60,496 nucleotides of DNA from positions 1 through 60,496 of the forward strand of contig CP033462.1 of NCBI GenBank assembly GCA_007833815.1. Direction: 5' to 3'. The notes under the pieces are model-generated. The model saw nothing but the letters and a program-made list of their open reading frames with translations, made no database searches and was not told where the DNA came from. This document shows, piece after piece, positions 1 to 60,496 of this stretch. The stretch comes from Brevibacillus laterosporus. Lineage in GTDB: Bacteria; Bacillota; Bacilli; Brevibacillales; Brevibacillaceae. A program made the position numbers and the translations under genes. How positions within the stretch are numbered: position 1 is the first letter of the stretch; the number at the start of each line of letters is the position of its first letter.

Positions 1-80
1 GATATATTTGCTTTTTTAGCAATCTTAGCCTGTGTCCATCCTAAGTTTTTTCTGCAAGATATCAATCTATTTAAAGCCAT
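1..80 (-). CDS. Cro-like XRE regulator, N-terminal part (gene crosses the ends of the window)
   Basis: The first 80 bases encode, on the minus strand, the start of a helix-turn-helix protein (begins MALNRLISCRKN, then LGWTQAKIAKKANI). The frame runs off the left edge and is continued exactly by the minus-strand frame entering at the right edge (60496 to 60385). Joined, they make 63 residues: helix 2 WTQAKIAKKANIS, recognition region RAYYANIELGRKIPS, end VDYIFFW. Size and fold fit a Cro-type repressor of the early operon. It is divergent from the CI-like gene at 268 and reads into the early minus-strand genes. The Cro role is inferred from position and size. Confidence 0.85.
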   Translation of the reverse strand, partial: MALNRLISCRKNLGWTQAKIAKKANI

Positions 81-112
81 ACTTACACCTCACAACCTGC
101 GCCTTTGTATAC

Positions 113-142
113 ATTGTAGTTCCTATTCGGAACAAAAGTCAA
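113..142 (-). promoter_or_regulatory. Early leftward promoter with repressor operator in its spacer
   Basis: On the minus strand a -35 TTGACT (137-142) and a -10 TACAAT (113-118) are separated by exactly 18 bp. The spacer contains the perfect inverted repeat GTTCCGAATAGGAAC (119-133). This is the expected layout of a phage early promoter repressed by steric block; the start would serve the Cro-like gene and the early operon. A weaker copy of the operator, GTTTCTTTCAGGAAC, lies at 162-176 between this promoter and the CI-like gene. Two further dyads lie upstream of that gene: ATAACC-N7-GGTTAT (196-214) and AAGATTAATCTT (229-240). Confidence 0.75.
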
Positions 143-267
143 TGCACTTTGAAAAATTTTTGTTTCTTTCAGGAACACTATTAGGTAAAATAAATATAAC
201 CTTACAAAGGTTATACTCTTAACATAGCAAGATTAATCTTGGATTATATTTCTCAGGAGTGAAGAGC

Positions 268-621
268 ATGGAGAATAAGTTTGCTGAACGTTTCAAAGCC
301 CTACGTGAACTCAAGGGCTGGACTCAACAAGAGGCTGCTGAGGCTTTGGGCATTACAAGACCAACTATAGCGGGATATGAATCTAAATCAAAATTCAGGG
401 TTCCGAGAGAAGAAAACCTGATCCATATCGCAAACGAATTTGGAGTTTCTGTGGATTATCTGCTTGGGAGAACGGACGAGCCACAATCTAACAAAAATAC
501 TTGGGATATCCTATTAGAAAATAACTCATTCACTCCAGAAGAAATACAGATGATTAAAAAATTCCGTTCCCTCCCAAAAGAAAAACAAAACGCAATTCGA
601 GAACACATTAGAACCTCTTAG
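268..621 (+). CDS. CI-like XRE family repressor
   Basis: 117-residue helix-turn-helix protein: HTH at about residues 5-60 (FKALRELKGWTQQEAAEALG, then ITRPTIAGYES), followed by VDYLLGRTDEPQ, typical of XRE repressors, and a short C-terminal dimerisation-type tail. No peptidase domain, so it is a small SinR/CI-type repressor without RecA-dependent self-cleavage. ATG 268 is preferred over GTG 259 because AGGAG (255-259) is 8 bases upstream. Divergent from the Cro-like gene across an operator-bearing region, so it is the likely lysogeny repressor and probable ligand of the GTTCC-N5-GGAAC sites (inferred). Confidence 0.85.
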   Translation: MENKFAERFKALRELKGWTQQEAAEALGITRPTIAGYESKSKFRVPREENLIHIANEFGVSVDYLLGRTDEPQSNKNTWDILLENNSFTPEEIQMIKKFRSLPKEKQNAIREHIRTS

Positions 622-635
622 ACATGCCATCTCCT

Positions 636-782
636 TCACGGGACAGTGGCGTGTATTTTTTTTATTTGCTCTTTAGCTTCTTCATCTGTCCTACTCTTTA
701 TAATAAGAACTCCCAATTGCAAAATTTCAGTAGCTGTCAATTCTTCTGTCGTTTCCATAGAATTTTGAATAGAGTTGCTCAT
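636..782 (-). CDS. Small hypothetical protein (48 aa)
   Basis: Short minus-strand gene convergent with the CI-like gene. ATG 782 has AGGGGG 7 bases upstream; upstream in-frame ATGs lack a ribosome-binding site. The product (MSNSIQNSMETTEELTATEI, C-terminal DEEAKEQIKKIHATVP) is a charged, probably helical peptide of no family I recognise. It lies directly downstream of the signalling-peptide terminator, so it is probably a separate transcription unit; a TATAAT-like -10 (minus strand) lies at about 819-824 with no clear -35. Confidence 0.6.
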   Translation of the reverse strand: MSNSIQNSMETTEELTATEILQLGVLIIKSRTDEEAKEQIKKIHATVP

Positions 783-884
783 TAGGCTTCCCCCTTGTCT
801 CTTTTTGCATGGTGTGATTTTAATTATACTATGAGGGGCGCGTTTTTGAGCTTTCGACAAATTGTATGGAAATTCGACACGAAA

Positions 885-908
885 AAAGCCCCTTATAAAA
901 GGGGCTTT
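885..908 (-). terminator. Terminator after the RRNPP receptor-peptide operon
   Basis: Perfect inverted repeat AAAGCCCC (885-892) / GGGGCTTT (901-908) followed on the minus strand by a run of T. It closes the operon that ends with the propeptide gene at 943. Confidence 0.85.
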
Positions 909-942
909 AGTAACAAAAAAGTTATTATTAAATAATTTCGGT

Positions 943-1086
943 CTACCAGTCAGGTGCGGTGGAGTACTGGGTGAAATATGTTGTGGCTTTTTTAGCGCTA
1001 AACTGAGCTGATTCCTCCGCGCTGGCCATTGAAGACATTAAAAGCAAAGCGAATAAAACTAGAGAAGAAGCGAATAGTTTTTTCAT
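943..1086 (-). CDS. Secreted signalling propeptide (RRNPP cognate, candidate)
   Basis: 47-codon gene. The product has a Sec signal peptide (MKKLFASSLV, hydrophobic core LFALLLM, likely cleavage after ASA at residue 23) and a 24-residue exported part ending YSTAPDW. This is the architecture of PapR/NprX/Phr-type propeptides, whose C-terminal 5-8 residues become the re-imported signal. The ATG is one base after the stop of the HTH-TPR receptor (TAA-C-ATG), so translation is coupled, with an AGAGGGG ribosome-binding site. Too short for usual gene callers. The mature peptide is inferred, most likely within the last 7-8 residues. Confidence 0.8.
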   Translation of the reverse strand: MKKLFASSLVLFALLLMSSMASAEESAQFSAKKATTYFTQYSTAPDW

Positions 1087-1087
1087 G

Positions 1088-2398
1088 TTACAAACCCCTC
1101 TTTCCTTTTTGAATAACCATGTTCAATAAATCTGTAATAATAAGTTGAGAATCAATACCTATCATACTCTTGCCAGAAGCATACAAACCTGTAACTTGAG
1201 TTGCATTAAGTTTGTACAACAATTCCATACTTTCCAAAAACTCTTGTTGCAAGCCTAATTGTGCAAAGATACGCATACTTCCCAAGAGAGCTTTTACAGA
1301 ATTTTTTACTTCACCTAGTAAAAACTCCACTCTCCCCTTATTACGTAAGTATAAACCATAATACAGTTCGTTAAAAGGTCCTTTAAGGTTCTTACTCTCT
1401 AAAATTTTATTAACTATCTCTTCAAAGCAGTACAGTTTTCTAGCCTCGTGCATATTGTTGCTCTTAATATATAACTGCATTAGCTCATTAATAGCAACAA
1501 TCGTATTATGATGAAACTCATAGTCCTCTAAATATTTTTCTAGTAAAGGTATAGCTCGACCCACATCATTTCTTCTTGCATAAACAATTGCTTTATCTAT
1601 TTTGTAGTAAGAGCTTTCATACTTATTAAATTTTAAAGCGTACTCCTCCAGAAATTGATCTGCTCTATCAATGTCCCCGATATCTATTAAATTATTATAA
1701 AATGCATGGTAAGCTTTTTCCTTAAAAACTGTATCTCTAATAGTGCTATCTAGAACTATCTTTCCTAGAAATTCATTACTTTCATAAGGTTTTTTTATGA
1801 TTAAAGCATGTACCCCAACTTTATAGTACGCTATTACACGATTTTCTTCCGTTAAGAAATTCGAAACTTCAATCAATCGCTTCCCTAGGTAATAGCTATT
1901 GGACATATCCTTATCACGTGCAATGAGATATTCCTCAAACATGGCGGCTGCCATGATATCGCATTCCTGATAACTCATTGCATGTTTCCCTAAAACCGAA
2001 TATAGTTTTTCAGCACTACTAATAGAGTTGGTTTCCTCCGCAATATTTAAGACATCAATTAACCCTTTTCGTACATCCTGTCCTAATGTCACGTATTGAT
2101 GTACAACTTCGGTTAAAAGACTCTTAGATGCTTCAGGTAAAACTCGAATCAGTATTTCTTTTACACATTCTTGATTTTTTTGAATCGGTACAACTTTTCC
2201 AACAATTTCGGTAAACGGAATAACTAATGATTTCGCTACTTTTTCGACTGTTTCAAGTTTAGGGTGGTTTGTCAGATCACTTTCTAGCCTGCGTAAAGCT
2301 TTTTCCGAGATGTTTGTTTCTTTTTTTATATCCGCTATAGACTTGCCACATTTCTTTCGGTAGGTGTGAATTAACTGACCTAAGGTACCACTACTCAC
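1088..2398 (-). CDS. RRNPP-type peptide-sensing transcriptional regulator (HTH + TPR)
   Basis: 436-residue protein from GTG 2398, chosen because GGGGAG sits just upstream and the HTH begins within a few residues. Upstream codons are in a leader with a hairpin. N-terminal XRE HTH (about residues 4-60: TLGQLIHTYRKKCGKSIADI, ETNISEKALRRLESD) followed by about 370 residues of helical hairpins consistent with TPR repeats (AYYKVGVHALIIKKPYESNE, ALLGSMRIFAQLGLQQEFLE). PlcR, PrgX, NprR and AimR share this layout and bind a short imported peptide. The peptide gene directly downstream supports a receptor-pheromone pair. The regulated promoters cannot be told from the sequence. C-terminal NMVIQKGKRGL. 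Confidence 0.85.
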   Translation of the reverse strand: MSSGTLGQLIHTYRKKCGKSIADIKKETNISEKALRRLESDLTNHPKLETVEKVAKSLVIPFTEIVGKVVPIQKNQECVKEILIRVLPEASKSLLTEVVHQYVTLGQDVRKGLIDVLNIAEETNSISSAEKLYSVLGKHAMSYQECDIMAAAMFEEYLIARDKDMSNSYYLGKRLIEVSNFLTEENRVIAYYKVGVHALIIKKPYESNEFLGKIVLDSTIRDTVFKEKAYHAFYNNLIDIGDIDRADQFLEEYALKFNKYESSYYKIDKAIVYARRNDVGRAIPLLEKYLEDYEFHHNTIVAINELMQLYIKSNNMHEARKLYCFEEIVNKILESKNLKGPFNELYYGLYLRNKGRVEFLLGEVKNSVKALLGSMRIFAQLGLQQEFLESMELLYKLNATQVTGLYASGKSMIGIDSQLIITDLLNMVIQKGKRGL

Positions 2399-2431
2399 AA
2401 AAAATCTCCCCTTCTGAAAACGAAAAGCTCC

Positions 2432-2460
2432 ATCACCGGTTTTCTGGTGACAGAGCTTTT
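2432..2460. promoter_or_regulatory. Hairpin in the leader of the RRNPP receptor
   Basis: An interrupted inverted repeat (AGCTC..TCACC / GGTGA..GAGCT) lies about 35-60 bases upstream of the receptor start codon. On the minus strand it is followed by TTTTCG, so it could attenuate transcription. It could also be an operator. Confidence 0.45.
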
Positions 2461-2553
2461 TCCATAAGGAAAACTTTCGTCCATCAGCTAAACTTTTGTC
2501 AGTAACTGAATAATAACTAATGACAAAAATTTGAAAACTCGATACAATATGTA

Positions 2554-2661
2554 CCAAGCAAGCTGACGGGTACGAAAAGTGCCTCTGTTCACCGAGGGCG
2601 AGTCGGTGGTCAGACTTACCAGGACTGGGGAGTCCTCGGTAAGCATGTTGGCTTGCTTTTC
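2554..2661. other. GC-rich structured element (three-stem RNA or DNA fold), unknown family
   Basis: About 105 bases, clearly more GC-rich than the surrounding DNA. Outer arms AAGCAAGC (from 2557) and GCTTGCTT (near 2652-2659) enclose hairpin CACCGA (2590-2595)/TCGGTG (2603-2608) and the strong hairpin CTTACC-AGGACT-GGGG-AGTCCT-C-GGTAAG (2615-2643). The fold is a three-way junction on either strand; the plus-strand version ends in GCTTGCTTTTC. It lies in the upstream region of the receptor gene. Possible roles are a structured leader, small RNA or single-strand origin; I cannot choose. A 61-codon frame overlaps it but has no ribosome-binding site and is ignored. Confidence 0.5.
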
Positions 2662-2874
2662 ATTTCCGATCAAATTTTCTTTATCTTAACAAAAATTAAC
2701 TTTATAAGCTAGCCTTATTTATGAAAAATTTGGAATAGATATGATTTAAATTCCATCTTTTCCCTATAAAAGGACTAGTTTGTTAAGAATGGATAAACTT
2801 TTGTTTGATCGATTAAAATATAACACTGAAAAATTAAAAACTCTGTCGAATTTTGCGGTTGTTCAGCAACTATT

Positions 2875-2921
2875 GTCCGCGGACGATTTATCTTGACTTT
2901 ATAAACAGCACGCATTATAAT
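2875..2921 (+). promoter_or_regulatory. Near-consensus sigma-A promoter facing the agr-like operon, with upstream palindrome
   Basis: TTGACT (2893-2898), 17-bp spacer, TATAAT (2916-2921) on the plus strand. Nine bases upstream of the -35 is the perfect palindrome GTCCGCGGAC (2875-2884), a likely operator in AT-rich surroundings. No plus-strand gene follows; the transcript would start near 2928 and run into the 15-bp repeat at 2935-2986 and then antisense to the LytTR gene. Confidence 0.6.
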
Positions 2922-2934
2922 GTTTACCCACAAA

Positions 2935-2986
2935 AATACCAAAAAGGGATCGCCCAATTTAATCTGGACGGTCCCTTTTTGGTATT
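2935..2986 (-). terminator. Terminator of the agr-like operon (bidirectional repeat)
   Basis: Perfect 15-bp inverted repeat AATACCAAAAAGGGA (2935-2949) / TCCCTTTTTGGTATT (2972-2986); its arm overlaps the stop codon of the LytTR gene and is followed on the minus strand by TTTTTG. Confidence 0.8.
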
Positions 2987-3324
2987 CCTAAGTGTTCTAT
3001 TTTCTTGTATTTGGGTCTTGAGACTTCGGCATATGAACCATCTTCGAAGTACACTCGGATTGAAAAAGAATCATCTACTATATATTTTATTGCGTTTATG
3101 TTTACAACATTTACAGGATCTAATTGCATGAAACCGAACTTTTCCCACTTTTGGCCAACATCCTCAAGAGTCGTTAGTCCGAGAAATTTTCCTTTATTGG
3201 TGTGATATTGTAAGATTCCATTTTTAGAGTTCTTTGGTCTGAAGAGGTCAACCTTATTGACCTCTTCAATTTTAAAATCTTCAATTTCATTGGTTCCAAA
3301 GCGAATGCCCGAAAACATTGTCAT
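2959..3324 (-). CDS. LytTR-domain DNA-binding regulator without receiver domain
   Basis: 121 residues. C-terminal two thirds match the LytTR fold (FMQLDPVNVVNINAIKYIV, RVYFEDGSYAEVSRPKYKKI), the DNA-binding domain of AgrA. There is no N-terminal phospho-acceptor receiver domain, only about 45 residues (IRFGTNEIEDFKIEEVNKVD). ATG 3324 has GTGAG 8 bases upstream. It is the last gene of the agr-like operon, 13 bases after agrD, so it is the likely output regulator. How a signal would reach it without a receiver is not evident. Confidence 0.8.
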   Translation of the reverse strand: MTMFSGIRFGTNEIEDFKIEEVNKVDLFRPKNSKNGILQYHTNKGKFLGLTTLEDVGQKWEKFGFMQLDPVNVVNINAIKYIVDDSFSIRVYFEDGSYAEVSRPKYKKIEHLGIPKRDRPD

Positions 3325-3337
3325 AGCGTACACTCAC

Positions 3338-3457
3338 TTACTTTTTTAATTCTACTGGTACTTCAGGGCTTCCGATTGTGAACTTGAAGCTAACTACATA
3401 GATGCTTGCGAGTGCAGCAAAAAATTTAGATAGTGTAACTGCCGTTTTGTTTGTCAT
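3338..3457 (-). CDS. agrD: AgrD-like autoinducing peptide precursor (Ser in place of ring Cys)
   Basis: 39 codons, preceded by a perfect AGGAGGTGA site. Typical AgrD plan: amphipathic leader (TLSKFFAALASIYVV), candidate ring segment SFKFT, and acidic tail SPEVPVELKK that matches the EVPxEL recognition tail of staphylococcal AgrD. The residue expected to form the thiolactone is Ser (residue 23) rather than Cys, and there is no Cys in the peptide, so a lactone ring, known for a minority of Agr peptides, is predicted. It sits directly after agrB, so AgrB is the obvious processing enzyme. Confidence 0.8.
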   Translation of the reverse strand: MTNKTAVTLSKFFAALASIYVVSFKFTIGSPEVPVELKK

Positions 3458-3461
3458 GATG

Positions 3462-3980
3462 TCACCTCCTTTTAGGGATTAATAAAATAGATTGAACAAA
3501 GAACGACAATGATAATATCGGAGAAATAAATAAAAAATTAGAGCAAACAATTAGAAATGAGATCACCTTGAGTAATAAATGTTTCTCCCTTGGCACTTTC
3601 ACTCCGTCGTAGACGTTGTTAGGAGCTAGTAGCAATACTAGGAGTCCTGAAATAGCAGTTAATACAGTATTGACTATAGAGGTCATGGGAATGTGAGGAA
3701 TAATCGACATGATACCTACTGTAACCACTGCACACCCATCTAATGACTTTAGATGGTATCCACCTGAAAACGCTCTCAGCAACATAAACGAAAACAAGGC
3801 TATTATTGTTTCAGCCAATCTCCCAAATAAATACCCAAGCAAAATTGAAAATATCAAGACCACCAAAAAATTGATGGTCACAGATATAGAATAGGTTAAT
3901 ACAGCGACGCTACTTGTTTGAGCAGGATTTGCTTTATTAATTAGAGTAGCGATTTTCTTTGAAATTTTTTCAATCATCAT
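3462..3980 (-). CDS. agrB: AgrB-like peptide-processing membrane endopeptidase
   Basis: 172 residues from ATG 3980, which overlaps the stop of the upstream sensor gene (ATGA). Family hallmark RAFSGGYHLKSLDGC gives the catalytic pair His76 and Cys83, at nearly the same numbers as in S. aureus AgrB (77 and 84). About five or six membrane segments (NFLVVLIFSILLGYLFG; VLTAISGLLVLLLA; LLKVISFLIVCSNFLFI). AgrB cleaves the C-terminal tail of AgrD and forms the peptide ring. Immediately followed by the agrD gene. Confidence 0.92.
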   Translation of the reverse strand: MMIEKISKKIATLINKANPAQTSSVAVLTYSISVTINFLVVLIFSILLGYLFGRLAETIIALFSFMLLRAFSGGYHLKSLDGCAVVTVGIMSIIPHIPMTSIVNTVLTAISGLLVLLLAPNNVYDGVKVPREKHLLLKVISFLIVCSNFLFISPILSLSFFVQSILLIPKRR

Positions 3981-4642
3981 AAATAATCCCGTTTCCTTAG
4001 GAGCCAAAGCAGAATAGCAAGTGGAATTAATACGTATGCGAGTATGATGAACGTATTAGCTTGACTCATAATTAGCACGTATAAAACCGTTGTTAGAACA
4101 AAGACAGTTAACCCTACTGCTAAGATTAATAAGTATGATAGTTTGTTCATTTCTGGCTTATAGGTCATGCTATGTGGAGGTTGAGATATAAAGCTATAGC
4201 CTAGATTTAGAACTTTCAGCAGCCACGCAACCAACACTACTAAAACATCTGCAACAAACTGTATGATAAAAGTTCCTAGTTCTGTGAATTGGCCTAAATC
4301 GTTTAGATTTACTAGGCTAGTTTTTAGTAACAAGGACAGTGCTACAAATTGTATTCCCGTAAAGGCTATACAACCAGCAGCTGTGACTAATGTAGCCTCG
4401 TATAATCTAAACTCTAACATGTGCCTAAAAAATATAACTAGTGCTATGTACTGTATCCCAGTATCATATTGGGGTATGTCTAGTACCACCCTGTTAAAAT
4501 AAGAAATTAGTGATAATACACACGCAATTAGTAAAAAATCTTTCAGGTAGTAACGAACAGGAAACCGGAACATCTTAAAAGCGATAATCATGATAGCCAT
4601 TTGGTCCAGTACACCAAACATAAGATATAACAAAATATCCAT
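3977..4642 (-). CDS. Kinase-less AgrC-like polytopic membrane sensor (candidate)
   Basis: 221 residues, almost entirely hydrophobic with six or seven predicted membrane segments (MDILLYLMFGVLDQMAIMII; YIALVIFFRH; TFIIQFVADVLVVLVAWLLK; LLILAVGLTVFVLTTVLYVL) and a basic C-terminus RKRDYL. Size and topology equal the sensor half of AgrC, and it heads the agrB-agrD-LytTR operon, but the histidine kinase half is absent: the protein ends after the last helix. It may be a receptor without kinase, a decoy, or an exporter partner. Assignment rests on context and topology, not on a conserved motif. Confidence 0.6.
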   Translation of the reverse strand: MDILLYLMFGVLDQMAIMIIAFKMFRFPVRYYLKDFLLIACVLSLISYFNRVVLDIPQYDTGIQYIALVIFFRHMLEFRLYEATLVTAAGCIAFTGIQFVALSLLLKTSLVNLNDLGQFTELGTFIIQFVADVLVVLVAWLLKVLNLGYSFISQPPHSMTYKPEMNKLSYLLILAVGLTVFVLTTVLYVLIMSQANTFIILAYVLIPLAILLWLLRKRDYL

Positions 4643-4695
4643 AACATTTCCCCGATGCTGATTTTTTCACTTCGATTAACATTTTACCTCGCGTA

Positions 4696-4762
4696 TTGTT
4701 CCTAGTCACTTATATATTTCTATTGAAACATATAGTATGGTTTAGAAAAGCAATAGGAACAA
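4696..4762 (-). promoter_or_regulatory. Probable promoter and inverted half-sites upstream of the agr-like operon
   Basis: TTGTTCCTA (4696-4704) and its exact reverse complement TAGGAACAA (4754-4762) flank about 50 bp. On the minus strand TTGTTC (4757-4762) plus a 17-bp gap and CATACT could be the promoter. The half-site GTTCCTA also occurs in the CI/Cro operator at 119-133, so the phage repressor as well as the LytTR protein are candidates for binding here. Confidence 0.45.
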
Positions 4763-4786
4763 CTAGTATGATCAATATAATCAAAA

Positions 4787-4812
4787 AAAACGCACCCTTT
4801 TGGATGCGTAAA
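4787..4812 (-). terminator. Terminator of the DUF4352 lipoprotein gene
   Basis: GCATCC-AAAA-GGGTGC followed by TTTTTTTT on the minus strand. Nearly the same hairpin recurs at 5927-5950, so the two cassettes may share ancestry. Confidence 0.85.
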
Positions 4813-4828
4813 GTCTTGTAGCTTTATA

Positions 4829-5407
4829 TTATTTTTTCTTAGCAGGTTGTAGATCGATCAGAACAGTCTCCCCAGCCGCAAATGCTACCCCGCTTGCTAC
4901 TTTCAATTTCAATCCCTTAGCATCCGCCGGCATATCAAACACCACTTGTCCTTTAGCAGATAGCTTAGGGTTTACATTTGCTAGAAAGAAGTTATTTTGT
5001 TGATTCGCATAAAGGTTAGCCTCTGGATCTGGATCATAAGTAGTTCCATCTGCATCAACTAGATTAAACATTGAAGAATCAATCATACGCGCTTCTTTAT
5101 CCACGTTTTTTACTTCTAAATCAATCAAAATGTATGTACCTTGAGGTTTTTTGTTCATAAATTCATTACCAACTTGCTTAGCAGTGCTAGTTTTTTTTGC
5201 AACTACTTCAAATTTCCCTACAGCCACTTTTTCATTTAATTTCGCCAATGCAGGTTCTGCCTCTTCCTTTGCCTCCGTAGCCTTCTCTTCAGTGGCTAAT
5301 ACAGCACCAGAGCCTGTCTTGCTAACTTCAGTTCCGCAACCTGACATAAATAAAGAACAAGACATGACTGCTATTACTGAAACCATCCCTAACTTGTGAA
5401 CTATCAA
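4829..5407 (-). CDS. DUF4352 lipoprotein
   Basis: 192 residues from TTG 5407, preceded by GGGGG at a 9-base distance. Lipoprotein signal peptide with lipobox LFMSGC, then a charged linker (TEEKATEAKEEAEPALAKLN) and a C-terminal immunoglobulin-like DUF4352 domain (VGKFEVVAKK, GTYILIDLEVKNVDKEARMI, then LVDADGTTYDPD and VVFDMPADAK). Extracytoplasmic, membrane-anchored. Such proteins are common cargo on Bacillota phages and plasmids; a role in surface modification or superinfection exclusion is possible but not shown. Confidence 0.8.
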   Translation of the reverse strand: MIVHKLGMVSVIAVMSCSLFMSGCGTEVSKTGSGAVLATEEKATEAKEEAEPALAKLNEKVAVGKFEVVAKKTSTAKQVGNEFMNKKPQGTYILIDLEVKNVDKEARMIDSSMFNLVDADGTTYDPDPEANLYANQQNNFFLANVNPKLSAKGQVVFDMPADAKGLKLKVASGVAFAAGETVLIDLQPAKKK

Positions 5408-5559
5408 AATTACCAACCCCCACAAAATATAGTAAATTTTAACTAAGAAAAATATACCATATGTGCGGGTGATTGGGAATTGATTAGACTATCATGAACA
5501 AAAAAGCATTTGGGAGTGTCCAAAGATTTTCGTAGTTTATTCATGCCTATAATGTGGTA

Positions 5560-5725
5560 TTATAAGTACAGGAATGCATACACTAAAAAGACCGCAGGTG
5601 TTAACGCACCTACGGCCATACAATAGACTGTCCCCTCAAAGGGGTCGGCTCACAGGATTTAAAGTGAAGAACAGACTCTCCCCTTAGTTTCCAGGCTCAA
5701 GGGAGGGTCTATTTCTTTTTGATCA
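5560..5725 (+). ncRNA. Candidate antitoxin RNA (RatA-like) convergent with the toxin gene
   Basis: Plus-strand TATAAT-like elements (CCTATAATG at about 5549, GGTATTATA at about 5556) precede a gene-free stretch that ends in a strong hairpin AGACTCTCCCC..GGGAGGGTCT and TTTCTTTTT (to about 5725). The RNA would overlap the 3' end of the toxin mRNA, which is the TxpA/RatA arrangement. Exact ends are inferred. Confidence 0.55.
5585..5616 (-). terminator. Terminator of the toxin mRNA
   Basis: CCGTAGGTG-CGTTAA-CACCTGCGG followed by TCTTTTT on the minus strand. It places the toxin mRNA 3' end well inside the convergent RNA, giving more than 100 bases of potential pairing. Confidence 0.8.
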
Positions 5726-5816
5726 GTGTCAGAATAGCAACGACCACGCCTATAAGCGTTAATGTAAACACTCCGAAGTTAATTGCTAGGTTAATTGCAT
5801 CAACGACTGACACCAT
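5709..5816 (-). CDS. Holin-like type I toxin (TxpA/BsrG family)
   Basis: 35-codon gene: MVSVVDAINLAINFGVFTLT then LIGVVVAILTLIKKK. One membrane helix and a lysine tail, the signature of the Hol_Tox family of type I toxins. Strong AGGGGG site upstream of ATG 5816; an extended -10 (TGGTATAAT) lies near 5897 on the minus strand, giving a leader of about 70 bases. Such toxins depolarise the membrane when the unstable antisense RNA is lost, so they stabilise plasmids and prophages; here it should penalise loss of the phage-plasmid. Confidence 0.85.
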   Translation of the reverse strand: MVSVVDAINLAINFGVFTLTLIGVVVAILTLIKKK

Positions 5817-5926
5817 GTTCTCACCCCCTCTCCACGAGGATATAGGAGTGAGCCGCCGCCCTTGAGAAAGCCGAATCTATTGTATTAAGGAAGATTATAC
5901 CAGAATAATTTGATTAGCATAACAAA

Positions 5927-5950
5927 AAAACGCACCCTTTCGGATGCGCT
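5927..5950 (-). terminator. Terminator of the secreted-protein gene
   Basis: GCGCATCC-GAAA-GGGTGCG followed by TTTTTTT on the minus strand, just after the stop codon at 5955. Confidence 0.85.
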
Positions 5951-5954
5951 CTTT

Positions 5955-6662
5955 TTATTTAGGAATTTTGCCGTGTGGATCTCTAAAGTTTGTGACGACA
6001 ATGCTATTACCAAAATAATCGGTTACTAGAGTGGCGGTGAAATTGACCGTACTGAACGTTCCAATTTCTTTAAATTTATACACCTTAGCATTATTCCAGG
6101 TCCAAATTTCCCCTTGTTTTTGGGGAGGAATTTTCACGGTAAATGTATCTTTAAAGGTGAATTTTTCTGCCCATTTCTTTCCTACCTCTGCCTTAAAAAC
6201 CTTTTCAAATTCCCCGCCCACAGTTATTGACGTTTCGGAGAATGACTCTCTCTCCACTGTACGTACCCATTGAAAATCCTTTTTTGTCCTATTTTCTGTA
6301 TAGTCCACTTTATAATCGTATTTCATAGGCCCGACGTAGTCTACATATCCATAAGTATCAAAAAGCGCTGGCTGGATACCTTTTCTTTTTTCACTGTCTT
6401 TAGCAGTTTGATCCTTAATGGCGGATTCTTTTTTAAATCCATTTTGCTCCATGAATTTTTGTGCTTTATCAGGATCATCGATGTAAATAACAGGTACTCT
6501 TTCCCCTTTTTCACTTGTGATGTATTCAATCTTGTCTGGTACAATGCTGCTTTCGCTCAATGTAGCTGGTAACTCATTGGCTTGGACATTATTACCCATC
6601 CAAGGCATCGTAATTCCAATTGATAATGCTGCCACTAATGATAAACTTACTAGCTTTTTCAC
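5955..6662 (-). CDS. Secreted protein of unknown function
   Basis: 235 residues from GTG 6662 (GGAGG upstream). Clear signal peptide (KKLVSLSLVAALSIG; cleavage near VQA). The mature part has an acidic N-terminal section (YIDDPDKAQKFMEQNGF) and a C-terminal section of alternating polar/hydrophobic strands (VRTVERESFSETSITVGGEF, FTFKDTFTVKIPPQKQGEIW). That pattern is seen in secreted beta-rich and some pore-forming proteins, but I recognise no family and do not claim a toxin. Carried as cargo between the toxin-antitoxin pair and the replicon. The first 40 codons of the longer frame lack a start signal. Confidence 0.75.
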   Translation of the reverse strand: MKKLVSLSLVAALSIGITMPWMGNNVQANELPATLSESSIVPDKIEYITSEKGERVPVIYIDDPDKAQKFMEQNGFKKESAIKDQTAKDSEKRKGIQPALFDTYGYVDYVGPMKYDYKVDYTENRTKKDFQWVRTVERESFSETSITVGGEFEKVFKAEVGKKWAEKFTFKDTFTVKIPPQKQGEIWTWNNAKVYKFKEIGTFSTVNFTATLVTDYFGNSIVVTNFRDPHGKIPK

Positions 6663-6785
6663 AATACTAATTCCTCCATTTTTGTAAAATTTAATCATTT
6701 TTATATTAGCATACAATAATTGGATATTCCAAATCATTTGTAGTATTTTAAATATAAACAGCATTAATTTAGGAGGAACCATTTC

Positions 6786-7001
6786 ATGTTTAAAGTAGGT
6801 GTTGCTTTTCTTTTTGGAGCGTTTTTTCAGTTATTTTTGGCGATGGTTTGGGGTGAATGGTTCGCGTTAGAAGAATATAAATTTACTAAAGCATACTACA
6901 ATCACCCTTTAGATTCGTTCTATACACTTTTCTATTGGGAATTAGCAATAAGTGCCGTAATAATTTTGATGTCTTTCTTAATCAAAAAAGAGCCAAATTG
7001 A
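6786..7001 (+). CDS. Small membrane protein (71 aa)
   Basis: Plus-strand gene with GGAGG before ATG 6786, divergent from the secreted protein. Two membrane segments (FKVGVAFLFGAFFQLFLAMV; ELAISAVIILMSFLIKK) separated by an aromatic loop (WFALEEYKFTKAYYNHPLDS). No family recognised. Could be a partner or immunity protein of the divergent secreted protein; that is only a suggestion from position. Confidence 0.7.
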   Translation: MFKVGVAFLFGAFFQLFLAMVWGEWFALEEYKFTKAYYNHPLDSFYTLFYWELAISAVIILMSFLIKKEPN

Positions 7002-7002
7002 C

Positions 7003-7037
7003 ACTCCCACACCTAAAGAAGTGGGCTTTCCCGTTCG
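7003..7037. repeat. IS200/IS605-type end-like hairpin (remnant?)
   Basis: ACTCCCACACCTAAAGAAGT followed by GGGCTTTC resembles the CCCAC-(CTAAAG)-GTGGG hairpins at the ends of IS200/IS605 elements. No TnpA or TnpB frame is nearby, so at best it is a remnant; it may also serve as terminator of the preceding gene. Confidence 0.3.
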
Positions 7038-7078
7038 GAAAATCTGTAAAATTACTCACAATTGTGGATATCAAAAAA

Positions 7079-7127
7079 CAAAAATGCGCCCTATAACCCG
7101 AAAAGAACGGGGGGGGGCGCATTTTTC
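7079..7127. terminator. Bidirectional terminator upstream of the replicon
   Basis: AAAAATGCGCCC / GGGCGCATTTTT inverted repeat with a nine-G tract in the loop side. It insulates the rep transcription unit from the cargo genes. Confidence 0.75.
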
Positions 7128-7157
7128 TCGTATATTCCTGTGAATCTAGCAAAAAAG

Positions 7158-7198
7158 TTATACACATGTGGACAAATCTTCCGAATCAATGGTAGAAT
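7158..7198 (+). promoter_or_regulatory. DnaA box and rep promoter
   Basis: TTATACACA (7158-7166) matches the DnaA box consensus. TGGACA (7169-7174), 18-bp spacer and TAGAAT (7193-7198) form a good rep promoter. The spacer carries TTCCGAATC (7179-7187), repeated inverted as GATTCGGAA near 7214-7222, a likely autoregulatory operator. This leaves a rep leader of about 350 bases. Confidence 0.6.
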
Positions 7199-7226
7199 GG
7201 GGTCAATAAAAAACGATTCGGAAATG

Positions 7227-7380
7227 AAAAAAAAGCCACCGGGATCGACTGGAGTTGGCGCTCCTATCGATTCTGTCCAACCGTCTAGACACGGTGAACA
7301 GGCAATCCGAAGATTACTGGTCCCATATGGCTCTTTGTCCATAGAGTTTATAATAGGCTGCCATCAAAGCAACCTTTCTT
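7227..7380 (-). ncRNA. Antisense RNA (countertranscript) controlling rep
   Basis: On the minus strand TTGTCT (7410-7415), a 17-bp spacer and TATAAT (7387-7392) form a strong promoter inside the rep leader. The transcript would start near 7380, pass hairpin CCGT-GTCTAG-ACGG and stem ATCGA..GGAG-N6-CTCC..TCGAT, and stop at eight T (complement of A run 7227-7234): about 155 nt fully antisense to the leader. With the attenuator before rep, this is the layout of antisense attenuation control known for Inc18 and RepA_N plasmids. Confidence 0.75.
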
Positions 7381-7489
7381 GGCAACATTATAACATCTCT
7401 ATTGACTATAGACAACGGAAAAACTTGGCTTTTTCTGTATGGTGTTCGCCATTTTTCTAGGATTTACGCAAGCTTTCGTATAAATACGT

Positions 7490-7529
7490 GAGCCCTGTCA
7501 CCCAAATAAACCGGTGGCAGGGCTTTTTT
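7490..7529 (+). terminator. Attenuator immediately upstream of rep
   Basis: AGCCCTGTCACC (7491-7502) / GGTGGCAGGGCT (7513-7524) followed by TTTTTTG, only about 30 bases before the rep start codon. A terminator here makes sense only as a conditional attenuator, opened or closed by pairing of the leader with the countertranscript. Confidence 0.8.
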
Positions 7530-7556
7530 GATCTCCGAAAAAAGGGAGAGATAGAG

Positions 7557-8660
7557 ATGAGTACCAGCAAATTGAGCTTTACACAAGGAGCATCTAAAAC
7601 ACCAAGGAATGAATTAGATTTACCCCAATTGCATTTTGTCGCAATGGATGATTGGGTTGATAAACTAGGTGACACAGCATTTATTAGCTGGTTGAAATTC
7701 TTTACCTGGTGCGATCGTTCAGATAAAAATCGTGAACACGATGCGATCCCTAACAGTATGAATAAACTAGCAAAAAAACTTGGAGTAGGAAAAGACACTT
7801 TATACAACAAAATCATAAAACCTCTCTGGAACTATGGATTGATTGATCTAGAGCAAGTAGTAAAAGCTTCAAATACTTATGTAAATATTATCGTGTACAA
7901 ATACCCACAAAATACTAAAGCTTTAAAAACAGAACCTTTAAAACAGATTCGTGATTATGAAAAAGATTACAATTCAAAGGCTCGTGAAGATGGAAAAAAA
8001 GGTGGACGTCCTAAAAATTCTAAATCAAAGGTGGTTCTAGATGAGAACCACCCCGGTTCTGAAATAGAACCACCCCTGGTTCCAGATGAGAACCACCCTG
8101 GTTCTGAAATAGAACCCAATAATAAAGACTTAAATCTATCTAATTCTTATAAATCCTTATCTAATCTTTTAAATAAATATCTATCTAATCTATCTATGAG
8201 CGAAAAAGTTCGCGAGTGGATTGAAAAACAAATTCTTTTAGAAAGATTGACGGATGGACGTAAACTAAAAACTATTTGTGATATTTATTTTGAATTGATA
8301 GATACTCACGAATTTACAGATCAAACGTTTGTAGAAGTATGTAATCGCGTATTAGATACAACAGCCAAAACATCTTTCAAGGGACTTCTGCGAAAATCGA
8401 TGCAAAATCATATGAATTTAGTTACAAGTCCAAATGTTCCTCACCCAAAGACTATTGATGAAATTGCGATTCCAGAAAATCTAATCGAGTTGCATACATT
8501 GACAAAACCTATTATTGACAAGATAAAAAATACGGATCTTCCGAAATCAGAAAAATGGAATCAGGTCGTTTCAAAAATTCAAGAAGAGACAAATTTGTCT
8601 TGGGTAGAAGCCAAATTGTTAGCAATGGATTTAAACCAAGTGACTAATGACTTGCCATAG
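7557..8660 (+). CDS. Plasmid replication initiator (RepA_N-like)
   Basis: 367 residues from ATG 7557 (GGGAG 8 bases upstream). N-terminal section (LPQLHFVAMDDWVDKLGDTA, TWCDRSDKN, then PNSMNKLAKKLGVGKDTLYN, IIKPLWNYGLIDLE) is a winged-helix initiator domain similar to RepA_N. The central part is a basic, low-complexity linker that encodes an origin-like repeat array (8030-8116). The C-terminal 200 residues are helical, DnaD-like. RepA_N plasmids also carry the origin inside rep and are antisense-RNA controlled, both seen here. It is distinct from the lytic replication genes at 52.9-55.8 kb. Confidence 0.75.
   Translation: MSTSKLSFTQGASKTPRNELDLPQLHFVAMDDWVDKLGDTAFISWLKFFTWCDRSDKNREHDAIPNSMNKLAKKLGVGKDTLYNKIIKPLWNYGLIDLEQVVKASNTYVNIIVYKYPQNTKALKTEPLKQIRDYEKDYNSKAREDGKKGGRPKNSKSKVVLDENHPGSEIEPPLVPDENHPGSEIEPNNKDLNLSNSYKSLSNLLNKYLSNLSMSEKVREWIEKQILLERLTDGRKLKTICDIYFELIDTHEFTDQTFVEVCNRVLDTTAKTSFKGLLRKSMQNHMNLVTSPNVPHPKTIDEIAIPENLIELHTLTKPIIDKIKNTDLPKSEKWNQVVSKIQEETNLSWVEAKLLAMDLNQVTNDLP
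8030..8116 (+). repeat. Iteron array inside rep (candidate plasmid origin)
   Basis: Four tandem inverted repeats GGTTCT-N5-AGAACC begin at 8033, 8055, 8078 and 8100, spacing 22, 23 and 22 bp, that is two helical turns. The first has 9-bp arms (GGTGGTTCT/AGAACCACC). The array encodes the duplicated peptide DENHPGSEIEP. Tandem binding sites for Rep within its own coding region mark the origin in RepA_N plasmids. Confidence 0.75.
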
Positions 8661-8681
8661 CTAACACTATGAAAGGCTGAG

Positions 8682-8759
8682 TTATCCACAAAACTCATAC
8701 TCTTACACTGTGTAAGGGTAGGTTATCCACAGATTTTATGCCCTTACACAGCGTAAGGG
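8682..8759. other. DnaA boxes and palindromes after rep (origin-associated)
   Basis: Two perfect DnaA boxes TTATCCACA (8682-8690, 8723-8731) alternate with dyads CTTACACTGTGTAAG (8702-8716) and CCCTTACACAGCGTAAGGG (8741-8759), the latter two sharing CTTACAC/GTAAGGG half-sites. Likely part of the replication origin or of its control. Confidence 0.7.
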
Positions 8760-8844
8760 TGGGTATACCCTCACAAGATGTTTAGACTATAGTTATCTTG
8801 GCGATCCTTCTAACATCCAGACGATTTAGAAGGGATTGAAACTT

Positions 8845-8982
8845 ATGGCTAAATGCAAATGTTGTGGGAACAAAACGACTGATAAAGGTCTCAGTAAACG
8901 AGAGAATCACTGTATTTCGTGCTATAAGCAATGGAAAGCAATTGGTAAAAATATTGCTAAATACGGGGCCATGTTGCGTTAA
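8845..8982 (+). CDS. Small zinc-ribbon-like protein (45 aa)
   Basis: Reads MAKCKCCGNKTTDKGLSKRE, with a second pair CISCYKQW, ending GAMLR. Four cysteines (CxC-CG and CxxC) could bind one zinc ion; basic overall, suggesting nucleic-acid binding. AAGGGA ribosome-binding site. Its stop overlaps the end of the convergent RHH gene by four bases. Too short for the usual length cut-off. Confidence 0.6.
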   Translation: MAKCKCCGNKTTDKGLSKRENHCISCYKQWKAIGKNIAKYGAMLR

Positions 8983-9254
8983 TCAAAGTACATGTACTGT
9001 ACTCTTTTGTCTACAATGACTGGGTTGATTTTATGACGAGGATTCTTGTTGTATTTGGTTTGCAAGTACCTCACGATATCCGGACTGTTAAGAGAAAGCT
9101 TTAGTATCTCTTCAGCTAATTTTGTTTTTGTCATCTCGCAACTTAAAGCTAATTGTTCAAGCTTATTATGGGTGTCTGTATTAAGAGATGGATTTACTCG
9201 GATTTTTTTATCTGAACGAACCTTACGAATAGGCACCCATTGTTTAGTATCCAT
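8979..9254 (-). CDS. Ribbon-helix-helix-type regulator (candidate)
   Basis: 91 residues. Segment KKIRVNPSLNTDTHNKLEQL followed by ALSCEMTKTKLAEEILKLSL has the strand-helix-helix pattern of Arc/CopG proteins. C-terminal 25 residues are basic (KYNKNPRHKINP). The upstream region 9311-9390 is filled with GTTAC/GTAAC repeats, consistent with an autoregulated RHH operator. Probably a copy-control or partition accessory factor of the plasmid module. Confidence 0.65.
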   Translation of the reverse strand: MDTKQWVPIRKVRSDKKIRVNPSLNTDTHNKLEQLALSCEMTKTKLAEEILKLSLNSPDIVRYLQTKYNKNPRHKINPVIVDKRVQYMYFD

Positions 9255-9310
9255 TTGGCTACTCCCCCACTCTGCTTTGAAATTTTATTGGGTGAAATCT
9301 GGACTTATCT

Positions 9311-9390
9311 CAGTAACACATTTACAGAGTTACCTGGTTACACTGCTACATCGTTACATTTACGGTGTTACACTGTAACGCTTTTACAAG
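9311..9390. promoter_or_regulatory. GTTAC/GTAAC repeat cluster (operator)
   Basis: Within about 80 bp: AGTAACAC, GAGTTACC, TGGTTACACTG, TCGTTACA and the palindrome GTTACACTGTAAC. Dense, roughly helically spaced half-sites between the RHH gene and the replication-relaxation gene; likely binding sites of the RHH protein. Confidence 0.6.
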
Positions 9391-9429
9391 ATATATATGC
9401 CCAAGTAAATGTGTCTATTCCTACAAGTG

Positions 9430-10029
9430 TCATCTCAACTCCGAGTGGAGCAACACCTCTGCTTTTAGACCATCAAGAGATGCTCGTAAGCCCCTTCTGC
9501 GGTATTCGGTTGTAGTCACGAATTGAATCGTGGGGAACTGGCCAAATCGTTTCTGGAATAATCCACTGTCTCGCAGTTCTCTGTACAAATTTATCTTCTG
9601 CCGATTAACAGTCATCGATTGCGTGGAATCAACTTCAAGAAAAAAGTACTGCTCACTTTTCTGGTATAAGGCATCCGGAACCAGTGCCTTTCCCTCCCAT
9701 TTGATGGCTTGTTCCTGCTTCCATAATCGAGGTCGAGTCCAAATGTACACTTCGTTCCTAAGAAGCGTGTGCGGGGCTGTGAGCGTCTTTCTGCGTACCT
9801 TTTTTGACCCGATAGCTTTCCTTCCACTAGCTGAGAGGTAGTAGACTGACTCATCTAGTCGAAAAGAATGTAAGGTATTGCCCATGTCTGTTAAAATGCG
9901 ATGAGTGTTTCGCCTGCTACCTAACCCATGAAGGCGTTGGATCTGGCTCGTTGTAAGAAATCCTAGATCATCCAAGGACGATAGTATCTGCGTCCAGCGA
10001 GATTGCTTCTTGATGGTTGCTATGTTCAT
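9430..10029 (-). CDS. Replication-relaxation family protein
   Basis: 199 residues from ATG 10029 (AGGAGAG upstream). N-terminal winged-helix (ILSSLDDLGFLTTSQIQRLH, then NTHRILTDMGNTLHSFRLDE) and a C-terminal part with PDALYQKSEQYFFLEVDSTQ and KINLYRELRDSG, matching the Replic_Relax family of Gram-positive plasmids, which has a nuclease-like core and sits beside FtsK/TcpA-type translocase genes. Here the upstream neighbour is only the tail of such a translocase, so the module is decayed. Confidence 0.75.
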   Translation of the reverse strand: MNIATIKKQSRWTQILSSLDDLGFLTTSQIQRLHGLGSRRNTHRILTDMGNTLHSFRLDESVYYLSASGRKAIGSKKVRRKTLTAPHTLLRNEVYIWTRPRLWKQEQAIKWEGKALVPDALYQKSEQYFFLEVDSTQSMTVNRQKINLYRELRDSGLFQKRFGQFPTIQFVTTTEYRRRGLRASLDGLKAEVLLHSELR

Positions 10030-10264
10030 CGACCTCTCTCCTCTCAACATTTTTCAGGAGCTCTTTTGCTTCTTTATAGGACAAGAAGAATGTTTGTATT
10101 TCACTGTCTTTGCCCTGCTGGAAGATGGCTCTACCTGGTATGTCAGGTAGATCGAACGCCTTTTCGTTGTCTAAGATGATTCTGGATTGAATGCTGTCTC
10201 TGGTGCGGAACGCTATTGTTGTGACCACAACGATATCCAGGATTGCGTCAGAGAATGAGTACAC
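9968..10264 (-). pseudogene. C-terminal remnant of an FtsK/TcpA-like DNA translocase
   Basis: 98 codons matching the extreme C-terminus of FtsK-family motors: VVVTTIAFRTRDSIQSRIIL then LPDIPGRAIFQQGKDSEIQT and FLSYKEAKELL. The Walker A and B motifs and the rest of the ATPase are absent, and the region upstream to 10600 has no coding continuation. This is the end of a plasmid coupling or transfer protein left by a deletion. It overlaps the start of the replication-relaxation gene by 62 bases. Confidence 0.75.
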
Positions 10265-10549
10265 ACCTAATTTGAGGACGATTCAAAAAATACTCCTAGC
10301 ATTACGTAAAGTGGACTCTAGAGTAAATCAAAATGACTTCTGGAAGTTATAAAGATTAGGATAAATATTCTGCAATATTTGGTTAGTATTTGTGTCTATA
10401 CAGTTCTCCGATAATAGCGTATAAAACGTAGCTAAATTGAGGTATGTAGGCGTGTGTAGGAACATGTGACCGTTAAAAAGCTCATATTAACAGTCTTTTA
10501 ATCAATTTATCCTATATGAAACAATCGCCAATGAAACGTTACTATATAG
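10265..10549. other. Gene-free stretch upstream of the translocase remnant
   Basis: I see no coding frame with a start signal and no strong repeats; AT-rich. It is the scar where the 5' part of the translocase gene is missing. Confidence 0.5.
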
Positions 10550-10582
10550 CCTTGCGCTCCTTGTTGTGCAGCAAGGTTTTTT
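10550..10582 (+). terminator. Rho-independent terminator (plus strand)
   Basis: CCTTGC / GCAAGG with TTTTTT following. No plus-strand gene precedes it now, which suggests an older gene was lost here. Confidence 0.6.
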
Positions 10583-10597
10583 ATTGTTAGCAATAAA

Positions 10598-10636
10598 AAA
10601 GAACGGTAATCCTTTTGCTTGGATTTACCGTTCTTT
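10598..10636 (-). terminator. Terminator overlapping the end of the TubY-like gene
   Basis: AAAGAACGGTAAtCC / GGATTTACCGTTCTTT followed by TTTTTATTG on the minus strand; its right arm lies in the last codons of the gene. Confidence 0.8.
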
Positions 10637-11500
10637 CGTTTTTGCCATTTCGTTGGCTAGGTTATCTTCAATATATCGCTGTACGAATAATTCGCGTTTG
10701 CCTAGATCCTCTTCTTTACCGAAGAACCCCTTCTTACGGTAGCGCTCCCCTTCAGGAAGCCGATTCCATTCATCCTGGGCCTGTTTCTTTAAGCGATTCG
10801 TGACTTCCAGCTCAGCCATGCGTATGTCGAATTGAACTGTGCGTATCATAGTGCGCATCTCAGCTTCGTTGTTTTGAGTAGATGCGGTAGCCACTTCTTC
10901 AAGTGCTTGTTTTAGCTCGCCAATTTGGCTCAGCTCATCCCTCATCTCGCTTAACTGATGTTGTGTGGCATGAACACTTTCAGGTAAAAGCTTGATCTCT
11001 TCTCTCATTTCGGACAATTGTTGCTGCGTGCTATGTACGTCTCCTGGTAAGAGTCTTAAACTCCCCTTCAATTCTTCCAACTCTGTTCGAGTGCTTTTCA
11101 ATTCCTCAAATAAAATCTGATTTTGATTCAAAACTTCTCTATATGTATGAGCCATACTTTCCATTAAACGTTTGAACTCTTCTGGATCTGCTGGCAGGTC
11201 TACGTTTGCTTTGCGTTTACCCAACAGCTCTATATCCATCTCTACCCTATCTTTGAATTTATCTACTACCTGACGTGCTGCTGTATCTACTCTCATACGG
11301 TTTACGTCTTTAAGCTCCACGAACATAGCCATTGCCTCTATATCAATGTCTCTGTATGCCCTCTGGCCTCTATCATCCAACTTGAATTTATATCCCTGCT
11401 CTTCCAGAGCTTCTGACCAACGATACATGGTCGTAGTTGTTGTATTAAAGTGTTTAGCCATTTGATGAGTGAAATAGAATACTGGATGCTCCACGGTCAA
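10625..11500 (-). CDS. MerR-type HTH plus coiled-coil protein (TubY-like candidate)
   Basis: 291 residues. N-terminal MerR-like winged helix (FYFTHQMAKHFNTTTTTMYR, WSEALEEQGYKF, AYRDIDIEAM), then a long coiled coil with two 21-residue repeats (LLPGDVHSTQQQLSEMREE and LLPESVHATQHQLSEMRDE), and a basic C-terminal domain (DUF3967-like: EWNRLPEGERYRKKGFFGKE, LFVQRYIEDNLANEM). TubY, the third component of TubRZ partition systems of pBtoxis and phage c-st, is a MerR-type protein with coiled coil. This gene is divergent from tubR across the centromere-like region, so it is the obvious candidate. Confidence 0.7.
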   Translation of the reverse strand: MTVEHPVFYFTHQMAKHFNTTTTTMYRWSEALEEQGYKFKLDDRGQRAYRDIDIEAMAMFVELKDVNRMRVDTAARQVVDKFKDRVEMDIELLGKRKANVDLPADPEEFKRLMESMAHTYREVLNQNQILFEELKSTRTELEELKGSLRLLPGDVHSTQQQLSEMREEIKLLPESVHATQHQLSEMRDELSQIGELKQALEEVATASTQNNEAEMRTMIRTVQFDIRMAELEVTNRLKKQAQDEWNRLPEGERYRKKGFFGKEEDLGKRELFVQRYIEDNLANEMAKTKER

Positions 11501-11516
11501 TCCCCCTTCCTTAAGA

Positions 11517-11866
11517 TAAATTTAACATAGAGTATTGTATCTTGTAATTGGTTATTGAATAAATGATGTGGTCTATTTAGTGATGTTGATATATCTTACA
11601 AGCTCATACATCGTTGTAAGTACGATCTTTTTCTAGGAAAGTCAAATAAAGTCAAAATGATAGAGTGCGCTTTTGATTATGGTACTATGATTCATTTTGT
11701 TTTCGTGAATGTAAGACGCTGTATATTTGTCTTACAAGGTCATTCAAAGAAAATCTTGCCAAAAATATGGTTGGTATTGTATGATTTAGACAAGAACATT
11801 GTGTAACACAATAACGTTACGTAAATGAGTTACATAATATAACATAATATAAAAACTAAATTTGAA
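11517..11866. other. Candidate centromere tubC and tubRZ promoter region
   Basis: Gene-free 390-bp region between the TubY-like gene and tubR. It contains scattered copies of CTTACAA/TTGTAAG (TCTTGTAATT, TATCTTACAAGC, CGTTGTAAGT, GAATGTAAGA, TGTCTTACAAGG) and a cluster AACGTTACGTAAATGAGTTA immediately before tubR. TubR binds iterons upstream of tubRZ as both centromere and operator; these repeats are the candidates. Confidence 0.55.
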
Positions 11867-11893
11867 TTGCACAGTAAGAGGAGGGGAGTGCGT

Positions 11894-12280
11894 TTGATTT
11901 TCGCTGATGATGTAGTCGCATATATTTGTGATAAGGTGTTAAAAGATGCGGCTCTTGATGTATTTTACTTAGTAACTCTTAATCCGAATGGGATATCAAA
12001 GATAGATATCTTAAAAGAATACCAAAATCGGATGGGATTACAGTTATCGCCTGATAAGTTATCTCAAAAATACAGATCCACGGTAGAAGAAGGGATAGCA
12101 GTTTTGTTGGGAACAACTTTTATCGATTACTATCCAGATGGAACTTCTTTCAAATATTTCTTAACAGATAACGGAAAATTGGTAATACCTAAGATGGGGC
12201 GGATTCTAAAAGAAAACCCGGATTTAGTGAAGACTAGCAATATCATTGCTAAAATAATGGAAGGGGAGACAAAACAATGA
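11894..12280 (+). CDS. tubR: TubR-like centromere-binding winged-helix protein
   Basis: 128 residues from TTG 11894, with AGGAGG 9 bases upstream; GTG 11888 is possible but too close to that site. Compact helical wHTH protein (YLVTLNPNGISKIDILKEYQ, LLGTTFIDYYPDG, YFLTDNGKLVIP). No strong motif; the call rests on size, fold type and the ATGA overlap with tubZ. TubR loads on tubC and links the plasmid to TubZ filaments. Confidence 0.8.
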   Translation: MIFADDVVAYICDKVLKDAALDVFYLVTLNPNGISKIDILKEYQNRMGLQLSPDKLSQKYRSTVEEGIAVLLGTTFIDYYPDGTSFKYFLTDNGKLVIPKMGRILKENPDLVKTSNIIAKIMEGETKQ

Positions 12281-13632
12281 GTAAAATTACAATTGATAAT
12301 GTATGGGATTTGGAAAGCTTCGTTAAACAAAAGGGGGCCGACCTTGGAATTAAGTTTGGTTTTATCGGGATTGGCCAAGGTGGCGGGAAGATTGTAGATA
12401 CCTTCGCTGGCATCCGTAACCCAATTAATAACGAACCAGCGTATCCTGTGCTTTGCCTTAATACAAACATGGGTGATTTAAAATCTTTAAAGAATGTAGA
12501 TAAAAACAACCGCGTCTCATTAAAAGGGAAAGAATTCGAACGTGGCGCTGGTATGGACCCAAGTAAAGGGAAGTTAGCCGTACAAGCGAATGGTCAAATT
12601 GTGTTTAATGAAATTAATCGAGTTTTGAAGGATGCTGATGTAATCGTAGTGGCTGCCTCTTTAGGCGGGGGGACCGGTACAGGAGCTATAAATATGGTTA
12701 TTGACGTAGTGGCGGACTTCGTAGGAAAGCCAGTTATGGCTATTGTATCACTACCAAATCCGCACATTGACGAGAATCTTAATGCATACTATGCGCTTAA
12801 AGAACTTACACCTAAACTCCAAGAAATGAGAAAAGATAAGCAGGGGAATACTTATCGAGTTCTAGAGAACCTTACGATTATTGATAATAAAAAACTAATT
12901 GAGGATCACCTAGCTGATACTGATTTGGATAGTAGTATCTCATGGGACCAATATTCCAATTACAAGGTTGCAAGTATCCTCCATGAATGGAATGTATCAA
13001 CGACGCTAGAATCTGACAAAACATTAGACGCAGAGGATTTTAGAAACAAATTATTATGTAACGGTGGTGTACTTACTTACGCAAAGAAGCGAATCAATCT
13101 GCAAGAGAATGCTTTGAAGAGCGAGAATGATTTAATTAACGAAATCGTATCCACATACCGTGAGAAAAACGTATTGGCAAATGGTTTTAATTATTCAAAA
13201 GATGCTCGCGCATTTGGGCTTCATGTAGTTATGCCAAAAAGTAAAGAAGATTTGTTAAACATAAATACATTAGAAAAAATCAATAAGCGTATTCAGGAAG
13301 AGCTACCTGGTGTCCCAGTGTATTACGGTAAATCTACATGGGACTCTAAGCATGCACTTGTGTATACTCTAGTAAGTTTGCAAGGATTGCCTGAACGAGC
13401 GAGAAAATTGGAAGAAGAATCACAACAACTAGTCAAGGAACAGCAAGAACGTGAGAGTAAATCATCTGGTTTTGATCTCGGTGGGGAACTGAGTTTACCA
13501 AACCCGTTCAAAACTACTACGAGATCAAGAAGTGTTTCGGATGTCCCTGCGAACCCGTTTGCTTCTCGCGATGAAGTAGCTAGTACCACAGATGATGACG
13601 AACCTTTTAATCCATTTATGATTAAAACGTAA
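12277..13632 (+). CDS. tubZ: TubZ, tubulin-like GTPase of type III plasmid partition
   Basis: 451 residues. Tubulin signature GGGTGTGA at about residue 130, N-terminal nucleotide-binding loop FIGIGQGGGKIVDTF, T3-type loop region and VSLPNPHIDENLNAYYAL. C-terminal tail is basic and Ser/Thr-rich (NPFKTTTRSRSVSD) and ends in acidic DDDEPFNPF, as in TubZ of pXO1, pBtoxis and phage c-st. GTP-driven treadmilling filaments carry TubR-tubC complexes to the poles. Its presence, with no chromosomal ParA/ParB or phage integrase of normal size, supports a plasmid prophage. Confidence 0.96.
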   Translation: MSKITIDNVWDLESFVKQKGADLGIKFGFIGIGQGGGKIVDTFAGIRNPINNEPAYPVLCLNTNMGDLKSLKNVDKNNRVSLKGKEFERGAGMDPSKGKLAVQANGQIVFNEINRVLKDADVIVVAASLGGGTGTGAINMVIDVVADFVGKPVMAIVSLPNPHIDENLNAYYALKELTPKLQEMRKDKQGNTYRVLENLTIIDNKKLIEDHLADTDLDSSISWDQYSNYKVASILHEWNVSTTLESDKTLDAEDFRNKLLCNGGVLTYAKKRINLQENALKSENDLINEIVSTYREKNVLANGFNYSKDARAFGLHVVMPKSKEDLLNINTLEKINKRIQEELPGVPVYYGKSTWDSKHALVYTLVSLQGLPERARKLEEESQQLVKEQQERESKSSGFDLGGELSLPNPFKTTTRSRSVSDVPANPFASRDEVASTTDDDEPFNPFMIKT

Positions 13633-13649
13633 CTGAGGAGGAAAATAAG

Positions 13650-14516
13650 ATGATTCCTCTGGATGCTATTGAGAGTTTGGAAGTTTTTGAGAAGGAAATG
13701 CATAAACGGATTTCAGATTTGTATAGGCTATTTCCTTTGCATGTAAAAATGTCATTAGATGAAGAAGAAGCAATAAGTAAATCAAAGGGTGTTACGGAAC
13801 GCTATCTTAGATACCGAAACTGTGAAGTGTTATTTAAAGTTATGCCATACAGTGATTATATGGTTTCAAAATACTTCCAACTAAGTGAACGAGCAAACAA
13901 GCGTTTAGAGCAATATGAATTAATGCAAAAGGGATACAAACGGCTGGTTGAAATTCTTGAGTGGAAGTTTGATATCTTGAAGAGATCTTTGAGTGAGGTT
14001 GAGAAAGACAAGTTGTTTTATGCGGAATGCTTGTTACTTAACACCTCATTAGCAAGAGAATTAAGTAAACTCGAAAATCTTGACAGCCCTTCTGGATATA
14101 TATATTTAATTAAAGAGAAGCAAACTTATACCTACAAAATAGGAAGATCATCCAACATAAAAAATAGACTAGATGTTTTTGGGGTAAAACTACCATTTGA
14201 ATGGGATATTGTTGCCATTTATAAAGTAGATAATGCTACAGAAACAGAGTCACAGCTTCATGTCCAATTTAAAGAAAAAAGGAAAATGGGTGAATGGTTT
14301 CAACTAGATTCCCATGATCTGATGAAATTCTATGCTTTTTTCAGTAAAACTAGCGTTGAAGAGCCATTACAAAGTTATGCTAGCTTTGAAAAAATATTGG
14401 AAGAACAAGAACTTAAGTTTAGACAAGAATTAAATGCAGATATAAATGAGACCGATATCTCTAAATTAAAAGACAGGATTTTAGAAGTGATAAATCAACA
14501 ACCAAATCAACTTTGA
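13650..14516 (+). CDS. T5orf172-domain (GIY-YIG-like) protein
   Basis: 288 residues, AGGAGG before ATG 13650, 18 bases after tubZ and so probably in its operon. Residues 1-145 are helical (ERYLRYRNCEVLFKVMPYSD). Residues about 148-235 form a T5orf172 domain, a GIY-YIG relative: GYIYLIKEKQTYTYKIGRSS, LHVQFKEKRKMGEWFQL. C-terminal tail is a charged helix. These domains occur in phage and plasmid proteins of unknown role; a link with partition or phage defence is only suggested by position. Confidence 0.8.
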   Translation: MIPLDAIESLEVFEKEMHKRISDLYRLFPLHVKMSLDEEEAISKSKGVTERYLRYRNCEVLFKVMPYSDYMVSKYFQLSERANKRLEQYELMQKGYKRLVEILEWKFDILKRSLSEVEKDKLFYAECLLLNTSLARELSKLENLDSPSGYIYLIKEKQTYTYKIGRSSNIKNRLDVFGVKLPFEWDIVAIYKVDNATETESQLHVQFKEKRKMGEWFQLDSHDLMKFYAFFSKTSVEEPLQSYASFEKILEEQELKFRQELNADINETDISKLKDRILEVINQQPNQL

Positions 14517-14550
14517 TCGGTTCTGTTTCTATAAAAAAGGAGGTCTTTTG

Positions 14551-14817
14551 ATGAAAAGCTATCAAGCAAAGAACTTCAAGTTCTTGGACACGCAGAAATT
14601 CGGGAATCCTGCTGTGTATTTCGCTGAAAACATAATGAAATCTAGTTGTCTCGTTGCCATTCCTGCATGGAACTGGAGTTATTTAATTGATTACGAAATT
14701 GACTTCAAGGTTAGCTTAGGGCAGATGTCCGAATCATTAAAAGGGTACATGTTTGATTACGAGGCAGAAGAGTTTTCAAATATCCTTTATCAGTACGCTT
14801 TGAACGAAATGAAATAA
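14551..14817 (+). CDS. Hypothetical protein (88 aa)
   Basis: AAGGAGG lies 7 bases before ATG 14551. The product is soluble and acidic, rich in Phe/Tyr (NFKFLDTQKFGNPAVYFAEN; IPAWNWSYLIDYEIDFKV). Last gene of the tubRZ operon, followed by a GC-rich hairpin. No family recognised. Confidence 0.7.
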   Translation: MKSYQAKNFKFLDTQKFGNPAVYFAENIMKSSCLVAIPAWNWSYLIDYEIDFKVSLGQMSESLKGYMFDYEAEEFSNILYQYALNEMK

Positions 14818-14823
14818 CAAACA

Positions 14824-14848
14824 CCCCGCCTGGTCGATCTTGGCGGGG
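14824..14848 (+). terminator. Hairpin at the end of the tubRZ operon
   Basis: CCCCGCC / GGCGGGG with an 11-base loop; the T tract is missing, so termination is likely but not certain. Confidence 0.55.
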
Positions 14849-14907
14849 GATTGCTGTATCCCTGTTCCCACAGGCAATACATTGTATGTAAGTCTAAGAG
14901 GTACTGC

Positions 14908-15126
14908 TTAGGCTTCTACATCCTCTACAGGTATCCACCAGTAATCTTCATCGTTCTTTAATTTGATCTGTTTAAACGTTGAATCCAACTTCTCTATCCA
15001 TCCCCAAGCAGATTCAATCACGCCTCGATCTCCTTTTGTTGCTTTCCACCAACTAATTGTCAGGGCATAGTCATACTGACGTGAGTCAGATATCCTGTAG
15101 CAAAACTCGGCTAGCTCATCCAGGTT
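14908..15126 (-). pseudogene. Truncated phage gene, 3' part only
   Basis: An open minus-strand frame of 72 codons without start signal: NLDELAEFCYRISDSRQYDY, LTISWWKATKGDRGVIESAW, GWIEKLDSTFKQIKLKNDED, ending IPVEDVEA. A stop codon lies directly upstream (15127-15129). Composition is that of a normal soluble protein, so this looks like the C-terminal remnant of a gene cut by a rearrangement at the border between the plasmid module and the following cargo. Confidence 0.6.
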
Positions 15127-15138
15127 TTAATTTGCTTT

Positions 15139-15732
15139 TTATTTAGCTTTGAAAGAACCTCTTTTTACAAATTCATCAGTAGTAAAGTGCCATGGATGTA
15201 TTGTAGTAACTTGAGTATCTGATAGATCATAACCGACTATATCTTCTCCTGCTCCATAATAAAATGCTTGCCATAGAAATTTTGAGCAGTAGTTTGGATT
15301 TGTTTGGCTTAATTTTGCAATAGAAATTTTATATTCTGTTACACGACTGTAGTTATTTTTTGCCCATTTTGCAGCATTCGCTGAACTACTTGATCTATAC
15401 TGGTAAACTTCAATAGTTTCTCCTTTTCCATGTCTGCTCATATAATTAGTAATTGTATCTGCAACCCCACCACCCTTGGTTCCAGTAGCGGGTGTAACAT
15501 GATAAACTAAGAAATCTGGGCCAATAATACCTACATGGCCTACAATTTGAGTGGACCCACCCAAAGTTTTACTTGAATATAAAACATCACCTACTTTCAT
15601 TGAAAGGGTTGTTCCTGGATATTCAGGATTTGGAACAGCACTTTCTTTTGCTGCTTGAGCAGAGAAAGGAATAATTAATAGAGCCAAAGTAAAAAAGTAA
15701 AATAGTGTCTTTTTTGTTAGATTACCAATCAT
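15139..15732 (-). CDS. Secreted permuted-papain (YaeF/YiiX, NlpC/P60 clan) protein
   Basis: 197 residues with a signal peptide (KKTLFYFFTLALLIIPFSAQ, cleavage after AQA). Motifs: VGDVLYSS, GHVGIIG (His in the permuted order) and NPNYCSKFLWQAFYYG (nucleophile Cys). The order His then Cys is that of the circularly permuted papain-fold amidases and lipid hydrolases. Exported; substrate unknown, possibly cell-wall peptides or lipids. Not placed with the lysis genes, so more likely cargo expressed from the prophage. Good ribosome-binding site (AGGAGG) upstream of ATG 15732. Confidence 0.8.
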   Translation of the reverse strand: MIGNLTKKTLFYFFTLALLIIPFSAQAAKESAVPNPEYPGTTLSMKVGDVLYSSKTLGGSTQIVGHVGIIGPDFLVYHVTPATGTKGGGVADTITNYMSRHGKGETIEVYQYRSSSSANAAKWAKNNYSRVTEYKISIAKLSQTNPNYCSKFLWQAFYYGAGEDIVGYDLSDTQVTTIHPWHFTTDEFVKRGSFKAK

Positions 15733-15879
15733 TTCTATAACCTCCTTTTTTTGTTAAATTATATAATAGCTTTTATTTACAGTAAAATCAATATTTAATT
15801 TTTATTGTAAAAATTAAAAATATTTGATATTTAAACCAGCATGCAATAATATTAAATAAAAACAAGTGTGGTGTTTATT

Positions 15880-16221
15880 GTGAAGAAGAAATTTATTATT
15901 CTAATAATAATAGTAGTGGTAGTAGTATTTTCTTATCTAGCTTATTATATAAATACTCGTAACCATATTAATTACCTTGAAGATGAGTTAAAATCCTACT
16001 TAATAAACGAAAAGCATTACTCCGAAAATGACATTAAAAGTATTCAGGGTCATCGTGGAAAAATGCCAAAGTATTGGGTAGATGTAGTTTTCAATGATGA
16101 GCCTAATATTATTTACAAATACACTGATAGAGATGTAGGAGAATGGCGTCAAATTGAGCCAAGTGCCTCTGACTTAAATAATGGTTTAAAATACAAACAT
16201 ATAGAAAATGAGTCAAACTAA
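15880..16221 (+). CDS. DUF3139-type membrane-anchored protein
   Basis: 113 residues from GTG 15880 (in-frame GTGs at 15868 and 15871 are alternatives; no strong ribosome-binding site). One N-terminal membrane anchor (KKKFIILIIIVVVVVFSYLA) and an extracytoplasmic domain (DELKSYLINEKHYSENDIKS, MPKYWVDVVFNDEPNIIYKY) typical of DUF3139. Divergent from the secreted papain-like gene. Function of the family is unknown. Confidence 0.7.
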   Translation: MKKKFIILIIIVVVVVFSYLAYYINTRNHINYLEDELKSYLINEKHYSENDIKSIQGHRGKMPKYWVDVVFNDEPNIIYKYTDRDVGEWRQIEPSASDLNNGLKYKHIENESN

Positions 16222-16282
16222 ATTACCTCCTTTCGACATAAATACTTACTTCTATATATGGTACTTTTTTCATTTGTTATTA

Positions 16283-16315
16283 AAAATTGCCCCCTATAAG
16301 GGAGGCAATTTTTTT
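16283..16315. terminator. Bidirectional terminator
   Basis: AATTGCCCCC-TATAA-GGGAGGCAATTTTTTT between the convergent DUF3139 and methyltransferase genes; T and A tracts on both sides serve both strands. Confidence 0.85.
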
Positions 16316-16977
16316 CTGTTATTTGCTAAATTAAAGTAGTTCTCATCTATTTCAAAGCCTGTTATTTTACGGCCAAGCTTGTTTGCCGCTTCAACTGTTG
16401 GACCAGAGCCTAAGAAAAAATCTGCTACCGTTTCACCTTCCTGACTACTGTTCAGAATGATACTCTCCATAAGTTTAGCAGGCTTCTCGGTGGGATGAAT
16501 GGTCTTTTGACTTGCGATTCGTGGTATTGGCCAGATGTCCGTTGCACGACGATTCGAAACACGACGGGCCTTGTTCTTACCCTTTACAGCAAAAATGATA
16601 AACTCGTGTTGATAGCGGTATTGCCAGCCCATCCCCATGTGTACTTTGTTCCAGACCAGACAGTTTTTTATGATAAATCCCACGCGCTGCATCCACAAAT
16701 ATAAGAGGGGATACATACGCCAATCGATAAACACATAAATGTGTCTACCAGGCTTTAAAACCCTGTACGCTTCTTGGAGCCATTGAAAAGTGAATCGCTG
16801 ATAGTCTCGTGGGTGTAGCTGATCGTTTGCGATGATGTTAAATCTAGGCTTTTTCGTCTTGGTTTGCGTAGTGCCACCAAAACCTAGATTGTAGGGTGGA
16901 TCTGCAATGAGTAGGTCAATAGTTTCGTCTTGTAGGTGTTGTTTTGCTCCAGTTATGCAATCCATGTTAAAGATCAT
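16294..16977 (-). CDS. Orphan DNA methyltransferase (N4-cytosine or N6-adenine, class beta)
   Basis: 227 residues from ATG 16977 (GGGAGC 7 bases upstream). Motif IV IADPPYNLGFGG near the N-terminus and motif I DFFLGSGPTVEAANKLGRK near the C-terminus give class beta order. TEKPAKLMESII and FEIDENYF are usual for the family. No restriction enzyme gene is adjacent, so it is an orphan methylase, probably for self-protection against host restriction. Confidence 0.88.
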   Translation of the reverse strand: MIFNMDCITGAKQHLQDETIDLLIADPPYNLGFGGTTQTKTKKPRFNIIANDQLHPRDYQRFTFQWLQEAYRVLKPGRHIYVFIDWRMYPLLYLWMQRVGFIIKNCLVWNKVHMGMGWQYRYQHEFIIFAVKGKNKARRVSNRRATDIWPIPRIASQKTIHPTEKPAKLMESIILNSSQEGETVADFFLGSGPTVEAANKLGRKITGFEIDENYFNLANNRKKLPPL

Positions 16978-17025
16978 CGTATCAGCTCCCATGATGTAGT
17001 AGATTATGTGCGTAGTAGGGAAAAG

Positions 17026-17052
17026 AAAAAGCCACCCGTTTGGATGGCACTT
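17026..17052 (-). terminator. Terminator at the end of the lysis cassette
   Basis: GCCATCC-AAAC-GGGTGGC followed by TTTTTC on the minus strand, just after the endolysin stop codon; it ends the late operon. Confidence 0.85.
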
Positions 17053-17060
17053 ACTTGAAG

Positions 17061-17684
17061 CTATTTATTCTGTACGACTTGCCCACTAGCAACGCGCAAC
17101 TCATCCGCCAACTGCCCAATCCTCACAGCCTTATCCTTCATCCCCATCTGATTATAGAAAGCCCACTGACCTTGTAAATGGCTGATAATTTCATTTGCTA
17201 CCTCTGGTTTCACTGTTGGTTCCTCCTTGTCATATGTAGCTAAACCATATTTTTCAATCAATCCAATTAGCTTACCTGGATAGTCGGGATCAGTTGCGTA
17301 GCCACCTTTGTGGATTGCGTAGCAAGCAGTCTTATAATCAACACCTAGCACGCCATGATAACGTGTAGGCTTGTCTCTCGTACCATTAAGAATTAGCTTA
17401 GAATGATCTGCAATAGACTCTCCCCAGTTGTTGTAAGCTCGGAAATTAGCTGTGATGGTCGTCCATTGACCGTTATAATTCTCCTTTGTAGGCATAGCAC
17501 AAACGCCTGCTGGACCTGTTCCTTTGATACCAAACAAGTTATTCCCTTGCTTAGTTAGTCCACTTTCGCCCCAAGCTGATTCAAGGATAGCCTGAGCGAT
17601 CGTAAGAGACGCAGGTATCTTTGTTTTCTTCATGTCAGCTACAGCACTTGGCGCGATCTTATCTATAAAATCCTGTGGTTTCAT
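17061..17684 (-). CDS. Endolysin, FlgJ/glucosaminidase-type
   Basis: 207 residues. Residues 1-150 are a glucosaminidase-family (Pfam 01832) domain: SLTIAQAILESAWGESGLTK (catalytic Glu in ILES), GNNLFGIKG, WGESIADHSKLI, YKTACYAIHKGGYATDPDYP. A short C-terminal helical section (EIISHLQGQWAFYNQMGMKD) may bind the wall. It cleaves the glycan strands of peptidoglycan. No signal peptide, so release depends on the two holins whose genes overlap it by four bases. Confidence 0.92.
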   Translation of the reverse strand: MKPQDFIDKIAPSAVADMKKTKIPASLTIAQAILESAWGESGLTKQGNNLFGIKGTGPAGVCAMPTKENYNGQWTTITANFRAYNNWGESIADHSKLILNGTRDKPTRYHGVLGVDYKTACYAIHKGGYATDPDYPGKLIGLIEKYGLATYDKEEPTVKPEVANEIISHLQGQWAFYNQMGMKDKAVRIGQLADELRVASGQVVQNK

Positions 17685-17926
17685 TGCTTGTTCCCTCCGT
17701 TGTCCGGTTTTACATAGCTATAAGCTCCCGCAGCCGTTAATCCGACAACCACCGTTGTTAGTAGATTGTTTTTTAATTCCCCAGTTGGCAGAAATACAAA
17801 AAGGGCCGAAAACACCATAGCGACCACTGGAGCGTATTTATTCGGAAACCCAAAGCCTTTAGCCACACCAGTAAGCGCCGCAACAATTGCCGCTAATGTA
17901 GCAATGTCATAGGTCATATCCATCAT
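17681..17926 (-). CDS. Phage holin (small)
   Basis: 81 residues with two membrane helices (IATLAAIVAALTGVAKGFGF; YAPVVAMVFSALFVFLP) and a third weak one (TTVVVGLTAAGAYSYV), hydrophilic tail. Overlaps the endolysin start and the upstream holin stop by 4 bases each, so the three are translationally coupled. Confidence 0.8.
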   Translation of the reverse strand: MMDMTYDIATLAAIVAALTGVAKGFGFPNKYAPVVAMVFSALFVFLPTGELKNNLLTTVVVGLTAAGAYSYVKPDNGGNKQ

Positions 17927-18393
17927 TTCCCCTCCTTATGCTTTTGGGAACGTTCTGATTTTGCCTTCAGTTCCGAACCTATAAGTCTCATAACAGATAC
18001 AGGTACTATCCGCCCCCATCCCGCGCGCACCGTATTTGCTGTTACGCTTACCCATGTGTGGTAGGACAAGCCAAATATGACTCCATAAAAAAGGAATCCA
18101 GGAGTCTGTAAGGCAGCGTCAAAAAAATTAGCAATTACGGGTAACAAGAAAACGAATAGAGTACGTGGTATCCCTTTCCTGATTCCATAATCAGATGAAT
18201 AGGTTTTCTCTCTTTTCGATGCACAAACACCTGTAAGCCAATCTGCTCCAATTATTAGACAGAAGAAAAACAATACTTCCCGACGTTCTGCACCGTATAG
18301 AATGTCTACCCACGGGAGGACCACGGCTCCTATAAGAGCAGCAATACCGTTTCCTGGTTTGAATAAGGTTTGAATCTCCATTGTTAGCCGCAT
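17923..18393 (-). CDS. Phage holin family protein (phi105/TcdE type)
   Basis: 156 residues with four membrane segments and the family pattern FFFCLIIGADWLTGVCASKR, then SDYGIRKGIPRTLFVFLLPV and YGVIFGLSYHTWVSVTANTV. ATG 18393 has GGAGG 8 bases upstream; ATG 18381 is an alternative. Forms the lethal membrane lesion that frees the endolysin. Two holin genes in a row suggest a holin/antiholin pair. Confidence 0.85.
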   Translation of the reverse strand: MRLTMEIQTLFKPGNGIAALIGAVVLPWVDILYGAERREVLFFFCLIIGADWLTGVCASKREKTYSSDYGIRKGIPRTLFVFLLPVIANFFDAALQTPGFLFYGVIFGLSYHTWVSVTANTVRAGWGRIVPVSVMRLIGSELKAKSERSQKHKEGK

Positions 18394-18431
18394 GTATCAT
18401 GCCTCCTCACCCCTTGGGGCAAAAATAAAAG

Positions 18432-18488
18432 AGAGCCGCACAACCGGCTCCCCATGAAAAAACGCCTCTCCGATTGGAAAAGGCGCTC
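18432..18488 (-). terminator. Tandem terminators between tail and lysis genes
   Basis: Two hairpins on the minus strand: GCGCCT..AGGCG followed by TTTTTTC (18464-18488) and GAGCCG-GTTGTG-CGGCTC followed by TCTTTTATTTTT (18432-18455). They separate tail-fibre expression from the lysis cassette, which must then have its own promoter or read-through. Confidence 0.8.
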
Positions 18489-18643
18489 TATTTTTGTGCT
18501 ATTTGTGCGGCTAGATATTCCGCTACAGGTATACGGTATGCTTCTGGTACCACTTTTTCTTCCGTGGCACCAACTGGCTCAAGTATCCATCCACCAGACT
18601 TGAACAGGATAGCATATACCGAAATCATATATTGTTTAACCAT
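18488..18643 (-). CDS. CD1375-type (XkdX-like) small phage protein
   Basis: 51 residues: MVKQYMISVYAILFKSGGWI, VPEAYRIPVAEYLAAQIAQK. The MVxxYxxxVYAxLxKxG start and xVPExYRxxVAEYLA end are the hallmark of a small protein found after tail-fibre genes in Bacillota phages. Its ATG overlaps the stop of the upstream gene. Function unknown. Confidence 0.8.
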   Translation of the reverse strand: MVKQYMISVYAILFKSGGWILEPVGATEEKVVPEAYRIPVAEYLAAQIAQK

Positions 18644-18861
18644 TATTGCTCACCTCCCTTCAGCGATTTCACTTCTTCCTCCAAAGCTGAAATACGATCA
18701 CTTAGTTGTTTTATAGTCTCTTGAAAGGATACGTTTTGCTTGTTTAACTGCACAATTGCTTCTAAGGCAGATATCAATTCAGGAGGCAATGGCACTTGGT
18801 GCCCAGGAGTCTCTACCACACCACCAAGTGTTCCATCTGGATTTCTTTTTATATATTCCAC
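18643..18861 (-). CDS. Small coiled-coil tail-fibre-associated protein
   Basis: 72 residues: N-terminal MEYIKRNPDGTLGGVVETPG then a C-terminal coiled coil (VSFQETIKQLSDRISALEEE). Overlaps the fibre gene stop by one base. Position suggests a tail-fibre or chaperone accessory role. Confidence 0.65.
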   Translation of the reverse strand: MEYIKRNPDGTLGGVVETPGHQVPLPPELISALEAIVQLNKQNVSFQETIKQLSDRISALEEEVKSLKGGEQ

Positions 18862-20321
18862 TAGCTAATCACCCCCACTAGCATGACAGCTGCTTCTTTT
18901 GCACTTGTATTGGTCCTGCTCAATGTCAGCTTGAACATAACATCTGATTTTGCTGTAGCTACAGTGCTAATCAGCTCATCCTCTGAAATCAAAGTAGTAA
19001 GATCAACACTTTCCTTGGTCATGGCTGTATATTGCTCTGGCAGTCCCTTATCTACAAAAGACGCCTCAGCATCAACAACTAGATTGCCTTTTTCTCTCTT
19101 TAGCCAAGCAAGGATTTCTTTGGCTGATCCTTTTGGTGCTAGGATTTTATAACGGGCAACAGATTTCTTCATTGGTGTTTCTGTTACGGCATTGTTTACA
19201 TTGAAGGTCTTAACTGTCGATAGACCAAACTGGTCTGTAGCCGTTATGGTTACGGTGTTGGCTCCAGCTTTAAGATCACTCACTTTAAACGAATACGACC
19301 AATTACCACTTGCAACACCGCTGAGCACCGTTTGTTCCGTACCGCTGTTGAGCTTCCCTTTTACCGTGAGAGTATTTCCGTCTGGATCGGATGAAGTACC
19401 TGAGAGAGTAATAGAGTCAGGTGGAATCAGACCAGATTGAACAGCAGGGAACGTACCCACAGTGATAGTAGGGGCTTTATTGTGCTTAACGGTAAAAGTA
19501 CGGGTGACGACTTCAGATTTACCGCCCTCATCGTCTTCAGCCCATATGGATAACGTGTGATTGGTTCCCTCTGCAAGTAATCCTGATACATCTATGGAGC
19601 CGTCGTACAGTCTCCCGCCTCGGTAGGTCAGTACCTTTGAAAAAGAAAGAGGCGTGCTACCGTTTGATACTCCGGATTGCGCCGCCCTTGCCGTTCCTGT
19701 ATTGATTTGGAATTTAGTGGTGACGACGTTCCCGTTGTCTACATCCATAGTACTACCTTGCAGTGTAAGTATTTTACTTTCTGTTAAGACTTGGTTATCT
19801 TGAGCTGTTACAGAAATTGTGGGTTTTGTATTTGTTACACCAAAATATGCTTCGGACCAGTAAAACTCATAGGCTTGATTATAAGCCCCAGTGTATTGTT
19901 TTGCGGAAACCTCAGCATAATACGCCCCTGGCGGCACCACAGCTTTTGCTATGAATTTGTAGTAGATGCCTTTATCGTTTACAGAGGATTGACTTACTCC
20001 GTAAGTTGTCCCTACTTTTACCCCAAAAGAATCGTCTTTATATTTATACCAGTATATATGAGATTGCATTATGCCCACTAATTCTGATTTTTTAAGCCAT
20101 ACGATAAATTCATATTCTTGACCAGGATTGACAGATATTTTCGTTGATCGTATTTCTGTTGAAAAGCTATCTATTTTACCTCTAGTACTGCACTTTACAG
20201 CTGTTCCTCCAGTAACCCCAGCACCTGGTTCGCTTTTCAATTGGGAATACATAGCAATAGCTTCTAATCCGTCAGTGCCTGTTGCTCCTGTAGATTGATT
20301 GAGTGTAAGTAAATTTGCCAC
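18861..20321 (-). CDS. Tail fibre/receptor-binding protein with Ig-like repeats
   Basis: 486 residues from GTG 20321 (GGAGGGAG upstream); the longer frame has no start signal. Residues 1-160 form a carbohydrate-binding-like domain (VNPGQEYEFIVWLKKSELVG, IYYKFIAKAVVPPGAYYAEV). Then two immunoglobulin-like repeats (PTISVTAQDNQVLTESKILT; PTITVGTFPAVQSGLIPPDS) and a C-terminal domain. Two AxNxTIT/ATDxFGL repeats mark cell-surface or fibre proteins. Likely host recognition at the tail end. Confidence 0.75.
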   Translation of the reverse strand: MANLLTLNQSTGATGTDGLEAIAMYSQLKSEPGAGVTGGTAVKCSTRGKIDSFSTEIRSTKISVNPGQEYEFIVWLKKSELVGIMQSHIYWYKYKDDSFGVKVGTTYGVSQSSVNDKGIYYKFIAKAVVPPGAYYAEVSAKQYTGAYNQAYEFYWSEAYFGVTNTKPTISVTAQDNQVLTESKILTLQGSTMDVDNGNVVTTKFQINTGTARAAQSGVSNGSTPLSFSKVLTYRGGRLYDGSIDVSGLLAEGTNHTLSIWAEDDEGGKSEVVTRTFTVKHNKAPTITVGTFPAVQSGLIPPDSITLSGTSSDPDGNTLTVKGKLNSGTEQTVLSGVASGNWSYSFKVSDLKAGANTVTITATDQFGLSTVKTFNVNNAVTETPMKKSVARYKILAPKGSAKEILAWLKREKGNLVVDAEASFVDKGLPEQYTAMTKESVDLTTLISEDELISTVATAKSDVMFKLTLSRTNTSAKEAAVMLVGVIS

Positions 20322-20334
20322 GTTTCTCCCTCCT

Positions 20335-20946
20335 TTATGCCTGCTTGACCGTAATCGTGTGTGTATTCCAACCACCGATTCTCATCTTCTGCACAGCTGT
20401 ATCACGATTCACTGTTGATCGTGCGATTATGGCTCCTTTTTTGTAGCTGTTGACCAGCTTAGGAAGGGTTATCTTCCCTGATCCAATTGCTGTAATTGTT
20501 TGGTTCTCAAAAGCTACATCATCACAAATCGTAACTTCTTGTCCAACCGTGAAGCCTGTTGTTGAGGCAACAGAAATAGCCACAGTAGAAACACTAGAGG
20601 CTAGTGCTGTTGTGGCATAGGTTTTCGTCTCATCCAATTGTAAAACTGGGTCGGTCTGCCCATCATAGGTATCTGCAAATCTTGCCTGTGCTCCTGAGAC
20701 TCCGCGGCTATCAATGTCTAAATGTGCTTCTATCCGGGAAATACGGCGACTCGCTTTTTCAATCAAAAAGTGGGCATTATAAATCCCATCCTCAATGTAA
20801 TTCAATCGAATTTCATCTACAGGCGTACCTGCAATCTGTTCCCACGCAGGGATAATGGAAACTGTACCGTCTTCATTTTGATGAAAGTTGTATGTGTTGG
20901 GGCGATCAACAAGACGGTTGATGTGGAGCTGTTTTTCATACGCCAA
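20335..20946 (-). CDS. Tail fibre or baseplate-associated protein
   Basis: 203 residues from TTG 20946, one base after the preceding stop with AGGTGA 6-7 bases upstream. N-terminal helical part (KQLHINRLVDRPNTYNFHQN; RLNYIEDGIYNAHFLIEKAS) and a C-terminal beta domain (VASTTGFTVGQEVTICDDV). The IEDGIYNAHF helix is common in phage fibre connector proteins. Lies between the baseplate and fibre genes. Confidence 0.65.
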   Translation of the reverse strand: MAYEKQLHINRLVDRPNTYNFHQNEDGTVSIIPAWEQIAGTPVDEIRLNYIEDGIYNAHFLIEKASRRISRIEAHLDIDSRGVSGAQARFADTYDGQTDPVLQLDETKTYATTALASSVSTVAISVASTTGFTVGQEVTICDDVAFENQTITAIGSGKITLPKLVNSYKKGAIIARSTVNRDTAVQKMRIGGWNTHTITVKQA

Positions 20947-20947
20947 A

Positions 20948-21247
20948 TTATTCACCTGCCTTCCATTGCAGTTCAATCGGTATGCTTAGAGCGATTTCTC
21001 TAGGGGGCTTAACAATATTGATTTCATCTTGCCAAACGACTACTCCATTTGAATCTCTAATGATTCGTTTTGTTATCCTACCTGTTCGCGAATCGACTAG
21101 ACGTAGCAAAAATGTTACCTTTGTCGGTCCTTGGTGAGTCACAAGTACGGGAACGGTCATAAGTTCTCCGTCTAATTCTACTTCCGCGCTGTAGAAAAGG
21201 GACTCCAATGCGTTTGTCTGTCGCTCTAGGGCATAGTTTGTTAGCAT
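20948..21247 (-). CDS. Hypothetical tail protein (99 aa)
   Basis: Beta-rich small protein (YSAEVELDGELMTVPVLVTH; VTFLLRLVDSRTGRITKRII). Overlaps the YmfQ-type gene by 7 bases, so it belongs to the baseplate cluster. No family recognised. Confidence 0.6.
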   Translation of the reverse strand: MLTNYALERQTNALESLFYSAEVELDGELMTVPVLVTHQGPTKVTFLLRLVDSRTGRITKRIIRDSNGVVVWQDEINIVKPPREIALSIPIELQWKAGE

Positions 21248-21819
21248 AAGTCGTTTTCACCTCCGGCATAGAATGCGCCACAATACAAAGGGATGCTCTC
21301 ATAGATGGGTTCTGAACGATTGGTGGAATAGGTTAATATGTTAGTCAATCCGCCAATGCGAAATGAATGGGCATAATGAGCAAGCTTATTTCTCCGGATA
21401 TATTCCTCCAACAGTGTTAAATTTAAATGAAAACTGCTGGTCACTGTTAAGTGATAAAGAACCGAATAATTATTATGATTCGGAATAACCTTTGCTACGC
21501 CGCTCGATAGGACCCCCAACGCCTTCTCAAAATCTTCCGTATTAACCGGACCGTCTTCCTCTTGCATTCGAGCCAGTAATCGGGATCTACGCGACTCAAC
21601 ATCAAGTGACGGATCAGGAGCAAGACCGTATTCTATTTCTCTATCAGACAAAGTAAGAACTGCTGTCGAAACAGATGATTCTAATTCGACTTGATGAGCA
21701 AGGTCATAGACGTAATCTAGCGAATTACCAATGCCATTAAAAAATCGTTTGTTTCCTTCTAATTTAGGGTTGAGCCATCCAGAAGGAAAGAAACTAAAGA
21801 GAAAATCTTTAAACCCCAT
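21241..21819 (-). CDS. YmfQ/DUF2313-like baseplate wedge protein
   Basis: 192 residues. Typical N-terminal region (FFPSGWLNPKLEGNKRFFNG) and middle (LDVESRRSRLLARMQEEDGP, NTEDFEKAL), as in XkdU/YmfQ proteins that follow the baseplate J gene. Order J-protein, YmfQ, fibre matches PBSX and phage P2-like tails. Confidence 0.8.
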   Translation of the reverse strand: MGFKDFLFSFFPSGWLNPKLEGNKRFFNGIGNSLDYVYDLAHQVELESSVSTAVLTLSDREIEYGLAPDPSLDVESRRSRLLARMQEEDGPVNTEDFEKALGVLSSGVAKVIPNHNNYSVLYHLTVTSSFHLNLTLLEEYIRRNKLAHYAHSFRIGGLTNILTYSTNRSEPIYESIPLYCGAFYAGGENDLC

Positions 21820-21828
21820 TCCATCACC

Positions 21829-22950
21829 TTATTTCAAGCTTATTTCCCCAACTATGGCCATTTCATCTTCAGCTAACACCCTATTTTCAAGAGGATGTTC
21901 CATGACAAAATCAAGTAAGATAGGGTTTTTCTTTTTCGAGTCTGTCGGTTCAAACGTTTGTTTTGCGGTCGTGATGAGATCCAGTAATCGAATGATACGA
22001 TCTTTATTAGATGTTTTCTCGATATAGTTTTTTAAATTGTCTATTACGTAAGGAGATCCTGAATTAAGATCAAAGCCAAATGTCCAAACGGTATGGGATA
22101 GAGTAACGTTGATTGTTACTGGTTTAGGCCCAATGACAAGAATGCCACCTTCATTCATGCCCGCTGCCGCTTTCTTATCAACAAAAGCTTGGCATCGCTT
22201 TATGACTTCCTGATCTGGAATACCGTTAACACCGGTTATGATAATATCGATCGTTCCATTACCTCGACGCAAAGGAATCACTCTAGCTGAAACAACGCCT
22301 TGGACTGTCTCTGCCCAAAATTTATAGTCGTCTTCAGCACCACCGCGCCCAGGTCTGCGTTTTCTATCCAAAATTCTTCCACGATAGACTTCCTCATCTT
22401 CCAGGTCGGTTCCGTAACTAACTATCTTTGAATCAGTCACGTAGTCAAAGCCTGCTTGGGCAATAAGGTTGATAGAATTGGGTAGCACATTCCCAACTTC
22501 ACCTTCTTGTTCACATTCAATCAGCACGTTTTCAACGGAGCTCTGACCAGCAACAATTCTCTTGTTTTGGCCTTCTAACACTCGAAACATGATGGGTGGG
22601 CTGCTACCGTTTGGCGTTGTTGTTAACAAGAAAAGATCAGGAACAGGCGTGTCCTCATATACAGGTGCACTTTTCCAAATGGTTACAGAGTGAACAGCTT
22701 TCAGAGGCTGTTTCCGATCGACACCGGATTCTGACCCTCTCTGGTCCAGTATTTCGCCCTTTGCCCCAAGGGTGGTTATTTGTTCATACACGGATTGGAT
22801 CACGATAATAATCGCAAACAGAGATTCCCGTAGGGCAAGGATTAAGAACTTGATAAACCACTGATTCGATAAATCCGTAATCACTTTTCCCTCACCCGCT
22901 ATATAGGTGACAAGTTCTTGTGTGAGTTCATCTTTTGTTGGAAATTTCAA
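21829..22950 (-). CDS. Baseplate J-like protein (XkdT type)
   Basis: 373 residues with the Baseplate_J pattern: FAIIIVIQSVYEQITTLGAK, DQRGSESGVDRKQPLKA, ILIECEQEGEVGNVLPNSIN, and AEDDYKFWAETVQGVVSARV followed by GNGTIDIIITGVNG. It is a wedge component of the contractile tail baseplate. Confidence 0.9.
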   Translation of the reverse strand: MKFPTKDELTQELVTYIAGEGKVITDLSNQWFIKFLILALRESLFAIIIVIQSVYEQITTLGAKGEILDQRGSESGVDRKQPLKAVHSVTIWKSAPVYEDTPVPDLFLLTTTPNGSSPPIMFRVLEGQNKRIVAGQSSVENVLIECEQEGEVGNVLPNSINLIAQAGFDYVTDSKIVSYGTDLEDEEVYRGRILDRKRRPGRGGAEDDYKFWAETVQGVVSARVIPLRRGNGTIDIIITGVNGIPDQEVIKRCQAFVDKKAAAGMNEGGILVIGPKPVTINVTLSHTVWTFGFDLNSGSPYVIDNLKNYIEKTSNKDRIIRLLDLITTAKQTFEPTDSKKKNPILLDFVMEHPLENRVLAEDEMAIVGEISLK

Positions 22951-22965
22951 TTCTGAGTACCTCCT

Positions 22966-23364
22966 TTAGAATCTCCATTCCATCTCTTGAGGTGTTTCTT
23001 CTCCGCGTATCCGCACCGTTGCTTGTACGAAGATCATGTCTTGCTCAGCGACTTTAACCAAGGAAACGTCACATCGTAATACTTCCTCAATCCACCCGTC
23101 ACCTACCATCAATAAGCGCTGAGTGACTTCGGATTCGGCTGCTATCTTAGCTGCTAACTTATTTTCTTTTGTAAATGGCTTGCCCAGATAACCTCTTAAC
23201 GTACTGCCGTACTCAGGAAAGAATGAACTCTCTCCTAAATCTGCCATGCATCGTAGATACGCTTGCTGTAAAACGTTTCGTTCGCCTTCCACCATGACAA
23301 TTTCGTCACCGTTCCAAACGATTTCGCCATTTGCGATCATTACGTCATTTCCAAAGTCCGTCAT
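22966..23364 (-). CDS. XkdS/gp25-like baseplate protein
   Basis: 132 residues: DEIVMVEGERNVLQQAYLRC, FPEYGSTLRGYLGKPFT and C-terminal VQATVRIRGE, the DUF2634/gp25 lysozyme-like wedge family without lysozyme residues. Located between the OB-fold and J-proteins as in PBSX. Confidence 0.85.
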   Translation of the reverse strand: MTDFGNDVMIANGEIVWNGDEIVMVEGERNVLQQAYLRCMADLGESSFFPEYGSTLRGYLGKPFTKENKLAAKIAAESEVTQRLLMVGDGWIEEVLRCDVSLVKVAEQDMIFVQATVRIRGEETPQEMEWRF

Positions 23365-23714
23365 TGGTCGCTCACCGCCCCTTGATCAATTAGTCCAAGT
23401 ACAACGTACTGCTCATGGCCCATTCCAGTAATAGCGCCCACCAATACTTCCTGTCCTGGTTTGTATGGCCATTGAGGATCATGTTCGTCATGTGTGTGTA
23501 CTCCATCTGGATCGGGGTGGTCTTTGTGTTTTGGTATGGGATAGAAAGTGTCTTTTAACACGCGACACCATCCGGATTCATTGCCGTAGGGTTCCAAAAC
23601 GACTTTTAGCAAGCGCTCTTCTTCATTGACCCCTGTAATGACCGCGAAGGACAAACTGGATTCTGGTAAAGAACGTCTAGTTGATTCCTGTTGTTCCGAA
23701 TAAAATCTACTCAT
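23361..23714 (-). CDS. Baseplate OB-fold protein (XkdR/DUF2577-like or spike gpV-like)
   Basis: 117 residues. Strand-rich OB-fold with AVITGVNEEERLLKVVLEPY, YKPGQEVLVGAITGMGHEQY and a His/Asp-rich loop (KHKDHPDPDGVHTHDEHDPQ) that could bind metal, as seen in spike-tip proteins. Overlaps both neighbours by 4 bases. Confidence 0.7.
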   Translation of the reverse strand: MSRFYSEQQESTRRSLPESSLSFAVITGVNEEERLLKVVLEPYGNESGWCRVLKDTFYPIPKHKDHPDPDGVHTHDEHDPQWPYKPGQEVLVGAITGMGHEQYVVLGLIDQGAVSDQ

Positions 23715-24853
23715 CCAAAGTTACCCCCGTCTTCCGCTTCCAAATTGGTGAAATCAATCTCGGCTTCTATCCCTGAATCAACTTGTCCAGAGATTGTTAG
23801 CTTTGATGTAAAGTAATCTTGAGATAGGCCAGTGCCTACCCCTCTCAAGGAAATACGCCGATCGATCTGCACATTTGGAAACCAATCTGTTTGAAAGGAG
23901 CCGTAGACCTGTGTCTTGGAAAGCTCCTCTAGTTTTTTTCTGGCCAGACGTTGAGCTTGATCTCGTGTGACGTTTGGATAATAGTAGCGAAGCGTTTTTT
24001 TCTCTCCGGACGATGATCCTGCAAAAGAGGCTTTTTCTACAATCCGCTGTCCTTTGAGATTTCCTTTGCCCTTTTTCTTCGCCCTACCAGGTATCCACGA
24101 AATAATCTCAACGATTAAGTTTCTAGCAGCCTTTGGAGCCCGTTCGATCTGAAGCCCGGGTTTAATGTTATGACCCCATGTAAAGATGACAGGTTCTAAC
24201 ATATAGTTAGGTAGTTTTTCACGTGGTCCGAAATACCACTCTGTTCCCCGAACGTGTGTGGTAAATCCTTCGTTCTGTGCAAGGTACAAAACAAAATCCC
24301 AATGGGATACTTCCCGTTTGGCATTGGCATGGTCTTCTCCGATATACTCACCAATAAAGGTATCTGTTGCCACAGGTACCACCGGTTTAAGGTTGTGTTG
24401 AGCAGCAATTTTTTTAAAAGCCGCACTGGCCGTTAAGTTTTGCATTTTAATAGATTCCTTAAAATCAAAAGCCCTTGCTCCATACGATCTGCCTGTAATG
24501 GTCACAGTCTCGCCTTCAGCGAAATTCCAAACGGGGTAGTCCATGTCACCTTCAATAAGCTTTTGTAGAGCGCCCTCTCCCTCAAACCCCAGCTCAATTC
24601 CGACAATTGCAGGTCCTGCTACAAGTGGTGACGACTTGCTAGGACCGCTATATAGAAGCTCGTGATCGGGCAATTGCTCTGTTACTTCCCACGGTAAAGT
24701 CACCTCGTAATTGTCGACAGACCCTAGCCCATTTAGCTCCACACGAAAAGAAAGCCAGTGGGGTACCGGCTTTCCATTGATTGTGATTTTTACGATAGGG
24801 GTTCCTGTAGGTCGGAATGGGCCTGAGCGATTGATTAATGGATTGTTAAACAT
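23711..24853 (-). CDS. XkdQ/late control gene D-like baseplate hub protein
   Basis: 380 residues of the gpD/XkdQ hub family: VEGDMDYP-type region at LIEGDMDYPVWNFAEGE, VTITGRSYGARAFDF, and YYYPNVTRDQAQRLARKKLE near the C-terminus. Forms the hub through which the tube passes. Confidence 0.85.
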   Translation of the reverse strand: MFNNPLINRSGPFRPTGTPIVKITINGKPVPHWLSFRVELNGLGSVDNYEVTLPWEVTEQLPDHELLYSGPSKSSPLVAGPAIVGIELGFEGEGALQKLIEGDMDYPVWNFAEGETVTITGRSYGARAFDFKESIKMQNLTASAAFKKIAAQHNLKPVVPVATDTFIGEYIGEDHANAKREVSHWDFVLYLAQNEGFTTHVRGTEWYFGPREKLPNYMLEPVIFTWGHNIKPGLQIERAPKAARNLIVEIISWIPGRAKKKGKGNLKGQRIVEKASFAGSSSGEKKTLRYYYPNVTRDQAQRLARKKLEELSKTQVYGSFQTDWFPNVQIDRRISLRGVGTGLSQDYFTSKLTISGQVDSGIEAEIDFTNLEAEDGGNFG

Positions 24854-25442
24854 AGATCACCCATCCTGGCGTAAGTTTATGAGGGCCGTTCACCAGTACC
24901 TTTTTGTTACTATTGTAGATGTCTTCCCATTTTTTCTTCTTTCTTTGGGCGATACCTGAAAGTGTATCTCCTTTTTGGATGGTGTATTTTTCTTTACCTG
25001 CAGGTTGTTTATTTTGTGCAGGAGACGATTTGCTTTTCGCTACGGCTTGTACTGCTTTTGCAATGGGATCATTTTTTTGAGAACTGCCACTACCCTTTTG
25101 GGAAATGACCCGTTCTAACGTAATAGAAAAGGGTATTCGCGTATTTGTCTTGTGATCTGGTGAAAACTCGCTAATAACCACAGGTAGCGAATATTTTTCC
25201 GTTTCAAAGATAATCTGTTTTCCAGCCGTTCGCATATTTCCAATCCGTATCATCCGATCGTAAGCATCCGGACCAATAAAAATACCAGTCCAGGTTATCG
25301 GCCGGTATTGTGGTCCCATATTTTGGATACTTACATCCCCACCAGGGAATCGATTAATAGCTAATGTTTGTTGTCCACCTAATGGTATTTCATCTGGCTT
25401 TTCGAACGTTTTTAATTCTATTCCTCCAAGGACAACTTTCAT
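24846..25442 (-). CDS. LysM-domain tail protein (XkdP-like)
   Basis: 198 residues. N-terminal beta domain (GQQTLAINRFPGGDVSIQNM) and a C-terminal LysM domain (YTIQKGDTLSGIAQRKKKKW, LTPGWVIYV). LysM binds peptidoglycan; in PBSX-type phages XkdP links tape measure and hub. Overlaps hub gene by 8 bases. Confidence 0.88.
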   Translation of the reverse strand: MKVVLGGIELKTFEKPDEIPLGGQQTLAINRFPGGDVSIQNMGPQYRPITWTGIFIGPDAYDRMIRIGNMRTAGKQIIFETEKYSLPVVISEFSPDHKTNTRIPFSITLERVISQKGSGSSQKNDPIAKAVQAVAKSKSSPAQNKQPAGKEKYTIQKGDTLSGIAQRKKKKWEDIYNSNKKVLVNGPHKLTPGWVIYV

Positions 25443-28426
25443 TAGTTAATCCCTCCAAACGCACCGCGTCCCATAGTCATGTTCGCTCTTTGAGTAGATC
25501 GGCCAAGCTCATTCATGACTTCACGTTTAATACGTTTAACTAATGCTTCGGAATCTTCTCCTGGTTGTTGATAGATATTGAAATGTAAATCTGGTAGTTG
25601 TGTTTTGTCGCTGTATCCAGAACTTTTATTTTGAGAGATTCTACTGTTGAGGTTGGGCTGAACTTCAATAGACCCATTCAAGTTACGACGTAAAGTATCT
25701 GCCACTGACCCCGCCGCTGACTCTAAATGTGGAAGATAATCAGTAATGCCTGAGCTGAGCATTTTCATTAAATTAGGAGCCCATTTATCTGATTTCGAAG
25801 CAGGCCCTTTCTTTGTTGGAGAGGACCAACCAATGAAATTCTTAACGGTTTCGGAAACATCTTCAACTGATTTCTGTACCCAAGCAATTCCGTTAGTTAT
25901 GCCTTGAGCTAGCATCTTCATTAAGTTTTCACCCCATTGAACCGCTTCAGAAGGTAGAGAAGATAACCAGTCCCATACAGCCGATGCTTTCTCTTTAATG
26001 TATTGCCACAAGGCAGTCATTTTGTCTCGGAATCCTAAGAAATTGGTATTCCAAGCCACTATACCAGCTACCACTAAAGCTGTAACTCCGGCTATAATCC
26101 ATGCAACTGGTCCTAGTCCAATTATCCAAGCTAATGCAAAACGTCCACCCATCCACAATGCACGAGCAGCCAACCAAGTAAAACTTCCGCCTAGTTTCGC
26201 AATTTGCAAAAGCCCTATTCCAATTAGCTTTGCATTCGACCCCATAATTCTAGCGAACAGACCTCCGAAGCGAGTGATGATGGGAAATATACCAATCATT
26301 CGTTTGCCTACAGCAAAAAAGGCGGTACCGATTCGCGTAATTCCTGATACACCAGGTATTTTTTTGAGAAGGCCAAAGGTTTTAGTTAGTAGACCACCAA
26401 ACAGTTTAAGTTCAACTTTACCCTGTACCCATGCGGCAAAAAACTTAACAGGACCCCCGATTCTACCTACAGCGCTCATTACCCCTCTTAGCTTACTTAA
26501 TGTCGATACAGTCTTGTCGAGGGCTTTACCGCCTATAAATAGCGCCCCTATTCCTCCTGCTGTTTTTAGCCAACCAGGTGGCTTCCATGACAATGTTTCT
26601 TTTCCTTCTGGATCGTTACCCACTTTTTCACTTTTTCGCGTGAAACCAAGGAAACTTTCTATTTTTCCTTTATTTGTACTTATCCATCCTTCTATCCGCT
26701 TAAACTGTTCTTCTAACGAGTCGCCAACAGCTTTAAAAACCGGAACTACATTTACTTTGAGCCAATCGACCACAGGAGATATGGACTCTTTTATTCCTTT
26801 CCATACAGCCTCTGCATAAGGCTTTAACGTATCCCAATTTTCATAAATTAGATACGCTGCCCCTGCAATAGCGCCTATAGCAAGAGTAATTCCTCCACCC
26901 CAAAATAGAATGGATCTAAAACCAATCCCCATCATTTGGAGAGCTAGTTGCATTCCTTTAAATGCTGAAACGGTAACAAGAACCGCTCCGCTTAGTATCA
27001 AAAAGATGCTTGTGCCCATTGCCATTGTGGTCATAAATTTTGTAACAGCCGGATTATCATCTAAGTATTTAATTACTTTCGCAAGAGTTTCAGTTAAAAC
27101 GTTAAAGGCTGGTATCACCATTTCCATGATCGGCTTCCCGATTTGCAAGCCAATCGTTTCTAATTGCCCAGACGCAACGTGTTTTTGACCGACAAAGCTC
27201 TGCCGGATCGTATCTATTTGGTCGTGTAAGTGTTTCTGTTGCTCCATTTGTCCTTTTAGCTTTTGAAACATCTCCGTATGACTTGAGATTATGGCAAAAT
27301 CCTGGCCTTGCTCACCAAAAATATGATTCATCATGGCAGCCCATTCAAGGTCACCACCTGAAAATGCTTTTCCAGTCATACTTTTAGCTGATTCTTGAAT
27401 TTTTTTAAGATCATCAGCAGATGTTTGCGATATAAACTTGGTGCTATTACTACTTTTTTTCTTAAAAACTTCGTATTTATTGTGGAGAATATCTATCATT
27501 TCAGCATAGCTTTTAATGTGGTTTTTATCTTCTAATAGTGCGGCATTATCAAATCCTACAATTTTTTTTGCGCCACCCTTTGAAGTAACCTCTTTAATAC
27601 CTTCTAACAAACCTGCTTCTGCCATAGCAGCTAACTGCTTTTGGCCACCTTTTGTATTCAAATACTTAAAAGGATTTACTCGCTCGGCAAAATCCTTAAT
27701 GTGGGTACCTGCCATTGAACCTTCCACGCCTGCTCGGGCAGCCATTGCAGTAGCCAACAAGTTGTCTTGTTCTGTCCAACCAAGGTGTTTAACTACAGGC
27801 ATGCTGTATTTAAAACTTTCCCCTAGACTTTCAGAGCTAGCATGCGTTACGTTAATAACGCGGTTCATCGTATCGGCAAACTCTTGCATCCTTTTTAAGT
27901 CGTTTGTGATACCTGCATCCTCGGCCATACGCGCAAAGTTGTACGCTGATCGTTCTGCTGAACCAGATTTCCCCATACCTACTTCAATTTCTGCTAAATA
28001 GGTCGACTCCTTCAAAACGTCGTTTAATACGTCTTTAGAGATACCAGCATGGGCGAGCTCTAGATCAATTCCAAGTACTTCTTTTTGGGAGAACAGGGTC
28101 TGCTGTGATAGATCCTGTGCTTTCTTTTCAAGGTCTACAAGTTGAGAATCATCCAGATTTAAGCCGTACACTCCTCCTAACTGAATTAGTTGCATTTGTA
28201 CGTCCCCAGCTTTATCAGCAAGTTTTTGAAGGGCATACAAACCCGCTGCTCCAGCTGCTCCGATTGATGCACCTACCCATCCAAGGTTTTTAAAGTACTC
28301 CATTTTCTTTTGTGTTTCCTGCGTAGCTCGATCCATCATGCGGAACTGACCTATCACGTTTTGTGCACCCGTAGATACATGATCAGCCAACGAGACAGCA
28401 ATAGCTAAGTCAAGAATAGTACTCAC
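25442..28426 (-). CDS. Tail tape measure protein
   Basis: 994 residues, longest tail gene and directly downstream of the frameshifted chaperone genes. N-terminal coiled/helical TP901-type region (AQNVIGQFRMMDRATQETQK; GHAGISK-type motif at ELAHAGISKDVLNDVLKEST), central hydrophobic stretches (GMSIFLILSG-type at MAMGTSIFLILSGAVLVTVS; IIGLGPVAWIIAGVTALVVA) and C-terminal APNLMKMLSSGITDY repeats. Length suggests a tail of roughly 150 nm at 1.5 angstrom per residue. Confidence 0.92.
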   Translation of the reverse strand: MSTILDLAIAVSLADHVSTGAQNVIGQFRMMDRATQETQKKMEYFKNLGWVGASIGAAGAAGLYALQKLADKAGDVQMQLIQLGGVYGLNLDDSQLVDLEKKAQDLSQQTLFSQKEVLGIDLELAHAGISKDVLNDVLKESTYLAEIEVGMGKSGSAERSAYNFARMAEDAGITNDLKRMQEFADTMNRVINVTHASSESLGESFKYSMPVVKHLGWTEQDNLLATAMAARAGVEGSMAGTHIKDFAERVNPFKYLNTKGGQKQLAAMAEAGLLEGIKEVTSKGGAKKIVGFDNAALLEDKNHIKSYAEMIDILHNKYEVFKKKSSNSTKFISQTSADDLKKIQESAKSMTGKAFSGGDLEWAAMMNHIFGEQGQDFAIISSHTEMFQKLKGQMEQQKHLHDQIDTIRQSFVGQKHVASGQLETIGLQIGKPIMEMVIPAFNVLTETLAKVIKYLDDNPAVTKFMTTMAMGTSIFLILSGAVLVTVSAFKGMQLALQMMGIGFRSILFWGGGITLAIGAIAGAAYLIYENWDTLKPYAEAVWKGIKESISPVVDWLKVNVVPVFKAVGDSLEEQFKRIEGWISTNKGKIESFLGFTRKSEKVGNDPEGKETLSWKPPGWLKTAGGIGALFIGGKALDKTVSTLSKLRGVMSAVGRIGGPVKFFAAWVQGKVELKLFGGLLTKTFGLLKKIPGVSGITRIGTAFFAVGKRMIGIFPIITRFGGLFARIMGSNAKLIGIGLLQIAKLGGSFTWLAARALWMGGRFALAWIIGLGPVAWIIAGVTALVVAGIVAWNTNFLGFRDKMTALWQYIKEKASAVWDWLSSLPSEAVQWGENLMKMLAQGITNGIAWVQKSVEDVSETVKNFIGWSSPTKKGPASKSDKWAPNLMKMLSSGITDYLPHLESAAGSVADTLRRNLNGSIEVQPNLNSRISQNKSSGYSDKTQLPDLHFNIYQQPGEDSEALVKRIKREVMNELGRSTQRANMTMGRGAFGGIN

Positions 28427-28523
28427 TTAAATCACCTCCAACAAAAAAAGACCGCGTATTGGCGATCACGAGTTAAATTGTTACTTTCCTCAAGTAACAT
28501 CCATAGATATAGGAATCCTCCGA

Positions 28524-28999
28524 TTAAAGTCGCACCGGAGGATTCTTTTCTAACCATTCGCTTGAAATTATCATAGTAGCTGCAAGTGTCACATCATCCA
28601 TTTCCATTGATTCAGTTAATGAAATTCCAGCCCCGGTATTTAAAGCAAGCTCTACTCTGTTTCTGAACCAGGACTGTTCAGTGAGTTTTTTGCCGCTTCC
28701 TCAAGTTTAGCTTTCTCTTCCGGAGTTAGTACCACCTTTTCTACTTCGTCCCATTCCTCATATTCAAAGCTAGCCATGAATTCAAGGAGTCCAGTAAGAT
28801 CTTCAGGAATTTTGACTTTCTCCCCATCTACGCTTTCTATAGCAACTACTGCCTTGACTAAGATTGTTAGTGTAATTCCACCAAGATTTGCTCCACCTTC
28901 CCCTTGCACGGTAGAAAGAAGATTACGTTCAATAAAGTGGTGCGGGCCTTTCTTTTTACGAAGAGTAATTTTTTTACCTGTTGATAGTACTTTTTCCAT
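28524..28999 (-). CDS. Tail assembly chaperone GT, -1 frameshift product
   Basis: At AAAAAAC (28691-28685), in the X-XXY-YYZ phase of the upstream frame (GCA AAA AAC), a -1 shift opens a 53-codon frame (LTEQSWFRNRVELALNTGAG; MEMDDVTLAATMIISSEWLE) to a stop at 28524. The fused protein has 158 residues. The G/GT ratio in tail assembly is set this way in most long-tailed phages. The second frame has no start codon or ribosome-binding site of its own. Confidence 0.88.
28652..28999 (-). CDS. Tail assembly chaperone G
   Basis: 115 residues (ITLRKKKGPHHFIERNLLST; LLEFMASFEYEEWDEVEKVV; LTPEEKAKLEEAAKNS). Lies between tail tube and tape measure as expected. Ends shortly after the slippery heptamer. 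Confidence 0.85.
   Translation of the reverse strand: MEKVLSTGKKITLRKKKGPHHFIERNLLSTVQGEGGANLGGITLTILVKAVVAIESVDGEKVKIPEDLTGLLEFMASFEYEEWDEVEKVVLTPEEKAKLEEAAKNSLNSPGSETE
28685..28691 (-). promoter_or_regulatory. Programmed -1 ribosomal frameshift site
   Basis: A_AAA_AAC heptamer in frame with gene G, the canonical slippery sequence. Confidence 0.88.
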
Positions 29000-29011
29000 G
29001 TTTAATTCCTC

Positions 29012-29446
29012 CTATAGTGGTACACGCTTAGTAGCGTGCCAGTTGATTGAATTGTTGATCGGTTTGTTGTTCCCATCGACATCCGCTTTGTAGCCATCGA
29101 ATGTTACATCGGTAAACTTGTACTTTTTCACTGTGCCATCTTTATAGACCCGAGTCGTAAAAATAAGAAAAGACAGGGAATCTCCTGTCTCATCTTGGTA
29201 TTTAATTTGAGCATCGACAATAGCATCGTAAGCACCGTTTGTATCTTGACCACTGATAGAGCCTTTCCATCCACTGTGCATGACTTGACGCCATTCACTT
29301 TCTTCACCAATAGGTGCCTTTTTTTCTTCGGTAGTAATTACTTCTTCAGACCACTTTAGTATTTCAGGTGACTTTTCCAATACCCTACCGTTGTCGTCTG
29401 CCAGTGCAATTACTAGCTTTTTACCAAGTAAGCCCGCCTCTGCCAT
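29012..29446 (-). CDS. Tail tube protein (XkdM-like)
   Basis: 144 residues from ATG 29446, chosen for the GGAGG upstream and the one-base overlap with the sheath stop; the longer frame adds 17 residues without signal. Beta-rich with QVMHSGWKGSISGQDTNGAY and VTFDGYKADVDGNN, matching the XkdM-type inner tube that follows the sheath. Confidence 0.88.
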   Translation of the reverse strand: MAEAGLLGKKLVIALADDNGRVLEKSPEILKWSEEVITTEEKKAPIGEESEWRQVMHSGWKGSISGQDTNGAYDAIVDAQIKYQDETGDSLSFLIFTTRVYKDGTVKKYKFTDVTFDGYKADVDGNNKPINNSINWHATKRVPL

Positions 29447-30966
29447 TAAACATCCACCTCCACGTTTGTACCGCCTTGATAATTCAACAGAATCCAATCG
29501 GCTGTATTGTAATGTTTGACTTTCAACTCTTGGATGAATTGGTCAATGGATCGTGCTTTGGAATCAAATCGAATAGAGTAGCTTTCGATCTTACTTGTCT
29601 CTAATTTATTGGTTGGTTGCACCAAATTATCAAAGAATGTCCGAATGCGCATGTCTGCTGCTTCTCTCATCGGTTTGGTCATCGCTTTACCTTGCCATGG
29701 TGCGGCTACAGCTTCTAGTTGCTTTTCGATCCAGCTATTCAGACGACGACGATTTACTTTTCGATTCTCGTTGTCCGCAATAGGATTGCCGGCTACATCG
29801 TTTTTAGCGAGTGTATAGTCGTTAGCCATGCGCCAGGCATAAGATCCATCACCTTTGGCAGATGGCTTGAGTTGAAACGCTGCTATCTGGTTGTTAAAGA
29901 GCTCCTGGTAGTCTTCAAATTCCAATTCCTGATCAGTACCAACAATCCAATTGCATTCTACGGCTAGACCAGAGTCTTCAATTTGTCCTCTTACATGGGC
30001 GATAGCTGAAAGGCAACTACCAGAAATACGTTGACCAGTCGTAGAGTTGTAATAGCCGTAGACCATTTGGCCAAAGTCGCTATCAAATTGTTCTCGATAT
30101 TCAGAGGCATCCGTTATCGTTTGAGCATTCTTTGTCCCCGTGTAAGCAATAAAGTTATGCTTTTCACCAAGAGAAATTAATGACTTATCTACCTCTGGGC
30201 TGGAGTAGTTGATATGGGCAACGTCTGTCACGATGCTACCGATGACTCCTAGCAGTTTTTGACCAGTTCGAACACCAGTACCTGGATCAAATGTACCGAT
30301 TCGGTCTGCATCTGTTATAGGTGCTCCATTTGAGCCATTTTTTAATTGGGTTTTAGCCATTACTATTGGTCGTGTTGTATCAAAATCGCTGTCCTCTTTG
30401 ACGTCTTCATACACAAAATGCTCGCTAGTGGATTTGATTACTTTCTCCACGTAACGAGCATCATCTTGATTCTTAGATAGGTTGTCGTAAGTTTCAAACC
30501 CGCCTAAGTCCGACCACAAGATCAGCTTAAAGGTGTTTGCTTTCGTTCCTTCTTGCACTTCAACAGTGAAAATATTTGCGTATTCACCTGGACCGGCTTT
30601 TGGATAGATGCGTGCAGTATCTTTGTCCTCGCGATCCTTGAGTTGTAGACTAGCCGTTTGATGCCCACTACCCAGTACACGTACAAACGCAACCTTTTTA
30701 ATTCTTGCGTGGTTCAAGTGGTCCAGCAGTTGATTGCCAGCATGTTTCTTTGTATATGGCCCAAGAATGGGTTCAGCAATTTCAGCTAACCGCTTGGATG
30801 GTGTTTCAGAAATCAACATGTATTTATCAATCGGGCCTCGGTCAAATTCACCGATAAAGCCTAAGATAAAGTGTGATGTACTTACTTCTTCGCTTTGAGG
30901 TACAGGCAGTTCGTTTACATATAACCCAGGTGGGTAATCCTGTAGCGAAGTCACTCCGCGTAACAT
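29446..30966 (-). CDS. Contractile tail sheath protein (XkdK-like)
   Basis: About 506 residues. Sheath pattern PPGLYVNELP at the N-terminus, HFILGFIGEFDRGPIDKYML, RIYPKAGPGEYANIFTVEV, and C-terminal SWIEKQLEAVAAPWQGKAMT. ATG 30966 or TTG 30975 (9 bases after GGGAG) may be the start. Shows the phage is a myovirus. Confidence 0.93.
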   Translation of the reverse strand: MLRGVTSLQDYPPGLYVNELPVPQSEEVSTSHFILGFIGEFDRGPIDKYMLISETPSKRLAEIAEPILGPYTKKHAGNQLLDHLNHARIKKVAFVRVLGSGHQTASLQLKDREDKDTARIYPKAGPGEYANIFTVEVQEGTKANTFKLILWSDLGGFETYDNLSKNQDDARYVEKVIKSTSEHFVYEDVKEDSDFDTTRPIVMAKTQLKNGSNGAPITDADRIGTFDPGTGVRTGQKLLGVIGSIVTDVAHINYSSPEVDKSLISLGEKHNFIAYTGTKNAQTITDASEYREQFDSDFGQMVYGYYNSTTGQRISGSCLSAIAHVRGQIEDSGLAVECNWIVGTDQELEFEDYQELFNNQIAAFQLKPSAKGDGSYAWRMANDYTLAKNDVAGNPIADNENRKVNRRRLNSWIEKQLEAVAAPWQGKAMTKPMREAADMRIRTFFDNLVQPTNKLETSKIESYSIRFDSKARSIDQFIQELKVKHYNTADWILLNYQGGTNVEVDV

Positions 30967-30986
30967 GGTCAACAAGACCAGCTCCC

Positions 30987-31517
30987 TTACGTTAATTTTG
31001 GCTTAAATTTAGATACATCAATAGCGTTGACTTGCTCCTCCACTATCAGCTTTCCTGTACATTGATAAGTCGCATCCACTTGGTAGAGATTAGGTTCACC
31101 ACGTGGTGGCAGAGGTGGGGAAGTAATGAATATCTGCACAAGGTCCCCCCACTTATCTTCCGGAATGACTATTTCGTTTTCTGTTTCGATGTAGGCTAGG
31201 AACTTAGTTGATAGTTGTTGTGCCTGGCTTGGTCGCTCAGCAAAAAAAGACACTTGAATGAGGTATTCAAATCGTACAGACTCTGTACCCACTGTAAAGG
31301 TTCCGTTGCCGTTTGAAAGAATACCGTGTGGCTCGTGTTCCCTCATGAGAGCTTTCTCAGATGTGCCGCTAACATGCGTGATATTGGCGGCAGGAAGCAC
31401 TCTTTTTTTTGTCTCAATAGGGTTAGGGATATCATCAGTCACGAGAAATCCAGAACCATGAACAGTCTTTATGGCATTTTCAAGGGCAGTATAAACTGAA
31501 ACTAGTGGATCTCTCAA
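30987..31517 (-). CDS. Tail terminator/completion protein (candidate)
   Basis: 176 residues. LVSVYTALENAIKTVHGSGF, SVRFEYLIQVSFFAERPSQA and IFITSPPLPPRGEPNLYQVD fit the gpU/tail-terminator type that precedes the sheath. Overlaps the gp10-like stop by 4 bases. Confidence 0.65.
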   Translation of the reverse strand: MRDPLVSVYTALENAIKTVHGSGFLVTDDIPNPIETKKRVLPAANITHVSGTSEKALMREHEPHGILSNGNGTFTVGTESVRFEYLIQVSFFAERPSQAQQLSTKFLAYIETENEIVIPEDKWGDLVQIFITSPPLPPRGEPNLYQVDATYQCTGKLIVEEQVNAIDVSKFKPKLT

Positions 31518-32077
31518 TGCCCAAGCCTCCTTATCTGTTTAACCACTTCTTTTTTAGCTATCTCTTTAATTTTAGCTTTATTCTCATGTAAAGCAGGGCG
31601 CAGAAAAGGTCTGGCAGGTATGTTTTTTGCCTCTAATCCAAATTCATGAGTGGCAGCATAACTACCTGGATCACCTTTCTTGCTATTTGATTTTCCAGTA
31701 GCAACCCCTACATAAACAACGCCTTTCTTGATTTGCTTTTCATCTGTGGTGATTGCCTGTCTTAAATGACCAGAATCAACCAATGGTGAATCGTCGTTTC
31801 CGCCAGCTCCCCAAGAACCATGCTTCTTCATATATTTCCTCCCTGCTCTTGTTAGGGCGCCGGCTTTTGTTTTGGACATGTGTTTTTTTCGAATGGTTTC
31901 TGGTCTAAGCTTTACCCACGATTTATATCCACCAGATCCAGCTTGGTAAGTACCGAGCTTTTCTTTGGCTGCTCCCATCACAATGGATGCGCCTTTCTTC
32001 AATGCATTTTTTTCTGCTTTAGCCATCAAATTCGGGATGTTACCTAACGCTCGATACAAGTCGTTAAAATCACCCAT
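31514..32077 (-). CDS. HK97 gp10/virion morphogenesis-like neck protein
   Basis: 187 residues from ATG 32077, which overlaps the previous stop (TAATG). GSGGYKSWVKLRPETIRKKH, DSPLVDSGHLRQAI, YAATHEFGLEAKNIPARPFL are the classic gp10/gpS motifs. Connects head completion to the tail. Confidence 0.85.
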   Translation of the reverse strand: MGDFNDLYRALGNIPNLMAKAEKNALKKGASIVMGAAKEKLGTYQAGSGGYKSWVKLRPETIRKKHMSKTKAGALTRAGRKYMKKHGSWGAGGNDDSPLVDSGHLRQAITTDEKQIKKGVVYVGVATGKSNSKKGDPGSYAATHEFGLEAKNIPARPFLRPALHENKAKIKEIAKKEVVKQIRRLGH

Positions 32078-32490
32078 TATGACATCGACCTCGCTTGGCA
32101 TTCTTTTATGATGAGGTCACCGGCTAAGGTTGCAGGGGAAGCCAAAATAATGTTGAAATGCTTGCCGTCATAAACTAGCACTTTGCCTTCTTCTACTACT
32201 TTTTCAGGTGATTCTATGCCCTTTTCGATAGAGATAAAGTCTAGCTTTTGAATTGGATTATCTCCTAATGCAGTAGCTTCCTCATCGATAGAATGACCTG
32301 TGACGACTATTTTGATCGTCTCTTTTATGGGTTCGGGTAGATCGTTATCGATAATAGATAGCCCGCTAGACATTTTTTCACCCGTCAATGTTTGCAAGAC
32401 AGCTTCTACCTCGTAGCCTTTTTGCTTGATGTGACGATCAATAATTCTTTTGATTTTCTTGGCCAACTTTGAGGCATTCATTACGTCCAC
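32077..32490 (-). CDS. Head-tail joining protein (hypothetical)
   Basis: 137 residues (ASKLAKKIKRIIDRHIKQKG; IKIVVTGHSIDEEATALGDN; EGKVLVYDGKHFNIILASPA). Position between two connector genes suggests a head-closure role; no family recognised. Confidence 0.6.
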   Translation of the reverse strand: MDVMNASKLAKKIKRIIDRHIKQKGYEVEAVLQTLTGEKMSSGLSIIDNDLPEPIKETIKIVVTGHSIDEEATALGDNPIQKLDFISIEKGIESPEKVVEEGKVLVYDGKHFNIILASPATLAGDLIIKECQARSMS

Positions 32491-33008
32491 ATCCCTATGG
32501 GCTTCTTCACCGATTGTTCATAACGTTTCTGGCGGAAATTTGCTTCCTGTGCGATTTTATCAAAGTTATCAAAGCTAATTTGAAGGCCTTTGCCCAGTTT
32601 TAAGCCGCTGATCTCTGCGCCCTCACGAACAATCTCATATAGGATCTTCGCCATGCAGTAATCTAGTAAAATTCTATGGTCTCTTACTGATAAGCTTTCA
32701 ATTGTATGGTCTGCGTAGTAATGAAACCTTAGTTCAGAATGGCCAGCAGGTGTTGAAGGAGTTATCAGGGTGCGATCAAGAATCTCATACCCCGCTAAGC
32801 CTTCTATCCATGTTTGATAATCTTCTGGAAGCTCGTATTCTGTCACACCTGGTACTAGCTTTATCAAGCCCTTTCGTCTTCTTGGACGGTAACGAGAATA
32901 ATCGTAAAGTGCTTCTGTCAATCTACTGATTAAGTCATCGTTAGAATAGAAAAAGGGCTCCTCCATGTCTCCTAGCTCATAGCGTAACTTATCAACTAGC
33001 TCCATCAT
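32481..33008 (-). CDS. Head completion/connector protein
   Basis: 175 residues from ATG 33008 (GGAGG 9 bases upstream). N-terminal ELVDKLRYELGDMEEPFFYS then DDLISRLTEALYDYSRYRPR resembles gp6/gp15-type head-tail adaptors. RRRKGLIKLVPGVTEYELPE follows. C-terminal half is helical. Confidence 0.7.
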   Translation of the reverse strand: MMELVDKLRYELGDMEEPFFYSNDDLISRLTEALYDYSRYRPRRRKGLIKLVPGVTEYELPEDYQTWIEGLAGYEILDRTLITPSTPAGHSELRFHYYADHTIESLSVRDHRILLDYCMAKILYEIVREGAEISGLKLGKGLQISFDNFDKIAQEANFRQKRYEQSVKKPIGMWT

Positions 33009-33339
33009 GTGTATTCGCCTCCAAGAACTGCTTATACAATTGCAGACGTTTTTCTTTATTGCTAACCGCGTCTGCGTCCTCGACAGAAACAATTAGATTT
33101 TCTACTAGCACTTCTTTTTGTTTGACTGCATCCAATTTGTCGAATTGCTCTAACGTAAGAAACTCCTGGGCTACTACTTCATCAGGAGTGGCTTCATTGG
33201 CAGGATCGATTTCATTTTTCACCACTTCTTCCAGTTCAGTGGGAATCGGTTGAGTGTAATGCTCCTCGTAAGACTGGCCAGGGTGAATCATCTGGCCCGT
33301 TAACGGATGAAGAAATGAGCAACCTGTATTTAACTTCAT
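32992..33339 (-). CDS. Hypothetical head-region protein (115 aa)
   Basis: Acidic protein with an N-terminal beta part (NTGCSFLHPLTGQMIHPGQS) and a C-terminal helical part (LTLEQFDKLDAVKQKEVLVE). Lies just after the capsid gene, a place often held by head fibre or Rho-N-like proteins. Not identified. Confidence 0.6.
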   Translation of the reverse strand: MKLNTGCSFLHPLTGQMIHPGQSYEEHYTQPIPTELEEVVKNEIDPANEATPDEVVAQEFLTLEQFDKLDAVKQKEVLVENLIVSVEDADAVSNKEKRLQLYKQFLEANTHDGAS

Positions 33340-33351
33340 AATTATTACCCC

Positions 33352-36297
33352 CTAGCTATTGAACAATTTGATCGTGCGATATGGCGGATTGTAGGTATTT
33401 CCAGCATCATCAATGACAAGAGGTGTGGCAATTGCTACTTGTTCAGTTGCAAAGTACTGGCGTGCAGAAGTGATCTTCATATTCTTAGGATCAAAATACG
33501 GCTCAGGTCCTTCGATGGACATAGGGCTACCAATACCAAGGCGGGTCGAATTCACTTTACCAATGAGTAAACGTTGATCACCTGCTACCCATGGTGTGTT
33601 CATTTCGCCGATCTCCAATCCATTACGATTAGCGAACCACATTTGGCCTTTCAAAAGATTTGTTCCTTCGGGACTTGCCCACTTATAGAACAGTTCAGCA
33701 TTTTTAAAGTTAACCATTGCATTCAGGCTACCAAGTACAAAGTCAGGCGTAACGTAACGTGGGGCACTGCCCATGTAAGCTTTTTCGTAGTCTAGTTGCT
33801 CTAATAGTTTATTAAAATACAAAGAACTACGACCGTTATACGATGCAGGTACGGTTATGTCCAAGAAAGATACGTTTGTTGCGTATGCATAGCTAATAGT
33901 AGGCAAGGCCGACTCGATTACTCCAGATGAGGCTGTAAAGTATGCTTTAGCATTTTCAAAATCAATGGCATAGTCCCCGTTATTAATAAGACCTTTGATC
34001 GGGTCCCATGTACCGCGTTTTAATACAGTGCTACCAAGCTTAACCACGATATCATTAACCATAGCTGACTGCTTGCGTCCAGATTGATCCAACCATACTT
34101 TTGCACGAGGTCTTACAATTGGGGGCACTTGCTTAAACTGAGTACCAGCGCTATTTCCACAAAGTAAAGTTAATACAAAGGCTGCGTTTGAACCGATGGG
34201 AACTTTACCAGCAGATGGGGAAAATTCAGTAGCCGCTGCTTTCTCGTCCTTAACGGTTATAGCACCATACTCATCTGAAACATGTAACATTTCGAGACTA
34301 AGTTTTTGATCTATAACTCGCTGGTACCGTGATGCAAGGTTTGCTAGATTGCGCGCTAGAGCATCATAACTTAATGGTCCTGTCTGTAATTCGTGTTGAG
34401 CTTCTTTAGAAAGAACCGTACCTCGTTTTAGCCACTCTCCACCGAACTCTAGCAAGAACGTTTCAACGCCCTCAGTTGTGATACCATCGTATTCGCCTGT
34501 CACAAAATCATCCTGTGTAAACAAATCATGACCTTGGAACTCAACAGGAATTCTATAGGTTGATCCAGAGAAAGGTTCCGCCATGACTAATTGTGCAAAA
34601 TTCAAATCTTGCCATACCTGGTACATAAAAGCGTGAGAAATTAACGATGCTTGGGCAAAGTCACCCGTTTTACTCATTGCGCTATCAGTAATGGCTCCGC
34701 CCTGGAAAGTCTGAGCTGCATCGTTTAATTCGTTCATGTGACGACGATATTGCTCGTGGTTGTCTCGTTCCATCTTAGCTAGGACACGATCCAAGTTTTC
34801 TTTGTTGGCTTTACGCAATTCGCTATCAACTCTAAAATTTCGATCCACTGATCTCAGTCGGTCGTCAAGAGCAGCCATCATATTGTCCATGACAGGTCTC
34901 CACGATTGCCCTTCTGCACCCACTTGAACTTCCTGGTTGATAATTGCCGCTCGACCAGAAGGAATGCCTAAATTCTGCTTTTGGTTATCTATTTGAATAG
35001 CATCAACAAATGCTTGTTCCGTCTCAATAAAAGAGGCTACTTCAGAAGCGTCCATAATGGCTGCGCCCTTTTGAAGTAGCCCATCTTTTACTTGTTTGTC
35101 GTACGGAAGTGCGTTGATTGCATCTGTTAATGCTTGCTGTGCTTCTTCTTTCTTACGATTTGCCTCTTCTTGTTGTTCACGTTGTTGTTTATCCTTACGC
35201 AGCCCTTCCAACTCGTCCGTTAATGCCTGTTCTTTTTCCTTAGCTTCGATAGCAGCATCACATACCGCTATATCATCGTGGCCAGGATTTTGTTTCTTCC
35301 ATGTACGTAGTTCAACTAATGACATTGAAAGGAAATTCTTTTTCATTTTATCATCCTCCTTGGATAGTGAATCTAAAATAGTTTCTACGGTTGAATCCGT
35401 TAAAGAAATGGGAGTAGTAAAGGCGTCGGGTTCAGCCGGGTTCAATACAATGTCCCAAGTGTATAGAGATAGTCTCTTTGCAACCCCGACGTTCTTGCCT
35501 TCTACTTTGGCTGTAATGATGTCACCTGTCATACGATTTGAAAAGCCGATCGGCAGTCCTTCATCTAACATCGCTTGGACCTGTTTTCCCATGTCTGTAG
35601 CCAAAGGTTTATATTCAGCCCAGACGATACCACTTGCATCAATGCTGGCGTCACGGAATACAACTGCTTGATTAGGTACACTAGAATCAAAAAGCACCCT
35701 ACCATCTGTGCCTTTGTAACAGCGAGGGTGTGGGTGCTCTCCTGCATATGGAAAATTAGTAGATTTTAATGAATCGAGGGCCGCCTGATAAACAGCTTTT
35801 GGATAGAGCCGATTGTTGCCATTGATTGCGTCAACTTTGGAAACAGGTTGACGATACCAACCTGATGATTTCCCCGCTTCATCCATGATTGGCACAGCTC
35901 TTGAAAAACAAAGTTCTCTTTGATCTTCTGCACTATCTTCTAAAACAGAAAAAAGTGGTTCAACTGAGTCAGTAAAACCCATTCTTGGCTTCTGCTGTTC
36001 GCCAGTTTCCTCTTTTGCTGCTTCTTCAACGGACCAAGTACTAAATTCAGCCCTTGCTTTTGCATCCATTGCCTCATAGTAAATACGACGGTCCACTTCT
36101 GTTAGTGGAGTATTGGCCAAACTTTTCTTTATGGTCAGAAGAGCAATAGCGCTGTTTGCTTCTAAAATCTGTTTCATCAATGGGTCATCGGTTAATGCAT
36201 CTTTTATGGGTTCTTCATCCGCCGTGAAGCCTACTTTTGCAAAGTACTGTAGATTCATTTCAAACAGTAATTTGACCTTGAATCTCTGTGTAAACAC
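33352..36297 (-). CDS. Capsid polyprotein: protease, scaffold and major capsid protein in one gene
   Basis: 981 residues from GTG 36297 (AAAGGGTGAG upstream). Residues about 100-330 resemble a capsid maturation protease (FSRAVPIMDEAGKSSGWYRQ, NGNNRLYPKAVYQAALDSLK, AGEHPHP, SIDASGIVWAEYKPL). Residues about 340-500 are a charged coiled-coil scaffold (ELEGLRKDKQQREQQEEANR). Residues about 580-981 form the HK97-like capsid (QASLISHAFMYQVWQDLNFA, FSGSTYRIPVEFQGHDLF, YVTPDFVLGSLNAM). Cleavage should release the mature capsid. HK97 has a fused scaffold but a separate protease, so this full fusion is unusual. Confidence 0.85.
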   Translation of the reverse strand: MFTQRFKVKLLFEMNLQYFAKVGFTADEEPIKDALTDDPLMKQILEANSAIALLTIKKSLANTPLTEVDRRIYYEAMDAKARAEFSTWSVEEAAKEETGEQQKPRMGFTDSVEPLFSVLEDSAEDQRELCFSRAVPIMDEAGKSSGWYRQPVSKVDAINGNNRLYPKAVYQAALDSLKSTNFPYAGEHPHPRCYKGTDGRVLFDSSVPNQAVVFRDASIDASGIVWAEYKPLATDMGKQVQAMLDEGLPIGFSNRMTGDIITAKVEGKNVGVAKRLSLYTWDIVLNPAEPDAFTTPISLTDSTVETILDSLSKEDDKMKKNFLSMSLVELRTWKKQNPGHDDIAVCDAAIEAKEKEQALTDELEGLRKDKQQREQQEEANRKKEEAQQALTDAINALPYDKQVKDGLLQKGAAIMDASEVASFIETEQAFVDAIQIDNQKQNLGIPSGRAAIINQEVQVGAEGQSWRPVMDNMMAALDDRLRSVDRNFRVDSELRKANKENLDRVLAKMERDNHEQYRRHMNELNDAAQTFQGGAITDSAMSKTGDFAQASLISHAFMYQVWQDLNFAQLVMAEPFSGSTYRIPVEFQGHDLFTQDDFVTGEYDGITTEGVETFLLEFGGEWLKRGTVLSKEAQHELQTGPLSYDALARNLANLASRYQRVIDQKLSLEMLHVSDEYGAITVKDEKAAATEFSPSAGKVPIGSNAAFVLTLLCGNSAGTQFKQVPPIVRPRAKVWLDQSGRKQSAMVNDIVVKLGSTVLKRGTWDPIKGLINNGDYAIDFENAKAYFTASSGVIESALPTISYAYATNVSFLDITVPASYNGRSSLYFNKLLEQLDYEKAYMGSAPRYVTPDFVLGSLNAMVNFKNAELFYKWASPEGTNLLKGQMWFANRNGLEIGEMNTPWVAGDQRLLIGKVNSTRLGIGSPMSIEGPEPYFDPKNMKITSARQYFATEQVAIATPLVIDDAGNTYNPPYRTIKLFNS

Positions 36298-36370
36298 GTT
36301 TTCTCACCCTTTCGTTACGTCATTGATATTGATTTCAAACCAATCATACAAAACCACCACCTTTCAACTG

Positions 36371-38542
36371 CTATTCATCCACTGGCAACCAACTAACCCT
36401 GCACAATGGATGGGCAAGACCTGGATAGTCGTCAATGTCATATGTTTTCCCATGCCTAGTTCGGCATTTATCGCAGGTGCGCATGTCTAAAACCTCATCA
36501 CATTGGACCCTCTTAATGCCAGCACCTTTATAGGTTCGAATTTGCATTCGATCGTAAGCCCAGCTTAGTTCGTTTCTGGCTATAAGGCTGGCTCTTTCCT
36601 TATCCATGATGATCGGCTCTAACCTCTTTGTTATCTTACGCCAACCAAGGTTTTCTTCGAAGCCGTTTGCCAACTCTTCACGAATTCTTTTCATGGTCGT
36701 TTCTTCCATGCCTTTAATTCGTTCGGCAGATTGCTGAAGTAGATCCTCTCTTATGTCACTTCGCACGATGCGTGGCTTGATCTCTGTTGTAAGAAGTGAT
36801 GTTGCCTTTTCTGCGCCCATCACACCAGCTAGAGTCATTGCTTTGACCAACGACAGCTGAAGCTTACCTTGTTCAGCTTCCCATGTTTCTTCAAATGCAT
36901 TCAGGATCTCATCCTCGGCATAATCCAAAATGATAGAGTCCGTTACTCCTTCATCAGCCTCATAGCTGGCAAGACGTTTATTTACGGCATTAAAAAAACG
37001 AAGGACTGTCTCCTCCGCTTCGACTTCAACCTCTTTAAGTTTTGATCGATCTTCTAACGCCACATCCGTGATCGTTTGTTTGTCCTTTTCTTCGTCAAGT
37101 TTCACATCTTCTTTAGGTGGAAGTGACTTGGCTACCAAGGCGACATTGCGAGCCTTCTCCTCTTCAATCATCATGGCCATTTCCACTGGGTCTTCAATAT
37201 CGAAGTCACTCGCGATTGTTTGAATAGCTTTGATGTTTGTAACAAGGGTATCGCCACCATTGGCACCACGCGCTCTCTGTACACGCTCTAGGCGTTCTAA
37301 CGCTGTTTCGGTTGTCTTTGTACTCCAAACAACATCGTAGGCAATAGAAGAAGGATTAATGCCTGCTAACAGTAGCTGTAAATCTATTAAGCCTCGATAA
37401 CCACTGTATGGCCCGATGTCTCCGTATTCTAGTAAGTCTGTCATATCGTCCAGAGACTGAAGGTACTGTGGGTACTGCACCTTTAAGATGTCTCTATTCA
37501 AGTTCTGGCCACTTGTTAAAATAGCTTTTGGAACACCGAGATTTAACCATATTAGATCGTCAAAATATTCGATATCAGCCATTTCTGACAGGTTTGCATC
37601 ACCTTGCACAGCTTTTACATCTGCTGTACCGAAAAAATCACTCAGCAGGTGAGAATTTTTAGTCGGATCACCGTGATCATCGACCAATCGGTTTTGCTTT
37701 GCGTACTCCAATGCGTCAGAAATACTCGTTCCATCAGGCAACTTGTGACTATTCTTCTGAACAGATCGAAATTCCCTGCGTACGGCTGCTGCCGTCTCCA
37801 TTTTATCTAACTTTCTATAGAGTTTCCTAGCAGTTGCGTAATGAGAAGTCCCGTAAAGTTCTGTTTCATCGGACATCCACCGAATATGATTCATCTGGTA
37901 CAGGGCAAAGTCTCCTCTTGAAACAGAGGGTGGACCAATTTCCAGAAATGAATTGATCTGTGTACGTGGGTCGATTTGACTAAAAGCTCGTTCTGGATCT
38001 GTAAATATCCCATATTCATCAGCATTGCGCTTCATCGTCAATGCAGGTGCTCTGACAACATCTAAAATAAGTCCTCTAACATGATCAACCACTGCGTTCA
38101 AAAAAATATCTCCATCACGTAGTAACACCCGTATATGTTCGTTTGATTTCGAGGAAAGCTTAGTGCGCCGCATGAAATCATCGATAACTTGTTGGGCAAC
38201 ATTCGCACCAGGGACAAGCCTCTTAGGTTGTGCTTTTCCTAGCATTTTCATATGGCTACGATGAGCCTCACTACCTTGGACGATTACCTTGCATCCACCA
38301 CGGGTGGCATCAGCACCTAAACGCAGGTTCGTTATCCTGAACCGTAGTTCTGTTTTGAAAAGTTCTCGGACCTCACGAATGATTTGTATGCGATCCGTAG
38401 ACACATTAAATTGATCAAATATATACGTTTGTGGTGATTCTGAATTAGAAATTCTTTTCACTTCATCGCTTTTGCCAATACCTTTTTTCTCGTATCCAAA
38501 GTAATCAAACACCTTGTTAGTTATTTTTGAAGCGATACTCAA
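36371..38542 (-). CDS. Portal protein fused to a MuF/gp7-like domain
   Basis: 723 residues. Residues 1-480 are portal-like (RVRELFKTELRFRI-type stem; IEYFDDLIWLNLGVPKAILT, NRDILKVQYPQYLQSLDDMT). The C-terminal 200 residues are a SPP1 gp7/MuF minor head domain (IARNELSWAYDRMQIRTYKG, then MRTCDKCRTRHGKTYDIDDY and HPLCRVSW) with the CxxC-HGK-H-C zinc-like motif. These are normally two genes; here one chain. Confidence 0.85.
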   Translation of the reverse strand: MSIASKITNKVFDYFGYEKKGIGKSDEVKRISNSESPQTYIFDQFNVSTDRIQIIREVRELFKTELRFRITNLRLGADATRGGCKVIVQGSEAHRSHMKMLGKAQPKRLVPGANVAQQVIDDFMRRTKLSSKSNEHIRVLLRDGDIFLNAVVDHVRGLILDVVRAPALTMKRNADEYGIFTDPERAFSQIDPRTQINSFLEIGPPSVSRGDFALYQMNHIRWMSDETELYGTSHYATARKLYRKLDKMETAAAVRREFRSVQKNSHKLPDGTSISDALEYAKQNRLVDDHGDPTKNSHLLSDFFGTADVKAVQGDANLSEMADIEYFDDLIWLNLGVPKAILTSGQNLNRDILKVQYPQYLQSLDDMTDLLEYGDIGPYSGYRGLIDLQLLLAGINPSSIAYDVVWSTKTTETALERLERVQRARGANGGDTLVTNIKAIQTIASDFDIEDPVEMAMMIEEEKARNVALVAKSLPPKEDVKLDEEKDKQTITDVALEDRSKLKEVEVEAEETVLRFFNAVNKRLASYEADEGVTDSIILDYAEDEILNAFEETWEAEQGKLQLSLVKAMTLAGVMGAEKATSLLTTEIKPRIVRSDIREDLLQQSAERIKGMEETTMKRIREELANGFEENLGWRKITKRLEPIIMDKERASLIARNELSWAYDRMQIRTYKGAGIKRVQCDEVLDMRTCDKCRTRHGKTYDIDDYPGLAHPLCRVSWLPVDE

Positions 38543-38559
38543 GCCTGTTCACCTCCTTG

Positions 38560-40251
38560 CTATGCGAATAATGAGTCTAAGTCAGGCATGATTGAGAAGC
38601 CATAGGCCTTTATTTGCCCTTTGTGTGTGTATTTTCGCATCTCCCAACAGATCATATCTGCAATCAAGATATCGTCGTGACAGCCAACTTGATGTTGATG
38701 CTTACCGTTCTTCTTGATGAATGTCCTCATTTCGGACAGCTGTCGTTTGGACGGCACATCAATTTCACCCTCTTTATAGTCTTGTCGATAGTTTTCTACG
38801 AGAATGGGACGAGTCTTTGGTGTAGTTGGCCACCCAGGACGCCTTTGCATTTCTTTCGTCTTAGAATCGTAATCGGCGTGATAATAAAGGTTAGGGTAAT
38901 CATGATTGTGAATGAGTACTGCTAATACAGCATGTCCGTGATTATTCCGTTCAACGCCTAACAAAGCGTTATTGTACTTATGACCCCACTCATCCAGGAT
39001 GTTAGCAAACTGAAAAGGTTCCTCTTTGCATTGGCACTCAGCTACCTTTTCTCCTGTGCTCCTTTTACGAATAGAAAACGTTGAGGAGTCGTGATCGTCA
39101 TCGTCTAAACCTTCTGCCACGTCAGCCCCCGCGTCATATAACTCACCTTCTATGGGTTCTTCCCACACCCAAATATCACCGTCATTATGTGTTTTTATTG
39201 GGATTCGTGCACTATTCAGATCCTTGTTGACCTGCTCTTGATTAAAGCTCGATCTACCTGAAACTAAAAATGCTTCCTCTGGAAACGCAGGGTACTCCTG
39301 TTGGAACGACTTCGGATCGCCTCCACACTTGTTTTTTATTGTAACTTGTCGCCATTTTAATTGTTCTAACGTGAGGTTGAATCGTTTTCTAAGCTCAATT
39401 TCGTCTGTCGAAAGTTTCTCCTCGAAAAGTTTCTTCTCAGCGCTTGTATTAAACGGTTCAGCATAATCGGGATTTTCGTGCCAAGCGACAAATATGGGGG
39501 TATAGTCGTTTTTACCGTTTACAGCTCTTTCCCACATCTGCTGAAAATACTCTCCTATACCGTTTGCTGTGGACTCAATGATACACAATGTTCCTGGGGC
39601 ATCTGATAATGCTTGTAGCAATGACAGCATGTGCTTTGATTGTCTATTTTCAGGCCAGAACGCAAGCTCCGAGATATGCAAGTAATGAATCGTCCCAGAA
39701 CGTCCGAGAGATTTCTTCTCAGCAGATGCAACAGTAATTTTCGATTTCAATCCAGGATTACGTTTTTTATCAGATTCAAATGACGTTGGATTTTCAAAGG
39801 TAAGCTTTTTGCTGTTGTCGTGCTTTTTCATGGGCTTGTAGACTGTCGGAACCATCTCATAATACAACTTGAACATATCGAACAGGTTGTTAACAGCCTC
39901 ATCCTCATGAGCAACGATGTAAGAGTTTTTGGCTTCTTGAAGAGAAGTAAGATAATACACAATCGCCTCCGCTAGGGTAGAAAATCCTAATTGACGGGCT
40001 TTAAGGATAATGATTCGAACTGCTTTACCTTTAGATATAGCTTCAAAGATCCCCCTCGCTAATTTGCGTTGAGCTGTATTCAAAACAAATGGCAAGATAA
40101 CTCCTTTTGTTGTTTTTATCTTGAGACACTTCTCCGAGAACTGTTCAAAACTCCTTAGTATTTCAGAAGCCTTTTCTCCTTCAAGAGGATTCTTCTTTGC
40201 TAAATCACTAATCTTTTTCAGGATTTCTTTCGCAAAAGTAATGTTACTCAT
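38560..40251 (-). CDS. terL: Terminase large subunit
   Basis: 563 residues. ATPase part: variant P-loop KARQLGFSTLAEAIVYYLTS, LTFENPTSFESDKKR, Walker B-like GTLCIIESTANGIG, and WKHENPDY-type WHENPDYAEPF coupling region. Nuclease part begins near YDAGADVAEGLDDDDHDSST, with acidic metal ligands. It cuts concatemers and drives DNA packaging into the head. Confidence 0.93.
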   Translation of the reverse strand: MSNITFAKEILKKISDLAKKNPLEGEKASEILRSFEQFSEKCLKIKTTKGVILPFVLNTAQRKLARGIFEAISKGKAVRIIILKARQLGFSTLAEAIVYYLTSLQEAKNSYIVAHEDEAVNNLFDMFKLYYEMVPTVYKPMKKHDNSKKLTFENPTSFESDKKRNPGLKSKITVASAEKKSLGRSGTIHYLHISELAFWPENRQSKHMLSLLQALSDAPGTLCIIESTANGIGEYFQQMWERAVNGKNDYTPIFVAWHENPDYAEPFNTSAEKKLFEEKLSTDEIELRKRFNLTLEQLKWRQVTIKNKCGGDPKSFQQEYPAFPEEAFLVSGRSSFNQEQVNKDLNSARIPIKTHNDGDIWVWEEPIEGELYDAGADVAEGLDDDDHDSSTFSIRKRSTGEKVAECQCKEEPFQFANILDEWGHKYNNALLGVERNNHGHAVLAVLIHNHDYPNLYYHADYDSKTKEMQRRPGWPTTPKTRPILVENYRQDYKEGEIDVPSKRQLSEMRTFIKKNGKHQHQVGCHDDILIADMICWEMRKYTHKGQIKAYGFSIMPDLDSLFA

Positions 40252-40801
40252 CTAGAAAACCGTAACCTTCGTTTTCTACTTGTTTCGGCTTCTGTTCACC
40301 ATCATTGACCCCTAGCTCCCTCATCATTCTGACTGTCGTCATTCGGTCCATGTTAATTTTAGAACGTGCAGAAGGACCAAGCCCAAGCCCCTGCATGGTT
40401 TGCATAGCTGAACGCATGAATGTGTTATAGGAATTAAGTAAAGGCTGTGCCTCAACCCTTTGATTCTCATGTATGACCATGCCTTCCTTGGCAAAATACA
40501 TCTCACATAGAGCAAGTACAGCCAATTGCTTGGCAAGCATTTGAGCGACTGGTCTATCTGCTTCGGAAATGATATCAATGTCCATTACCGCATACTCTAC
40601 TTGATCCTGGTACTCAGCCAAGAATGCGCAGTCTGAGTCTTCTTGGAATCGTGGACATACCTCTTTTTTAATGCACTTATTGCAGGGATGTACTCCAGAT
40701 TTAATAAACGGGAATACGCCATGCCTTAAATTCGGTTGTTCTGGACGCTGGGTTAGCAGCCCTCTTATTTGCTTTTTCTTAACCTTGCGTATCTTTGCCA
40801 T
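40244..40801 (-). CDS. Terminase small subunit-like protein
   Basis: 185 residues overlapping terL by 8 bases. N-terminal cysteine cluster (CNKCIKKEVCPRFQEDSDC) that may bind zinc, then a helical region with MLAKQLAVLALCEMYFAKEG and LLNSYNTFMRSAMQTMQGLG, GPSARSKI, the P27-type small terminase helices. Recognises pac or cos on phage DNA. Confidence 0.7.
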   Translation of the reverse strand: MAKIRKVKKKQIRGLLTQRPEQPNLRHGVFPFIKSGVHPCNKCIKKEVCPRFQEDSDCAFLAEYQDQVEYAVMDIDIISEADRPVAQMLAKQLAVLALCEMYFAKEGMVIHENQRVEAQPLLNSYNTFMRSAMQTMQGLGLGPSARSKINMDRMTTVRMMRELGVNDGEQKPKQVENEGYGFLDE

Positions 40802-40859
40802 TTGAAATTCTCCTTCCTTGAGACTCCAAAAGAAAAAGACCCCAAGTAGGAGTCTTCAA

Positions 40860-41432
40860 TTAAAGCTTTAGGTTTATATAAACATCTTTGATGTCATCGT
40901 CGGTGATTCCAATGTATTTCTTTGTCATAGACGGCGTGCTGTGATTAAACACGTCCATCAATAAAACAATATCAGTTCCTTGTTTATAAGCATGATACCC
41001 GAATGTCTTTCTAAGTGAGTGCGTTCCGATAGGATCAGCAATACGTGCCACTTGAGCTGCTTCACTTATGATCTTATGCGCTTGAAAACGATCGATTGGT
41101 CTGTTTTCTCCTTTGCGCGATTTAAATATGTACCAGTCTGTGTTCAAATTCTCAATACTGGACATGTACTCTTTCAATGCTTTAATCGCATCTTCTTGAA
41201 GGAAAAAGCTTTTTGTCTTCTCCGTTTTTTCCTCTTTGATGATAATGCGATCTTTAAACTTCTTTTCATTCTCCAGTACATCTTTCCACTTTAGTTCGAG
41301 CAGATCAGATATACGCAATCCAATTCTGATTCCAACTTCAAACAATGCATAATTTCTAAGGTTAGTTTTCTTCAAAAAGTCTCTTATGATTTTTATTTTT
41401 TTCGTATCTCTTATCGGCTGAACAGTATTCAT
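40860..41432 (-). CDS. Small tyrosine recombinase (XerD/TnpI-like)
   Basis: 190 residues from ATG 41432. Catalytic set: Arg in GLRISDLLELKW, Lys region in IKEEKTEKTKSFFL, HSLRKT, NHST and Tyr in KKYIGI. Lacks the N-terminal SAM-like core-binding domain of most integrases. Next to it are repeats (41446-41755) with the layout of a recombination site. On a circular plasmid prophage the likely task is multimer resolution, not integration; an integrase role cannot be excluded. Confidence 0.85.
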   Translation of the reverse strand: MNTVQPIRDTKKIKIIRDFLKKTNLRNYALFEVGIRIGLRISDLLELKWKDVLENEKKFKDRIIIKEEKTEKTKSFFLQEDAIKALKEYMSSIENLNTDWYIFKSRKGENRPIDRFQAHKIISEAAQVARIADPIGTHSLRKTFGYHAYKQGTDIVLLMDVFNHSTPSMTKKYIGITDDDIKDVYINLKL

Positions 41433-41445
41433 TGCCCAACATCTC

Positions 41446-41755
41446 CAATACCACTTATTTATACTTATATAATATATTATGTGGTATTGAAAGTAAATAA
41501 GGGATTTAATCATCTTTACAAACAGCCATTGAACCCTTGGTACTACTATGTTTATAGCACACTCATGAATACCACTTAATATAATTGTGTGGTATTGAAT
41601 AGAATCGCTAACTTATGATTTTTTCCTTTTTCATTCTAATGTAGAAACAGAATCGACCTAAATTCCCAGATGCTAATAAATTGCCATGATCGAGAGCCAT
41701 GTAGCCCACCCTCAATCATCAATTCCATCCATTTCCAAATACCACTTATTTACCC
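41446..41755. repeat. Recombination site with AATACCAC repeats (candidate resolution or att site)
   Basis: CAATACCAC (41446-41454) pairs with GTGGTATTG (41481-41489); a second pair AATACCAC (41568-41575)/GTGGTATT (41589-41596) has 13 bp between arms, near the usual core size; a fifth copy AATACCACTTATTTA (41738-41752) is direct to the first. Inverted core plus extra direct sites is the layout of TnpI/Xer-type res sites. They are also positioned to repress the recombinase promoter. Confidence 0.7.
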
Positions 41756-41759
41756 CTGT

Positions 41760-42083
41760 TGCCAGAATGCATGAACACACTATGTCCTTATCACTCTAGT
41801 CAGTAAGAAGATATTTTTTGATGATGATAGTCCTTTTTCTTTTGTCACCCAAATGCCACCTATAAGTAAGAGGGCAAAAATATCTCACGTTTAACTCTGC
41901 TGCATTCACCTCGTATAGAGAAAGTAGGAAAGATATTTCTATATATCATAAATTTAATCGCAACTATCTAGGGGGTCATTCCGACTGCTACTGTGTATAA
42001 AACATATCAAAGTGAATAACCCAACTACCATCTGTATACAAGGTAGTATCACAAAAATTAAAAGAAAAGGAAGGTGTTTGATT
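41760..42083. other. Gene-free stretch before the small membrane protein
   Basis: No frame with start signal seen. Holds a degenerate copy of the recombinase repeat (AAATGCCACC near 41851) and probably the promoter of the plus-strand gene at 42084. Confidence 0.4.
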
Positions 42084-42293
42084 ATGACATTAGCCGTAGT
42101 CGTATTGATACTTGCCCTCATTAAAGAAATATTAGATATTATAAATCAGTTGCTTGGTCTTAGGGACAAGCTATCAAAAGAATCTAAGGGGAAAACGTCA
42201 CCAGACCCGGACGATAATGGTCCATCAGCCACAGCAATGCCAAAGCCAACAGCAGAAAACGCTCAAGAACAAGATAAGCCTAAAGCAGCTTAA
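42084..42293 (+). CDS. Small membrane-anchored protein (69 aa)
   Basis: ATG 42084 has GGAAGG upstream; longer frame starts lack a signal. One membrane helix (MTLAVVVLILALIKEILDII), then a short coil and a Pro/Ser/Asp-rich tail (KTSPDPDDNGPSATAMPKPT). Isolated plus-strand gene with its own terminator, so it may be expressed in the prophage. No family recognised. Confidence 0.65.
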   Translation: MTLAVVVLILALIKEILDIINQLLGLRDKLSKESKGKTSPDPDDNGPSATAMPKPTAENAQEQDKPKAA

Positions 42294-42300
42294 CCAAGAA

Positions 42301-42325
42301 AGCCACCCACTACGGGTGGTTTTTC
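42301..42325 (+). terminator. Terminator of the small membrane protein gene
   Basis: AGCCACCC-ACTAC-GGGTGG followed by TTTTTTC on the plus strand. Confidence 0.85.
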
Positions 42326-42400
42326 TTCACATCCCAAGCCAATCCGAGTAATCCACCAACTGATATAACAATAAAGCTCATGAGGAAGATCAGACAGATA

Positions 42401-42562
42401 CTAGTAAGCATCGGCATTATATATGCCAAATTGACGACATAGTTCCTCGTGCAGTGGTTCTAATCGTTTCGCTGTCATTTTCGATATCTTTTCAAGTGTT
42501 ATGAATGTACTGATCTCTTCAGGAGTGCCTTCAATTGTCATGTTTTCCATGGTAACTTTCAT
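42401..42562 (-). CDS. Small phage protein (53 aa)
   Basis: MKVTMENMTIEGTPEEISTF, ITLEKISKMTAKRLEPLHEE, ending FGIYNADAY. Ribosome-binding site AAAGGATGG upstream of ATG 42562. Soluble; TPEEI plus helical tail resembles small proteins of Bacillota phages of unknown role. Confidence 0.6.
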   Translation of the reverse strand: MKVTMENMTIEGTPEEISTFITLEKISKMTAKRLEPLHEELCRQFGIYNADAY

Positions 42563-42593
42563 AAGTAAAACCATCCTTTCTGATTTTGGCCAA

Positions 42594-42617
42594 CAAAAAA
42601 AGATGCTGCTGGCATCC
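42594..42617 (-). terminator. Terminator
   Basis: GGATGC-CAGCA-GCATC followed by TTTTTTTG on the minus strand; downstream of the winged-helix gene unit. Confidence 0.75.
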
Positions 42618-42831
42618 TTGTTTATATCGTTTCAATTGTTTACGCTTGTTTTTGTTTTTAAGGCTTCTAAATGACAGCTTTTTGTGTTCTGGCGGTAGTA
42701 TATAGAATATAAGAATATTGACAGCACGAAACGGGGTTAGCCTTAGAGTCCCAATGGTTTGGAGGATTCTGGTTTGGGAAAAAAACGCCGATTTTGTCCC
42801 GTATACGGGAAAGGAAAAACAGCCTTCCGAC
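42618..42831. other. Gene-free region with dyads after the winged-helix gene
   Basis: Contains the perfect 14-bp palindrome TCCCGTATACGGGA (42797-42810) and an inverted repeat TCCCAA..TTGGGA (about 42749-42779). The 136-codon frame here has no ribosome-binding site. A regulator binding site or an origin element is possible. Confidence 0.5.
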
Positions 42832-43365
42832 TTACTCTCCCAACGGATTTGACGATTTTGGGTCTGTCGGGGGGGTGTCCATTTTCGGACCCTCCTCGCA
42901 CTCAAAATACCGATATATTTCAGGTAAGACTTCCCGACCATTTATGTAGTAATCAGGATTTACCACATACACTTTTTCCTCACCGTAGATTGGTAACATC
43001 CCTAATACCTTCTTTTTTATAAGTGATTGCAGGAGCCTATATCCTTGCGTTTTGGAGTAACCACCTATCTTACATAGTTCAGCAGCGTTTAGTGCATCCC
43101 CACGTATTCCCTTTTCGCCATCTCCAATTAGAACATTGGTACCAGGAGCAGCGTACAAAGAGATGATTGAAAGCATACCCCGTTCATGAGAGCTCAGGTT
43201 GAACATACGACGCTTAGCTTTCTGGCTTGCTCGTGTTTTAATAAACTTGATGCTTCGGCCACTCTTTGTGGGGTTGATGATTTTTACAAATTCTCTTCCC
43301 CTCAGAAAGTGCGTTTCTCTACGCATGATTTCTCCTGTTTCAGTGTCAACATATTTCTCTCTCAT
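42832..43365 (-). CDS. Winged-helix replication/regulatory protein
   Basis: 177 residues (MREKYVDTETGEIMRRETHF). Core: FNLSSHERGMLSIISLYAAP, ALNAAELCKIGGYSKTQGYR, LLQSLIKKKVLGMLPIYGEE, then VYVVNPDYYINGRE: a winged helix with terminal NP-Y motif as in plasmid/phage RepA-like regulators. The upstream neighbour carries a related domain. Role in replication or transcription not resolved. Confidence 0.65.
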   Translation of the reverse strand: MREKYVDTETGEIMRRETHFLRGREFVKIINPTKSGRSIKFIKTRASQKAKRRMFNLSSHERGMLSIISLYAAPGTNVLIGDGEKGIRGDALNAAELCKIGGYSKTQGYRLLQSLIKKKVLGMLPIYGEEKVYVVNPDYYINGREVLPEIYRYFECEEGPKMDTPPTDPKSSNPLGE

Positions 43366-43391
43366 TCATTTGCACTTCCCTCCTTTCCCTT

Positions 43392-44042
43392 TTAGTCATC
43401 ATTCATTTTTAAGCTTCCTACGGTTCCAAGAATTTCGCTTATGAAAATATATCTAATTTTCTCCTTCACATCGATTGAAATGGCACCATTTTCTTGAAGT
43501 CTTTTCAGACATGTGTATACAAAAGATTTGTTCTTCTGAGACATTTTAATTAAATGCTTTGTTGACAGTGGTTGATTCACTGTTCCTAATTCATTATCTC
43601 CCATAACACAATTGTTTTCGTCCATGTACAACATTAACCGATGTAAAAATCCAGCTTCACCTAATGTAAGCTCATCCCATATCTGGTTTGCTTCCTCGCT
43701 TGTGTAAATCACTACATGTTTGTGTCCTTTACCACCTGAAGGTATACCTGCCTTATTTGCAATGTTGAACCCTATATTTGGGTCACAGCAGCCAGTATTA
43801 TCTATCCAACATTGCTCTCGTTCAATTAGTCTTTCAGGAACTAAACTTAGATCTTCAAGTACTTCAAAAGTAAATTGTTCCTGTCCATACTTATTCCATG
43901 CGCGTTGCAAATGTTTATTGTGATGATTCCCATTGGTTAGATTGCTCCAATGTTGGATTTTTCGTTTACTTAAATCCTTGGTACTTCCAATATAGAATTT
44001 GCTATTTGAGAGACAAGTAATTTTATATATTCCTGATTTCAT
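43392..44042 (-). CDS. GIY-YIG endonuclease fused to a winged-helix domain
   Basis: 216 residues from ATG 44042 (GGAGG 7 bases upstream). Residues 1-95: GIY-YIG nuclease (SGIYKITCLSNSKFYIGSTK, LSKRKIQHWSNLTNGNHHNK, LQRAWNKYGQEQFTFEVLED, ERLIEREQCWID). Residues 110-205: winged helix (LTLGEAGFLHRLMLYMDENN, KHLIKMSQKNKSFVYTCLKR, LQENGAISIDVKEKI), similar in plan to the neighbouring gene at 42832. It looks like a homing-type nuclease attached to, or inserted in, a paralogue of that gene. Confidence 0.8.
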   Translation of the reverse strand: MKSGIYKITCLSNSKFYIGSTKDLSKRKIQHWSNLTNGNHHNKHLQRAWNKYGQEQFTFEVLEDLSLVPERLIEREQCWIDNTGCCDPNIGFNIANKAGIPSGGKGHKHVVIYTSEEANQIWDELTLGEAGFLHRLMLYMDENNCVMGDNELGTVNQPLSTKHLIKMSQKNKSFVYTCLKRLQENGAISIDVKEKIRYIFISEILGTVGSLKMNDD

Positions 44043-44139
44043 TTCAAAACCTCCATTTCTCACCCACCGTTCGGGTTCCGAAGTCCATCGCGCTGTGGCA
44101 GTTTCCTACCGAACCTCGGAAGCCCAACGATGGGCAAAA

Positions 44140-44163
44140 TAAAAAGACGCTTAGTTAAGCGCC
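44140..44163 (-). terminator. Terminator after the 42-aa membrane protein
   Basis: GGCGCTT-AACT-AAGCGTC followed by TTTTTATTTTG on the minus strand, overlapping the stop at 44155. Confidence 0.75.
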
Positions 44164-44283
44164 TTGAAACTTTCTTATTCCTAATATTGCTCCAGCAATC
44201 AGAAATAGTGGCCATCCAAATTCCATAGCATAAGATAATATTTGTAGCATGCCATCTTTGGGAATTAAATTTAATTCCATCAT
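44155..44283 (-). CDS. Small membrane protein (42 aa)
   Basis: MMELNLIPKDGMLQILSYAM, EFGWPLFLIAGAILGIRKFQ. One membrane helix; AGGAGG 6 bases before ATG 44283. Holin-like in size; no evidence of lysis role. GC-rich inverted repeats (CCGAGGTTCGG, TTCGGAACCCGAA) lie between it and the GIY-YIG gene. Confidence 0.6.
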   Translation of the reverse strand: MMELNLIPKDGMLQILSYAMEFGWPLFLIAGAILGIRKFQGA

Positions 44284-44358
44284 TGTACACCTCCTAAAAA
44301 TAACCTTTTCTAGTAATACGTTGTATGAATCTGGAAGTTTCAATTTGTAGCAGAAACC

Positions 44359-44553
44359 CTAATGTGTCCTGTCTTCAAAAAAACAGTTTAGGATTAAGGT
44401 GTACTCATTATTTTCAAGAGGAACTACTTGATGTACCTCTATTGAGTGCATCGACATCGTTTCTTTCAATTCATTCACTGTAAGCCCTAATTGTTCTGTG
44501 AATACTTCATTTTCTTTTAATCTAAGATGAAAAAACAGCTGATGTTTGATCAT
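44359..44553 (-). CDS. Hypothetical protein (64 aa)
   Basis: MIKHQLFFHLRLKENEVFTE, LTVNELKETMSMHSIEVHQV, ENNEYTLILNCFFEDRTH. ATG 44553 has GGAGG at good distance. Soluble alpha/beta miniprotein; unknown. Confidence 0.6.
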   Translation of the reverse strand: MIKHQLFFHLRLKENEVFTEQLGLTVNELKETMSMHSIEVHQVVPLENNEYTLILNCFFEDRTH

Positions 44554-44662
44554 GTGTCGCCTCCTCAAATTCATTTTGATTGAGCAGAGGACTTTTGTCT
44601 ATGATATATCGTGATTCAAATGAACTACTATCCTTTACAATAGTAGATAATTGTCTGTTCTT

Positions 44663-44818
44663 TTACTTCTCGATCATTTCAAGATAAATTGCCGTTATCA
44701 TATAAAAGATTGCTAACTCACCAATTCTCACGTCCTTGCCCGTTAGATGAGCTAGCATTGCAAAGATTAATATAATTAATGAGGCACATCTCAAATTCAG
44801 TAGGGTACTCCATTTCAT
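44663..44818 (-). CDS. Small membrane protein (51 aa)
   Basis: MKWSTLLNLRCASLIILIFA, MLAHLTGKDVRIGELAIFYM, ITAIYLEMIEK. Two short membrane segments; AGGTGA ribosome-binding site. Unknown function. Confidence 0.55.
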   Translation of the reverse strand: MKWSTLLNLRCASLIILIFAMLAHLTGKDVRIGELAIFYMITAIYLEMIEK

Positions 44819-44872
44819 TTCTATTCACCTACCTAAGTTTTTTGTTTGCTCCCTAACACACACCTGTTTGCT

Positions 44873-44977
44873 ACACAAAATCTTATATCCCGCGTAACTA
44901 GCCCACACGCATTGATAGCACTTATGGTTCTTGTCGTCCTGTAACGGAGATCTCTTTTTAATTACCCCCTTACGCAT
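44873..44977 (-). CDS. Very small ORF with CxxC motif (34 aa)
   Basis: MRKGVIKKRSPLQDDKNHKC followed by YQCVWASYAGYKI. GGTGAT precedes ATG 44977. Basic N-terminus and CYQC suggest half of a zinc knuckle. In another frame just downstream further Cys codons follow, so the gene may continue by frameshift or the end may be wrong; low certainty. Confidence 0.35.
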
Positions 44978-44992
44978 CTATATCACCCCAAT

Positions 44993-45018
44993 AAAAAAAG
45001 CCACTCATCAAGAGTGAC
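44993..45018 (-). terminator. Terminator of the 63-aa membrane protein gene
   Basis: GTCACTC-TTGAT-GAGTGGC followed by TTTTTTT on the minus strand. Confidence 0.85.
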
Positions 45019-45025
45019 TTCTTCC

Positions 45026-45217
45026 TTATATGACATACTTAAAACAAACGTACATACCACCCAAGATGCTCATTCTTATAGCAATCCTGCCAATGTTATC
45101 AGGAAACCTTGAGGTTAGTATTGCTGCTATAAAACCTGGTATAGCCAAGCATAATATTACTTTAACAAGCATCCCGAACACAGGCCACATGTTTACACTA
45201 AAATCCAAATCTTCCAC
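45026..45217 (-). CDS. Small membrane protein (63 aa)
   Basis: Two membrane helices (FGMLVKVILCLAIPGFIAAI; IAIRMSILGGMYVCFKYVI) around a basic loop. GTG start 45217 with GGAAC upstream. Flanked by terminators, so a monocistronic unit. Unknown. Confidence 0.6.
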   Translation of the reverse strand: MEDLDFSVNMWPVFGMLVKVILCLAIPGFIAAILTSRFPDNIGRIAIRMSILGGMYVCFKYVI

Positions 45218-45272
45218 AACCTTTCGTTCCTGTTAAAGTACAAAAGGCTAAAATATATGTCAAGCAATATTA

Positions 45273-45298
45273 CAAAAGCCACCCACAATTGGATGGCT
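45273..45298 (-). terminator. Terminator downstream of arpU
   Basis: GCCATCC-AATTGT-GGGTGGC followed by TTTTG on the minus strand. Confidence 0.8.
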
Positions 45299-45385
45299 CA
45301 TTTCATATTCTCTTGATAATACAAATTTATCATGTTTAAAAGCAAAATGTGTATCAATACTGTACGAATTTTATCCGTATTCCCT

Positions 45386-45847
45386 CTACGATGTCTCCAC
45401 GTTTTTATAAACCTCGATTTTCAAAGCAAATGCTAGTCGATAGAATGCCTTTCCACGATATTTATAGTAAGTAGAATGGGGCATATCCAGTTCCGTGTAT
45501 GCTTCAATATCCGTGATATCGTCTTCGCCAAACCATCTGGTCATTATGATTTGTTTTTCTTTCTTGCTTAATCGTTTAGTGGCGTTCAAGACACGCTGCA
45601 CATGATTCTTGCGTTGTTCTTCTATAGATACATTCTTAACAGCAGCGTTCTCTGTGCTACTGTGGAAGGCATTTGTTTGCGTTGGCGGCACTAAAGAGTA
45701 ACTGGCTGTTGTGCTTGCCTCAATTCCTGGGTGGAAGCCCATTCGTATGAAATCTCTAGCAAGGTCGAGGGCTTCTTTTACGTTATTTTCAGTTGCTTCT
45801 TTATCAATATCCGGTAGACCAGGCAAAGTTAATTGTTTATATTCCAC
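45386..45847 (-). CDS. ArpU-family late transcription regulator
   Basis: 153 residues. ArpU pattern: N-terminal TLPGLPDIDKEATENNVKEA with ALDLARDFIRM, then a sigma-like HTH region (RVLNATKRLSKKEKQIIMTR, WFGEDDITDIEAYTELDMPH, STYYKYRGKAFYRLAFALKI). ArpU-like proteins are activators of phage late genes. It is the last gene of the early operon, near the start of the late region. GTG 45847 start with GGAGTAGGAA; that site lies next to a long hairpin (45856-45923). Confidence 0.85.
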   Translation of the reverse strand: MEYKQLTLPGLPDIDKEATENNVKEALDLARDFIRMGFHPGIEASTTASYSLVPPTQTNAFHSSTENAAVKNVSIEEQRKNHVQRVLNATKRLSKKEKQIIMTRWFGEDDITDIEAYTELDMPHSTYYKYRGKAFYRLAFALKIEVYKNVETS

Positions 45848-45855
45848 TTCCTACT

Positions 45856-45930
45856 CCCCCTCAACGGCTTGGCGTGATATAATATTACTTATCTAAGTTA
45901 AATTCACGCTCCCGTTGAGGGGGCTTTTTT
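45856..45930. promoter_or_regulatory. Long hairpin in the arpU leader
   Basis: Perfect 12-bp arms CCCCCTCAACGG (45856-45867) / CCGTTGAGGGGG (45912-45923) with nested arms GCGTGA (45872-45877) / TCACGC (45904-45909). On the minus strand the downstream arm GAGGGGG abuts the arpU ribosome-binding site, so folding could sequester it; on the plus strand it is followed by CTTTTTTT and could terminate. It may time late-gene activation. Confidence 0.6.
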
Positions 45931-45933
45931 TAT

Positions 45934-46098
45934 TTACTTATTTGCAATCATCATCATGTTTGTTTGAAAATTTATAGTCAGTTGCAAGGCTTCCTGTCTT
46001 GAAAATCCTTCGTTTTGCACCTTTTTCATATACTCCGATAAAATCTTGGTGTGATCAATCAAAAATGTAGAAAACTGATCAAAGTCTGAAATGTTCAT
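45934..46098 (-). CDS. Small hypothetical phage protein (54 aa)
   Basis: MNISDFDQFSTFLIDHTKIL, SEYMKKVQNEGFSRQEALQL, TINFQTNMMMIANK. Helical. Starts one base from the next gene's stop. GGGGGAG site 8-13 bases before ATG 46098. Confidence 0.65.
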   Translation of the reverse strand: MNISDFDQFSTFLIDHTKILSEYMKKVQNEGFSRQEALQLTINFQTNMMMIANK

Positions 46099-46470
46099 CT
46101 ACTGTTGCTCCCCCTCATTTATTAACGCTTGTAATGCCATTCTTTTGTAAGAAGAGGCTTCTGTAGACGGGTTCCTCGCTATTACACGTAGTACTCCTCG
46201 TAATATTTTGGCATCTGCCTCTGCCTTTAACGCGCGTTCAATTGCATGAGACCATCCGATGCGGGCTTCAGCAATAAACCGAGCATCTTCGTAACTTACA
46301 GCGCAAGCTAATCCGTCCCAATGCGTAGATACCCAATGGCGCAAGTTAGCATTCCCCGGCCACTCATCATGACTCGCGCCCCAAGGGCCCTTTGTAGCCG
46401 CATTACATATCTCTAAGTCTTCGTGTAAGTTACGCACTATTCGCACGCCCTTCTCTAACAATGTGGACAC
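46099..46470 (-). CDS. Hypothetical phage protein (about 112-123 aa)
   Basis: Contains EICNAATKGPWGASHDEWPG and WDGLACAVSYEDARFIAEAR, then helical tail. The ATxGPW and YEDARFIAEAR pattern recurs in ead/Ea22-like phage proteins. Start uncertain: GTG 46470, 46446 or 46437 (AAGGG 10 bases before the last). Confidence 0.65.
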   Translation of the reverse strand: MSTLLEKGVRIVRNLHEDLEICNAATKGPWGASHDEWPGNANLRHWVSTHWDGLACAVSYEDARFIAEARIGWSHAIERALKAEADAKILRGVLRVIARNPSTEASSYKRMALQALINEGEQQ

Positions 46471-46603
46471 CAGCTTTTACAATTATCTGTTCTTGAATGC
46501 TTGCTCGGATGTTTAATGGTATGCTTTGATTATTTAAAACCAATCGTTCGATTTCTTGCAGAGCTTCTTCGTAACGTTTAAGCTTGTCTTCCGTTTGATT
46601 CAT
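46430..46603 (-). CDS. Small coiled-coil protein (57 aa)
   Basis: MNQTEDKLKRYEEALQEIER, LVLNNQSIPLNIRASIQEQI, ending EGRANSA. GGAGG before ATG 46603. N-terminal coiled coil; overlaps both neighbours. Function unknown. Confidence 0.65.
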   Translation of the reverse strand: MNQTEDKLKRYEEALQEIERLVLNNQSIPLNIRASIQEQIIVKAGVHIVREGRANSA

Positions 46604-46959
46604 TTTTTATCCTCCAGATACAGCGTAATATCCACGCCTTTAGCTTTTAGATAGGCTAGTGCTACTGCTGTAGGTAAACGAGTATGTTTTTCGGAGCAAA
46701 TAAGGGAGAAGCTTTCACCTGATTTCTCACCAACAATAACCATGTAAGAACTCTCATACTGAGTAATTTTGAAGTGTAGGCCTTGTTTCCTCGCTTCTTC
46801 CATCAACAGCAACATTTCGCTACAACTTGTAGAAAAATCAGGAATAGAAGAATGCCATGTATTGCCTACTATATAACCGTTAACTGTAATTCCAATTTGC
46901 TTTTCTTCTCTTTCGCATCCCAACAACTCCGCCACTTTCGCGTCAATCTCTCTGCTCAT
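46600..46959 (-). CDS. Phage ABA sandwich domain-like protein
   Basis: 119 residues: MSREIDAKVAELLGCEREEK, IPDFSTSCSEMLLLMEEARK, CSEKHTRLPTAVALAYLKAK. Opening REIDAxVAE and closing TAVALAYLKAKGVD are characteristic of this family of small phage proteins. AGGAGG site. A second copy of the family is at 48577. Confidence 0.75.
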   Translation of the reverse strand: MSREIDAKVAELLGCEREEKQIGITVNGYIVGNTWHSSIPDFSTSCSEMLLLMEEARKQGLHFKITQYESSYMVIVGEKSGESFSLICSEKHTRLPTAVALAYLKAKGVDITLYLEDKK

Positions 46960-46971
46960 TGGCTTCCTCCT

Positions 46972-47301
46972 CTAATCTACTTTGTAAAACGTTAGTGCAT
47001 CCCATCCAAGATTATTCAGTGTTTCAACCATCACTTTAACTGCTACTGCTCGCTTGTCTCCTTGTCCGCCACACGTCGGTGAAATAAAATACCCATGTCC
47101 GATCCAGTTGCTTTTCATCCCGCAGTACAATCCAGATTTTTTGATTGCGTCCAATACTGATACTTCCCTCGCCCTTGGAATTATTAAGAAAACAGAATCT
47201 AGGTTGGCTGTTCCTCCATCAGAGACTTGTACAACTGCTTCGCAAGCGATTTTGTTTGCTTCTTTCAAATCTTTGACCAATTTATCGTAATTGATTGCCA
47301 T
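46972..47301 (-). CDS. Hypothetical phage protein (109 aa)
   Basis: ATG 47301 with GGAGGGG upstream. NYDKLVKDLKEANKIACEAV, FLIIPRAREVSVLDAIKKSG, ISPTCGGQGDKRAVAVKVMV, ETLNNLGWDALTFYKVD. Alpha/beta fold; no family recognised. Confidence 0.65.
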   Translation of the reverse strand: MAINYDKLVKDLKEANKIACEAVVQVSDGGTANLDSVFLIIPRAREVSVLDAIKKSGLYCGMKSNWIGHGYFISPTCGGQGDKRAVAVKVMVETLNNLGWDALTFYKVD

Positions 47302-47312
47302 TCCTACCCCTC

Positions 47313-47576
47313 CTATTCTGAAAAAGAAATCCACGTTGGCTCTTCATAAACAAAGTCTTGTCCAATATACTCTCGAAAGGTCATTGGCTTGCGGCTGCCG
47401 TCCTCTTGCTCGAAGTCACCAACCGTATCAAGCGATATCTCTTCAACCTCATCCATCGTTATTGCAAAATCTTCTCCTCCACGTTCGTTATGGTCATTCA
47501 ATGCCTCTTCTGCTGTTTGGGCAACAATGTACTCTGGATATTCTTCATTTACCTTGAATAGTTTGTATTCGTTCAT
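47313..47576 (-). CDS. Hypothetical phage protein (87 aa)
   Basis: NEYKLFKVNEEYPEYIVAQT, AEEALNDHNE, then TMDEVEEISLDTVGDFEQED. Acidic. The VxxxEYIVAxxAEEAL start is common among small phage proteins. GAGGTGGAG site upstream. Confidence 0.65.
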   Translation of the reverse strand: MNEYKLFKVNEEYPEYIVAQTAEEALNDHNERGGEDFAITMDEVEEISLDTVGDFEQEDGSRKPMTFREYIGQDFVYEEPTWISFSE

Positions 47577-47931
47577 TGCGCTCCACCTCTAAAGTAATTT
47601 GTTTGTCCGATTTCAACATGACATTAAGAACAACATACTTCTCATCATTTAGCTCTACTACCGTTCCAGTCGATACCAAGTAACGCTTTCCAAAAATCTC
47701 ATGATACTCATAACTTCCAACAAAGCTTTTGTTTGTAAATACTGAGACCGTTCTGCCGATATCATCCACTGATTGATCTGATATACCGAACTCAGCGCAG
47801 TGGTTTACAGCATTTAACAGACCATCCTCTTGGACAGTTAGCTCTTCTTCCTCTTTATTTGAAAGGATAAAAGCCATCCGATACGCTGCGCTAATTAGTT
47901 GTTTGAGATAATTCCGTTTGATTTGGTTCAT
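47545..47931 (-). CDS. Hypothetical phage protein (128 aa)
   Basis: Helical N-terminus (QIKRNYLKQLISAAYRMAFI) and beta-rich C-terminus (GKRYLVSTGTVVELNDEKYV). Overlaps the next gene by 32 bases. Unknown. Confidence 0.6.
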   Translation of the reverse strand: MNQIKRNYLKQLISAAYRMAFILSNKEEEELTVQEDGLLNAVNHCAEFGISDQSVDDIGRTVSVFTNKSFVGSYEYHEIFGKRYLVSTGTVVELNDEKYVVLNVMLKSDKQITLEVERNERIQTIQGK

Positions 47932-47971
47932 GATATTTGCCCTCCCTTATCACAAGTAATGGTTTTTACTA

Positions 47972-48220
47972 TTACTCCCATTCATGAAGTGGATCATAGG
48001 CGTAGGCAAAAGTTCCATCCTCGGAATAACTGATAATCGTTACAGGAATTGGCACATATGAAATTGCCAAGTAATCCTCAATAAAATCCATTGCCATATC
48101 TTTTGTTGGGACTAGATGATTAAAAGTTAGGTTTGTATCTTCTTCACCTTTCATGAAATTGTAAAATGTATCTACCTGATGCTCGAAACCAATTGCCCAC
48201 ATTACAAGTCTTTTTTTCAT
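47972..48220 (-). CDS. Hypothetical phage protein (82 aa)
   Basis: ATG 48220 chosen for GGAGG 8 bases upstream; earlier in-frame codons lack a site. MKKRLVMWAIGFEHQVDTFY, NHLVPTKDMAMDFIEDYLAI, ending YDPLHEWE. Unknown. Confidence 0.6.
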   Translation of the reverse strand: MKKRLVMWAIGFEHQVDTFYNFMKGEEDTNLTFNHLVPTKDMAMDFIEDYLAISYVPIPVTIISYSEDGTFAYAYDPLHEWE

Positions 48221-48254
48221 AATCAATACCTCCATTTCACGTCGAGTGATATGT

Positions 48255-48590
48255 TTAATTCTCATCTGGCGAGCATTCTGGGCAGCATTCATGTTCTTCA
48301 CAAGTGCATGCACTTAATGGTCCCTTCTCCGTGGGCTTTTCTTGTTTTGCAAACTTGATCCCATAGTCAGAGTGCTTGACGCAAATATTTTTATCGCTGG
48401 TTCCTGTTTTAGCTACAGCATGATACCCGTAATCGCGGTAATAACCATTATTCCAATCCATTGACTCAACCTCAAAAACTGCACCTTTCTCAACTGTGAA
48501 AGTATCGCCTTCGATATCCACAAACTTCATATCTTGCAATAAAACGAGACTGTCTCCGATCTGCAATGGTAAATGATCAAAATTTGACAT
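48255..48590 (-). CDS. Hypothetical protein with C-terminal Cys cluster (111 aa)
   Basis: ATG 48590 has GGAGG upstream. Small beta barrel-like part (LQIGDSLVLLQDMKFVDIEG) and a C-terminal metal-binding-like cluster (CTCEEHECCPECSPDEN). Unknown. Confidence 0.6.
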   Translation of the reverse strand: MSNFDHLPLQIGDSLVLLQDMKFVDIEGDTFTVEKGAVFEVESMDWNNGYYRDYGYHAVAKTGTSDKNICVKHSDYGIKFAKQEKPTEKGPLSACTCEEHECCPECSPDEN

Positions 48591-48966
48591 TCGAATCCTC
48601 CTTTTTAAGGGCAACCACTTTCATAGCAGCGTTGCAGATGGCTTGTTCCCTAGTTTCTCCTGCACCTTCCCACTCTTTTGGATAAATGAAATTACCGTCT
48701 ACAAGCTTAAATGTTGCAATCCATCCATCTTCATTAGACATAAGCTCAAACAGATAAAAGTGCCCAAGTAACTTATCCACCACTTGGAACGCATCTGTCA
48801 GGCTGTGAAAAGGATTCCAAAAGTTCACTGGCTTTATTTTCAAACCTTCATCATTGACCCAATATTCAGCGTAATACGGTAATCCAGCGTCGTTGTTCGG
48901 CAAATTCTTTTGCTCCCACCCCATCACCTTAGTTGCCAGTGTTTCAATGATCTGCTGTTCGGTCAT
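48577..48966 (-). CDS. Phage ABA sandwich (BC1872-type) protein
   Basis: 129 residues: IETLATKVMGWEQKNLPNND, NFWNPFHSLTDAFQVVDKLL, GAGETREQAICNAAMKVVAL. Family signature MGW...WNP..S..DA..V and AI..AA. Function unknown; very common in Bacillota phages. Confidence 0.8.
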   Translation of the reverse strand: MTEQQIIETLATKVMGWEQKNLPNNDAGLPYYAEYWVNDEGLKIKPVNFWNPFHSLTDAFQVVDKLLGHFYLFELMSNEDGWIATFKLVDGNFIYPKEWEGAGETREQAICNAAMKVVALKKEDSNVKF

Positions 48967-49421
48967 TGTGCTTCCTCCAATAGCTCTGGATTTTCGTAGA
49001 TATTGCCGATTACTTCCGCATGATTTGGATAAATTTTCACTCCGCTTTTTTTAGATTGAAGTTCATCATCATCATTGAACTTCTTACATTTATTTAAAAC
49101 GTAACCTTCCGATGGTCGATAACTAACAACTCCAATAAAATAGCCTGAATCGTCAATTTCATAATCTTCTGCTCCCAGACTTATAGGGTTTATAACAACT
49201 CTACCAATTTCAAAATTGCGTTTGACGATATCCCCCTCATAAATCTCCTTGCCGTTGCGGTCTTTGAGTCCGGTGTATTGCATGAGGATAACACTCTCAG
49301 AAATATCTAAGTCATCGTTTACACCAATGACATCTCCATCTGCTGTAATATAAAAATGGCCGTCGTCTTGAATGATGATTTCATTTGCTTTATCCCAAAT
49401 TCTGAACTTTATCTCTCGCAT
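48963..49421 (-). CDS. YopX family protein
   Basis: 152 residues: REIKFRIWDKANE, VILMQYTGLKDRNGKEIYEG, DIVKRNFEIG and C-terminal VIGNIYENPELLEE are the defining YopX motifs (SPbeta YopX). Function unknown. Confidence 0.9.
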   Translation of the reverse strand: MREIKFRIWDKANEIIIQDDGHFYITADGDVIGVNDDLDISESVILMQYTGLKDRNGKEIYEGDIVKRNFEIGRVVINPISLGAEDYEIDDSGYFIGVVSYRPSEGYVLNKCKKFNDDDELQSKKSGVKIYPNHAEVIGNIYENPELLEEAQ

Positions 49422-49474
49422 TCTAACGCCTCCTATTTTTGTCCCAAATGATAGAGATATGCTCTATCAAGCAA

Positions 49475-49960
49475 TCACAATATTGACCCGTGTCTGTCTA
49501 TCGCTTTATATGCACGTTGATATCCTATTTTCTTGAAAACAACTAAAGCATTAGTAAATGGCGCATTTATTTTACTTCCACCAAATTTCAAACGATGCCT
49601 AATGAACCAAATTTCGCCTTGCATACAATACTTGTGCCACCACTCTGAGCAAGTTCTAGCTGGTACTAAGCAAACAACTGTGGCTCCTTTTTGTGCTTCC
49701 TCAAATGCTTTCTGAACCCATTTACTGATTTCGCGTCCATAGGGGGGATTCATCCAACAAACACCTGTCCACTCTTGCTTTAATCCGTCCTGATCTGGTG
49801 TGAAGTATCTCTCACATTTTGCATTGTCAGGCAATGCGCACACATCAATGGTGAAATTAAACATTTCATTGAGCCTATCAAAGAGATCCTGCGGTGTTTC
49901 CCAAACGTTCGTAACAGTTTGAGGATTGAAGAATACACCTTGATTAAAGTTTGATTTCAT
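49475..49960 (-). CDS. Phage Dam-type DNA N6-adenine methyltransferase
   Basis: 161 residues from ATG 49960 (GGAGAG upstream). NVWETPQDLFDRLNEMFNFT, IDVCALPDNAKCERYFTPDQ, catalytic motif WMNPPYGREISKWVQKA and VCLVPARTCSEWWHKYC fit the phage_Dam family. Second orphan methylase of the molecule. The 28 codons upstream in the same frame resemble the start of a different methylase (see 49961-50044). Confidence 0.88.
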   Translation of the reverse strand: MKSNFNQGVFFNPQTVTNVWETPQDLFDRLNEMFNFTIDVCALPDNAKCERYFTPDQDGLKQEWTGVCWMNPPYGREISKWVQKAFEEAQKGATVVCLVPARTCSEWWHKYCMQGEIWFIRHRLKFGGSKINAPFTNALVVFKKIGYQRAYKAIDRHGSIL

Positions 49961-50044
49961 CCTCTCTCCACATCCATTTTCTTTTTTTGTCCCAACGGCC
50001 ACTCTTCCTTTACCTCCGAACCATATCAAAGGTGATCTAGCCAT
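49961..50044 (-). pseudogene. Possible N-terminal remnant of a D12-class adenine methylase
   Basis: From ATG 50044, overlapping the previous stop as TGATG, the frame reads MARSPLIWFGGKGRVAVG before entering the Dam-type gene in frame. SPLIWFGGKG is the AdoMet-binding start of D12-class (DpnM-like) methylases, not of the phage_Dam family. An in-frame deletion or fusion is likely; the chimera could still be made from 50044. Confidence 0.55.
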
Positions 50045-50130
50045 CAATCCCCACTCGCTTTCTCCGCCCACTCTCGCAATGCCTGAGCTTCATCAATCTC
50101 AACCCATGTAAATCCGTAGCTATTTTTCAT
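50044..50130 (-). CDS. Very small ORF (28 aa)
   Basis: MKNSYGFTWVEIDEAQALRE, ending WAEKASGD. GGGGGTG site before ATG 50130; overlaps the end of dut and abuts the next start as TGATG. Short but well linked; may be a coupling peptide or a fragment. Confidence 0.45.
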   Translation of the reverse strand: MKNSYGFTWVEIDEAQALREWAEKASGD

Positions 50131-50647
50131 CGGTATGCACCCCCGTTGATCCGAATCCGCCTGTTCCTCGCTGCGTATCACTTAATTTTTCTGACTCAAC
50201 AAAACTCGCTTGAATAACGGGTGCAATAACACCTTGTGCAACACGGTCTCCTTTTCGGATGATGTATGAGCCACTTGGTAAAAATCCACGGCCATTTGGC
50301 ACATAAATTTCGTCACCTGCAATGTTGAAACAATAACAAGTAGCAGAATCGCTATACTCATTTATGTTGTCAAACATCCCGCAAACCTCACCGCGATAGT
50401 CACTATCTATAGTTCCAATGCTGTTTGATTGCCTTAGTTTTGTTCTAAGTGAAACGCCAGATCGAGGGCGAATTTGCAACTCATAGCCTTCTGGAATTTC
50501 AAACGCCAAACCTAAAGGTATTTTCATAGTTTCGCCAGGCTCAATAATTGTTTCCTCAACCGCTACAAGATCAAATCCTGCACTACCAATCGTTGCATAC
50601 GTAGGTATTACTGCATCTGGATGGAGTTTTTTTATCTTCACTTGCAT
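50120..50647 (-). CDS. dut: dUTPase
   Basis: 175 residues from ATG 50647 (GGAGG 8 bases upstream). Trimeric dUTPase motifs in order: GSAGFDLVA (1), PRSGVSLRTK (2), GTIDSDYRGE (3), RKGDRVAQGV (4), RGTGGFGSTG (5). A 20-residue insert (INEYSDSATCYCFNIAGDEI) lies between motifs 3 and 4. Converts dUTP to dUMP and keeps uracil out of phage DNA. Confidence 0.95.
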   Translation of the reverse strand: MQVKIKKLHPDAVIPTYATIGSAGFDLVAVEETIIEPGETMKIPLGLAFEIPEGYELQIRPRSGVSLRTKLRQSNSIGTIDSDYRGEVCGMFDNINEYSDSATCYCFNIAGDEIYVPNGRGFLPSGSYIIRKGDRVAQGVIAPVIQASFVESEKLSDTQRGTGGFGSTGVHTDEK

Positions 50648-50649
50648 GA

Positions 50650-50838
50650 TCAATTCCTCCCCAATTCTTTTACTTTCTCCTGCGCCAATCTGGTTGCGGT
50701 CGCCATTATTGCTACCGTACGTTTTGGTCCGATACCAGGTGTCTCATCCAATGCTCTTGTGAAAAGTTCCCACGATGCGATTGTTCCGTGCTCAATGCCA
50801 GCAGCTCGTTCCCGTTCCAGTTTCTTTTGTAGGCTCAT
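50650..50838 (-). CDS. Hypothetical phage protein (62 aa)
   Basis: SLQKKLERERAAGIEHGTIA, LFTRALDETPGIGPKRTVAI, ending LAQEKVKELGRN. PGIGPKR resembles a helix-hairpin-helix DNA-binding turn. Overlaps the upstream gene by 4 bases. Confidence 0.65.
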   Translation of the reverse strand: MSLQKKLERERAAGIEHGTIASWELFTRALDETPGIGPKRTVAIMATATRLAQEKVKELGRN

Positions 50839-51068
50839 ATGCCCAACTTTTGCTTTTTGATTTTGTTGCGGGAAACAGTCATTTCAGTGACATCTGTAAA
50901 AGGACGACGTCTCTTTTGTTGTGGTGGTACTGGCATCGTTTCAAGCCGCAACCTTTCTTCTAGCGTCATTTCCCACCTAATCAATGGTCCAGCACTATAA
51001 ACTGGTCGATCTGTTTTGGGGCGCGCTCTCTTTTCAAGACCTAGTGTTGAGCCAAAATTCGTCATCAT
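50835..51068 (-). CDS. Hypothetical basic protein (77 aa)
   Basis: Basic, low complexity (KRARPKTDRPVYSAGPLIRW; PPQQKRRRPFTDVTEMTVSR). Possibly DNA- or RNA-binding. GGAGG 8 bases before ATG 51068. Unknown family. Confidence 0.55.
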   Translation of the reverse strand: MMTNFGSTLGLEKRARPKTDRPVYSAGPLIRWEMTLEERLRLETMPVPPQQKRRRPFTDVTEMTVSRNKIKKQKLGI

Positions 51069-51100
51069 CCTCGTTCCCTCCCCTTAGGGAAGAAGCAGCT

Positions 51101-51766
51101 TTACGCTGCTCCTCCGTCAGATTGTTCGGCTTCAGGATCGGAATATTCTGGGGTAACTTGTGTCAAGCTTCTGAGGTCGTCCCAATCTCTCGCTGCTGGA
51201 GCTATGCGATTTTTATAATCCTTCCAAATCTTGCTCCATTTGCTAGGGTTCAAATCGAGAGAAGAAGCAATATCCATAGAGCGTTCGCCTGCTTCACGGC
51301 GAGTTACAATATCGATGAAATCGTAAGGTAGGTCTTCGAATGTTGGAGCTTGTCCAGAAAGGATAAATTCGTTGATTACTTTAGGTTCAACTTGAGGTGT
51401 GTCATCTTGTTGAGAGGCTTCTTGATCGCCATCTATTTCAGGAGTAGCTCCCTCTTGTGGCTGGTCTTCTTGGGCTTCGGTTTCAGAATCTTGGACAGTT
51501 TCTGAAGTTTCGTCTGACTTCACTTCTACCACTCCGGATGCATCAACCGTAAATGCGGTTTGAGGAGTTTCTTCGTCCGTTTGTGTATCTAAATCGAATG
51601 ACAATTGGGTGTCACCTATAGCGACAAAAACATCTGTTTTACGCAGGCGCATTAAGTTCAGTAGTTCCTGATCATTAGGGTTTTCTATTTCCAAGACAAT
51701 CTCAATGCTGTCACCCTTGCCGGAAGCAATCTTTTTCAAATAAGCCTCAAATTTTGTGTTTTCCAT
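51101..51766 (-). CDS. Hypothetical protein with acidic linker (221 aa)
   Basis: N-terminal beta domain (SGKGDSIEIVLEIENPNDQE; LRKTDVFVAIGDTQLSFDLD), a 70-residue Glu/Asp/Gln-rich linker, and a C-terminal helical part (YDFIDIVTRREAGERSMDIA, DLNPSKWSKIWKDYK) that looks like a HTH. Between the resolvase and small genes. Unknown. Confidence 0.65.
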   Translation of the reverse strand: MENTKFEAYLKKIASGKGDSIEIVLEIENPNDQELLNLMRLRKTDVFVAIGDTQLSFDLDTQTDEETPQTAFTVDASGVVEVKSDETSETVQDSETEAQEDQPQEGATPEIDGDQEASQQDDTPQVEPKVINEFILSGQAPTFEDLPYDFIDIVTRREAGERSMDIASSLDLNPSKWSKIWKDYKNRIAPAARDWDDLRSLTQVTPEYSDPEAEQSDGGAA

Positions 51767-51786
51767 TGTTATTTTCCCCTCTCAAT

Positions 51787-52314
51787 TTAGGCTTTCTTTC
51801 TTGTTTTCTTAGCTTTTGGTTTAGGGTTGAGAATAGCTTCTACAACCTCTTTTTGTGGCTTGATCAGCTCACCATGTCCGTTCAAAGCACGTCCTATTTG
51901 AGCCAGTACGTAGGCGTCTCGCACGTTATCTGATTTATGTTTGAATCCAAAACGTTCTGCTACTCCAACTGCAACTGCGGCTTTGTCGCCAACGCCTTTT
52001 CCAGTTGCGAATTTTTTTAACTGACTAGGCGCCGCTTCATGAAAGGAGATACCACGTTTCCAAAGAGCGATACGAACCCCCCAACCGATTCCACCCATTT
52101 GGATGGCACGCAAACTAGCAAAACCAAACCCCTCAATCGTTACAACATCATCGTCCTTAACACGTCCCACAACCTCGTCTATTAGGTAAGCCATCGGTTC
52201 TGGCCCTTCTCCTTTACTAACTATCTCAAGGTCTTCCAGAACGTTTCCCTTTTCATCTAGCCTTACAAACCCTGTCTTAGTTGATAAATCTAGCCCTACG
52301 TAGTTTTTTCCCAC
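51787..52314 (-). CDS. RuvC-like Holliday junction resolvase
   Basis: 175 residues of the RNase H-fold phage/poxvirus resolvase type: YVGLDLSTKTGFVRLDEKG (first Asp), VVTIEGFGFASLRAIQMGGI (Glu), DNVRDAYVLAQIGRALNG (Asp pair). Basic C-terminal tail KPKAKKTRKKA. Resolves branched DNA before packaging. Confidence 0.85.
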   Translation of the reverse strand: MGKNYVGLDLSTKTGFVRLDEKGNVLEDLEIVSKGEGPEPMAYLIDEVVGRVKDDDVVTIEGFGFASLRAIQMGGIGWGVRIALWKRGISFHEAAPSQLKKFATGKGVGDKAAVAVGVAERFGFKHKSDNVRDAYVLAQIGRALNGHGELIKPQKEVVEAILNPKPKAKKTRKKA

Positions 52315-52516
52315 GTCTGTTCCTCCTCACAATCTCAAACACTGTAAACTCGTCAATTTCCCCCTGGAAATCTATCAACCGCTTGGAGCGATATTCCATG
52401 AGCAGTTGATGAACAATCTCTTCGTCTGAGTAATACAAACCTTTTGTTAATGCTCGATAGTCAAGCTTTCCTTCGGCTTGAATCCGTTTCAGCAGTGGGC
52501 AAATATGTCGTCTCAT
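52277..52516 (-). CDS. Hypothetical protein (79 aa)
   Basis: HICPLLKRIQAEGKLDYRAL, KGLYYSDEEIVHQLLMEYRS, ending RRGKKLRRARFIN. Helical with a basic tail; overlaps the RuvC-like start by 38 bases. Small winged-helix possible. Confidence 0.6.
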   Translation of the reverse strand: MRRHICPLLKRIQAEGKLDYRALTKGLYYSDEEIVHQLLMEYRSKRLIDFQGEIDEFTVFEIVRRNRRGKKLRRARFIN

Positions 52517-52685
52517 TTCCCACCTTCTCTTTTATTCATATTTTGAAATGTTTCGATATCTAAATTTATACACACGCCTCTGACCTTCTCAGCGCCTTTT
52601 CTAGCGACTTTTATTTACGAACATATATTTGTGTATCTTTGCTATTAAAACCTCGTGGCGGTACCTTCAGCTCGTTCTAGCGATG

Positions 52686-52862
52686 TTATTTCTTTATCAT
52701 GATGAACTCGCCTTTTCTAACCTGCTTTAATTCGTAATCATCACCGTATCGCAACATGTACTTTTCCCAGCACTCTTTCATGGCTGCTCTCCGTTTGCTC
52801 TGATCCTCGATTGCTAAGATCCACTCAGGTATCGGGATGCGCACTTCAATGTCGCGTAGCAT
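52686..52862 (-). CDS. Small hypothetical protein after dnaB (58 aa)
   Basis: MLRDIEVRIPIPEWILAIED, KRRAAMKECWEKYMLRYGDD, ending KGEFIMIKK. ATG overlaps the DnaB stop (TAATG), so it is coupled to helicase translation. No family recognised. Confidence 0.65.
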   Translation of the reverse strand: MLRDIEVRIPIPEWILAIEDQSKRRAAMKECWEKYMLRYGDDYELKQVRKGEFIMIKK

Positions 52863-54196
52863 TAGGCCTTGTCATCCATGCTCATTTGTTTTGGCAGACT
52901 GGAAAACTTGTTGTACTCCTTCAGGAAGACTAGCTCAACCGTTCCAGTAGGACCGTTACGTTGCTTGGCTATGATGAACTCAACAATGTTCTTGCTCTCA
53001 CTCTCTTTGTTGTAGTAGTCATCTCGGTAAAGGAAAGCAACAAGGTCCGCATCCTGCTCGATAGATCCCGATTCACGAATATCGGACATCATTGGGCGCT
53101 TGTCTTGACGTTGCTCAACAGAACGACTCAACTGTGAAAGAGCAATGATTGGCACATTAAGCTCACGAGCAATCGCTTTTAATTCGCGTGATATGCCTGA
53201 CACCTCTTCTTGACGATTTCCGCCTTTGCCTCGAAGTAATTGCAGATAATCGATGAGGATTAGACCGAGCCCTTTCTCTTGCTGAAGCTTTTTGCATCTA
53301 CGCCGTATATCTGCTGTTGTTATTCCTGCTGTGTCGTCTATGTAGATCGGCGCTTTCGAAATCGTGCCTATAGCCATTGTGAGCTTCTGCCAGTCGTTCT
53401 CTTCTAGCAAACCCGATCTAATTCGAGAAGCATCGATCATGCCTTCTGCACAAAGCATACGGGTCACTAGCTGTGGTGCTGACATCTCCAGAGAGAAAAT
53501 AGCTACCGTTTCATTCGCTTTTATTGCCACGCTCTGAGCCACATTCAAGGCAAGTGCTGTCTTACCAACAGATGGGCGTGCTGCCCAGATGATCAAGTCT
53601 GACTTGTTCAAACCGGCTGTCATTTTGTCGATGTCAACGTATCCACTTGGAATGCCTGTCATCTGCCCTTTAAACTCGCTCACTTTTTCAATGGCAGCAT
53701 ACGATTCCTTGACCACTTCACCCGCATGCCTGAAGCCTTGAGATTGTACGCTAGGTTCTAATTCCGCTTTTGCATTGTCTAGGTTAGCAAGGACAGCATC
53801 GATGTCCTCGGCACTGTGACCGTCCTTTTGTAGCTGCTCGCCAATCCTGATAAGCTTTCGCCGCTTTGCTTGATCTGCAACTATTCCAACGTGGTAATCT
53901 ATCGTTTCGGTGGTAGCTATTGCGCCTACCAAATCTGTCAAATAGGCCGCGCCGTTAACTGAAATAAATAGATTGTCAGAAGCCAACTTTGTCGTGACGG
54001 TAAGGATGTCGATCTTGGTTCCTGCTTCGAACAGCTCTGTCATAGCCTTCATGATTTTCTTGTGCGGAGGCTGGTAGAGTGATTCATAGCTAATCCGTTC
54101 CAACACCTTCTCCATGACCGCTGGCTCTTTCAGAATCGAACCTAATACCGCTTGTTCTGCTTCATGGCTATGTGGCAGCTCTTGCATGTCAAACAT
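52862..54196 (-). CDS. dnaB: Replicative DNA helicase, DnaB family
   Basis: 444 residues. N-terminal DnaB domain (LPHSHEAEQAVLGSILKEPA), RecA-like ATPase with Walker A AARPSVGKTALALN, Walker B LILIDYLQLLRG, and IIALSQLSRSVEQRQDKRPM with ESGSIEQDADLVAFLYRDDY. Complete length for a phage DnaB. Unwinds at the lytic origin; loader gene overlaps by 8 bases. Confidence 0.96.
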   Translation of the reverse strand: MFDMQELPHSHEAEQAVLGSILKEPAVMEKVLERISYESLYQPPHKKIMKAMTELFEAGTKIDILTVTTKLASDNLFISVNGAAYLTDLVGAIATTETIDYHVGIVADQAKRRKLIRIGEQLQKDGHSAEDIDAVLANLDNAKAELEPSVQSQGFRHAGEVVKESYAAIEKVSEFKGQMTGIPSGYVDIDKMTAGLNKSDLIIWAARPSVGKTALALNVAQSVAIKANETVAIFSLEMSAPQLVTRMLCAEGMIDASRIRSGLLEENDWQKLTMAIGTISKAPIYIDDTAGITTADIRRRCKKLQQEKGLGLILIDYLQLLRGKGGNRQEEVSGISRELKAIARELNVPIIALSQLSRSVEQRQDKRPMMSDIRESGSIEQDADLVAFLYRDDYYNKESESKNIVEFIIAKQRNGPTGTVELVFLKEYNKFSSLPKQMSMDDKA

Positions 54197-55040
54197 GGTT
54201 GTTCACCTGCCTGTTAGCCCACGCAACGTTCTCTTCAAACTTTTCGAACCGTTGACTTTCTCCATCCACCTTGACAGGGATGCAATTCCCGAAGACTCTT
54301 TCCATCAGCTGCGTGCCTCTATTTTTTTCAAGGCCGTCACTGTTGTCATTTTTTCCAAAATTAAATTTCTTGAGATTGTACTTTACCTCCAACTCTTTAA
54401 TGCTCAAGTTCGATCCGAACAATATGGGGAGCCTGTCTTGCCTTGCGTTTAAGATCTCGAACAAATCACTCATTCTCCACTCTGCTGGAACATCAGAACC
54501 GATTTCATCGACAATCAACACGTCAGCTACTTTGTATGCATGTAACGCAGCAGCTTTAATCTCTGTGTTTGCAATTCGGTTAATTAGGCTGTTGGTGGTT
54601 GTGTAAATTACGCTGAACCCTTGTTCTCTTAACCTGACTGCAACAGCTGAGAGTAACGTTGATTTCCCTACGCCATTTGGTCCGTAGATGTACAACCCTC
54701 GTGAACCCCATCGTTTTACATCTTCAGCAAAATCCCTTAGAAAGACGTTCGCCTTTCTTGCAGATGGGCGTACTTCTTTCCGAAAGGTTGCTCCTGGTAC
54801 CATCTGATCATCATCACTGAAAGCCTGTATTCGTTTTATCCGCTCTGCTTCAGATCGTTTCTTCTCCTCTTTGGCTAATTGCTCTGTTTCACATGGGCAA
54901 GCTACTCCGACAGTGCGCTTTATCCCAAGGATCTCTATTTCCATAGGGTTCAGAAGTTTTCCGCAAATACTACAGTTCCGATCATTCGAGCCCATATTTG
55001 TCATACAATGCTGCACGACCTGCTGGAAGAGGTCCGACAT
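54189..55040 (-). CDS. DnaC/DnaI-like helicase loader (AAA+)
   Basis: 283 residues from ATG 55040 (GGGAG 8 bases upstream). N-terminal zinc-ribbon (RNCSICGKLLNP; VACPCE), Walker A YGPNGVGKSTLLSAVAVR, Walker B VADVLIVDEIGSDVPAEWR, sensor region LFGSNLSIKEL. Loads the DnaB hexamer; acts with the replisome organiser encoded upstream. Confidence 0.9.
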   Translation of the reverse strand: MSDLFQQVVQHCMTNMGSNDRNCSICGKLLNPMEIEILGIKRTVGVACPCETEQLAKEEKKRSEAERIKRIQAFSDDDQMVPGATFRKEVRPSARKANVFLRDFAEDVKRWGSRGLYIYGPNGVGKSTLLSAVAVRLREQGFSVIYTTTNSLINRIANTEIKAAALHAYKVADVLIVDEIGSDVPAEWRMSDLFEILNARQDRLPILFGSNLSIKELEVKYNLKKFNFGKNDNSDGLEKNRGTQLMERVFGNCIPVKVDGESQRFEKFEENVAWANRQVNNHV

Positions 55041-55806
55041 TCGCTCCACTCCCTTTGCTTGTAGATTTTTGATTCAAATAGCCTTCGAACTTGTTTGAAA
55101 ATAGAGTTTCTGGACGCAGGTACTTAGACCACTCTGTATTTCCTAGCCATTCAGCCGTTTTATTGTCGATAACCTTTCTAAAGTCATCTAGGGTAGATCC
55201 GTCGTTCCACCTGGCTCTGATTAAATCTCTAGTTTTCTTTGACGTATGTTTGTAGGCTGTTTGTGCTTTTTGATTTAGGTAATCCACGATTTCCGAAAAG
55301 GGTATATATATATCTTTTAATTCTTTATCTTTATCTAATTCTTTTTCTATCTCTGTTGCGGGACACGGAGGGACATGTCCACCTTCTGTCCCCGGGACAA
55401 CTTCCGGAAGTGACAATTGCACCTTTTGTTTCTCGCGTTGACGCTGTTTTTTTAGTCTTTCTCGCTCTCTAATTTTTTCAAGAGCATCGATGTTTTGGTG
55501 CTTTTCCCAGTTCGTGATGTGAATCGTATTGTTCTCGTTGTCGATCATGTCGAGGTTCTGGAATGTTTGAAGGGCTAATCTAATCGTGTTTAACGGTCGT
55601 TTGAACTTGTGTGAAAGCATTTCATCCGTGTAAGGTATCGACTCCGTTAAAAGGATGTAGCCACCCGCATTGCATTTCCCTGCTAAAGTCAAAAGCTTAA
55701 TCCAAATTACAAGGATCGCATCTGCTTCAGGTAGACTCTCCAAGAAATCTATCTTCTGGTCATCGAACATTGTTGTCGTTATTTTGATCCACTTGATCTC
55801 GTTCAA
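54982..55806 (-). CDS. Phage replisome organiser (DnaD-like)
   Basis: 274 residues from TTG 55806 with AGGTGA upstream. N-terminal organiser domain (IKWIKITTTMFDDQKIDFLE, DAILVIWIKLLTLAGKCNAG, GYILLTESIPYTDEMLSHKF), a basic hinge, an origin-like DNA segment (55300-55410) coding for PGTEGGHVPP, and a C-terminal conserved domain (EIVDYLNQKAQTAYKHTSKK, WSKYLRPETLFSNKFEGYLN). It binds the origin and recruits loader and DnaB. Confidence 0.9.
   Translation of the reverse strand: MNEIKWIKITTTMFDDQKIDFLESLPEADAILVIWIKLLTLAGKCNAGGYILLTESIPYTDEMLSHKFKRPLNTIRLALQTFQNLDMIDNENNTIHITNWEKHQNIDALEKIRERERLKKQRQREKQKVQLSLPEVVPGTEGGHVPPCPATEIEKELDKDKELKDIYIPFSEIVDYLNQKAQTAYKHTSKKTRDLIRARWNDGSTLDDFRKVIDNKTAEWLGNTEWSKYLRPETLFSNKFEGYLNQKSTSKGSGANVGPLPAGRAALYDKYGLE
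55300..55410. other. Candidate lytic replication origin inside the replisome organiser gene
   Basis: GGGACA sites at 55360 and 55370, palindromes GGACATGTCC (55371-55380), TGTCCCCGGGACA (55387-55399) and CTTCCGGAAG (55401-55410) lie directly beside an AT-rich tract (55300-55358, with TATATATATATC). Iterons next to an AT-rich unwinding zone inside the initiator gene is the lambda O arrangement. Confidence 0.7.
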
Positions 55807-55820
55807 TGGTGTTCACCTGC

Positions 55821-55991
55821 CTAACTAATTCGTCTTACTTTAGCTACTAAATCCAAGAAATCTACACTAACGATCCATGGCTTTTTTCGCTCGTCCAAAC
55901 ACTGCAATCTGGCAAATTTAACGTTACGCTTGCAAAATGTGTCCCTAACCTTCCATTGCAACCCTTGGAGATGATAGACTTGTCCGATCAT
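55821..55991 (-). CDS. Small hypothetical protein (56 aa)
   Basis: MIGQVYHLQGLQWKVRDTFC, KRNVKFARLQCLDERKKPWI, ending VDFLDLVAKVRRIS. Beta-rich and basic; ATGA overlap with the upstream Zn-ribbon gene. Too short for common gene callers. Confidence 0.65.
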   Translation of the reverse strand: MIGQVYHLQGLQWKVRDTFCKRNVKFARLQCLDERKKPWIVSVDFLDLVAKVRRIS

Positions 55992-56395
55992 CTTCTACCA
56001 CCACGTTTTCTTTGGCGTTTTTTCTTTCTCCAGTACAGTTGGATTAACCGCGATCTTTTGTTTTTGTATAAATTAATTTGTAGTTTAAAATCATCAGATA
56101 CTGAATCAAGAATTCCCTTGCCTACCCAGCTCCACGAACCAACTGACAAGTAAAAACGCCCGTATGACCAGTGATTTTTGTAGTTACAAGACAAACATTC
56201 TTCTATGTCCTCAACTAATCCAAAAAAAATCTCATCGTCCCATGAGTCTGTGTATAATTGTTTTCCGCAACACGGACATTTCTTAGGTTTCCACTCCCTA
56301 CTCCAATTCCATGGGTACAATCTGATGGAGTCCCAGTCCTCACCATTACGATAAAATTTTCGATCAAAGAGTTTCTTTTTCCGCTTATATCTCAT
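55988..56395 (-). CDS. Basic zinc-ribbon protein (135 aa)
   Basis: CPCCGKQLYTD and CLSCNY form a four-cysteine zinc ribbon in the middle; N- and C-termini are strongly basic (RYKRKKKLFDRKFYRNGEDW; RKKKRQRKRGGRR) and the core is Trp-rich (LYPWNWSREWKPKK; SYGRFYLSVGSWSWVG). Likely nucleic-acid binding; family unknown. Confidence 0.65.
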   Translation of the reverse strand: MRYKRKKKLFDRKFYRNGEDWDSIRLYPWNWSREWKPKKCPCCGKQLYTDSWDDEIFFGLVEDIEECLSCNYKNHWSYGRFYLSVGSWSWVGKGILDSVSDDFKLQINLYKNKRSRLIQLYWRKKKRQRKRGGRR

Positions 56396-56398
56396 CTT

Positions 56399-56560
56399 CT
56401 ACCACCCACAAATCGGCACCCGTTTTAACGTGCCAGTGTTCTTGTGGACCAAGTGCCATTCGGTCGGAAGTTTTTTATCAATCAACCAATTTTCGGTATT
56501 AAGGCTAGGCATGACGATTTTCAAAACCTTTGCTTCTTTCAGGTGTAATTTACGTTTCAT
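56399..56560 (-). CDS. Small hypothetical protein (53 aa)
   Basis: MKRKLHLKEAKVLKIVMPSL, NTENWLIDKKLPTEWHLVHK, ending RVPICGW. Starts 18 bases after the SSB stop; no strong ribosome-binding site. Unknown. Confidence 0.55.
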   Translation of the reverse strand: MKRKLHLKEAKVLKIVMPSLNTENWLIDKKLPTEWHLVHKNTGTLKRVPICGW

Positions 56561-56578
56561 TCACGCATTCCCCTCTCT

Positions 56579-56995
56579 TCAGAACGGTAAGTCATCGTCT
56601 GAGATATTGATCGGTTTTCCAGACTCAGCAAACGGGTCAGAATTGTTATTTCCAGACGATCCAGAAGCTTGAGAACCTTGTGATGACAGGAACTGCACGT
56701 TATCAGCTACAACCTCGGTGACATAAACTTTCTTGCCTTCTTTGTTGTCGTAACTACGTGTTTGGAGTCGCCCTTCAACAGCAGCCTTTTTACCTTTTGC
56801 AAGATAGTTGGCGCATAGATCAGCTAGTTGTCTCCATGCCACTATGTTGATGAAATCCGTTTCTTTCTCACCATTCGAACCAGAGTAAGGACGGTTTATT
56901 GCTAAAGTAAATGTGGCGACTGCAACACCATTTGGCGTGTAACGCAACTCAGGGTCTTTAGTAAGATTGCCTATCAAAATTACCCGGTTAAGCAT
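56579..56995 (-). CDS. ssb: Single-stranded DNA-binding protein
   Basis: 138 residues from ATG 56995 (AAGGTG upstream). OB-fold: [71 protein letters not shown]; Gly/Ser/Asn linker and acidic partner-binding tip DDDLPF. Overlaps the recombinase gene by 8 bases. Confidence 0.96.
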
Positions 56996-57659
56996 TCGGA
57001 GCACCTTCTTTTTCTTTAAGGGTTATGGATGATTCGATGTACTGAATTGCTTTAGATACTTGGGCGCTTGTCAAATCTTTCATACTGTTGAACTGACCAA
57101 CATCTTCTTTTTGCATCAACCAATTGCAAATCTGTTCTCTAGTTCCGCCAAAGCTTATAAGTTTGCTCATTACGGTGTTTAGTTTTTTTATCTGTGCCTC
57201 GCTCGCTTTGTTGCCGTTGTTACTAGGTTGGGACTTGTTTTGTGGTGTGTTATTTGGAGCACGCTTGTGTGTGGCCGCATTACCATCGTCGTCTTCACCA
57301 GTGTTGAGAGAAAGGAACGCCGCCATGGAATATCGACGTGCATAAGTTATGGCACTCCCTACACTCTGAGGATCATTTTTTACTGGCTTCATGGATAAAG
57401 GTTCAGACTCTATCCATTCACCGCTCTGGTGGATCAGCAACGTTCTGAGAGCAACCTTCTCTCCATCTCCTCCAGGTAACTGAAGGATAGATAAACCGTT
57501 CTTTTGCAAGATTGGTCTAACCTCATCAATAATTTGATCTAGCGTTGCATAAGTGTTTTTGAAAAAAGGATTATTTGCATCCTTTGCCACTTTGGAAACC
57601 TCAGCGTTAAAGTTTGCTAGTGCCTCTGCTATAGATTTGATTGAGTCGCTACTATTCAA
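56988..57659 (-). CDS. ERF-family single-strand annealing recombinase
   Basis: 223 residues from TTG 57659, one base after the upstream stop with AGGTGA in place; the longer frame overlaps that gene out of signal. ERF core: [93 protein letters not shown]-terminal linker and helix for SSB contact. Promotes annealing and concatemer or circle formation. Confidence 0.9.
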
Positions 57660-57660
57660 A

Positions 57661-58235
57661 CTAATCACCTGCCTTGATATGGATGGACTCCCCGCGTTCA
57701 TAAACACGTATGCCTGGTACCTCTTCACCTGTTAACTTGTTGTAAACCGTGCCATCATTAATAGTTAAATCGTATGGAAGCTTTTTTAGTTCGGCCTTCA
57801 TGATTTTCTTTTCGATCTTGAGCAAAGGAATTTCATTGCGCTCGAGATAAGGAATGGCTTCTTCTTCGTTCACAATCCATTCTGCTTGCTGCTTGCGAAA
57901 CTCACTTTTCCGTATGGTGTAGAAGCTTTCCATTTTGGATTTTTCTTGCGCTCTTCTCCTGCATATTCCATGATCAATAATTCAAGAAAATCTTGGCTTT
58001 GTTTTATTTTTTGTGACTCTTGGCTAAACCAAGAATTGATCCGTTCTAATTCTTTATTTGCGAGATCCTGCTTCTCTTTTAGCTGAGCATCTAAAGCAGC
58101 CTTTTTTCTTAATGCCCAGTTGAGACTATCTAAATCATGTATTTTAAAGCGTTCTTTAATATCTGCTTCTGAAGATTGAAAAGCTAATTCCTCAATCTCA
58201 TCAATCTCGATTTGTTGAAAAGCGTGTAATGTCAT
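57661..58235 (-). pseudogene. Gam-like host-nuclease inhibitor, frameshifted
   Basis: Two overlapping frames encode one family. Frame 1 (58235-57870, AAGGAGGG start): FQQIEIDEIEELAFQSSEAD, RINSWFSQESQKIKQSQDFL, ELLIMEYAGEERKKNPKWKA, then TPYGKVSF before going astray. Frame 2 (to 57661) resumes RKQQAEWIVNEEEAIPYLER, KIMKAELKKLPYDLTINDGT, TGEEVPGIRVYERGESIHIK. A -1 shift at GTGAGTTTCGC (about 57893-57903) restores the Gam consensus GKVSF-RKQQ-EW. Mutation, sequencing error or programmed shift; no canonical slippery site. Alternatively the second half restarts at GTG 57873 (GTGA overlap). Confidence 0.7.
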
Positions 58236-58316
58236 TTTGATATCCCTCCTTGAAATTCCAGCCTGAACACGGTACGATAAGGCTGGGTGTAAAAATGTTA
58301 GTGAGGCTCTGCGGTG

Positions 58317-58445
58317 CTACGCAGGGTCTTTTTCATTTTCAGCTAATTTCTTTAGCTCAATAAAAGCTAGGTTGTTTACTAATGGACCAGCAACACATTC
58401 AAACTGACAGCTTTCCAACTGGGTTACGATTTCTTTAAGTGTCAT
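58317..58445 (-). CDS. Small hypothetical protein (42 aa)
   Basis: MTLKEIVTQLESCQFECVAG, PLVNNLAFIELKKLAENEKD. GGAGG present at 15 bases before ATG 58445. Small phage protein of the recombination cluster; unknown. Confidence 0.6.
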   Translation of the reverse strand: MTLKEIVTQLESCQFECVAGPLVNNLAFIELKKLAENEKDPA

Positions 58446-58463
58446 CTTTACTACCACCTCCCC

Positions 58464-58700
58464 TCACGCTTCAAGTAGAAGTAGTTCCCTTCTGAGTTCT
58501 TGTAGCTTTGCTTTAGACCGTTCGACCTGTTCATAATCTCTACTTCTCATTGCAACAAACAAAGTGGCTAACTCGTAATCACATTCCAGTTTGGCGACAG
58601 GTATACGTTCCTCTGCACGATTACCTTTCATTGCACGGTTAACATTTTCAATTGCTGGCATTAGGATCAGTCCTTCCATCCTTCTAATTTTCGATTCCAC
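58464..58700 (-). CDS. Hypothetical helical protein (66-78 aa)
   Basis: AIENVNRAMKGNRAEERIPV, LECDYELATLFVAMRSRDYE, QVERSKAKLQELRRELLLLE. All-helical. Start uncertain: ATG 58700, 58679 or 58661, the last just past the upstream stop. Confidence 0.55.
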   Translation of the reverse strand: MESKIRRMEGLILMPAIENVNRAMKGNRAEERIPVAKLECDYELATLFVAMRSRDYEQVERSKAKLQELRRELLLLEA

Positions 58701-58954
58701 GAACGTTCGTAGTATTCAAACATGCCATCTTGCCTTAAACGATCAACCTTTTTTCTAAGCGTTGATTCTGTTCTACCAAGTGCAAATGCTATCGTTCGGG
58801 TGTGGTCATGTTCGTAGAATCTACATAGATATTCCAACTCTTCAGTGGTGTATGGTTTTCCTTGATTAGAATGAAAATCAGGATGGAATTGCATTCGATT
58901 GAAACGATCATAAGTTACTTGTAGAAAATGATCTTCTACCACGCATCCTGCCAC
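58667..58954 (-). CDS. HTH DNA-binding protein (95 aa)
   Basis: GTG 58954 with GGAGG 8 bases upstream. Central HTH (GKPYTTEELEYLCRFYEHDH, TRTIAFALGRTESTLRKKVD, RLRQDGMFEYYERS) of the Myb/SANT-like kind found in small phage regulators. Confidence 0.7.
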   Translation of the reverse strand: MAGCVVEDHFLQVTYDRFNRMQFHPDFHSNQGKPYTTEELEYLCRFYEHDHTRTIAFALGRTESTLRKKVDRLRQDGMFEYYERSWNRKLEGWKD

Positions 58955-59190
58955 ACCAGAACCCTCCTTAACTCGTTTTTTACAAGGTCCATATTCTCGG
59001 ATGGAGTGCGATCTCTCGCTGTCTCGCGAACGCTTCTGACCTCTTCTGTAATGTTCTCTAGAGACTCAATAAGCAAGCCGATCCGTGTCTCCACCAACTC
59101 TGCTGGCTCATCGAATGCTGTAGGACCTAGTTGCTGTTGTCTATATGATTCTGTCTTCTCAACGTGGTCTGGAAAGTCAGGAACTCGCAT
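58936..59190 (-). CDS. Hypothetical coiled-coil protein (84 aa)
   Basis: PDFPDHVEKTESYRQQQLGP, TRIGLLIESLENITEEVRSV, RETARDRTPSENMDLVKNEL. Helical; overlaps both neighbours. Unknown. Confidence 0.55.
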   Translation of the reverse strand: MRVPDFPDHVEKTESYRQQQLGPTAFDEPAELVETRIGLLIESLENITEEVRSVRETARDRTPSENMDLVKNELRRVLVWQDAW

Positions 59191-59404
59191 GGTATTTCCA
59201 ACCTAGCCTCAGCTTGACGTTGCCTAGGTTGTACAACTCGTGTTTAAGGACATTTTCCTCTATACGTCCCAGGCGCAATCGCTCTATTTCAGGAACAAGG
59301 TCGCTTTCCAACACGTTGTTCTTCTCTGTCAACTCATTCAACTGCCGTTTGATTCTGTCTACCTCCCAGTCAATATCTGCTATCTGTTGTTCCGCTGCTG
59401 TCAA
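59177..59404 (-). CDS. Coiled-coil protein (75 aa), first gene of an early unit
   Basis: TTG 59404 chosen because AGGAGG is 8 bases upstream (GTG 59413 would be too close). AAEQQIADIDWEVDRIKRQL, NELTEKNNVLESDLVPEIER: coiled coil. Divergent from the plus-strand gene at 59548. Confidence 0.55.
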   Translation of the reverse strand: MTAAEQQIADIDWEVDRIKRQLNELTEKNNVLESDLVPEIERLRLGRIEENVLKHELYNLGNVKLRLGWKYHASS

Positions 59405-59547
59405 TTTGGGCACCTCCTAATCAAGTTTTTAGGTAAATAAGCCTATTTGTTACAGGATTTTACTCATCAGTGTAGAACTATGTCGTAAGACCGTGAACTT
59501 TGGCGAGTGTCGGTCTATAAATGCCTAAATGAATGGTGGTATTTCTT
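59405..59547. promoter_or_regulatory. Divergent promoter region
   Basis: AT-rich 140 bp between divergent genes; contains a CGTAAGACCG..CGAGTGTCGGTC imperfect repeat (59482-59515). Promoters for both strands are expected here; I find no unambiguous -35/-10 pair. Confidence 0.35.
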
Positions 59548-59940
59548 TTGAAAGAATATAAAGTTCTTCAGTTTCTACTCGACAAATCCATAGATGAAGG
59601 GGTTGACAGAGTAGATCCTGAACTGATTAAACAATGTTTATTTAAAGGAGTAGAAAAAGATTATGAGAAGTGTATTTCATATTTAAAAACGAAAGGATAC
59701 ATAAAAGTTCATTTTCCGTTTGTTTGTGGTTCCATCGGATTAGCAGAAGACTTAAAAACACCTGTCAGTTCCGGATTTCATGTAGTTGGTAAGCCAGGCA
59801 TTTCAATAACAGATGATGGCAAAGCATTTCTGCACATTACCTCAACTCGGAGAAGAACTTTGAAGATAGTTATTCCTATTGTTGTATCAGTCATTTCTGG
59901 CATCATAGTATTTTGGTTTAATAGGCTACTTACCCAGTAG
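59548..59940 (+). CDS. Winged-helix protein with C-terminal membrane anchor
   Basis: 130 residues from TTG 59548 (GGTGG 8 bases upstream); the longer ATG frame has no site. N-terminal winged helix of YjcQ type (EYKVLQFLLDKSIDEGVDRV, LIKQCLFKGVEKDYEKCISY, LKTKGYIKVHFPFVCGS, ISITDDGKAFL) and one C-terminal helix (LKIVIPIVVSVISGIIVFWF). Only plus-strand gene inside the early region, so it is probably expressed from the prophage; superinfection exclusion or another moron function is possible. Confidence 0.7.
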   Translation: MKEYKVLQFLLDKSIDEGVDRVDPELIKQCLFKGVEKDYEKCISYLKTKGYIKVHFPFVCGSIGLAEDLKTPVSSGFHVVGKPGISITDDGKAFLHITSTRRRTLKIVIPIVVSVISGIIVFWFNRLLTQ

Positions 59941-60147
59941 CTGCATAATCAAGGCCATGGAGCTATAACCTGTCAGGAATCCAAATACTGTACAACCAAA
60001 GTACACACCAAACCAAAATCTCTTATCCTTCTTTTCCATATCATTCTCGTAATCACAAAGCGCAACCGTTGCCGCAAAGCAAGGGGATGCTTTGTGATGT
60101 AGTTCAAGCTCTTCGCGTATTATCTTGCGAATACGTTCCTCATTCAT
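59926..60147 (-). CDS. Small membrane protein (73 aa)
   Basis: Charged N-terminal helix (NEERIRKIIREELELHHKAS) followed by two membrane segments (FWFGVYFGCTVFGFLTGY; SSMALIMQLLG). Converges with and overlaps the plus-strand wHTH gene by 15 bases. Unknown. Confidence 0.6.
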   Translation of the reverse strand: MNEERIRKIIREELELHHKASPCFAATVALCDYENDMEKKDKRFWFGVYFGCTVFGFLTGYSSMALIMQLLGK

Positions 60148-60319
60148 TTCTTTTCATCACCTTTACCTCAACCCCATACTCCTTGCAAAAGTCTTCTGTC
60201 CGCTTCCTGGCTGCATCACACACGGCTTGTCCAGAAACGGGAAGCATTACAGCCATTTCGTGATCCAAACTCTTAGCTAATATCTCAGCTTGGCGACGAT
60301 TAAAGTCATTAGCATTCAT
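60140..60319 (-). CDS. Early protein downstream of the Cro-like gene (59 aa)
   Basis: MNANDFNRRQAEILAKSLDH, MAVMLPVSGQAVCDAARKRT, EDFCKEYGVEVKVMKRNE. GAGGGGG before ATG 60319; overlaps the next gene by 8 bases. Basic helical protein; no family recognised. First complete early gene after the switch. Confidence 0.65.
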   Translation of the reverse strand: MNANDFNRRQAEILAKSLDHEMAVMLPVSGQAVCDAARKRTEDFCKEYGVEVKVMKRNE

Positions 60320-60350
60320 TTCCCGATCCCCCTCAATCCTTCACTTCGTA

Positions 60351-60383
60351 GTTCCAAAAACGAACATTATTCCTTTAAGGAAC
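60351..60383. promoter_or_regulatory. Two repressor operator copies after the Cro-like gene
   Basis: GTTCC-AAAAA-CGAAC (60351-60365) and ATTCC-TTTAA-GGAAC (60369-60383) match the 15-bp operator at 119-133. Three good copies around one small gene suggest that CI and Cro act at both ends of it; a second early promoter may lie here. Confidence 0.65.
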
Positions 60384-60384
60384 A

Positions 60385-60496
60385 TCACCAGAAAAAAATA
60401 TAATCTACTGTCGAATGTAAAACTTCTGCAATACGCTTAGCGATGGCCATCGAAGGAATCTTTCTCCCTAATTCAATATTAGCGTAGTAAGCCCTT
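60385..60496 (-). CDS. Cro-like XRE regulator, C-terminal part (continues at base 80-1)
   Basis: Enters at the right edge in the middle of the HTH: RAYYANIELGRKIPSMAIAK, RIAEVLHSTVDYIFFW, stop at 60385-60387. Joined to the codons ending at base 1 it gives one 189-base open frame (63 codons) with no base missing or duplicated. Confidence 0.85.
   Translation of the reverse strand, partial: RAYYANIELGRKIPSMAIAKRIAEVLHSTVDYIFFW

Follow-up and report, generated by a model that had tools for sequence, protein, structure and literature searches.

On a circular, temperate Emery-like phage element of a Brevibacillus-like bacterium, two unlike signalling units lie one after the other (Table 1; the window is the whole stretch of 60,496 nucleotides that was analysed). 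We put at roughly 55% the probability that both would operate as proposed here, one as an RRNPP receptor and peptide pair and the other as Agr signalling that dispenses with a kinase, a reading drawn from sequence comparison. The six signalling genes all lie on the minus strand, each with a start and a stop codon in frame. The initial annotation was correct in placing two unrelated systems of the peptide type next to one another beside a repressor pair; the distance of approximately 300 bp that it gave between the signalling genes and the CI-like gene was measured as 321 bp, from the propeptide gene to an XRE/CI-like gene that is convergent with the signalling genes. Furthermore, a phage-plasmid, as suggested earlier, is supported because a 63-residue XRE ORF, divergent to the CI-like gene, spans the contig ends and because the structural region shares, in part, 80% identity with phage Emery. 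Relatives also possess small ORFs at the position of the 48-residue ORF, with similarity judged by eye; a Pfam search with this ORF returned no match.

Table 1 Features of the window from the repressor to the membrane protein gene.
Feature	Position	Strand	Remarks
XRE/CI-like repressor	268..621	+	HTH_3 E 3.2e-14; HTH_19 E 5.2e-14; RstR model E 3.9e-17, below its cut-off
48-aa ORF, putative receptor target	636..782	-	Between propeptide and 3' end of CI-like gene
Terminator-like hairpin	885..908	-	3' of propeptide gene
Secreted RRNPP-type propeptide, 47 aa	943..1086	-	C-terminal STAPDW
RRNPP-type receptor (P0001), HTH and TPR, 436 aa	1088..2398	-	HTH_3 E 2.3e-7; phrog_32768 E 2.7e-28
Conserved leader element	2407..2690	-	Upstream of receptor; covarying hairpin, terminator-like hairpin at end
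Terminator-like hairpin	2951..2970	-	End of LytTR gene
LytTR DNA-binding protein, 124 aa, no receiver domain	2959..3333	-	PF04397 E 2.2e-9, residues 25-113
AgrD-like peptide, 39 aa, no Cys	3338..3457	-	Core KFTIG, then SPEVPVELKK
AgrB-type membrane peptidase, 172 aa	3462..3980	-	PF04647 E 8.4e-20; motif RAFSGGYHLKSLDGC
7-TM membrane protein, 221 aa, no kinase; candidate receptor and LytTR regulator	3977..4642	-	phrog_15604 E 5.8e-92

Judged by its sequence, the receptor unit is an RRNPP-type pair, with a predicted N-terminal HTH and C-terminal TPR architecture. In the Pfam search, HTH_3 passed its cut-off and TPR families matched only below theirs. A profile of 25 receptor relatives matched a designed TPR protein (E 8.7e-4), and no known RRNPP receptor was present among its matches. 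The propeptide gene lies 1 bp downstream of the receptor gene. This pairing is conserved: by a crude signal test, a secreted small ORF was detected within 60 bp of the stop codon for 31 of the 34 receptors of the P0001 family, against 19 of 196 control genes, confirming the earlier assignment of an RRNPP receptor with a secreted propeptide to positions 943-2398. The C-termini of the propeptides in relatives (STAPDW, ITEPDW, ITDPEW and YSFPEW) vary along with the receptor, and the leader stays constant; across five copies the leader is 79 to 96% identical and the accompanying receptors 33 to 84%. Covariation supports the leader hairpin and gives the element an RNA-like character. By termination or antitermination, the leader would probably set receptor expression. 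In one prophage-like region (L112) the receptor unit adjoins an integrase, XRE genes (recognised by eye) and a Rha antirepressor.

We propose that a C-terminal peptide of about STAPDW would be released outside the cell, re-imported by the oligopeptide permease and bound by the TPR receptor. The peptide-bound receptor may then alter transcription of the unit, which comprises the propeptide gene and the 48-residue ORF and approaches the CI-like gene from its 3' side; this would bias lysogeny as arbitrium does.

The identity of the receptor as AloR was considered and rejected. Paenibacillus terrae NRRL B-30644, reported to encode 40 Alo receptors (passages of PMC10075063 and PMC7425212), yielded one weak match to the window receptor, over residues 3 to 126, and 34 matches to Emery gp60. 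By elimination, the receptor is probably a member of RRNPP_detector cluster 8, because a plasmid of LMG 15441 is listed (in the relevant part of PMC10075063) as having a single AloR system and a single cluster 8 system, and pBRLA33 encodes one receptor of the P0001 type and one of the gp60 type. As in cluster 8 and AloR-AloP, found on Paenibacillaceae chromosomes, plasmids and phages according to sections of the same two papers, the window receptor is followed by a secreted propeptide; it differs from AloR-AloP in the receptor itself. Arbitrium (AimR-AimP) likewise places a receptor and its peptide on a phage, and AimR-AimP together with Rap-Phr is reported for 67 phages in a passage of PMC10075063. 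In contrast to phages with two RRNPP systems, the window has an Agr-type system as one of its two, and its effect on lysogeny is putative.

The second unit had been described as an Agr-like operon at 2959-4642. That term suits only AgrB and the general layout, because the cassette lacks a histidine kinase, a receiver domain and the AgrD cysteine. AgrB retains, within the motif given in Table 1, a His and a Cys at positions that we take to be the AgrB active-site region, but canonical agr (AgrBDCA) was rejected as an assignment since neither an AgrC kinase, an AgrA receiver nor the ring cysteine is present. The membrane protein returned no Pfam match; its AlphaFold2 model (mean pLDDT 85.8, pTM 0.85) possesses seven long helices, and a kinase domain was found in none of 37 members of its family. 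Neither Pfam nor any solved fold supports its identification as an AgrC-type sensor. The missing kinase, the missing cysteine and the leader element are the stranger features of the locus and were absent from the initial annotation.

Copies of the cassette are found in both Brevibacillus and Paenibacillus, in genomes as well as in phages. In two collection scans, AgrB adjoined the membrane protein at 47 of 51 loci (duplicates kept; L017 and L045 end at contig ends), and a LytTR match was obtained for 40 of these 47. This grouping, like that of receptor and secreted ORF, exceeds chance. Among the seven cassettes with no LytTR match, one is truncated at the end of its contig and one contains a divergent LytTR-like frame, identified by eye. 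The motif K-x-x-hydrophobic-G occurs in all 48 unique AgrD-like peptides retained, which derive from 50 of 57 distinct AgrB proteins; the other seven AgrB proteins comprise two with Ser-type peptides, three with K-type peptides recovered in another scan, one joined to its AgrD-like peptide (KEFWG) and one degenerate case. Cysteine was found in the five-residue core of none of the 48, and four carry a cysteine elsewhere. All 22 peptide clusters below 60% identity possess the motif, in an alignment built on it and hence with K and G anchored by construction; the tail residues P, E and L are kept in 21, 16 and 20 clusters, respectively.

Such a cassette might instead produce a peptide that acts on competitors as an antimicrobial, with the 7-TM protein conferring immunity and LytTR regulating production. 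The combination of a small basic peptide, a peptidase that matures it and a membrane protein suits peptide production coupled to immunity, and the membrane gene is present in two copies in Davies, Emery and contig L013. However, an AgrD-like tail persists in most of the peptides, their invariant core comprises five residues, and peptides of the AgrD type are known as signals. We consider an antimicrobial role unlikely.

In the signalling reading that we prefer, AgrB would cut near the invariant glycine of the core and a short peptide would be exported. The 7-TM protein would sense this peptide and, without passing on a phosphate group, directly hold or free the LytTR protein, so that the unit would amount to the logic of a LytTR Regulatory System with an Agr-type signal added. 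The defining trait of these systems, a receiver-free LytTR protein and a transmembrane protein in one operon, is present in the cassette and, with a multi-TM protein and no phosphorelay, in HdrRM and BrsRM, as set out in parts of PMC6193735. Unlike these, the window cassette has AgrB and a peptide gene built in, and its membrane gene comes first. The promoter repeats that mark such systems, direct repeats of 9 bp spaced 11-13 bp apart, showed no enrichment across 18 upstream regions of 266 bases each: 345, 47 and 3 pairs were counted at 6, 7 and 8 of 9 matching positions (shuffle means 268.8, 41.6 and 4.0), all within the shuffle range; published pairs can be as weak as 6 of 9, below what this test resolves. 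Upstream of the window cassette, no pair was found at 7 or 8 of 9. With canonical agr and fsr, as outlined in sections of PMC12312760, the cassette has in common AgrB, a short propeptide with a charged tail, a five-residue core and LytTR output; it differs in having neither AgrC kinase nor AgrA receiver, and its main peptide group lacks both Cys and Ser at the ring position. A more specific version, in which Agr-type signalling without a two-component phosphorelay would form a new class, AgrB would make a five-residue lactam ring between the invariant glycine and an invariant lysine that replaces cysteine, the 7-TM receptor would sense the ring and directly free a LytTR activator, and the whole would be wired with the neighbouring RRNPP pair and the leader RNA into the lysogeny decision of Emery-like phages, appears improbable.

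Cassettes of the same four genes, ordered as in the window, are present in the Brevibacillus phages Davies, Emery and Abouo and in the P. larvae phage Harrison; that of Paisley, also a P. larvae phage, is known from search matches alone. AgrB, AgrD and membrane proteins lacking an ATPase domain are already known in Davies, Emery and Abouo (Hargreaves 2014; PMC3901668); the LytTR partner, the absence of cysteine and the K-x-x-hydrophobic-G core go unmentioned in the passages of that paper on these phages. Elsewhere it reads phages that have agrBD and no response regulator, such as phiCDHM1, as borrowing the host AgrC and AgrA. By extension, a host kinase of the AgrC type, together with AgrA, could mediate the action of the phage peptide, with the phage LytTR protein as an accessory; a strong LytTR match in a 262-residue frame of the window's own genome could represent a response regulator. 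Against such borrowing, all six AgrB matches of that genome adjoin a kinase-free membrane protein of the 7-TM family (one has an internal stop), none of its 20 matches to HATPase_c_5, the one ATPase family searched, lies within 150 kb of them, and the cassette carries a LytTR protein of its own. We regard borrowing as very unlikely.

The earlier claim that both systems reside on one phage-plasmid holds for the window and for a related 53-kb contig (L115) with a P0001-type receptor, and does not extend to all five elements compared: one relative (G100) has the receptor unit only and another (G101) has neither system, in IMG/VR records that may be incomplete, and Emery combines the cassette with an AloR-type receptor (gp60) and its secreted peptide. 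Thus, the pairing recurs but is optional, since the records of G100 and G101 lack the cassette. Nor was the cassette found in the sequence examined next to the L112 and L113 receptors. That each system is found without the other, and that a terminator-like hairpin lies between the two, would suit phage mosaicism alone having made them neighbours, with no common circuit; we rate this somewhat short of even odds. Conversely, the window and L115 share both systems and the intergenic region (86% identity over 420 positions); in Emery a part of that region persists (76% over 172 positions), and a different pair of receptor and peptide occupies the same slot. Judged purely by position, the two units may form a lysis-lysogeny control or a two-population circuit.

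Were the proposal correct, transmembrane sensing of a peptide would control a DNA-binding protein with neither a kinase nor a second messenger. We know of no established input signals for LytTR Regulatory Systems, and these would gain a testable ligand. The range of AgrB products would widen, because the main peptide group has no ring cysteine. Finally, the element would constitute a natural phage case in which two chemically different signals meet at one switch, and in which one receptor slot is filled by different RRNPP families.

The four genes of the cassette, encoding a seven-transmembrane membrane protein, AgrB, an AgrD-like peptide and a LytTR protein, are almost contiguous, with a 4 bp overlap between the membrane gene and agrB. 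Profile scans with the membrane protein returned 24 loci from named genomes and 27 from IMG/VR; with duplicates kept, AgrB adjoins the membrane gene at 47 of these 51 loci and a LytTR match is also present at 40 of the 47. The LytTR profile matched 50 distinct frames, of which the long or weak ones were inspected; in those of about 240 aa, the LytTR part lies at the start and is then repeated, as judged by eye. The region was initially annotated as an Agr-like operon, a description upheld in part by the recurring four-gene set and by retention of the His and Cys region in AgrB. A kinase was found neither among the cassette gene maps inspected nor in 37 membrane proteins, and in the genome carrying the window every HATPase_c_5 match lies more than 150 kb away from the nearest AgrB. 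The best-supported reading, to which we assign a probability of roughly 0.55, is that the cassette signals by a kinase-free mechanism.

AlphaFold2, run on 37 sequences, predicted seven long helices for the membrane protein (mean pLDDT 85.8, pTM 0.85). No clear counterpart emerged among solved folds, so this result speaks neither for nor against homology to AgrC sensors. No AgrB was found at four loci (L014 to L017). Three of these (L014-L016), from three Paenibacillus genomes, carry the membrane gene amid similar chromosomal genes, and it is possible that this gene is a relative with a different role; L017 is similar and stops at the contig end.

The motif K-x-x-hydrophobic-G is present in all 48 unique retained peptides, selected out of 54 candidate ORFs lying downstream of 57 distinct AgrB genes, in a search seeded with four peptides of this motif and so favouring it. 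Seven AgrB lack a retained peptide; two of them (L027 and L075) have a candidate ORF, both of Ser type with Ser at the spacing expected for the ring Cys. The core spacing of the cassette peptide is five residues, the same as that reported for the staphylococcal ring (PMC12312760). By analogy with this match, the peptide might speculatively close as a lactam ring, but a linear form is at least equally likely.

P0001, the HTH-TPR receptor, gave an HTH match above cut-off and TPR-like matches under it, and its family has 21 matches in the host genome, fragments counted. Its relatives at L112, L113, L181 and L115 (84, 69, 47 and 37% identity) are each followed immediately by a secreted small ORF, ending in STAPDW, ITEPDW, ITDPEW and YSFPEW, respectively (STAPDW in the window). 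By a crude signal-peptide test, a secreted small ORF lies within 60 bp of 31/34 receptors versus 19/196 other genes. This is good evidence that P0001 and its propeptide are an RRNPP pair, as first proposed.

A P. terrae strain with 40 Alo receptors has been reported (PMC7425212). A search of this strain with P0001 gave a single weak match (residues 3-126) versus 34 for gp60, the AloR-type receptor of Brevibacillus phage Emery, and P0001 was therefore rejected as an AloR. According to PMC10075063, one plasmid from LMG 15441 has a single AloR system and a single system of cluster 8, an RRNPP_detector group. Since the receptors of the LMG 15441 plasmid pBRLA33, one P0001-type and one gp60-type, fit that pair, P0001 probably belongs, by elimination, to cluster 8. 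On pBRLA33 (3474-6573), the P0001-type receptor and a small ORF are directly followed by the gp60-type receptor, a tandem of two RRNPP families.

A conserved leader separates the LytTR gene from the receptor. It is found at five places in 4 of 100 relative genomes (including the window's own), all within its genus, and again in the viral record G100. Five copies are 79-96% identical; their receptors share just 33-84%. Across six sequences, both sides changed at six pairs of a 13-pair hairpin (matched by 3/500 shuffles); its covariation score was attained by 0/500 shuffles and its number of further pair types by 330/500. Paired cells amount to 97%, falling to 22-41% when partners are slid by 1-3 columns, a control biased toward the structure, which was derived from the same six sequences. 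A second hairpin is invariant, hence uninformative on covariation. The 3' end forms a terminator-like hairpin directly before the receptor start, and an Rfam search of the leader gave no family at or above threshold. The leader likely attenuates transcription and might represent a novel cis-regulatory RNA. It could instead be an independent small RNA, because an XRE ORF separates leader from receptor at L013. At L114 (7604-9301), a leader without receptor adjoins insertion element-like frames (by eye), which suggests receptor loss.

Features of the window
Feature	Position (strand)	Match
Leader	2407-2690 (-)	
DUF4352 gene adjoining cassette	4829-5425 (-)	PF11611, E 2.5e-29
BsrG-type type I toxin-antitoxin RNA	5593-5884 (-)	RF01412, 81.3 bits (gathering 55)
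Hol-Tox peptide, 35 aa, within BsrG-type RNA span	5709-5816	
275-aa protein, signal-like start (by eye)	5955-6782 (-)	no Pfam match
Integrase-like protein, 217 aa, close to terminase	40860-41513 (-)	
Homing endonuclease-like gene	43392-44063 (-)	

At the place corresponding to the DUF4352 gene, Harrison has a gene annotated as telomeric repeat-binding factor 2. The BsrG-type RNA family also lies close to the cassette in Emery and at L013.

The window is the entire contig C2 of a 5.76-Mb genome. An exact overlap of its ends was looked for and none was found; because a 63-aa XRE ORF reads across both ends, the contig is very likely a closed circle. Its phage genes encode a tape measure, tail sheath, baseplate, head morphogenesis protein, terminase and endolysin, together with a DnaB-like helicase, a helicase loader and an Erf-like protein. 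In a structural stretch of 24 kb, 58% matches Emery at 80% identity.

A 2014 paper (PMC3901668) already noted agr cassettes in phages, as well as the absent ATPase domain, and LytTR Regulatory Systems (PMC6193735) and phages with two RRNPP systems (PMC10075063) have been described. In a literature search short of full texts and with few subscription papers, we recognised no published description of the cysteine-free peptide, the cassette's LytTR partner or an Agr and RRNPP pair on one phage.

The gene anatomy of both systems is firm; they may be joined in one lysogeny circuit, as the initial annotation envisaged. Their co-occurrence on phages holds for some relatives. L115, a 53-kb contig, shares phage genes with the window (76% identity over 11.7 kb of the structural region) and likewise carries the cassette, the leader and a P0001-type receptor-peptide pair. 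Emery combines the cassette with gp60 and then a secreted 43-aa ORF, gp61, and retains part of the window's intergenic region (172 positions at 76% identity). In G100 the leader, receptor and peptide are present but the cassette is missing, and a second viral record, G101, has neither cassette nor receptor unit; both records are perhaps incomplete. At L112, a prophage-like region with an integrase and a Rha antirepressor, the receptor unit adjoins XRE genes, again without cassette. The slot for the receptor is thus modular, and pairing of the two systems is recurrent yet optional.
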